Source of the DNA: a virus
DNA length: 23,956 bases
Virus record (IMG/VR): IMGVR_UViG_3300017786_000142
Coordinates: 1 to 23,956 of that record
Direction: 5' to 3' (one strand)
Positions 1-23,956 of the stretch are shown here, piece after piece; position 1 is the first letter of the stretch; each line of letters starts with the position of its first letter. A program made the position numbers and the translations under genes. The notes under the pieces are model-generated. The model made no database searches, had not been told where the DNA came from, and saw only the letters and a list, made by a program, of their open reading frames with translations.

Positions 1-1389
1 AAACTTTTGAAAGAAATTAGAATCTTGAAGTACTATATCATCTGAGAGTCTACCCTTTTCATCTCTGTATCGACCGCCTTCATCTATTAATAAGTCAAAA
101 TTTAATGTAGTTTTTAATCCTGCGGGAATAGAAACATTAAGCCTTTCTTCATATGTAGAACCAACAAGATAAGAAGATTCCCAATCGCTACCAGGAGAAT
201 CAACTGCAGACCAAAAACCATCAGCTTCAGTGATTGCAGTTGGTAAAGTATCTATAATCGATGCACCATTTTGAAGAGACCATTTATTTGTTGCAGTATT
301 AAAAAAGATATATCTACTTCCGCCGCCTTGAATATATCGTGTTTGACCTTCCACGATTGTTTTAATCCACGTTCCGTTAAAGACAGCCGAAGCTGCATTA
401 CTTATAGTTATAGTAGTTACTTTCTTTGATATGGTACCATTTCCATCTGTACCTAAGCACGTCTCATAATAATGCATCATATCTGTCGAACTAGCATCCA
501 TAAAATCTCTTATCGCTGGAGACACATTACTATCTACTGTATTACCAGAACCGTATGAAATAATACGTAATTTTGTTACTTTTCCATCATCAACTGAATC
601 AACCCGAGCATAGAATGTAGCATCTAAAAATTCTGGTATAAAAACTAAATCACCAACACTATAGTTTGATCCACCATGAATAATATTAAATGATTTAAGT
701 GTTCTATAAGGCTTTCCATATTTGTTACCATCTTCATCTTCAATATCAAAGTTTGGAAGAAAATTTCCAATTAAAGTATTTTTTTGCAGATTGAACGTTG
801 TGATTGTTTCATCATACGTTTCTTTAGTAACAGAAGACACAAGCGCTTCGGCTATGATACTACCACCGACTGTTTTCTGTGAAATTCGTTTTGTTACTGC
901 ACCCTGAGCATCATTACCAGTATTATTAAATGTTCTTATAAAAAGATTTTCGTTATAACCTCCACTCGAAGGTATCAATACTTTTGTCCAAGGCTCAAAT
1001 AACGTAACATTCTTATTAAAGAAAAGCCTAAAGAACGCATCAATCATTTGAATATTACCACGAGCATCGTAGTAATCAACTAAGCGTTTAATAAGAAATT
1101 TTCTAGTTACAACACTCGAAGCTGGAATATTCTTTGCTACAGTCTGTGACAACTCTTCAATAAAAGTTGCTTCACTTACTCGATCTAAATCTCTATTTTC
1201 TGTAATACCAGATATAAGAGAAGAAGCAACATCTACATACTCTTCGTTTTCTGTCCTAGATTTAAAAAATTCGCTGTCATATTCATTTTCATAATATTCT
1301 TTTAAGAATTTTACTATTCCAGTAGAAGTTCCTTTTAAAAACTCTGGCAGCAGACTATTGACTCTGCTTTTCTCGTGATTATTATCCAT
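1..1389 (-). CDS. Baseplate wedge protein, gp7-like (partial, C-terminus off the left edge)
   Basis: An open frame of 463 codons begins with ATG at 1389 and runs off the window. The start overlaps the gp6 stop (TAATG). The N-terminal region contains a helical stretch ending in a YYDARGN...FFRLFFNKNV segment. This resembles the C-terminal half of T4 gp7, where a similar motif (TKGIEASYKFLFKVLYNEEV) follows helices that clamp the wedge. In T4, gp7 forms the wedge with gp6, gp25, gp53, gp8 and gp10, and gene 7 lies directly downstream of gene 6, as here. It lacks the long N-terminal half of T4 gp7 (about 1030 residues), as marine T4-like relatives may. The rest is beta-rich with a YETCLGTDGNGT segment. 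The gp7 assignment rests on position and weak sequence resemblance. Confidence 0.6.
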   Translation of the reverse strand, partial: MDNNHEKSRVNSLLPEFLKGTSTGIVKFLKEYYENEYDSEFFKSRTENEEYVDVASSLISGITENRDLDRVSEATFIEELSQTVAKNIPASSVVTRKFLIKRLVDYYDARGNIQMIDAFFRLFFNKNVTLFEPWTKVLIPSSGGYNENLFIRTFNNTGNDAQGAVTKRISQKTVGGSIIAEALVSSVTKETYDETITTFNLQKNTLIGNFLPNFDIEDEDGNKYGKPYRTLKSFNIIHGGSNYSVGDLVFIPEFLDATFYARVDSVDDGKVTKLRIISYGSGNTVDSNVSPAIRDFMDASSTDMMHYYETCLGTDGNGTISKKVTTITISNAASAVFNGTWIKTIVEGQTRYIQGGGSRYIFFNTATNKWSLQNGASIIDTLPTAITEADGFWSAVDSPGSDWESSYLVGSTYEERLNVSIPAGLKTTLNFDLLIDEGGRYRDEKGRLSDDIVLQDSNFFQKF

Positions 1390-3404
1390 TAATTATATCC
1401 GCCGCCCGTAGGTGTAGTAGTAGTAGTAGTAGTAGTTGTAGTAGTAGTAGTTGACGAAGCTGCAGATGAAGATGACGCTGAGCCAGCACTTACCGTAGAA
1501 ACACTATTACCACCAGTTATTGTTGTCGATGATGTGTCCGTAACTTGAGCAGCATCTTCTTGTTCAGCTATAGCTTTAGCTCGTATAATATTATCACTTG
1601 TTATTATATCTTTATCTGTTACTTGAATATTTGTTTTATTTAAATCAAGTGATAATATATTGTTCTCAGAACTTGAAATATTATAAGACCTTGGTGTTGC
1701 AGTAATTTCAATTGTTGAATCAGCATCTGTTGGAAGAGGATTAATCTCTAATAAACCTGTTGCAGGATATAAGAAACCAGCTTCGAACTCTGTTGCAATT
1801 CTTTCATTACTATTAGTAATTCTTATTAGCTTCAGACGGCGTTTAGTTGTGTCATTAGCAATTGGTCTGTCTTCTAATTCATAACGAAGAGAATTAAATT
1901 CCCAAGTGGTTGTAGAAATAAATGATTGTGTTTGACCAGCGTCACCAAACATATTAAACCTAAAATTAACGTTACTAACTTGTGTATTATCTTTAGCAAT
2001 GTTAAATTTCTTGTAACAGAAAACCTGTGCTAATGAATTTAAAACAGATACATCAGTTTCATCAACGGCTTTCAGAAATGTTGAGTATCTAAAATCATTA
2101 TTAAATTCTTCAAATGAATTATTAAATGTTACTATCGCGGTTTCAGCTCTTGATGCAAGTTGGTTTTCGCTTAAACCTGTTTTATTTTTATCAAACTTAA
2201 CCGATAGATTAAAGAATACAAATGTAATGTCGGGGTCAACCACTTCAGTATCAATAGCTATAATCTTTTTATTTTTCAAGAAGTCTGTTATCTGTGATTT
2301 CTGTAGGTCTGTTAGTACGTCTTCATCACCTTTGGGTTTTATAGCAATAAACACTTTACCGTATTGAGGCGGCGTAGTGTCTTGACCACCGAACACCAAT
2401 ATGTCTTGAATAATATTACCAAATCGTTCGTTTATTAATGCGGTATAGTCGTTTGTTGTAACTGCTCTATTTTTAGAGATAAAAGAAATTGGAGCATTGA
2501 ACTTAATATTTTCAATAGTATTTCTTTCTGCGCCAAAAGCAGATTTAGATGCGGTTTCTATTGTTTTAATATCATCAATAGGGAAATCGCCTCCATACGT
2601 ACCAAAAGAGAAAACATTTATATCGTTTGCTGCTTCACCTTGCGTCGAAACATATTCGCATATAATTACAGCGCCTGGAGATGGCTTTTTACCGAGAACA
2701 TCATCACCAAATTCGATCTGATAAAAACCTTCATAGTTTTCATATATGTAGTACACTTCCGAAGTACTTTGCACATCATCACCAATTGCAAATAGACTAT
2801 ATGTTCGGGCAGTTGAATCTAATGCTGATTCATTTTCTTTAACTCTTACTACAAGGCTTGTTTTATCAATGTCTTTATCATCAATAATAAATTGCTGATT
2901 GATTAAATTATTATATACAAATCTTTTTGTTTTAGATGTACCTTCTCTTACAGTTACACCATTAAAAACATATTCTCCATTTACTGGCAAAACATTAGCT
3001 GAATCACTTGTAGTTTTAAATGTGTATGTTACGCCATCTACTTTACCAGTAAAAGAAGTACCTTCAGGTATACTTAGTGCAGCGGTCTGACCACCCGCAT
3101 CGAGGCGAAGGTTAAGAGAAGCAGTAGAAGCTAGTCGACTTTGCGGAACATAACCAATTAGCTTAGCATGAGAAACTACATTAGATCGAATCTGTGCCGT
3201 GTCCAAGAAAGACTCATTTACTGACATGTGAGCATTAACAGCATTGTAATGTGTATTATAAGCAAGAATGTCTAGTATCTGATTTAAACCAGAGCCGTCA
3301 AAGTCCAAATCTTTAAATGGCGAATCAGTCCTTTTGAAAAAGGTTTTAATATTATCTTTGATTTTATCAAAATCAAGTTCTGTAGTTTTTAATTGTTTTG
3401 CCAT
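1389..3404 (-). CDS. 6: Baseplate wedge subunit gp6
   Basis: 671 residues, against about 660 for T4 gp6. The protein forms the inner ring of the T4 baseplate wedge, as (gp6)2-gp7 heterotrimers joined with gp25 and gp53. The N-terminus (FDKIKDNIKTFFKRTDSPFKDLDF, then NQILDILAYNTHYNAVNAHM and SVNESFLDTAQIRSNVVSHAK) is the conserved gp6/baseplate-J-like entry region. The middle carries the baseplate-J type core (SKNRAVTTNDYTALINERFG, then PPQYGKVFIAIKP). The ATG overlaps the gp25 stop as TAATG, so the two are translationally coupled under the late promoter upstream of gp25. Oddly, the last ~35 residues are a Ser/Ala then poly-Thr tail ending PTGGGYN, encoded by a trinucleotide repeat. The tail is probably disordered. 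Confidence 0.93.
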   Translation of the reverse strand: MAKQLKTTELDFDKIKDNIKTFFKRTDSPFKDLDFDGSGLNQILDILAYNTHYNAVNAHMSVNESFLDTAQIRSNVVSHAKLIGYVPQSRLASTASLNLRLDAGGQTAALSIPEGTSFTGKVDGVTYTFKTTSDSANVLPVNGEYVFNGVTVREGTSKTKRFVYNNLINQQFIIDDKDIDKTSLVVRVKENESALDSTARTYSLFAIGDDVQSTSEVYYIYENYEGFYQIEFGDDVLGKKPSPGAVIICEYVSTQGEAANDINVFSFGTYGGDFPIDDIKTIETASKSAFGAERNTIENIKFNAPISFISKNRAVTTNDYTALINERFGNIIQDILVFGGQDTTPPQYGKVFIAIKPKGDEDVLTDLQKSQITDFLKNKKIIAIDTEVVDPDITFVFFNLSVKFDKNKTGLSENQLASRAETAIVTFNNSFEEFNNDFRYSTFLKAVDETDVSVLNSLAQVFCYKKFNIAKDNTQVSNVNFRFNMFGDAGQTQSFISTTTWEFNSLRYELEDRPIANDTTKRRLKLIRITNSNERIATEFEAGFLYPATGLLEINPLPTDADSTIEITATPRSYNISSSENNILSLDLNKTNIQVTDKDIITSDNIIRAKAIAEQEDAAQVTDTSSTTITGGNSVSTVSAGSASSSSAASSTTTTTTTTTTTTTPTGGGYN
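1411..1453 (-). repeat. Trinucleotide (ACT/ACA) microsatellite encoding a poly-Thr tail
   Basis: On the + strand this is a run of GTA units with one GTT interruption. On the coding strand it reads as consecutive ACT/ACA codons, giving about 13 threonines at the gp6 C-terminus. Such perfect tandem units are prone to slipped-strand length change in steps of one residue without frame loss. Confidence 0.9.
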
Positions 3405-3838
3405 TATCGTAATCTTTCAAGTGCGAATGAAATTTCTTCTTGTGTGTTTGAGGCTTGTACAAGAAACGAAATTGTAACGTTGAATAAGTTTCTATCAATA
3501 TCAGCGATTACTTTTACTTGTGTGTTTCTAACTCTTGGTTCATGCCTACGAATTGTTTTTATTATTTCCTCTTGTAAAGAAAATGCAACAAAGGGTGTGA
3601 CTGGTTCAAATAAATAACGTGTAACATTACCACCGATACCCATTTGAAAAGGTCTTTCACCTTGATTTGTTAATATTAAATTTTTAATAGATTGCTTAAC
3701 TGCATCTAAATCTTTTAAAGGAAGAATATCTTTTTTAACTGGGTGTTCTTTAAATGCTAAAGATATATCAGTGTACAAAGAACTAAACGCAACTGTGGTT
3801 GCTTTTACATTTGTATTTGAATCTGATAGTCCAGCCAT
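3404..3838 (-). CDS. 25: Baseplate wedge subunit gp25 (GPW/gp25 family)
   Basis: 144 residues (T4 gp25 is 132). It is a sheath-initiator-like wedge protein that joins the gp6 ring and nucleates contractile sheath assembly. Family marks are visible: SLYTDISLAFKEHP near the N-terminus, DAVKQSIKNLILTNQGERPF with the conserved NQGERPF stretch, and the invariant EPR (HEPRVRN) typical of GPW/gp25 proteins (PF04965). Start ATG 3838 is 6 nt downstream of a perfect late promoter octamer, so its mRNA may have little or no leader. The stop overlaps the gp6 ATG. Confident assignment. Confidence 0.95.
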   Translation of the reverse strand: MAGLSDSNTNVKATTVAFSSLYTDISLAFKEHPVKKDILPLKDLDAVKQSIKNLILTNQGERPFQMGIGGNVTRYLFEPVTPFVAFSLQEEIIKTIRRHEPRVRNTQVKVIADIDRNLFNVTISFLVQASNTQEEISFALERLR

Positions 3839-3844
3839 AGTAAC

Positions 3845-3852
3845 TATTTATA
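3845..3852 (-). promoter_or_regulatory. T4-type late promoter for gp25-gp6
   Basis: Perfect TATAAATA on the minus strand, then GTTACT and ATG of gp25 (6-nt spacing). T4 late promoters consist of this octamer at -10, read by gp55/gp33/gp45-modified RNA polymerase. Initiation about 6 nt downstream would fall at the start codon. Confidence 0.85.
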
Positions 3853-4848
3853 CTAATTAAGGAAGATATTTGGTGCTGTTGTTGTTTGATTTCCACCATA
3901 AGCTTCTGTACAAGTTCCACCAGTTGTTTGATTAAGAGTTGATCCAATTGCTTCTTTTTGGAATGAACCGATTATGATATCCTCAAAACCTTTAACTCTT
4001 TTTATTACATTACCATCAACCTGAATATTCCAATTACCTTTAATGTATGTTGAACAATTAGCATCAACTGTAAGATTACAATTTCCTATGACATTTACAT
4101 TTTGATTTTTGACAACAACCTGAAAATCATTACCAACAATAACACTTGTTTCATCTCCAACTGGTGTAATTTCTCTATACGTACCTGTTCTATGAATCGT
4201 TGAGATTCTTTCTTGACCAGGTGTAACGTCAACTTCTATAGTGTGAGCGTTTTCTTCTTCATCATTCGCTTTCTCATATGAAATAACGTGATTCTTCGGG
4301 TACATTGGAGCAACAACATCGTCAATTGGTGGAAAGGCCCAATTATGCTCATGTACTGCATTTGCTGTTGGAACAATATCGTGTTCATCTCTCAATTCTA
4401 CTTTCTTCAAATAAGGAAAAGCAGATTTATACCCGTTTTCTAAAGTCTTAGCTGCTAAAGGTGTTTCTGAAATATCTAATTTATTTGCGGCGGGGTATCT
4501 TTGGTCAGGGTCAGTAAATCCTTTTTCATAGTTTACTGCAGATGAAATAGAGGGTATACTGCCAAGAACAATAGGGTCTTGAGCATTTGGTCCATCACGA
4601 AAGAATCCAACAACCCATGAGCCATGAAGTAATCCTGTTGCGGATTGACCAACTTCTGTCATAGACGCTGATGTTACCGGCACCATAGGTGTCGCCCATG
4701 GTAATTCTTCTGTTGGTATTTCTACTTTATCTGCATTATGGTATCCATAACATCGTACACGTACACGGCCCATTTCTTTTGGATCGTTAATGTCTTCGAT
4801 AACGCCTGTAAACCAAGCAAATGTTTGTCCTATAAAATTTTCAATCAT
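3853..4848 (-). CDS. 5: Baseplate hub/central spike gp5, without lysozyme domain
   Basis: 331 residues against 575 in T4. The N-terminal ~110 residues form the gp5 OB-fold (FAWFTGVIEDINDPKEMGRV, then VRCYGYHN, ELPWATPMVP and a GSWVVGFFRDGPNAQDPIVLG stretch). The C-terminal third (QVVVKNQNVNVIGNCNLTVD... NWNIQVDGNV) has the short beta repeats of a VgrG/gp5-type trimeric beta-helix needle. Between them lies only a linker. The T4-type muramidase domain is absent, as in many marine relatives, so peptidoglycan degradation at entry would need another enzyme. ATG overlaps the hub gene stop (ATGA). The tip is likely completed by the PAAR protein encoded at 19032-19322. Confidence 0.92.
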   Translation of the reverse strand: MIENFIGQTFAWFTGVIEDINDPKEMGRVRVRCYGYHNADKVEIPTEELPWATPMVPVTSASMTEVGQSATGLLHGSWVVGFFRDGPNAQDPIVLGSIPSISSAVNYEKGFTDPDQRYPAANKLDISETPLAAKTLENGYKSAFPYLKKVELRDEHDIVPTANAVHEHNWAFPPIDDVVAPMYPKNHVISYEKANDEEENAHTIEVDVTPGQERISTIHRTGTYREITPVGDETSVIVGNDFQVVVKNQNVNVIGNCNLTVDANCSTYIKGNWNIQVDGNVIKRVKGFEDIIIGSFQKEAIGSTLNQTTGGTCTEAYGGNQTTTAPNIFLN

Positions 4849-6152
4849 AACGTAACTGACATTGAATCTTTTTTAACTCTCACATTAGTAAAGTATTCTC
4901 CGTCTTTTGATGTATGTACTGCAGATATAATTAAGTATTTACCACTTAAATTATCATCATATTTTTCTGCCTGTGATGTATCTCTGGTTAAGGGGTCTTG
5001 CGATTTTGGAAACTTTAATTCAACAACTCGACCTGCATTTAAAAATGAATCTCCGAATAGTTCTACATCATGTGTAGTTGCATCAAGATTTTCACTAAAT
5101 GATCTCACAACATGACCATTTTCTTTTCTTAGGTTGTTATTATTCTTTGTAGCGCCTTCGAATGCAAATTCATTTGTTGAAATATATTCGCAATGTGCTT
5201 TAAAAGTAGTTGAGTAATCTATTTCTGCAGTAGTTGAAAGAGATGAGTTTTGATTCAACGTATTACCGAGTGGGAAATCATTATATGTAAAATCTAATTT
5301 TGTATATGTTTTATTACCGTAATCTAAGTAGTTGTTTTCTGACGCATAAGCACCAGCCACTGAATTAAAAGGCTTTCCAAATTTTAAGTTTGAGTCACAG
5401 GAAATTATTCTAGTTCTTCTTTGAATGTAGTCATCTTTTGTCAGTGCTTTCCCAGTAAATTGTTTTCCATCAAAATACGTTTCATAAACTTCTTCTGCTA
5501 CTAAATCGGATTGCGCAGCTATTACTACTTGGCCAGTCAATCGCTGAAAAACATAAAAAGGCGATCCCACATCATTGAAAGAATTTTTTCTAAAGTGTTC
5601 AATTGCTTGAAGAGGATGTTGCCATCTTAAAAGTCCTCTAGCACGAGAAATACCAGAGCCCTTTTCAACTAAATTTGTAACACTTAAATCAGTGTTTAAT
5701 ATTTTTTTAATCTCATCAATTGTGTTGTTATTATAAGAACGAGATATCTTAAGTGTTTTGTCAACTACCGAGAATGAAGCGACTGCTGATATAACATATG
5801 ATTGAACGTATTCATTATCACTACGCGAATATTTTGGTATATCAGTGATAGTTAAATCTAATTGAATGTCTTCTTCTGCGCCGTCTTCATGTTTATTTCG
5901 TGTTATAACAAAAGAAATCTTTTCTTGCCCAATAATTTGTATGGTTTCAATAGTGTTACTAGCGTCGACGACTGTAATTGATATAATTAAAGATGTACTA
6001 TAAATGCTTTCTGTAATCGAAAAACCTGATACGATTGGACTAATATTAAACGATTCACCTTTGTGATTCGTAATAAGCACTGACTTAAGACTAATTGAAG
6101 ATGGCACAAAAGCGTCTGTGCCTTTTCCAAAATTTTTAGGTACACTATTCAT
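4845..6152 (-). CDS. Baseplate hub protein, gp27-like
   Basis: 435 residues. Starts ATG 6152, overlapping the gp53 stop by 8 nt, and ends in an ATGA overlap with gp5. It is beta-rich from the start (SISLKSVLITNHKGESFNIS... IVSGFSITESIYS... ISITVVDASN), a pattern seen in the hub proteins (T4 gp27, Mu gp44, VgrG N-terminal half) that form the trimeric ring under the tail tube and carry the gp5 spike. The C-terminus has a GRVVELKFPKS and a SGKYLIISAVHTSKDGEYFT motif, typical of hub proteins that end by describing coordinates for the spike. T4 gp27 is 391 residues. Position immediately before gp5 supports the role. Sequence identity to T4 gp27 itself is not obvious by eye. Confidence 0.75.
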   Translation of the reverse strand: MNSVPKNFGKGTDAFVPSSISLKSVLITNHKGESFNISPIVSGFSITESIYSTSLIISITVVDASNTIETIQIIGQEKISFVITRNKHEDGAEEDIQLDLTITDIPKYSRSDNEYVQSYVISAVASFSVVDKTLKISRSYNNNTIDEIKKILNTDLSVTNLVEKGSGISRARGLLRWQHPLQAIEHFRKNSFNDVGSPFYVFQRLTGQVVIAAQSDLVAEEVYETYFDGKQFTGKALTKDDYIQRRTRIISCDSNLKFGKPFNSVAGAYASENNYLDYGNKTYTKLDFTYNDFPLGNTLNQNSSLSTTAEIDYSTTFKAHCEYISTNEFAFEGATKNNNNLRKENGHVVRSFSENLDATTHDVELFGDSFLNAGRVVELKFPKSQDPLTRDTSQAEKYDDNLSGKYLIISAVHTSKDGEYFTNVRVKKDSMSVTL

Positions 6153-6900
6153 TAATCAAATTTTTATATTCATCAACAAAATTATCAATCAAGGCGGGCT
6201 GAATAACTTTAATTAGAGACCGTTCGTCATCTTCATTTTGATGGTATTTCGCATAAGAAGTAAAATCAGTTGTTCGAATGATGTCACCAGATGTTGAGTC
6301 AAAAACATTATAACTATAAGGTGCGTTTTCTGCATTAGCAAAACCATCTAAAGCAAATAAGTTATTACCTGCAAATACTTCAGGCGAAGGGTCATAACCA
6401 GTAATAGCAAATGCTTCTTGCTCTACATTATTTAAAATAGAATAATTACCAACAAGCCAAATTTGTTGACGTGTCTCATCAATCTTATGAATCTTTATAC
6501 CAGAATCAGAACCAAGTGTGATTGTTTCTGTTAATGGTGATGTCATTCCGCAAATCTCGCGAAGAGTTTCAGCAGATACTGTTAAAACAGAATAAGGACT
6601 ATATGTATCTTTAATAAACTCTTCTAAGTGTTGTTGACCTTTTGGCCATGCGTCAATGCCGGCTTTTAAGAAATCATTTGCAATAAAAAATGTCCAGTAA
6701 TAATCAGAAGAATTATATAGTCTTTGAGACATTTGATCTGGTCTTTCACCTGATTCAACTCTTTCAAGTGTGTAATTAACATAGCCATCTATAAGCTTTT
6801 CATTTACATCAACATTACGAAAGATATCAGTGATTTGACTCAAATCACCATCAAGTTTGAGGTCGTATAAAGCGCGAGGAAATTGTGTAAAAAAAGACAT
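6145..6900 (-). CDS. 53: Baseplate wedge subunit gp53
   Basis: 251 residues (T4 gp53 is 196). Gp53 bolts adjacent wedges together around the hub in T4. Recognisable elements are QITDIFRNVDVNEKL (T4 has MTDIFRN), a GYVNYTLERVESGERPDQMS segment and a NSSDYYWTFFIANDF segment (T4: NPQLYWVLLMCND), which together are diagnostic. The middle has a beta-rich insert (residues ~115-215) not obviously in T4, and the C-terminus returns to a charged helix (IDNFVDEYKNLINE), as in T4. It lies between the tube-cap gene and the hub gene, the same neighbourhood (53 next to 5) as in T4. Confidence 0.9.
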   Translation of the reverse strand: MSFFTQFPRALYDLKLDGDLSQITDIFRNVDVNEKLIDGYVNYTLERVESGERPDQMSQRLYNSSDYYWTFFIANDFLKAGIDAWPKGQQHLEEFIKDTYSPYSVLTVSAETLREICGMTSPLTETITLGSDSGIKIHKIDETRQQIWLVGNYSILNNVEQEAFAITGYDPSPEVFAGNNLFALDGFANAENAPYSYNVFDSTSGDIIRTTDFTSYAKYHQNEDDERSLIKVIQPALIDNFVDEYKNLINE

Positions 6901-6906
6901 TTTTAA

Positions 6907-7785
6907 TTAGGCTAGATTTGATATATCAGGCGGGTTGCCAAGGTAGACATCTGAGTTTAAGCCACCTGGGTTTTGGAATGTGTTAAAGTTTCCCTCTTCA
7001 TCTAGTTCATTTTCTAACTCGTCAATATCATTTCTTGTAAGAGCTCGTGTTTCTTGAAAAGTAACAGACAAGTCAATTTCTACCGGTGCAGCGTTATTAA
7101 AGAAAATATTTGCATTAGGATTATAGTTTGTTTCAACCGTAGTAAGATAGCATTCAAAAAGCTTTGGCATAAATTGATTTTCATATAGTGCTCCGCCTTC
7201 TGCAGTTTTTAAAAACTTAATTTCCCACTTACATGGATAGGACAATAATAATGTGGCTGGGTCTGATACACCTGTTTGATCACGTGTGAATCCTGCGTAT
7301 GACAAGCCTTTAAATCTTCGAATTATTCTTTTTATTGTGTTAGTTTCTTCTTCTGATTCTGGCACAAATTTATATGAAAAGTTAAATGAGCGAACACCAT
7401 TTCCAGAAAATGTAGTATTTGTATTAGGGTTTATTATTGTACCTACTGTTTTAAATCCTTGTTCGGCAGTAAAGCCAGGAGTTATTGCTGCTACTCCTTT
7501 CTTGGCGAGACCGATCCCTGCTGTTTTGAGTACTTGACCCATCTTTTTTTCTGCACCGAATACACCAAAATCAGTTGTATTAAACGTTGCTTGATCACTT
7601 ACACTTAAACCAGTCGGTGCAGGAAGATAAATAGTATATCTACCTACCATTGCAGATTTACCACCCCCGTGATCTAATAAGCCTTGAAATACAGCAATAG
7701 AGTTTAGTGATCCATGGCCAGTTTCTGTTGTATTAAGCTTTGCAGGAAATATTAAATCATCTGTATCAGAAATAGTTGTACTCAT
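6907..7785 (-). CDS. Baseplate tail-tube cap/junction protein, gp48/gp54-like
   Basis: 292 residues from ATG 7785. An upstream in-frame ATG at 7836 would include the promoter, so MSTTISDTDD is the preferred start. T4 gp48 and gp54 form the first rings that start the tail tube on the hub. Relevant features are PAKLNTTETGH, the Gly-rich N-terminal third, FSYKFVPESEEETNTIKRII and the C-terminal pattern PKLFECYLTTVETNYNPNA... VEIDLSVTFQETRAL. That last pattern matches the 'vNYtPdg...P...LtFkE' end of gp48/gp54. Only one clear member of the pair lies in this block; the other may be the protein at 8846-9730. A late promoter lies 5 nt upstream of the ATG. Confidence 0.8.
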   Translation of the reverse strand: MSTTISDTDDLIFPAKLNTTETGHGSLNSIAVFQGLLDHGGGKSAMVGRYTIYLPAPTGLSVSDQATFNTTDFGVFGAEKKMGQVLKTAGIGLAKKGVAAITPGFTAEQGFKTVGTIINPNTNTTFSGNGVRSFNFSYKFVPESEEETNTIKRIIRRFKGLSYAGFTRDQTGVSDPATLLLSYPCKWEIKFLKTAEGGALYENQFMPKLFECYLTTVETNYNPNANIFFNNAAPVEIDLSVTFQETRALTRNDIDELENELDEEGNFNTFQNPGGLNSDVYLGNPPDISNLA

Positions 7786-7790
7786 ATAAG

Positions 7791-7798
7791 TATTTATA
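7791..7798 (-). promoter_or_regulatory. T4-type late promoter for the baseplate block
   Basis: Perfect TATAAATA on the minus strand, followed by CTTAT and then ATG at 7785. The predicted start of transcription falls on or next to the start codon. It lies in the 16-nt gap between divergent genes (gp48-like on minus, gp4 on plus). Confidence 0.85.
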
Positions 7799-7801
7799 AG
7801 A

Positions 7802-8245
7802 ATGGCATACAAAGGAAAATACAAAGTAAAAAACACTAGTAAATATAATGGTGACCATACAAAATGTATATTTCGTTCTCTGTGGGAACGTCAAGTATTT
7901 AAATGGTGTGATGAAAACCCCGATATTTTAAAATGGTCGAGTGAAGAAGTAATCGTTCCGTATCGTTGTAAGACTGATAATCGTTTACATCGATATTTTC
8001 CAGATTTACGTTTGACAATGAGTAACGGTAATGAGTATTTAATTGAGATCAAACCTAAGAAAGAGACAAAGGAGCCTAAGAGGCCCACTCGTAAGTCACA
8101 GAAGTACCTTCGTGAGGTAATGACATACATAAAGAATCAATCTAAGTGGGAAGCAGCAAATGATTATTGCTTAGATAAAGGTTGGACATTTCAAGTATGG
8201 ACCGAAGATACTATCAAAGGATTAGGAATTAAGTTGCTAACTTGA
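7802..8245 (+). CDS. 4: Head completion protein gp4 (gp50/gp65)
   Basis: 147 residues against 150 in T4, with the same opening pattern (MAYKGKYKVKNTSKYNGD; T4 MAYSGKWVPKNISKYRGD). Gp4 acts after DNA packaging to make heads competent for tail joining. The sequence has a TnsA/PD-(D/E)XK nuclease-like arrangement: E29, then P67-D68, then E82-I83-K84 in YLIEIKPKKE. The acidic and lysine residues of the fold are all present. Divergent from the gp48-like gene, with only 16 nt between starts. Upstream plus-strand sequence is ATAAG directly before ATG, with no clear Shine-Dalgarno site. Confidence 0.94.
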   Translation: MAYKGKYKVKNTSKYNGDHTKCIFRSLWERQVFKWCDENPDILKWSSEEVIVPYRCKTDNRLHRYFPDLRLTMSNGNEYLIEIKPKKETKEPKRPTRKSQKYLREVMTYIKNQSKWEAANDYCLDKGWTFQVWTEDTIKGLGIKLLT

Positions 8246-8253
8246 TATAAATA
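8246..8253 (+). promoter_or_regulatory. T4-type late promoter upstream of the gp2-like gene
   Basis: Perfect TATAAATA starting right after the gp4 stop (TGA 8243-8245), then GTATA and ATG at 8259. This 5-nt spacing is the same as at 7791, 18934 and 23130. Confidence 0.85.
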
Positions 8254-8258
8254 GTATA

Positions 8259-8846
8259 ATGGCAACATCCTATTTTCAAAAACTAGAAACCGACGCGTTT
8301 CGTGCTGGTGTACAACCCAGGTCAAAAGACTCGCTCGAATGGTTTAAACGAAGATTGAAAAGTGTGTCACGAATCAATAATAATCAAATACTCAAAGACC
8401 CTTTACTTAAAAAAGTCGAAAAGCCTTTAATAGGCCGAATGTATATGTATTTTTATGATCCCAAAACAAAAGATACATTACCTTACTATGATCGTTTTCC
8501 TCTAATTGTTATGGTTGGAAAAGAAAAAGGTGGATTTACTGGTTTAAATTTACACTATTTACCACCAATTTTAAGAGCAAAGTTTTTTGATAGACTATCA
8601 GAGTTTACAAATAATAAAAAATATGACGAAAGTACGAGGTTTCGTTTAACATATAATTTTTTAAGAGCATCATCAAAATTAGAACTTTTTAAACCGTGTT
8701 TTAAAAGATATCTTACAAGCCAAGTTGAATCAAGAATAACAGAAGTACCAGCTACCGAATGGGAAGTTGCGCTCTTTCTTCCAACTGATAAGTTTGTTAA
8801 GAACTCAAGACAATCAGTTTGGAAAAAATCAAGAGCAATGATATAA
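8259..8846 (+). CDS. Probable DNA end protector, gp2-like (tentative)
   Basis: 195 residues. It contains LPYYDRFPLIVMVGKEKGGF and TGLNLHYLPP, a motif set I associate with proteins annotated as DNA end protector (gp2) in marine T4-like phages. In T4, gene 2 is the neighbour of gene 4, and here it directly follows gp4, which supports the guess. T4 gp2 is 274 residues and binds DNA ends in the virion to block RecBCD. The protein is rich in Lys/Arg (C-terminus KNSRQSVWKKSRAMI), compatible with DNA binding. The stop overlaps the next ATG (TAATG). The identity needs a profile search. Confidence 0.5.
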   Translation: MATSYFQKLETDAFRAGVQPRSKDSLEWFKRRLKSVSRINNNQILKDPLLKKVEKPLIGRMYMYFYDPKTKDTLPYYDRFPLIVMVGKEKGGFTGLNLHYLPPILRAKFFDRLSEFTNNKKYDESTRFRLTYNFLRASSKLELFKPCFKRYLTSQVESRITEVPATEWEVALFLPTDKFVKNSRQSVWKKSRAMI

Positions 8847-9730
8847 TGCAGTATATAGACAAATTAAAATCAGCAGTTCAAGATCGAAGCGGGTTTGCAC
8901 ACCCAAATAGGTTTATGATACAATTTCCTGTCATCCAAAATATTCTTACACCTGAAGAATCAAGAGATTTTGATTTGTTCTGTGAGAGTACGTCTTTACC
9001 TGGTCGTCAGATGTTAACACTCGATTATACTTCAACACGTCATACGCACAAAAAACCAAATGGTTATCAGAACGAAGACATTACATTTGTGTTTAACATT
9101 ACAAACGACTATTTTATAAGAGATATATTCACTAGATGGACGAATGCGATTGTTAACAGAGAAACATACGAAGTCGGTTTTAAAAATGAATACGCTACTC
9201 CTATTGTTATTCACCAACTTGATGAGCAAGACAATAAAGTGTATTCATGTGGATTACGAGATGCTTATCCGGTGTCTGTGCAAAACATAGATTTGAATCA
9301 AACAACTACAGATTCTATTCAAAAGCTTAGTGTTACAATGACGTACTTTGATTTTGTAGAAGCTAAAACTAACGAGGTCGGTCAGAACAACACTGAATCA
9401 ACTCTACCACAACCTGTGCCAATTAAGCGTAACGCAAATTATGCTAATAATCAAGATGATATACCGAACAACTACAAAGACTACGGTTTAGACCCACCGC
9501 GCTTGGCCGCGGGTGCACCGCCCGTTGGAATTGGCCCATTTCCTAATAAGGCAGACGTTAAACAGAATAGAAAGCCAAGTGGTGGACCTTTGCCAAATAA
9601 GAATGACGTTAAACAAAAGAGACGTATCATACCTACTATTATTCCATTTTTACCACCTAAAGTAAATCAGATAAATAGAATAGCGAGAATATTTGGAGTC
9701 ACTGCCACACGACCTGGGAGTGCCCAATAA
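8846..9730 (+). CDS. Tail tube/gp54-like protein with repeated basic tail
   Basis: 294 residues from ATG 8846, which overlaps the previous stop; an in-frame ATG at 8819 would overlap much further. The N-terminal 180 residues have the gp19/gp54 tube-fold layout: FAHPNRFMIQFP, then FDLFCESTSLPG, a central ITFVFNITNDYFIRDIFTRW, and a closing QKLSVTMTYFDF strand. The T4 tube protein gp19 has the same sequence of elements (ARPNLFQVEI, CKATALPAG). It could be the baseplate tube initiator gp54 or a minor tube protein; the major tube protein usually lies near gp18. The C-terminal ~100 residues are Pro/Lys/Asn-rich with two copies of PNK(A/N)DVKQ(N/K)R and look disordered. Confidence 0.65.
   Translation: MQYIDKLKSAVQDRSGFAHPNRFMIQFPVIQNILTPEESRDFDLFCESTSLPGRQMLTLDYTSTRHTHKKPNGYQNEDITFVFNITNDYFIRDIFTRWTNAIVNRETYEVGFKNEYATPIVIHQLDEQDNKVYSCGLRDAYPVSVQNIDLNQTTTDSIQKLSVTMTYFDFVEAKTNEVGQNNTESTLPQPVPIKRNANYANNQDDIPNNYKDYGLDPPRLAAGAPPVGIGPFPNKADVKQNRKPSGGPLPNKNDVKQKRRIIPTIIPFLPPKVNQINRIARIFGVTATRPGSAQ
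9541..9622 (+). repeat. Imperfect direct repeat in the tube-like gene
   Basis: Two copies about 54 nt apart encode GPFPNKADVKQNR and GPLPNKNDVKQKR. The copies share GACGTTAAACA and flanking codons. They lie in the Pro/Lys-rich tail. Confidence 0.75.
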
Positions 9731-9751
9731 ACTTTAAATTATTAAAATATT

Positions 9752-10450
9752 ATGCCACTACCAACACTAGAATCAACAAAATACATAACTACTATACCTT
9801 CGACAGGTAAAGAAGTAGAATACCGTCCTTTTCTTGTTAAAGAAGAAAAGTTACTTATGATAGCACAAGAGTCTGAAGATGAAACTCAGATTCTTAACGC
9901 AATGAAAGACATTGTAACCGCTTGCACGTTCAATAAAGTTAAGGCAGATGACTGCACATTATACGACATTGAATATCTTTTTCTTCAATTAAGAATTAAA
10001 AGTATCGGTGAAGAAAGCACACTTAATCTTAAATGCGAAAAGTGTGGAGAATACACTGAAGTAAGTGTAGACCTTACTAAAATCGAAGTTGTGTATCCAA
10101 AGAAAAAAGTAGATTCAACTATTAAGTTAAATGATACAGTTGGTCTTACACTTAAACCACTTACATTGAAATCATCACAAAAGATTAAAGGTACTGATGA
10201 AGAAATCTTTAATCACGCAATTATTCAATCGATTGATACAATCTTTGACGAAGATAACGTTTATAGTGTAAATGATGTAACAGAAAAAGAAGTTGTACAA
10301 TTTATTGATTCTATGTCACATGAGAATCTTGAAGCAATTCAACAATATATTTCTAATCAACCAGAACTAAAACACACGATAGAATTTACATGTAAGCATG
10401 ATAAACACAAAAACAAAGTTGAAATGAAAGGAATTGCATCTTTTTTCTAA
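9752..10450 (+). CDS. 26: Baseplate hub/tail assembly chaperone gp26-like (0-frame product)
   Basis: 232 residues. It matches the T4 gp26-type baseplate hub family in layout: LESTKYITTIPSTGKEVEYR, PFLVKEEKLLMIAQES, an YDIEYLFLQLRIKSIGE stretch and a CxxC pair (C95/C98 in LKCEKCGEY). A second C214-x-H216 near the end may complete a zinc ribbon (inference). The last codons before the stop are TCT TTT TTC TAA, which form a T_TTT_TTC slippery heptamer. The -1 frame stays open into the gp51-like segment directly before the tape measure gene. That is exactly the position of lambda G/GT-type chaperone pairs. No late promoter lies within the 21-nt gap upstream, so it is probably co-transcribed from 8246. 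Confidence 0.82.
   Translation: MPLPTLESTKYITTIPSTGKEVEYRPFLVKEEKLLMIAQESEDETQILNAMKDIVTACTFNKVKADDCTLYDIEYLFLQLRIKSIGEESTLNLKCEKCGEYTEVSVDLTKIEVVYPKKKVDSTIKLNDTVGLTLKPLTLKSSQKIKGTDEEIFNHAIIQSIDTIFDEDNVYSVNDVTEKEVVQFIDSMSHENLEAIQQYISNQPELKHTIEFTCKHDKHKNKVEMKGIASFF
10441..10447 (+). other. Predicted -1 ribosomal frameshift site (T_TTT_TTC)
   Basis: The heptamer is in the correct register: T10441, TTT 10442-10444, TTC 10445-10447, with the 0-frame stop TAA immediately after. Slipping back one base gives CTA ATC GGC CTT..., an open frame through 10656. No strong downstream stem-loop is evident; a direct repeat of GAATCATT follows at 10465-10483. Confidence 0.75.
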
Positions 10451-10656
10451 TCGGCCTTTCGCATGAATCATTGTTGAATCATTATCAAACAAATTTTGCA
10501 ATGGCCCAACATCATAAGTATAGTTTAACAGAATTAGGTGATATGCTACCGTGGGAAAGGCAGATTTACGTTTCATTATTACAAGAACATATTAAAGAAG
10601 AAAACGAAAGAATACAAAGACAAAACCAAAGTCAAAAGAGAATTCAATACGCATGA
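10447..10656 (+). CDS. 51: gp51-like C-terminal extension, made as a -1 frameshift fusion with gp26
   Basis: Entered by -1 frameshift at 10441-10447, this 69-residue segment begins LIGLSHESLLNHYQTNFAMA, then QHHKYSLTELGDMLPWERQI, and ends with a charged helix. The fusion product would be about 301 residues. The HHKYSL...LPWER(E/Q)IYV signature is that of small proteins annotated as gp51 hub-assembly catalysts beside gp26 in T4-like phages. The codons between the slippery site and the first ATG (10501) encode family-like sequence, arguing that translation arrives from upstream. No Shine-Dalgarno site precedes ATG 10501 or the TTG codons at 10471. The stop overlaps the tape measure ATG (ATGA). 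A separately initiated protein from 10501 is the alternative. Confidence 0.78.
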   Translation, partial: LIGLSHESLLNHYQTNFAMAQHHKYSLTELGDMLPWERQIYVSLLQEHIKEENERIQRQNQSQKRIQYA

Positions 10657-13199
10657 GTGAACCAATAACCAATGAAGATTTTCAAGCTTTAGTTGCAGAG
10701 CTGAAAAAAACCAATAAACAGCTTAGCCAACAAGCGCGAGGCGGTTTTGCCGGAGGCATCAAGAAAACAATTGATGATGTAAAAGATTCAGTAACATCTC
10801 CTTTTAGAAAAATAAAGGAAACACTAGCTGCACCTGGTAAATTTATTGGAGACACTATTGAAGATATTGGTGATGCTGTAATGACACCTTTTAAGTCATT
10901 TAAAAATGTATCAGAAGGTTTTAAAAATATCTTTAGTAAAAATGAAACCAAGCGCCAAACTGAATTACTTGAACAAATACTTCAAGGTATCGAAGATTTA
11001 AATCAAAATGTTTCTGTTGATACAAATCGTGAACAGAACCAAGATTTATTAAAATTAGAACAAGGCAAAGAACAAAAAGGTATTTTTAAGTCTATTTCAG
11101 ACAATATTAAAAATGCTGCCACAGGTGGACGAGGATCAAGACGAAAAGGAAAAGGCGGGGCGTCTGGCGGGGGAGATAGAGGCTTCTTTGCAAATATGGT
11201 TCAAGACTTTTTTCTGGCAGCTATCGTTACACAACGTGGTATTGGTCAATTTGCTCGTGATGGCGTTAAGAATGTTGTCGATACATTTAAAGCTGTTTCT
11301 AAGCCATTCAAAATGATATTTGGCGGTGTAAAGAAGCTTGGCAAAGGCGCTATAAATCTTGCTAGAGATGTGTTTGGTAAAGACAAAGGCCAAAAGGGAA
11401 TTCCATTCAGAAGAGCTGTAGTAAAAGAAAAAGTAGCTGGTGCTGTATCATCTGTAACAGATAAAGTACAAGGATTAAAAGACAAATTTTTTCCTAAGAT
11501 ACCAGAGCAAATTGAAGCTCAGCCAGGACCAGGTGGATTTGACACTAACAATTTATTTTCTGGAGATATTGTTGAATCAAATAACGCAATTGTTGAAGCA
11601 GTTAAGGAAAACACTAGTTCATTGGTAAAAGTTCTAACTGGTAATGACCTTAAGAAAGCTGAAACAGAAAAAGAACGTGATAAAACGTTTCAAGATATTG
11701 CAGATTCATTAGAAGATATTGAAGGTAGTGATCTTGGTAAAGGTGCAGAAAATAAAAAAGGCGAAGGGCTTATCAGTGAAATAATTAATGAGTACGGAGG
11801 AACGATACTCGCCGCTCTCGGCGGCAAAAAACTCTTAGGCTCCAAGCTTGGTAAAAATTTAGTTAATAAAGGTAAAGGTTTATTTAGTAGGCTCAATCCT
11901 TTTAGCGGAAAGAAAGCTTCTACTAGTGTACCATCATTAAAACAACCCACTCTTACAGGCCCAGCTCAAACAATTAGCAATGCTGGTCAAGCTGGTGCAA
12001 ACGCTTCTTCTAACACAATAAAGAACATTACTAATGCACCGGGCTCATCAGTGGTAGATGCACCAAAGCCAAAAGGTGGATTTTTTTCTAGGTTAAATCC
12101 AATGAATAAAATTAAAGATGCTACTAAAGGCATCGCAAAACAATTTCCTAGTGTACTAAAAAGAGTACCTGTTATAGGTGGTGTTGTTGAAGGTATATTT
12201 TTAAATAGTGCAATTAAAACAATACTTGAAGACCCCGAGGCAAGTGAAAACGAAAAGAAAGATGCAGTTGGAACAGAATTTATTAAAGCGTTGACGGGGC
12301 CCGCAGGTGCAGCTATTGCGATTGGTGCTGTTACTGCAGCTACAGGTGGTGTTGGTTTTCTTGCTTCAGCCTTAACAGGTACAGCTGGTTATGCAATTGG
12401 TAATGTTGTAGGAAGCGTATTAGCTTCGGTTCTTCCAACAAAAACAATAGGTGGTGCTATTATTAATACTTTCTATAAAAAGGAATCAGCACAAGGTCAA
12501 GCAAAACCTCAAACCAAAACACAAAACCCTGTTAAGACAGTTACTCAAGAAGTTAAAGAAAAAAGATTCGATGCGTCACGGGTTGCAGCTAAGGAAGCAG
12601 AAGCTGCCTTAGCCAAGTTTGAATCTGAGAACCAAGGGGCAGAAATGATTGAACTTCCGCGCGACATGTTTGATGACCCAGAAGATGGTCCAACGTTAGA
12701 ATACAAAGACCCCGAAAAACAAGCGCAGTTTGAAAAGCTTCGTTCAAATACTTACGATACTGAGCGTAAGCAAAGCCAGAGCGCTAGAAATGTTATGGGT
12801 TTAAAAGATCGATTTACAGGGAGTAACTCGGGCAGAGATACGTTGAAAACAGTTGACTTCATTCAAGATAAGTTCGGAATACAATTTCCAGGTGCTTCAA
12901 AGAATGCACAAGGTCTAACTCAATATAAAGGTAGTGGTGCGGCAATTCAATTCGCACAAGATTTATTTGCAAAAAATCCAAATGCAACTGGAGCAGAAAT
13001 GTTACAAGCTATTCAACGCGGGAACGACGTGTCAGCAGAGTTGTTCTCAAGTATGGACCGGGCTGCTGGTTCAGCTGGCGGCGCTGGTGTGTCAACTCAA
13101 ATAAATGCACCAACTAACTCAAATATTACAACTATTAACGAAGCACCAAATCACATTGATAGAACAGTTGGTATGTTTGGTGCACAGCCTGCATACTAA
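10653..13199 (+). CDS. Tail tape measure/hub protein, gp29-like
   Basis: 848 residues, larger than T4 gp29 (590). It follows the frameshifted chaperone pair with an ATGA overlap, the standard position of a tape measure gene. The N-terminal half has amphipathic helices and Lys/Gly-rich linkers (GGRGSRRKGKGGASGGGDRG). A hydrophobic Gly/Ala stretch at ~545-590 (LTGPAGAAIAIGAVTAATGG, then GVGFLASALTGTAGYAIGNV) resembles the membrane-active segment of tape measures. The C-terminal region (~650-760) is charged and helical, ending in an Asn/Thr-rich beta-like tail. The internal RLNPFSGKK / RLNPMNKIK motif repeats. The tape measure sets tail length and is ejected ahead of DNA. Function is inferred from position and composition. 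Confidence 0.75.
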   Translation: MSEPITNEDFQALVAELKKTNKQLSQQARGGFAGGIKKTIDDVKDSVTSPFRKIKETLAAPGKFIGDTIEDIGDAVMTPFKSFKNVSEGFKNIFSKNETKRQTELLEQILQGIEDLNQNVSVDTNREQNQDLLKLEQGKEQKGIFKSISDNIKNAATGGRGSRRKGKGGASGGGDRGFFANMVQDFFLAAIVTQRGIGQFARDGVKNVVDTFKAVSKPFKMIFGGVKKLGKGAINLARDVFGKDKGQKGIPFRRAVVKEKVAGAVSSVTDKVQGLKDKFFPKIPEQIEAQPGPGGFDTNNLFSGDIVESNNAIVEAVKENTSSLVKVLTGNDLKKAETEKERDKTFQDIADSLEDIEGSDLGKGAENKKGEGLISEIINEYGGTILAALGGKKLLGSKLGKNLVNKGKGLFSRLNPFSGKKASTSVPSLKQPTLTGPAQTISNAGQAGANASSNTIKNITNAPGSSVVDAPKPKGGFFSRLNPMNKIKDATKGIAKQFPSVLKRVPVIGGVVEGIFLNSAIKTILEDPEASENEKKDAVGTEFIKALTGPAGAAIAIGAVTAATGGVGFLASALTGTAGYAIGNVVGSVLASVLPTKTIGGAIINTFYKKESAQGQAKPQTKTQNPVKTVTQEVKEKRFDASRVAAKEAEAALAKFESENQGAEMIELPRDMFDDPEDGPTLEYKDPEKQAQFEKLRSNTYDTERKQSQSARNVMGLKDRFTGSNSGRDTLKTVDFIQDKFGIQFPGASKNAQGLTQYKGSGAAIQFAQDLFAKNPNATGAEMLQAIQRGNDVSAELFSSMDRAAGSAGGAGVSTQINAPTNSNITTINEAPNHIDRTVGMFGAQPAY

Positions 13200-13226
13200 A
13201 AAGGGCGATGACCTCAGCCATCGCCC
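13198..13226 (-). terminator. Intrinsic terminator of the gp32 transcript (minus strand)
   Basis: An 8-bp perfect stem (GGGCGATG 13203-13210 with CATCGCCC 13219-13226) with an 8-nt loop. Read on the minus strand the stem is followed by TTTTT (13202-13198). There is no T-run on the plus side. It lies between converging tape measure and gp32 genes, so for the plus-strand transcript it would only be a 3' hairpin. Confidence 0.85.
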
Positions 13227-13248
13227 CGTAATAAGGAAGCTTAACGTT

Positions 13249-14157
13249 TTACTGTTGAGCTAGTTTTGCGAAGTAAGATAAAGTATCTTCTCCGTCCTCA
13301 CTACCACCTTCTTGCGCAGTGGCTGGTGTCGGTGTTTCAGCTTGAGGCGCATCAATTACTGGCGCCTTAGTTGTATTCAGTTCATCAACTACGGTGTCGC
13401 TTAAGGTATCAGCAATTTCTTCTTCACCTAGAACGTCATAGAGCTTTTTCTTAAGCTCTCCGTATGACTTGTAGTTTTCGACATCAACGAACTCCTGCAA
13501 TTTGTATGACTGTGCGTATACAGTCTCTAACTTTGAATCGTCGCCATCGAATAGCTCGGTGGATGATTCAAACTCTGACTTATCGTAGTTACGGTAGCCT
13601 TCAACATTGCGAATCTTCAACTTGAAGTTAGCGCCACCCCAATAATCAAATGGGTTGACAGGCTTCTCATCTTCGAATTGCGGTTGCATCACATCCATAA
13701 TCTTATCAAAGATTTTCTTTCCGTACTTGTACAGGAAGACCTTACCCTCGTTTTGAGGATTGGCTGTATCTGATAGAACCAGAATGTTTGATACATGATG
13801 TAGACGACGCTTACGGTCACGGGCAATCTCCTTATCGGATTCAATACCACTATTCCATAGCTGAGTGTTCATTTCACTCACAGGGTCTTTTTGGCCGATG
13901 GAAGTAAGTGACTTTTCAATGTACCACTTACCACCTGGTCCTTTAAACCCATGGTCCCAATAACGAACCCATGGCAAATCTTCGCCATCGGTCGCTGGTA
14001 GGAAGCGAATCACTGCGTATCCGTTTCCTGCTTTATCTACTGTTGGTGCCCAAAAGCGGTCATCAGAGTAGTTAGTTTTTTCTGAAGTGCTCGCTGTAGC
14101 TTTTACAAGCTTTGCGATAGCGCCTTCACGATTTTGTTTCATATTTGCAAACGACAT
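13249..14157 (-). CDS. 32: Single-stranded DNA-binding protein gp32
   Basis: 302 residues from ATG 14157 (MSFANMKQNREG), the form typical of T4-like gp32. An in-frame ATG at 14229 (ATGA overlap with gp59) would translate the AATACA repeat leader into an Asn/Thr-rich leader and is not preferred. The OB-fold core has AVIRFLPATDGEDLPWVRYW, GPGGKWYIEKSL, SNILVLSD, NEGKVFLYKYGKKIFDKI (T4: NEGKVFKYRFGKKIWDKI) and YWGGANFKLKIRNVEGYRNY. The acidic C-terminus (GGSEDGEDTLSYFAKLAQQ) would bind gp59, polymerase and other partners. The zinc-binding cysteines of T4 gp32 (C77, C87, C90) have no counterpart: the segment between KWYIEKSL and SNILVL contains no cysteine. Gp32 coats ssDNA in replication, recombination and repair. 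Confidence 0.95.
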   Translation of the reverse strand: MSFANMKQNREGAIAKLVKATASTSEKTNYSDDRFWAPTVDKAGNGYAVIRFLPATDGEDLPWVRYWDHGFKGPGGKWYIEKSLTSIGQKDPVSEMNTQLWNSGIESDKEIARDRKRRLHHVSNILVLSDTANPQNEGKVFLYKYGKKIFDKIMDVMQPQFEDEKPVNPFDYWGGANFKLKIRNVEGYRNYDKSEFESSTELFDGDDSKLETVYAQSYKLQEFVDVENYKSYGELKKKLYDVLGEEEIADTLSDTVVDELNTTKAPVIDAPQAETPTPATAQEGGSEDGEDTLSYFAKLAQQ

Positions 14158-14212
14158 ATTTGTATTTGTATTTTGTATTTTTGTATTGCGGTGTATTTTG
14201 TTGTATTTAACT
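14158..14212 (-). promoter_or_regulatory. A-rich AATACA-repeat leader upstream of gp32, candidate autoregulatory site
   Basis: On the mRNA strand about six near-copies of (A)AATACA(A) fill the ~55 nt before ATG 14157, with no G except one pair (CCGC) and no Shine-Dalgarno site. In T4, gp32 represses its own translation by cooperative binding to an unstructured A/U-rich leader nucleated at an upstream pseudoknot. An unstructured repeat leader in the same place fits that role (inference). No pseudoknot was identified. Confidence 0.55.
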
Positions 14213-14225
14213 ATACTAACAGAAA

Positions 14226-14798
14226 TCATGCATATGTAAAGGCTTTAATGACCTCTTCTCGCATTTTTTTCATATTAATTTTAGTTAAGCTTGATTTGTA
14301 TTTCATTGCCAATACTGCACGAGCCCCTTTCATTTGAAGTGGGTCGATTAGTTTTGGTAATAAAGGTTTTATAAAGTTCACTAGACTATCTATAATAGAT
14401 ACAGTCTCTAGTGAAACTTCTTCTTGCGTAAGAGCATCAATGAGTAAATTATTACCATCTTTGCATTCACACATTTTGTTAAAATCTTGAAAGTGTGCTA
14501 AATCTTTTTTAAGACGATACGTTATTGATTGGAGTCGAGCTTCTCGTTTGTCATAATTATCTTTTGTCATATCGTGAATCCACATAACATTTTCAATCAT
14601 GTTTGACGTAATATAATCAATTATATAATCTTGATCGTGTTTAGCACCTAGTTTTTCAAAGGTATAACGATATCTAAGAGAATCAAATGTTCTTGGCGAA
14701 ACTCTTACTTTAAAGTTATACTTGTATGCATCAAACTTCTCATCGGTATAATGAAGCTTTAATGCGTTATAAATTTGATATGCTTGAAGTCCAGTCAC
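14226..14798 (-). CDS. 59: Helicase loader gp59
   Basis: 190 residues (T4 gp59 is 217). It opens with LQAYQIYNALKLHYTDEKFD, AYKYNFKVRVS and RYTFEKLGAKHDQDYIIDYI, matching the T4 pattern KSVYKLYLMIKQHMNGKYDV, IKYNWCMRVS and KYFFQKL. It then has a SNMIEN...WIHDM segment and a closing set of helices (ETVSIIDSLVNFI; T4 ETFILLDSFLNII). Gp59 loads gp41 helicase onto gp32-coated forked DNA; placement directly upstream of gp32 is as in other T4-like phages. The start codon is GTG at 14798, overlapping the stop of the small basic gene (GTGA). The stop overlaps an ATG within the gp32 leader. Confidence 0.92.
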   Translation of the reverse strand: MTGLQAYQIYNALKLHYTDEKFDAYKYNFKVRVSPRTFDSLRYRYTFEKLGAKHDQDYIIDYITSNMIENVMWIHDMTKDNYDKREARLQSITYRLKKDLAHFQDFNKMCECKDGNNLLIDALTQEEVSLETVSIIDSLVNFIKPLLPKLIDPLQMKGARAVLAMKYKSSLTKINMKKMREEVIKAFTYA

Positions 14799-14926
14799 CC
14801 TTGTCCGCGGTATTTTTTCTTATAATGAATAGAGCTTTTTAGTTTAGAAGTTTTAGTCTTAGCGTGGACGCCAGGTCTCTTCTTTCTCTTTGTCTCTGTT
14901 TTTCCAATCTTTGCTGTTTTTGCCAT
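14795..14926 (-). CDS. Small basic protein, 43 aa (conserved-looking, function unknown)
   Basis: ATG 14926 to TGA 14795, 43 residues. The sequence is strongly basic (MAKTAKIGKTETKRKKRPGV, then HAKTKTSKLKSSIHYKKKYR, GQG). The ending KKxYRGQG and the RPGVHAKTK motif look like a small protein found beside replication genes in marine T4-like phages (from memory, not checked). Such Lys/Arg-rich peptides often bind RNA or DNA, but no domain is recognisable. The stop overlaps the GTG of gp59, implying translational coupling. Confidence 0.8.
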   Translation of the reverse strand: MAKTAKIGKTETKRKKRPGVHAKTKTSKLKSSIHYKKKYRGQG

Positions 14927-14933
14927 GATATGT

Positions 14934-15068
14934 TTATTTTATTTTGTAAAAAGAATTAATTGAATCTAACAGGCTCTTCCCATACTGCTGTGGGTCTACC
15001 TCATCTGATTTCAATGGAGGGGGTCGAGCTTTCTCCGCAGGAGTCCGAAGACTTTATTCCTTTGGCAT
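14934..15068 (-). pseudogene. Tiny ORF interrupted by an in-frame TAA (44 codons if read through)
   Basis: ATG 15068 opens a frame MPKE, meets TAA at 15056-15054, then continues open in the same frame for 39 codons (SLRTPAEKARPPPLKSDEVD, then PQQYGKSLLDSINSFYKIK) to TAA at 14934. The second part has protein-like composition with an amphipathic end. It exactly fills the 170-nt gap between two coupled genes, and its stop is 7 nt from the next ATG. Possible readings are a one-base nonsense mutation, a sequencing error, stop readthrough, or start at an internal TTG (15012-15014) giving 24 residues. I do not recognise the product. Confidence 0.5.
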
Positions 15069-15083
15069 AGTATTCAATTAATT
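14954..15083. repeat. 12-bp inverted repeat bracketing a GC-richer, hairpin-prone segment
   Basis: AATTAATTGAAT at 14954-14965 is the exact reverse complement of 15072-15083. On the minus strand the enclosed segment contains AGTC-TTCG-GACT (a C(UUCG)G tetraloop hairpin), CTCC-TGC-GGAG, CCTC-AT...AT-GAGG and CCCA...TGGG. The distal arm is followed by CTTTTT. It may be RNA structure superimposed on the tiny ORF. Confidence 0.55.
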
Positions 15084-15096
15084 GTGCAGAAAGTGT

Positions 15097-15393
15097 TTAT
15101 AGTTCATCGTCCTCGTGAGTAAAAATTTCTTCGTCAACTTGTAATCCACTAAGGTTTTCATACAATGTACTCTCGAAAATTAATTCGCCCCAATCGTTTT
15201 CACCCATTTCTAAAATCCAATCAGGTGTGCCGACAAATGTATCACCTTCTTCATCTATATAATGAAGCATTGATTCGTTTGAATCTTCTTCAATACAGAC
15301 GGTTAAAGGTTTACCATCAACTTCTAACTTATATCGAGTTGTAGTTTTAAAGTAAACTTCGTGAGGTTTTTCTATTAATTTGATTGTTGCCAT
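15097..15393 (-). CDS. Hypothetical acidic protein, 98 aa
   Basis: ATG 15393 (MATIKLIEKPHEVYFK) lies 1 nt after the gp33 stop, which is why it is preferred to the in-frame ATG at 15474 inside gp33. The protein alternates beta-like strands (YKLEVDGKPLTVCIEED) with a very acidic C-terminus (VDEEIFTHEDDEL). No domain was recognised. It is co-directional with gp33, gp59 and gp32, which suggests a role in early or middle metabolism, but nothing in the sequence fixes it. Confidence 0.75.
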   Translation of the reverse strand: MATIKLIEKPHEVYFKTTTRYKLEVDGKPLTVCIEEDSNESMLHYIDEEGDTFVGTPDWILEMGENDWGELIFESTLYENLSGLQVDEEIFTHEDDEL

Positions 15394-15394
15394 A

Positions 15395-15637
15395 TTAAAA
15401 TAATGTTGCAGTATTTGTTTTAATGATGTTACGGCTTTTAGCTTCTGCTTCAAGTTTAAGCTTGAGTGGTCCATTAACTAATCTTGCCATATCAGCAGGA
15501 TCAATCTGTTGCTTTTCACATATATCACATATTGCTTCTGCATATGTCATTTTATCTTTATGAACAAGTTGATCGACTCGAATTCGCAAATCTTCTCGTG
15601 TTATTGACGGTTTTATTGTAGGTTCTTTTTTTGCCAT
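15395..15637 (-). CDS. 33: Late transcription co-activator gp33
   Basis: 80 residues (T4 gp33 is 112; marine versions are shorter). The core DKMTYAEAICDICEKQQIDP, then ADMARLVNGPLKLKLEAEA aligns in pattern with T4 gp33 (FGMSYLEATTAFLEENSIPE... FAKFIPSGIIEKIQSEAI). Gp33 binds the RNA polymerase flap and the sliding clamp gp45, and with gp55 directs transcription from TATAAATA late promoters. Eight such octamers occur in this window, so it is the natural partner of those sites. ATG overlaps the stop of the upstream gene (TAATG). Confidence 0.85.
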   Translation of the reverse strand: MAKKEPTIKPSITREDLRIRVDQLVHKDKMTYAEAICDICEKQQIDPADMARLVNGPLKLKLEAEAKSRNIIKTNTATLF

Positions 15638-16785
15638 TAGAATGTTCTTAGTAGGATTGTTTCATTATTTATTCTTCCGTTTGGTGCTTTCCTTTTTGTT
15701 TTCAAAGCATCGATAATTTTAGAGATTTGTTTTTCAGTTTTATTTGTTACTATTGGTAATATATCATCTGGCTTACGAATTGTCAATTCAAAACTAGTCT
15801 TTATATCAAAATTCTGTAACGTTGTTCCTTTTACTCCAAGTCCCTCAGTTGAATTCGCTTCATACATTATAAGTCTACGATACTTTGTATTAAAAGTAAA
15901 TAACTTCTTTGAGCCTGGTATAATAGAAGGTGCAACAGAACTAAGACCGAAGTCGTCATCTGATTGCTTGTACTTAATATTCTTTACTTGAGCATCAGCA
16001 GATTTGACTTTCTTCTTACGTGGCTTACGAGCTTTCGTATTTGCACCACGATACTTCTCTACTTGAGTCAACATCTTGTCAAGTTCTTTAATACGATTAT
16101 TAATCGCAGGACGTGACAGATAAGAGTAACCCTCAACAAAGTCTGAATCAGTCTTTGAATAAGCAGATTGGAGTCCATGCTTAAGTGTATCAAGCCACTT
16201 AGTTACTTGAGATAGACCAGCAACAGGAATCTCTCCTGCTTTTAAAAGTGACGTTATGTCGACACCTTTAACCTTTACTTCGTCTGTAGCCCAACCATTG
16301 TCATCAATCATAGAATCAAGATGGTAGATAACTTTGTCATTTACTTTATTATTCAAACGTTCTTGAATAGATATTGTTGGTTTATCAGCTGCTTTTGCCT
16401 CAATAACTTCTTTCATATTACGAGCTTCTGATAGACCTGGTCGTATAATGTTATCAATAGTTCGAGCATTATCACCAATAGGCATACCACGATTCACCAT
16501 TCGAGCAATCTTACACGCCGTAATTAAACCAAGCTTTTCACCAAACTTTTTAATAAGTTTGATATCAGGCTTTTTATATATGTCACGTTGTTCCATATAA
16601 GAAATTAAATCAGGTAATAAATCTTTTGCAGACAAATAGTAAGCATAGAAATTTAGTGCTGATGAAAATCGTTTATCAATCGCCTCTTGAGAATCAAGTA
16701 CATCACCTGTCCACGTAGGCTCTTCGCCCGTGTATTTCTCGTCAAAAGCGTTGACTCTTCCGTGTTTATCAAAGACCCTGGCCAT
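15637..16785 (-). CDS. Hypothetical protein, 382 aa (conserved type in T4-like phages, role unknown)
   Basis: Start chosen at ATG 16785 (MARVFDKHGRVNAFDEKYTG) because AAAGGA lies 6-7 nt upstream; a GTG at 16812 would add nine residues. The first half is helical (ALNFYAYYLSAKDLLPDLIS, then KFGEKLGLITACKIARMVNR). The middle has a very basic linker (RGANTKARKPRKKKVKSADA) and the C-terminal third is beta-rich (KKLFTFNTKYRRLIMYEAN). The basic linker suggests nucleic-acid contact, but I do not recognise a domain. It is coupled by overlap to gp33 downstream and to the 62-aa gene upstream. Confidence 0.8.
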   Translation of the reverse strand: MARVFDKHGRVNAFDEKYTGEEPTWTGDVLDSQEAIDKRFSSALNFYAYYLSAKDLLPDLISYMEQRDIYKKPDIKLIKKFGEKLGLITACKIARMVNRGMPIGDNARTIDNIIRPGLSEARNMKEVIEAKAADKPTISIQERLNNKVNDKVIYHLDSMIDDNGWATDEVKVKGVDITSLLKAGEIPVAGLSQVTKWLDTLKHGLQSAYSKTDSDFVEGYSYLSRPAINNRIKELDKMLTQVEKYRGANTKARKPRKKKVKSADAQVKNIKYKQSDDDFGLSSVAPSIIPGSKKLFTFNTKYRRLIMYEANSTEGLGVKGTTLQNFDIKTSFELTIRKPDDILPIVTNKTEKQISKIIDALKTKRKAPNGRINNETILLRTF

Positions 16786-16957
16786 CAAATATCCTTTCTG
16801 CTTGGTATCCACTTAGGCGTTCAAGCTCTTCGCGAACGTCATTATTCTCTGGTTCAACAAGGGCGTATCCGTCCTCGGCAGGTGCTGATCGTTTCTTCAG
16901 CTTTTTCGCGATACGACGTATAGTCGCTTCTCGCTTTTTGAGTTGTTTTTCAGTCAT
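16769..16957 (-). CDS. Hypothetical small charged protein, 62 aa
   Basis: ATG 16957 to the stop at 16769. The N-terminal half is a basic helix (MTEKQLKKREATIRRIAKKL, KKRS), followed by an acidic, helix-forming half (EPENNDVREELERLSGYQAE). The gene sits 1 nt after the transglycosylase-like gene stop and overlaps the next gene by 17 nt, which supports its being real. No family recognised. Confidence 0.7.
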   Translation of the reverse strand: MTEKQLKKREATIRRIAKKLKKRSAPAEDGYALVEPENNDVREELERLSGYQAERIFDGQGL

Positions 16958-16958
16958 A

Positions 16959-17393
16959 TTATTTGTTTAAATGTATTTTTACTTTGTTCCAATATATTTC
17001 TAAATTAGAACGTTTCTTTGCGTTACCGTAATTAGGGTCATCCGCATATCTCCAAGCAGAGCCACCACCATTATGTATAAAAACCAAATGTTTAGCATTT
17101 AGATTTGGTATCTTTTTAGCATAATGCATCCATACAGTTTCTGTAATGTGGTATGCCATACTTCGATTAAACACTACATCATGTGGTAAATCCTGTTTAG
17201 TAATCCTATTATAGTCTTTTAGAAAGATCGGTCGAATCTGTAAACAACCTCGTGCATCTTCTTTAACATTGATTGCATAAGGGTCAAGATTTGACTCTAC
17301 GTTTTCAACAGCAACCATAACGTCAGTTACCGTAAGTGCGGATAGATTTGCAACACTGATTAGTGCCGCTAGTATGATTTTTATTTTATTCAT
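16959..17393 (-). CDS. Secreted lytic transglycosylase-like protein
   Basis: 144 residues with a Sec signal peptide (MNKIKIILAALISVANLSA, cleavage likely near A19). The mature part has the transglycosylase/lysozyme-fold signature: E33-S34 in VENVESNLDPYAIN followed by G49-C-L-Q-I in ARGCLQIRP, i.e. E-S-x(n)-G-x-x-Q-I. E33 would be the catalytic acid. A C-terminal FIHNGGGSAWR loop fits the substrate cleft. It would cleave peptidoglycan in the periplasm. As the resident gp5 lacks a lysozyme domain, this could help lysis or wall remodelling, although it lies in the early-type block. It is shorter than typical bacterial Slt domains but contains the core. Confidence 0.65.
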   Translation of the reverse strand: MNKIKIILAALISVANLSALTVTDVMVAVENVESNLDPYAINVKEDARGCLQIRPIFLKDYNRITKQDLPHDVVFNRSMAYHITETVWMHYAKKIPNLNAKHLVFIHNGGGSAWRYADDPNYGNAKKRSNLEIYWNKVKIHLNK

Positions 17394-17399
17394 ATAGTT

Positions 17400-17816
17400 T
17401 TAAAAATTAATGCCATTTTGAATTTCAGCAGGAGGCTCATACTCGTATGACTCCTCTTCTTCTTTTCTTTTTTGCTCGAGCTCGTAATTAGCGTTAGCTT
17501 GAGCATAGCAATCAGAGCTCATTTTTTCCCACTCTTCAGTGGTTTGGTCCTGCCACCATGTCCAGCGAGGGCGAATGCCGTGTTCTGACTTATGAGCGTC
17601 AGAGTACACTTCCCAAGCTTTGGTCTGATCCCACTCGGCAGGAGTAAGGCACCGCTCACCTTTGGTGTAGTGCTCACTATGGCGGATCATGTCCTCTTCA
17701 TCGTAGGAACAATACCCGCGCCAATCACCCTCAGGTGCGGCTTCTGCCCAAGCCTTAGACTCAGCACAGATGGAATTAACGTGGTCGAGGAGTTCTTTGG
17801 TGATTTTAATACTCAT
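17400..17816 (-). CDS. Hypothetical Trp- and Glu-rich protein, 138 aa
   Basis: First gene after the strong sigma70-like promoter at 17849-17878, about 33 nt from the -10 box. It is rich in Trp, Tyr and acidic residues (RPRWTWWQDQTTEEWEKMSS) and ends with KRKEEEESYEYEPPAEIQ. Three cysteines are scattered with no metal motif. GC content is visibly higher than in the structural genes. An early-expressed host-interaction protein is possible, but there is no recognisable domain. Confidence 0.7.
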   Translation of the reverse strand: MSIKITKELLDHVNSICAESKAWAEAAPEGDWRGYCSYDEEDMIRHSEHYTKGERCLTPAEWDQTKAWEVYSDAHKSEHGIRPRWTWWQDQTTEEWEKMSSDCYAQANANYELEQKRKEEEESYEYEPPAEIQNGINF

Positions 17817-17848
17817 AAATTATTTGCTGTTCTCAATCCTATAATACT

Positions 17849-17878
17849 ATTATATCATACTTTTACCGTTTTTGTCAA
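17849..17878 (-). promoter_or_regulatory. Consensus sigma70 promoter (early) for the 17816-13249 block
   Basis: Exact TTGACA (17878-17873), 18-bp spacer, exact TATAAT (17854-17849) on the minus strand. Predicted start is near 17842, 26 nt before ATG 17816. The -35 lies inside the last codons of the 47-aa ORF, and the -10 begins right after its TGA stop. Confidence 0.88.
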
Positions 17879-17998
17879 CAAGTTTATGTTGTTGTCATTG
17901 AACAGCTTACGAATTTTAGCATTATTTATTTGTCGAAGACACGCAAATTTGGCTGCGAGGGCCAAAGGTGATTTATATTTTACTTCTTTCTCAATCAT
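17855..17998 (-). CDS. Small basic protein, 47 aa
   Basis: ATG 17998 to TGA 17855. The sequence MIEKEVKYKSPLALAAKFAC, then LRQINNAKIRKLFNDNNINL, is basic and helical, like a small DNA-binding or regulatory peptide, but no family is recognised. A sigma70-like promoter (TGTACA, 17-bp spacer, TATAAT) ends 6 nt before its ATG, which would make the mRNA leaderless. The 3' end overlaps the next promoter. Support is positional plus composition. Confidence 0.6.
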   Translation of the reverse strand: MIEKEVKYKSPLALAAKFACLRQINNAKIRKLFNDNNINLLTKTVKV

Positions 17999-18005
17999 AT
18001 AAATA
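17998..18005 (+). promoter_or_regulatory. Late promoter reading right, toward the gene at 18064
   Basis: Perfect TATAAATA on the plus strand, 58 nt upstream of ATG 18064. It overlaps, by one base, the minus-strand TATAAT used in the other direction, and begins at the first base of the minus-strand start codon. Confidence 0.65.
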
Positions 18006-18033
18006 TTATACTATATAACACCTATTTTGTACA
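18005..18033 (-). promoter_or_regulatory. Sigma70-like promoter for the 47-aa ORF
   Basis: TATAAT (18010-18005) with TGTACA (18033-18028) 17 bp upstream, matching four of six -35 bases. Transcription would begin close to ATG 17998. Confidence 0.6.
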
Positions 18034-18063
18034 GGAAAAAAAATCGTTGACTGACAAAGACTT

Positions 18064-18924
18064 ATGGCAATTACTCAAGAAATTAAATCAAAACTAGCAA
18101 TAAATGATAGAGGTATCTCGTTTCCTGTTAATAATGATACTCCGCCTCAACCTCGTGATGAAGTCAGTACCTTTAACACTACTGAAAGTGAAGAATCTGA
18201 GTTAGTGTGGTCACCAAAGGAAACAGATGTGGCAACCCTTGGTACACCAACGGTCATCTTTGTAGGCAATGTAACGCCCGATTTAATAGATACTGACTTA
18301 ATAATTGAAATAGATACACAGACACAATCTGTACACTTAAGTGGATTCTACGGCTTTGATTCATTTCCAAACGTTACATACAAATTTAAAAATACTGATT
18401 ATAGACCTAGTACATTAGACTCACCGCCTGATCTAAGCTCACCAATTATACCTGGTGAAGCCCCGCCAGAAGCAATAATTTCAGGTTCTGGTTTACCACT
18501 ACCATTTGATCACCCATATTTTAACAGTTTATTTGAAATTAAAATTGATCCAACATTAACTCAAGACTATAATTATAGCGTAGATTTTATTGTTGAGTTT
18601 GATTATTCTGCATTAGGTGCATCACCTTCGACTATAACAACTGATGATAGCCCCGAAAAATACCAATTATACGTTGATACAGTTGAACAAAAAGCTTATA
18701 GAAAAGATAGATTTGTATTTAACCAAACAGTAAGAAATTTTACAGGTGAACAGATAGGTGGTTTACTTAGAACTGCTATACAATCTAGTAAGTATAAAGA
18801 ATTAAATTATGTTCCTCATAATATGTACCACCCGACTACTGGCGAAGCATTTTATGCCTCTACGTATGCACAACATATAGCATATGCAAATTTAGGATAT
18901 GTACACAATTATCCACAACAGTAG
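18064..18924 (+). CDS. Unknown late protein, 286 aa, probably virion-associated
   Basis: Starts MAITQEIKSKLAINDRGISF. The N-terminal ~60 residues are polar, and a beta-rich domain follows (LIIEIDTQTQSVHLSGFYGF). There is then a Pro-rich linker (TLDSPPDLSSPIIPGEAPPE) and a second domain that is beta-rich then helical, ending in Tyr/His-rich NMYHPTTGEAFYASTYAQHI. There is no signal peptide or TM segment. It lies downstream of a late promoter and upstream of the PAAR spike-tip gene, so a minor tail or baseplate component is plausible. I do not recognise a family. Confidence 0.75.
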   Translation: MAITQEIKSKLAINDRGISFPVNNDTPPQPRDEVSTFNTTESEESELVWSPKETDVATLGTPTVIFVGNVTPDLIDTDLIIEIDTQTQSVHLSGFYGFDSFPNVTYKFKNTDYRPSTLDSPPDLSSPIIPGEAPPEAIISGSGLPLPFDHPYFNSLFEIKIDPTLTQDYNYSVDFIVEFDYSALGASPSTITTDDSPEKYQLYVDTVEQKAYRKDRFVFNQTVRNFTGEQIGGLLRTAIQSSKYKELNYVPHNMYHPTTGEAFYASTYAQHIAYANLGYVHNYPQQ

Positions 18925-18933
18925 ACTCACCCT

Positions 18934-18941
18934 TATAAATA
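18934..18941 (+). promoter_or_regulatory. Late promoter upstream of mini-ORF and PAAR gene
   Basis: Perfect TATAAATA, then ATATA, then ATG at 18947: the 5-nt spacing used at other late genes in this window. Transcripts would run on to the PAAR gene at 19032. Confidence 0.8.
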
Positions 18942-18946
18942 ATATA

Positions 18947-18988
18947 ATGAGTTTGTTTCTTTTATCTGTTCTGAATTGTTTTGATTAA
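18947..18988 (+). CDS. 13-codon mini-ORF directly after a late promoter
   Basis: ATG 18947 to TAA 18986-18988 encodes MSLFLLSVLNCFD. It is too short for a domain. The only support is the exact promoter-to-ATG geometry shared with larger late genes. It may be a leader peptide for the PAAR gene, a gene remnant, or simply untranslated leader. Confidence 0.3.
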   Translation: MSLFLLSVLNCFD

Positions 18989-19031
18989 ACCAATTATAAT
19001 ACTTTTTCAACTATAGTCAACCCTTAAAAAT

Positions 19032-19322
19032 ATGCCAGCTGTTACAAGAATAGGAGATGCAGATGTTACCCATTGCTCAGGTATGGTAAGAGCCGTAGGT
19101 AGTCCAAATGTATTTACAAATTACATTCCAACATCTCGACAAAGTGATGTGAATACTGGACACAAGAAACCTGGAGCTCCATGTCCCGGTCATTCTGCAC
19201 CAATTGCTGTAGGTTCAAGCACAGTCTTTATTAATGGTTTAGGCTGCGGTAGAATAGGTGATGCAATATCTGGTTGTACTAGCGTTGCGGCTGGCTCACC
19301 AAATGTGTTTGCGGGCGGGTAG
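19032..19322 (+). CDS. PAAR-domain spike tip protein (gp5.4-like)
   Basis: 96 residues. The protein covers a complete PAAR domain: MPAVTRIGDADVTHCSGMVR, VGSPNVFTN, the KPGAPCPGHSAPIAVGSSTV core, INGLGCGRIGDAISGCTSVA and a final SPNVF. The repeated (A/G)SPNVF and GD(A)xx(C/G) patterns and His/Cys residues (H14/C15, the CPGH pair, C80 region) fit the zinc-holding cone that sharpens gp5/VgrG spikes (T4 gp5.4). It would cap the gp5 needle encoded at 3853-4848. No clear ribosome binding site precedes ATG (CTTAAAAAT). The 3' end overlaps a small antisense ORF by 44 nt. Confidence 0.93.
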   Translation: MPAVTRIGDADVTHCSGMVRAVGSPNVFTNYIPTSRQSDVNTGHKKPGAPCPGHSAPIAVGSSTVFINGLGCGRIGDAISGCTSVAAGSPNVFAGG

Positions 19323-19452
19323 GCCTCTGTTTTGGATTTACTCTATTCTTTCCACTAAAGATATTAGTACCGTCAGCACATACTAAGTTGTATTTGCGAG
19401 TACCTCGAGTGCTCGCCTCGTACGCTTCACGAATCTGTGAGTTTCGTATCAT
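19279..19452 (-). CDS. Small basic ORF, 57 aa, behind its own late promoter
   Basis: ATG 19452 to TAG 19279. The sequence MIRNSQIREAYEASTRGTRK, then YNLVCADGTNIFSGKNRVNP, has a natural composition. It fills the otherwise empty 155-nt gap after the PAAR gene and overlaps that gene's 3' end on the opposite strand. A perfect minus-strand TATAAATA lies 12 nt upstream. The promoter and fit make it likely, but no family was recognised. Confidence 0.55.
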   Translation of the reverse strand: MIRNSQIREAYEASTRGTRKYNLVCADGTNIFSGKNRVNPKQRPTRPQTHLVSQPQR

Positions 19453-19464
19453 CTTTGATACTAG

Positions 19465-19472
19465 TATTTATA
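19465..19472 (-). promoter_or_regulatory. Late promoter for the 57-aa ORF
   Basis: Perfect TATAAATA on the minus strand, immediately downstream of the barrel gene stop (19478) and 12 nt before ATG 19452, leaving room for a short leader (CTAGTATCAAAG). Confidence 0.7.
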
Positions 19473-19477
19473 CAAAT

Positions 19478-20641
19478 TTAGAACTTCAGTCTATAACCAA
19501 CGAAGACTTTATTCTTAAATACATCAGCATCTTTATTGTATAAGTGCATTCCTTGATAACCTATTTCAGCGTAATGGTTACGATTATAGTTCCAAGTAAA
19601 AGTTATGCTTGATACAAAAATGTCTTCGACTCTTTCAAGATTAACGCCTTCGTAACGATTGTACTCAGAAAAGTATTCTGTCCGCATCCATAATCCCATA
19701 AACGAAACTTCTGTTTTTGGTGTAAATGGATACTTAGCAATTACCATTGCCTTTTGATTTTCCTTTGCATTCCAATAACCAGCACCAGAATCAGATACAT
19801 CGTAAATTAAATTAAATCCTAGAGTTGTGCCACGAGGTGTAAAGAAAGTTACATTACATCCATATACAGGACGACTAGTTGAGTATATATTTCCTGCTTG
19901 ATTTAAAATTTCTGAAAAGTGTTGACCGTACATCCCTTTAATAACCATAAAGCTATTTGGCACGTATGTTAATTGACCCGTCAGTGTACGTGAATCATAT
20001 CCGCCTCTGTTACCATTATACTCTAAATCAGACCAAGTACCTATCAGTTCAGAAATAAATCGCCTATTGTGGATTCTTTCAAGCGTTAACGTATGTGTGT
20101 GCTTGATAAAGTCACCATTTGTTAAATCATTTCCGAGTGGTAGATTGTCTGACCAAACTTTAACGTGACCTTCGTGACTATACCTAACTTTGTTGAGATA
20201 AGTATTCTGCCAAGAGATTGTAGTCTTTCCTTTATACGTAAAGAAACTTACATCCATACTATCTGCAGGATTTACTGACGCATCTACAAAATCTGAAGGT
20301 TCTCTTTCGGAATGACTAAGTGAATTAGTAGATTTAACATTTAACCTTGGGCCAAAATCATTCTCACCTTTAACTTTAATAGAACCAAAAATGAATGATT
20401 GATCATCAGCTGTTCTTTTACGAAGCTCTATTGCAGGATTAATCGTAACCCTATCTTGAAATAGCTTTCCTTTATACGTAATGTTATGAGAGTGATAAAA
20501 ACTATCTGCCTTCTCAGTACCATCTGCTTTCATAAAGATGTTATCATCATAAAAAGCACGACTAAAAAAGTTTATTTCTTGGTTAGTACCTAATCCAAAA
20601 GCTAGAGTTACCAAGCCACATAATAAAAGTAACTGTCTCAT
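19478..20641 (-). CDS. Outer-membrane beta-barrel protein (porin-like), phage-encoded
   Basis: 387 residues with a Sec signal peptide (MRQLLLLCGLVTLAFGLGTN). The mature part alternates polar and aromatic residues in 8-12 residue strands (FYHSHNITYKGKLF, HTHTLTLERIHNRRFISELI, SSITFTWNYNRNHYAEIGYQ). It ends VFVGYRLKF, with the terminal Phe expected for recognition by the BAM machinery. There is no lipobox at the cleavage site. It resembles 'outer membrane beta-barrel' proteins found with surface or exopolysaccharide systems rather than classical trimeric porins (inference). It lies 3 nt after the PEP-CTERM gene in the same late transcript. Possible roles are masking receptors, changing the envelope late in infection, or aiding release. 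Confidence 0.75.
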   Translation of the reverse strand: MRQLLLLCGLVTLAFGLGTNQEINFFSRAFYDDNIFMKADGTEKADSFYHSHNITYKGKLFQDRVTINPAIELRKRTADDQSFIFGSIKVKGENDFGPRLNVKSTNSLSHSEREPSDFVDASVNPADSMDVSFFTYKGKTTISWQNTYLNKVRYSHEGHVKVWSDNLPLGNDLTNGDFIKHTHTLTLERIHNRRFISELIGTWSDLEYNGNRGGYDSRTLTGQLTYVPNSFMVIKGMYGQHFSEILNQAGNIYSTSRPVYGCNVTFFTPRGTTLGFNLIYDVSDSGAGYWNAKENQKAMVIAKYPFTPKTEVSFMGLWMRTEYFSEYNRYEGVNLERVEDIFVSSITFTWNYNRNHYAEIGYQGMHLYNKDADVFKNKVFVGYRLKF

Positions 20642-20644
20642 ACA

Positions 20645-21280
20645 TTATTTTCTTCTTTTAATTGCTACATATAAAAACAAACAGTAACCTGTTAATAGTG
20701 CAAAAGTGTGAGGTTCGGGTATTGATGTAAGATATGTCATATCTACATTTCCTGGCCCATCCATTCGAATCGTACCTGTTCCATTTACTTTAGGATCAAA
20801 GGTTGTTATAAGACCATAATAGGTTGTGTTGGTTTCTAAATCTGCGCTTAAAGCAAAAAGTAAATCACCAACATTACTTTCGCCGGTATAATTATCATTG
20901 TCATCGTTATCTGCAAAGTATAATGGATTTGTTGGCGTTGCTAAATTTGGTTCTTCATCGTATACATAAAGCATTGTATCTGCTTTCCAATCTGGTGTGT
21001 TAGGTGCAATAAATGTATAACCTTGATTCTGAGTATAATCATTGTCTGTACCTGTATAAACGACACCATAGAATCCAACATTCTCTACTGAATATGTGCC
21101 AGTTACATCTACGGTAAATGAAGCTAATGCGTAAGCATATTCTCCGTCGTCTTCTTGTGAGCTTCCGTCAGGTCTAAGAAATTCGTATTCTTTGACATCT
21201 AATTGAAAACTTTCAAACGAAGTGATTACAGTAGAATATGCTATTAAAGGTAATAGTAGTAATGTTAATAATTTTTTCAT
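20645..21280 (-). CDS. PEP-CTERM surface protein
   Basis: 211 residues. It has an N-terminal signal peptide (MKKLLTLLLLPLIAYSTV), a Asp/Asn/Thr-rich beta-type ectodomain, and a C-terminus SIPEPHTFALLTGYCLFLYV, then AIKRRK. That end is a complete PEP-CTERM sorting signal: P188-E189-P190, a ~16-residue hydrophobic helix and a basic tail. In bacteria such proteins are cleaved and processed by exosortase and are linked with exopolysaccharide or biofilm matrix. No exosortase gene is in the window, so a host enzyme would be needed. The ectodomain (FTVDVTGTYSVENVGFYGVV) is like those of bacterial PEP-CTERM proteins. It is flanked by a 58-aa membrane protein (2-nt gap) and an outer-membrane barrel (3-nt gap). 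Confidence 0.85.
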   Translation of the reverse strand: MKKLLTLLLLPLIAYSTVITSFESFQLDVKEYEFLRPDGSSQEDDGEYAYALASFTVDVTGTYSVENVGFYGVVYTGTDNDYTQNQGYTFIAPNTPDWKADTMLYVYDEEPNLATPTNPLYFADNDDNDNYTGESNVGDLLFALSADLETNTTYYGLITTFDPKVNGTGTIRMDGPGNVDMTYLTSIPEPHTFALLTGYCLFLYVAIKRRK

Positions 21281-21282
21281 TG

Positions 21283-21459
21283 TTATTTTTTGCTGAATAT
21301 TTTACCAAGGAAACCGAATAGCTCCCCAAAAATTCCAAGTGATTTACCTAGCCAAGACTCTTTAGGTATAAACATAACAACCACAGCAAGAATGCCGATC
21401 AGGCCAATTGCTAATTCAATTAAATTCATTTTACTTGCTTGTAATATTTCTCCTATCAT
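21283..21459 (-). CDS. Small membrane protein, 58 aa, with amphipathic Gly/Phe tail
   Basis: ATG 21459 to TAA 21283. It has a short N-terminus, one transmembrane helix at ~13-33 (LIELAIGLIGILAVVVMFIP), then an amphipathic tail (KESWLGKSLGIFGELFGFLG, KIFSKK). A second ATG at 21426 would start just before the helix. The gene sits 8 nt after the acidic protein's stop and 2 nt before the PEP-CTERM ATG. The tail's GIFGELFG echoes GLFGLFGG motifs in the upstream acidic protein. A membrane-perturbing or lysis-regulating role is possible but unproven. Confidence 0.8.
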   Translation of the reverse strand: MIGEILQASKMNLIELAIGLIGILAVVVMFIPKESWLGKSLGIFGELFGFLGKIFSKK

Positions 21460-21467
21460 AGTTTTTA

Positions 21468-23090
21468 TCAGTTGTTATATGCTAACATTAGTGCTCCGGC
21501 GGGTGAGACAACTATTGCATCTATTGGTGTTATTACTTGTTCGATATCATCTATAATATCGTCTCCGCCTATGTCAGCTATTTGTACATCTTCTATAGCA
21601 ATTTCTGACATTTCTAAAATATCTTCAATGTTTATTTGAACATCCATTTCTATTTCTGCAACTTCGACTTCCACTTCTACTTCTGCAACTTCCACTTCCA
21701 CTTCTGCAACTTCGACATCAACCATTGAATGCGGTTTGATATCGTCTATTGCGTCAATGGGTTCGTCTTGTATTTCAATCTCTGGTTCTTCAGAGAGTGG
21801 CTCAGGGGCCTGTTCAGAATCAGCAACCAGTATTTCTGGTTCTTCTTCTGCAGATACTTCACTATCTTCGACCACCTCCTCTTTATTTGTTAAAAATGAA
21901 AAAAGGCCCCCGCCACTAGATTTCTTCTCTGTTATACCATTCGATTCTGCAGTATTGGTGTTTGTAGCTGATTTTGCCGTCGGTTCGCTTCCGTTAGCTT
22001 CGCTCTGAGACGTTTCCGTCTTAGGCTCCTCAGCAGACTCTTCCTCTGCTTGCTCATCTGGTACTGTGTCGTCATCTTGTGTTGGTTCCTCTCCTTGTTG
22101 TTCGTCCTCTGGCTCTTCGGATTCTTCATCATCGCCACCACCGAATAGGGCGCTGAATAATCCACCAGATTTCTTTTTGGGTTTTTCTTCTTGAGCTGGT
22201 TCCTCTTCGGCTTCTGGTTCCGACTCGTTAGATTCTTCTTCTGCTTCAGGTTCTTCTTCTGGTTCTTCGCTTTCTTCTTCAGCCTCTTCTTCTACTTCCT
22301 CAGCTGATTCTTCTTCGCTTTCTTCTTCAGCCTCTTCTTCGTCTTCGTCTTCATCATCACCACCAAATAGACCAAATAGGCCTCTTTTCTTTTTCTTCTT
22401 GGGCTCTTCTTTTTCTTCCTCTACGGCTTCCTCATTCGAATCTTCGTCCTTTGTATCAGACTCATCAGCGGCCTCAGTGGATTCTTCAGAAACTTCTTCC
22501 GTTGGAGTTTCTTCTCCACTCGATTCTGTTCCCTTAGGTAGTGTTGTAGATTCATTGATTTCCTTTTGTTCGGTTGACGGGATTGCAGTACCAGTGGTAG
22601 GGTCTATATCAATATCAAGCTCACCAATACCTACGACCGTTGTAAACGCTTCAAACGGATCGTCCCAGTTAAAATTAGGATGTTCTTCTTCGAACTCTTC
22701 CCATTTTTCTTCAGCAACTGCAACAACTTCACGTGTTTGTTCAACTACAGTATCTACTTGAAAATACGTTGCTGATGCAATTGCCATAACACCAGCAGTT
22801 CCTAGACTAGCAACTTGAGTGCCAGCATGTTCTAGGAAGCTAGGTGGTTTAGTTAATTCTGAGGTTACAGCTTCGTCAGAGCTCAATTTTATATCGACAT
22901 CATCGCCGTCACCGTCATCAAATTCAAACCCTGGTTGTGTTTCTTTCGCCACAACAACAGAAGCTTGTTTTAAAAGCTCGAGTTCTTTGATTTTACGTTC
23001 AGGGTTTCCTAACCTTCGAATGACCGATTGAGCCTGTTCAAGGGTTAGTTCTTCGTCTATGTTTGCTTTTTTCTCTTTCTCTTTAGCCAT
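21468..23090 (-). CDS. Very acidic repetitive protein, 540 aa, with three K-rich GLFxxLFGG motifs
   Basis: Start ATG 23090 (MAKEKEKKANIDEELTLEQA) with GAGG just upstream and a late promoter 11 nt before; the longer in-frame reading to 23429 would cross that promoter. Residues 1-50 form a charged helix. A hydrophobic segment lies near 90-110 (VASLGTAGVMAIASATYF). Residues ~200-450 are Glu/Asp/Ser-rich and probably disordered, broken by three basic-hydrophobic islands: KKKKKRGLFGLFGG at ~232-244, KPKKKSGGLFSALFGGG at ~304-319 and EKKSSGGGLFSFL at ~388-400. Residues ~457-485 are a VEVAEVEVEV tandem repeat. The end (VVSPAGALMLAYNN) is hydrophobic. No known family recognised. It heads the late envelope block. 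Confidence 0.85.
   Translation of the reverse strand: MAKEKEKKANIDEELTLEQAQSVIRRLGNPERKIKELELLKQASVVVAKETQPGFEFDDGDGDDVDIKLSSDEAVTSELTKPPSFLEHAGTQVASLGTAGVMAIASATYFQVDTVVEQTREVVAVAEEKWEEFEEEHPNFNWDDPFEAFTTVVGIGELDIDIDPTTGTAIPSTEQKEINESTTLPKGTESSGEETPTEEVSEESTEAADESDTKDEDSNEEAVEEEKEEPKKKKKRGLFGLFGGDDEDEDEEEAEEESEEESAEEVEEEAEEESEEPEEEPEAEEESNESEPEAEEEPAQEEKPKKKSGGLFSALFGGGDDEESEEPEDEQQGEEPTQDDDTVPDEQAEEESAEEPKTETSQSEANGSEPTAKSATNTNTAESNGITEKKSSGGGLFSFLTNKEEVVEDSEVSAEEEPEILVADSEQAPEPLSEEPEIEIQDEPIDAIDDIKPHSMVDVEVAEVEVEVAEVEVEVEVAEIEMDVQINIEDILEMSEIAIEDVQIADIGGDDIIDDIEQVITPIDAIVVSPAGALMLAYNN
21648..21725 (-). repeat. Tandem coding repeat (VEVAEVEVEVAE...)
   Basis: Repeated units built from GTGGAAGT(T/A)GAAGT-like sequence (ACTTCCACTTC on the + strand) encode alternating Val-Glu(-Val-Ala) strings. 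Several near-identical units stand in a row, so recombination or slippage could change their number in frame. Confidence 0.75.
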
Positions 23091-23101
23091 AACCTCAATT
23101 C

Positions 23102-23109
23102 TATTTATA
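23102..23109 (-). promoter_or_regulatory. Late promoter for the envelope block (23090 to 19478)
   Basis: Perfect TATAAATA on the minus strand followed by GAATTGAGGTT and ATG 23090. It is the only promoter evident ahead of the acidic, membrane, PEP-CTERM and barrel genes, which are separated by 8 nt or less. Confidence 0.82.
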
Positions 23110-23129
23110 AAAGTGAGGCTTTTTGAGTG

Positions 23130-23137
23130 TATAAATA
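23130..23137 (+). promoter_or_regulatory. Late promoter for the holin-like gene
   Basis: Perfect TATAAATA on the plus strand, then AACAT, then ATG at 23143: the 5-nt spacing again. It is divergent from the promoter at 23102-23109, 20 bp away. Confidence 0.85.
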
Positions 23138-23142
23138 AACAT

Positions 23143-23625
23143 ATGTTTGGTTTAATTACAATGTTATTGACAACTCTTGGGGCCACCGGCATGGGGTCGA
23201 TGCTCAAGATAGTCGCAGGCACCATACAATCAATAAACGATGGAAGAGAAGCAAAAGCAAAAAGAGAAATCGCCAGAGACCTGGCAATGTCTAACTCAGA
23301 CATTAAATTCCAACAAGCTGTATTTGGTAATAACGTTGATCCAGAGTCTAACCTTTTTACTCGTGGCACTCGTCGTATTATCGCTCTTATCGGGATGTGT
23401 AACTTTGCAACCGTCTCCATACTCTGCACCCTCTACCCCGGTGTTGAATTGGTCACCTTCACCCCACCAGAAAATAAAGAAGCAATCAAAGTGTTGTGGG
23501 GACTCGTCACCTTCCCAAGTGGAGCAGACGTCACTACCGCCATTACAACCGGACATATTTCTCTGGTCTCAGTCGCCACTTTGGGAGCGATAATTGGGTT
23601 CTATTTTACACCTGGCGGAAAGTAA
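23143..23625 (+). CDS. Membrane protein resembling 3-TM holins
   Basis: 160 residues from ATG 23143, chosen because it follows the late promoter by 5 nt; an in-frame ATG at 23059 would cross it. Hydrophobic segments lie at ~3-25 (LITMLLTTLGATGMGSMLKI), ~77-103 (IIALIGMCNFATVSILCTLY) and ~138-157 (ISLVSVATLGAIIGFYF). The first and second are joined by a charged helical region (INDGREAKAKREIARDLAMS). This order resembles the Holin_3TMs (PF11351) class, as seen in gene transfer agents and many marine phages. Holins time the release of endolysin. The family link is from the layout and not certain; the endolysin itself is not visible next to it. Confidence 0.6.
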   Translation: MFGLITMLLTTLGATGMGSMLKIVAGTIQSINDGREAKAKREIARDLAMSNSDIKFQQAVFGNNVDPESNLFTRGTRRIIALIGMCNFATVSILCTLYPGVELVTFTPPENKEAIKVLWGLVTFPSGADVTTAITTGHISLVSVATLGAIIGFYFTPGGK

Positions 23626-23658
23626 GCCTCAGAGTTAGAACCAATACAATATTTTAGT

Positions 23659-23685
23659 TGAAGACACATAACTGTGCCTTCATTT
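23659..23685 (+). terminator. Possible weak terminator after the holin-like gene
   Basis: Stem TGAAG-a-CACA / TGTG-c-CTTCA with one mismatch and a TAAC loop, followed by only TTT. It could also act as an mRNA hairpin ahead of the next gene rather than a true terminator. Confidence 0.4.
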
Positions 23686-23701
23686 AACCACAAAAAGAAA
23701 C

Positions 23702-23956
23702 ATGAATAAAATACTAAAAAACAAATGGGTAATCGCTGCGGTTGTAGTGGTTGCTGGATACCTATTCTTCTTCTCAGGTAAAGCTGATGCTCAAGAAATT
23801 GCGCCTCAAACTTACTTCGATGTAGAGATTGGTCAATATGAAAAACGAATCGATTCTGGTGCTTACACAAGTTCAGAAGATTCTCTATATTATAAAGTCG
23901 GAGCAGACTTGCCTGTCTTTAAGGCACTTGGTCTACGCGGCGATTTAGAGTATGTT
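23702..23956 (+). CDS. Exported, probable outer-membrane barrel protein (partial, runs off right edge)
   Basis: ATG 23702, 85 codons to the window end with no stop. The start has a Sec signal peptide: basic MNKILKNKW, hydrophobic VIAAVVVVAGYLFFF and an ADA-QE cleavage site near residue 31. The mature start alternates in barrel fashion (TYFDVEIGQYEKRIDSGAYT, then LYYKVGADLPVFKALGLRGD). This resembles small outer-membrane barrels whose strands end in aromatic residues. Only the N-terminal part is visible. It is the second exported, barrel-like product in this phage region. No late promoter lies in the 76-nt gap, so it is probably co-transcribed with the holin-like gene. Confidence 0.6.
   Translation, partial: MNKILKNKWVIAAVVVVAGYLFFFSGKADAQEIAPQTYFDVEIGQYEKRIDSGAYTSSEDSLYYKVGADLPVFKALGLRGDLEYV

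Follow-up and report, generated by a model that had tools for sequence, protein, structure and literature searches.

Why would a phage carry a gene for a protein with a PEP-CTERM sorting signal, and what would such a protein do late in infection? The question is raised by a 211-aa open reading frame in a 23,956-base viral record, referred to here as the window. This gene had been described in a first-pass annotation as a PEP-CTERM protein gene in the late operon of a T4-like phage, and the name T4-like is borne out by T4-type baseplate, end-protector and single-stranded DNA-binding genes (gp6, gp25, gp5, gp2 and gp32) in the window. The parts of the gene are:

20645..21280 (-): PEP-CTERM protein, 211 aa, with signal peptide, beta-sandwich ectodomain and a tail of PEP, hydrophobic helix and KRRK (ORF; conserved family A3; model m4fa0df2e5e0c)
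20648..20725 (-): PEP-CTERM sorting tail, residues 186-211, with the PEP codons at 20711-20719 (A3 and A8 alignments)
21233..21280 (-): predicted N-terminal signal peptide, approximately residues 1-16 (MKKLLTLLLLPLIAYS)

The reading frame is confirmed to encode a PEP-CTERM-type protein with a signal peptide, an ectodomain and a three-part tail. Its boundaries are exact, its C-terminal end reads SIPEPHTFALLTGYCLFLYVAIKRRK, and the claimed PEP motif, hydrophobic helix and KRRK terminus are all present; for the proposed signal peptide, hydropathy and a modelled helix at residues 2-14 agree. The AlphaFold2 model, of modest confidence (mean pLDDT 65), is composed of this signal helix, a beta-sandwich and a C-terminal helix (residues 190-210). 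Foldseek returned weak fold matches to calcium-binding LipL32 and to C2-like, jelly-roll and yeast flocculin domains, which at a query TM below 0.5 serve as a lead only.

Comparison with curated family models, the check proposed for the original claim, divided the window copy from its relatives. The window protein, whose own tail reads PEPHTF, has no match to PF07589 at E<=10 and none to TIGR02595, and NF038129 is its only match among the PEP-CTERM family models (E=0.072). Relatives L002, L014 and L021 lie over one or both cut-offs, with 23.5, 21.9 and 21.8 bits against PF07589 (cut-off 20.7) and 21.1 and 18.5 bits against TIGR02595 (cut-off 16). The PF07589 miss of the window copy is weak evidence, because this model reportedly catches only 22% of TIGR02595 instances (PMC1569441).

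The search for similar ends in other phages, also proposed at the outset, was productive. Relatives of the full-length protein occur in 11 IMG/VR contigs, and a search with the tail alone added further ectodomain types, one of 253 aa (L110, L111) and one of the 'NGGFETGDLTGWT' type (L123, L128-L130). In total, approximately 50 viral contigs carry a PEP-CTERM-type gene, counted by contig name and including some near-identical copies from different samples, and the tail sits on at least four ectodomain types. A strict three-part tail is present in 29 of 1111 distinct reading frames of at least 80 aa from the viral loci, all 29 of them inside the gene cassette described below, and in none of the shuffled C-termini; the tail in the cassette is no chance match. 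The P, E and P of the motif are invariant in alignment A8, and PEL, PES or PEQ replaces PEP in a few members. Three subtypes (that of the window, SISILG and LITTFEFDFDE) are homologous by profile comparison, and an identical tail, ...LILGWLLFLYVATKRRTD, is present on two PEP subtypes; some tails are common to different subtypes, as if swapped by recombination. Loci L018, L034 and L036 have the same PEP tails on differing ectodomain subtypes. In podovirus-like contigs (L131-L134, L169-L175) the proteins are only 92-102 aa long and lack a signal peptide; they retain the PEP, helix and basic end, though their sequences are only 45% identical. These short proteins also share a conserved segment, VPSxPEWAxxEYDGLxYEGVQYNWDEVDYRL.

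Beyond the tail, the PepA model NF033554 matches three of five relatives (best E=2.6e-7), over approximately 140 residues in L004 and L014. The highest score among the tabulated members is 22.9 bits against a cut-off of 80 bits, and no NF033554 match is listed for the window copy. By tblastn, no relatives of the PEP-CTERM protein or of the neighbouring barrel were found in named phage genomes, and a search of phages and plasmids with the tail, a weak test for 27 residues, also found none.

It might be supposed that such contigs are host DNA or assembly artefacts. IMG/VR contigs are predictions, and two contigs of high GC content (L135, L136) have a bacterial look and were left out of the viral set as bacterial DNA. 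For the set as a whole this explanation is scarcely credible: many of the contigs, drawn from many samples and including a record of 141,669 bases, have phage structural genes flanking the cassette.

The window gene belongs to a cassette of three or four genes that unrelated phages have in common, a context that the first-pass annotation missed. On the operon strand, the order is an acidic protein, a small membrane protein, one or two PEP-CTERM proteins and, often, an outer-membrane barrel. In the window, the cassette and its immediate surroundings comprise, besides the PEP-CTERM gene:

23143..23625 (+): divergent membrane protein, resembling a holin only in size, membrane segments and position; its gene adjoins the cassette in both T4-like and large siphovirus-like phages
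23102..23109 (-): match to a T4-type late promoter, TATAAATA, 12-19 nt 5' of the first ATG of the operon (acidic gene)
21468..23090 (-): acidic protein, 540 aa, 32% D/E, probably disordered, the first operon gene; it carries the K-rich repeat GLFxxLFGG three times and has a conserved C-terminal IKPHS...SP
21283..21459 (-): small membrane protein, 58 aa, with one transmembrane segment and a basic amphipathic C-terminus
19478..20641 (-): outer-membrane beta-barrel, 387 aa, with signal peptide, 18 predicted strands and C-terminal Phe (model m8c4bba692bb9)

The IKPHS...SP end of the acidic protein is kept in most versions, including the podovirus-like ones. The small membrane protein measures 50-58 aa across contigs, and its gene lies 5' of the PEP-CTERM gene at every locus with upstream DNA read, either immediately or one small reading frame away, frequently with an ATGA overlap between the two; in the T4-like L016, L019 and L036 an extra small membrane reading frame intervenes. 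Two further genes of the window are recorded here. A PAAR-motif protein (19032-19322 (+), PF05488 E=6.9e-11), with its own TATAAATA upstream, adjoins the barrel in T4-like contigs, and a weakly SLT-like protein with a hydrophobic N-terminus is encoded at 16959-17393 (-) (PF01464 E=0.0039), a similar gene being present in the unrelated 141-kb phage.

Carriers of the cassette include T4-like, siphovirus-like and podovirus-like phages, whose head and tail genes are unrelated. T4-like carriers are the window, L013, L016-L018 and L034; lambda-like tail genes were recognised by eye in L002, L021 and L026-L033; L003, L005, L009-L012 and L110 form a separate terminase/portal lineage; and the podovirus-like contigs were named by eye from head-closure-like neighbours. 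Another carrier is the record of L020 (141,669 bases), in which tblastn found no match to the 34 Pelagibacter phage Mosig genes tried. That record (L040-L047) is apparently a large siphovirus, with a terminase only distantly like those of named phages (<27% identity).

Late expression, the other half of the original claim, is supported by the late-promoter match that precedes the first ATG of the operon. Nine further loci, near-copies among them, have this octamer or CTAAATA at the corresponding place, and in the T4-like phages the cassette begins at such a match. The window holds eight late-promoter matches against 2.98 expected, a number that 2 of 100 shuffles reach. The case for a PEP-CTERM protein encoded in a late phage operon is strong, and the window phage is not alone in having one. 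These observations also bear on the idea that the genes are recently captured host genes, carried as passengers with no function for the phage. In favour of this idea, PEP-CTERM proteins are a typically bacterial class that evolves rapidly (PMC1569441). Against this, gene order and overlaps are conserved in unrelated phages, a late-promoter match is present, the species-genome collection holds no cellular relative of the PEP-CTERM protein and its sole match to the barrel lies on a phage contig binned into a Porticoccaceae MAG; the passenger explanation is accordingly very improbable.

Foldseek aligns the model of the barrel with outer-membrane porins and TonB-dependent barrels, at E-values as low as 4e-8, and the barrel's signal peptide, even number of strands (18 predicted) and terminal aromatic residue (Phe) point to a location in the outer membrane. 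Searches with the barrel retrieved 25 viral contigs, and a PEP-CTERM-type gene lies 5' of the barrel in 22 of the 22 barrels with upstream DNA, one of these genes ending in PES and some standing as two in tandem. The barrel is present in most contigs and in some phages is not beside the PEP-CTERM gene. Barrel relatives weakly match PF10082 (BBP2_2; best E=3.7e-4, best phage score 19.9 bits against a cut-off of 23.7), and the window barrel has no match to this model. Identity with the PEP-CTERM-associated barrel TIGR03016 was ruled out (hhalign probability 0.4%).

That the phages encode an outer-membrane barrel complete with signal peptide invites another explanation, namely superinfection exclusion without sorting, in which the barrel and the PEP-CTERM protein would replace or mask a phage receptor, like the porin Lc of phage PA-2. 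The PEP-CTERM ectodomains are more divergent than the barrel, and a cassette common to unrelated phages that possibly compete for one host would suit this role. However, late expression fits early exclusion less well and the adjacent barrel is missing in some phages, leaving this an improbable account.

The main rival dispenses with exosortase altogether. The cassette would be a lysis or egress device, the C-terminal helix serving as an inner-membrane anchor, and the PEP-CTERM protein, small membrane protein and barrel together breaching the envelope in the manner of a spanin/holin set. The neighbourhood lends itself to such a reading: the cassette adjoins the holin-like protein and, in the window, also lies near the weakly lysozyme-like SLT gene; the small membrane protein combines a transmembrane segment with an amphipathic basic end and often overlaps the PEP-CTERM start; the acidic protein carries K-rich GLFxxLFGG repeats; and podovirus-like members retain the tail though they lack a signal peptide. 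However, a plain anchor would need neither a near-invariant PEP nor similar tails on different ectodomains, the ectodomains resemble surface adhesins rather than spanin rods, and searches with the cassette genes turned up no lysis family. For the adjoining membrane protein, PHROG returned no match. We consider a lysis device unlikely, although it ranks as the most serious competitor of exosortase sorting.

If the tail is a sorting signal, an enzyme to read it has to be found. No exosortase is encoded in the 13 phage records searched, which is not proof for whole genomes because several of these are fragments; sorting would therefore depend on a host exosortase, and an exosortase-bearing host, as had been predicted, is implied. 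The one link to such a host is the Porticoccaceae MAG G005, which serves as a species genome and contains both a cassette phage contig (L037, PCCK01000047.1) and an exosortase (E=3.4e-40), binning being weak evidence of infection. This exosortase adjoins a BBP2_2-like barrel and regulators that by eye look to be of PrsK and PrsR type, and the PEP-CTERM matches of the MAG are confined to the phage contig. On the other side, no tail of the phage style came up in 398 Pseudomonadota genomes other than on the phage contig itself, and Pseudomonadales tails differ in style, reading VPEPGTLALLGLGLAGLG.. The host of the cassette phages is therefore probably a lineage other than the Pseudomonadota genomes scanned; our guess would be Verrucomicrobiota. 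Named-phage relatives of the phage genes are distant and their hosts varied.

The best explanation, to which we assign a probability of about 0.6, is that the window encodes a true phage PEP-CTERM protein, made late and handled by a host exosortase, which acts with its cassette partners in remodelling the host surface or matrix. The proposed role of EpsH-type exosortases is to cleave PEP-CTERM proteins, which are then moved to the outer surface (PMC1569441), and overexpression of PepA causes exopolysaccharide to stay cell-bound (PMC9850573). Given the PEP-CTERM anatomy of the phage proteins and their PepA-like relatives, we propose that the phage uses the host exosortase for placement at the surface. 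The signal peptide would export the protein and the C-terminal helix would hold it in the inner membrane until the host exosortase recognised the PEP and cleaved there. The ectodomain, an acidic beta-sandwich whose relatives resemble the flocculation protein PepA, would then pass to the outer membrane or the exopolysaccharide. Towards the end of infection the surface layer would thus gain an adhesin-like protein. Its partners would be the acidic and small membrane proteins, joined in most phages by the barrel on the outer-membrane side. Most likely, the purpose would be to alter the surface or matrix of the host late on, in a way that favours release of progeny or keeps out further phages.

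Retention of the three-part tail while ectodomains diverge or differ favours exosortase sorting. Counting against it are the miss of the window tail by both curated models, the failure to find matching tails in any of the host genomes scanned, the podovirus-like members devoid of a signal peptide, the PEL, PES and PEQ variants and the occasional absence of the barrel. That many unrelated marine phages carry such tagged late proteins suggests that they borrow a host sorting enzyme and remodel the envelope late. The broader proposition, that a late cassette common to phages with three kinds of tail hijacks the host exosortase and sends viral proteins and a barrel to the surface or matrix, thereby controlling release or exclusion, is one on which we would place even odds.

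Exosortase sorting has so far been seen as bacterial, with functions largely unknown; given a viral cassette centred on its substrates, phages would be seen to use it as well. Conservation of this cassette would also point to a role of the surface layer for or against phages. Since PEP-CTERM tails are more alike within than between species (PMC1569441), the cassette tails give a handle on the hosts of these marine phages, and tail style could help to identify the host if sorting is confirmed. In the literature searched on PEP-CTERM with phages or viruses, no title or abstract reports a phage-encoded PEP-CTERM protein, the paper that seemed closest being concerned with host genes. If the present reading is correct, these would be, to our knowledge, the first viral exosortase substrates.

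The sorting signal itself is of a known kind; what appears new is that a conserved viral cassette employs it. In common with the PEP-CTERM/exosortase (EpsH, XrtA) systems of Gram-negative bacteria, the phage proteins have a signal peptide, a PEP motif, a hydrophobic helix and a basic end, and relatives pass the curated models. They also share the bacterial habit of carrying one tail style on several ectodomains (PMC1569441). They differ in being phage-encoded within a translationally coupled late operon, the bacterial genes usually forming single-gene operons, and in the lack of an exosortase from the phage records searched. The likeness to PepA of Zoogloea and Aquincola, which extends beyond the tail in two relatives, is by sequence profile, far under the curated cut-off, and concerns a phage gene. 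The phage barrels and the G005 barrel (22.9 bits) match the same C-terminal part of PF10082, all below its cut-off, and both kinds stand beside PEP-CTERM or exosortase genes. Phage PA-2 encodes the porin Lc, an outer-membrane barrel. Compared by description, Lc and the cassette barrel are alike as phage-encoded outer-membrane barrels, and the cassette barrel is set apart by its place in a late operon, coupled to PEP-CTERM genes.
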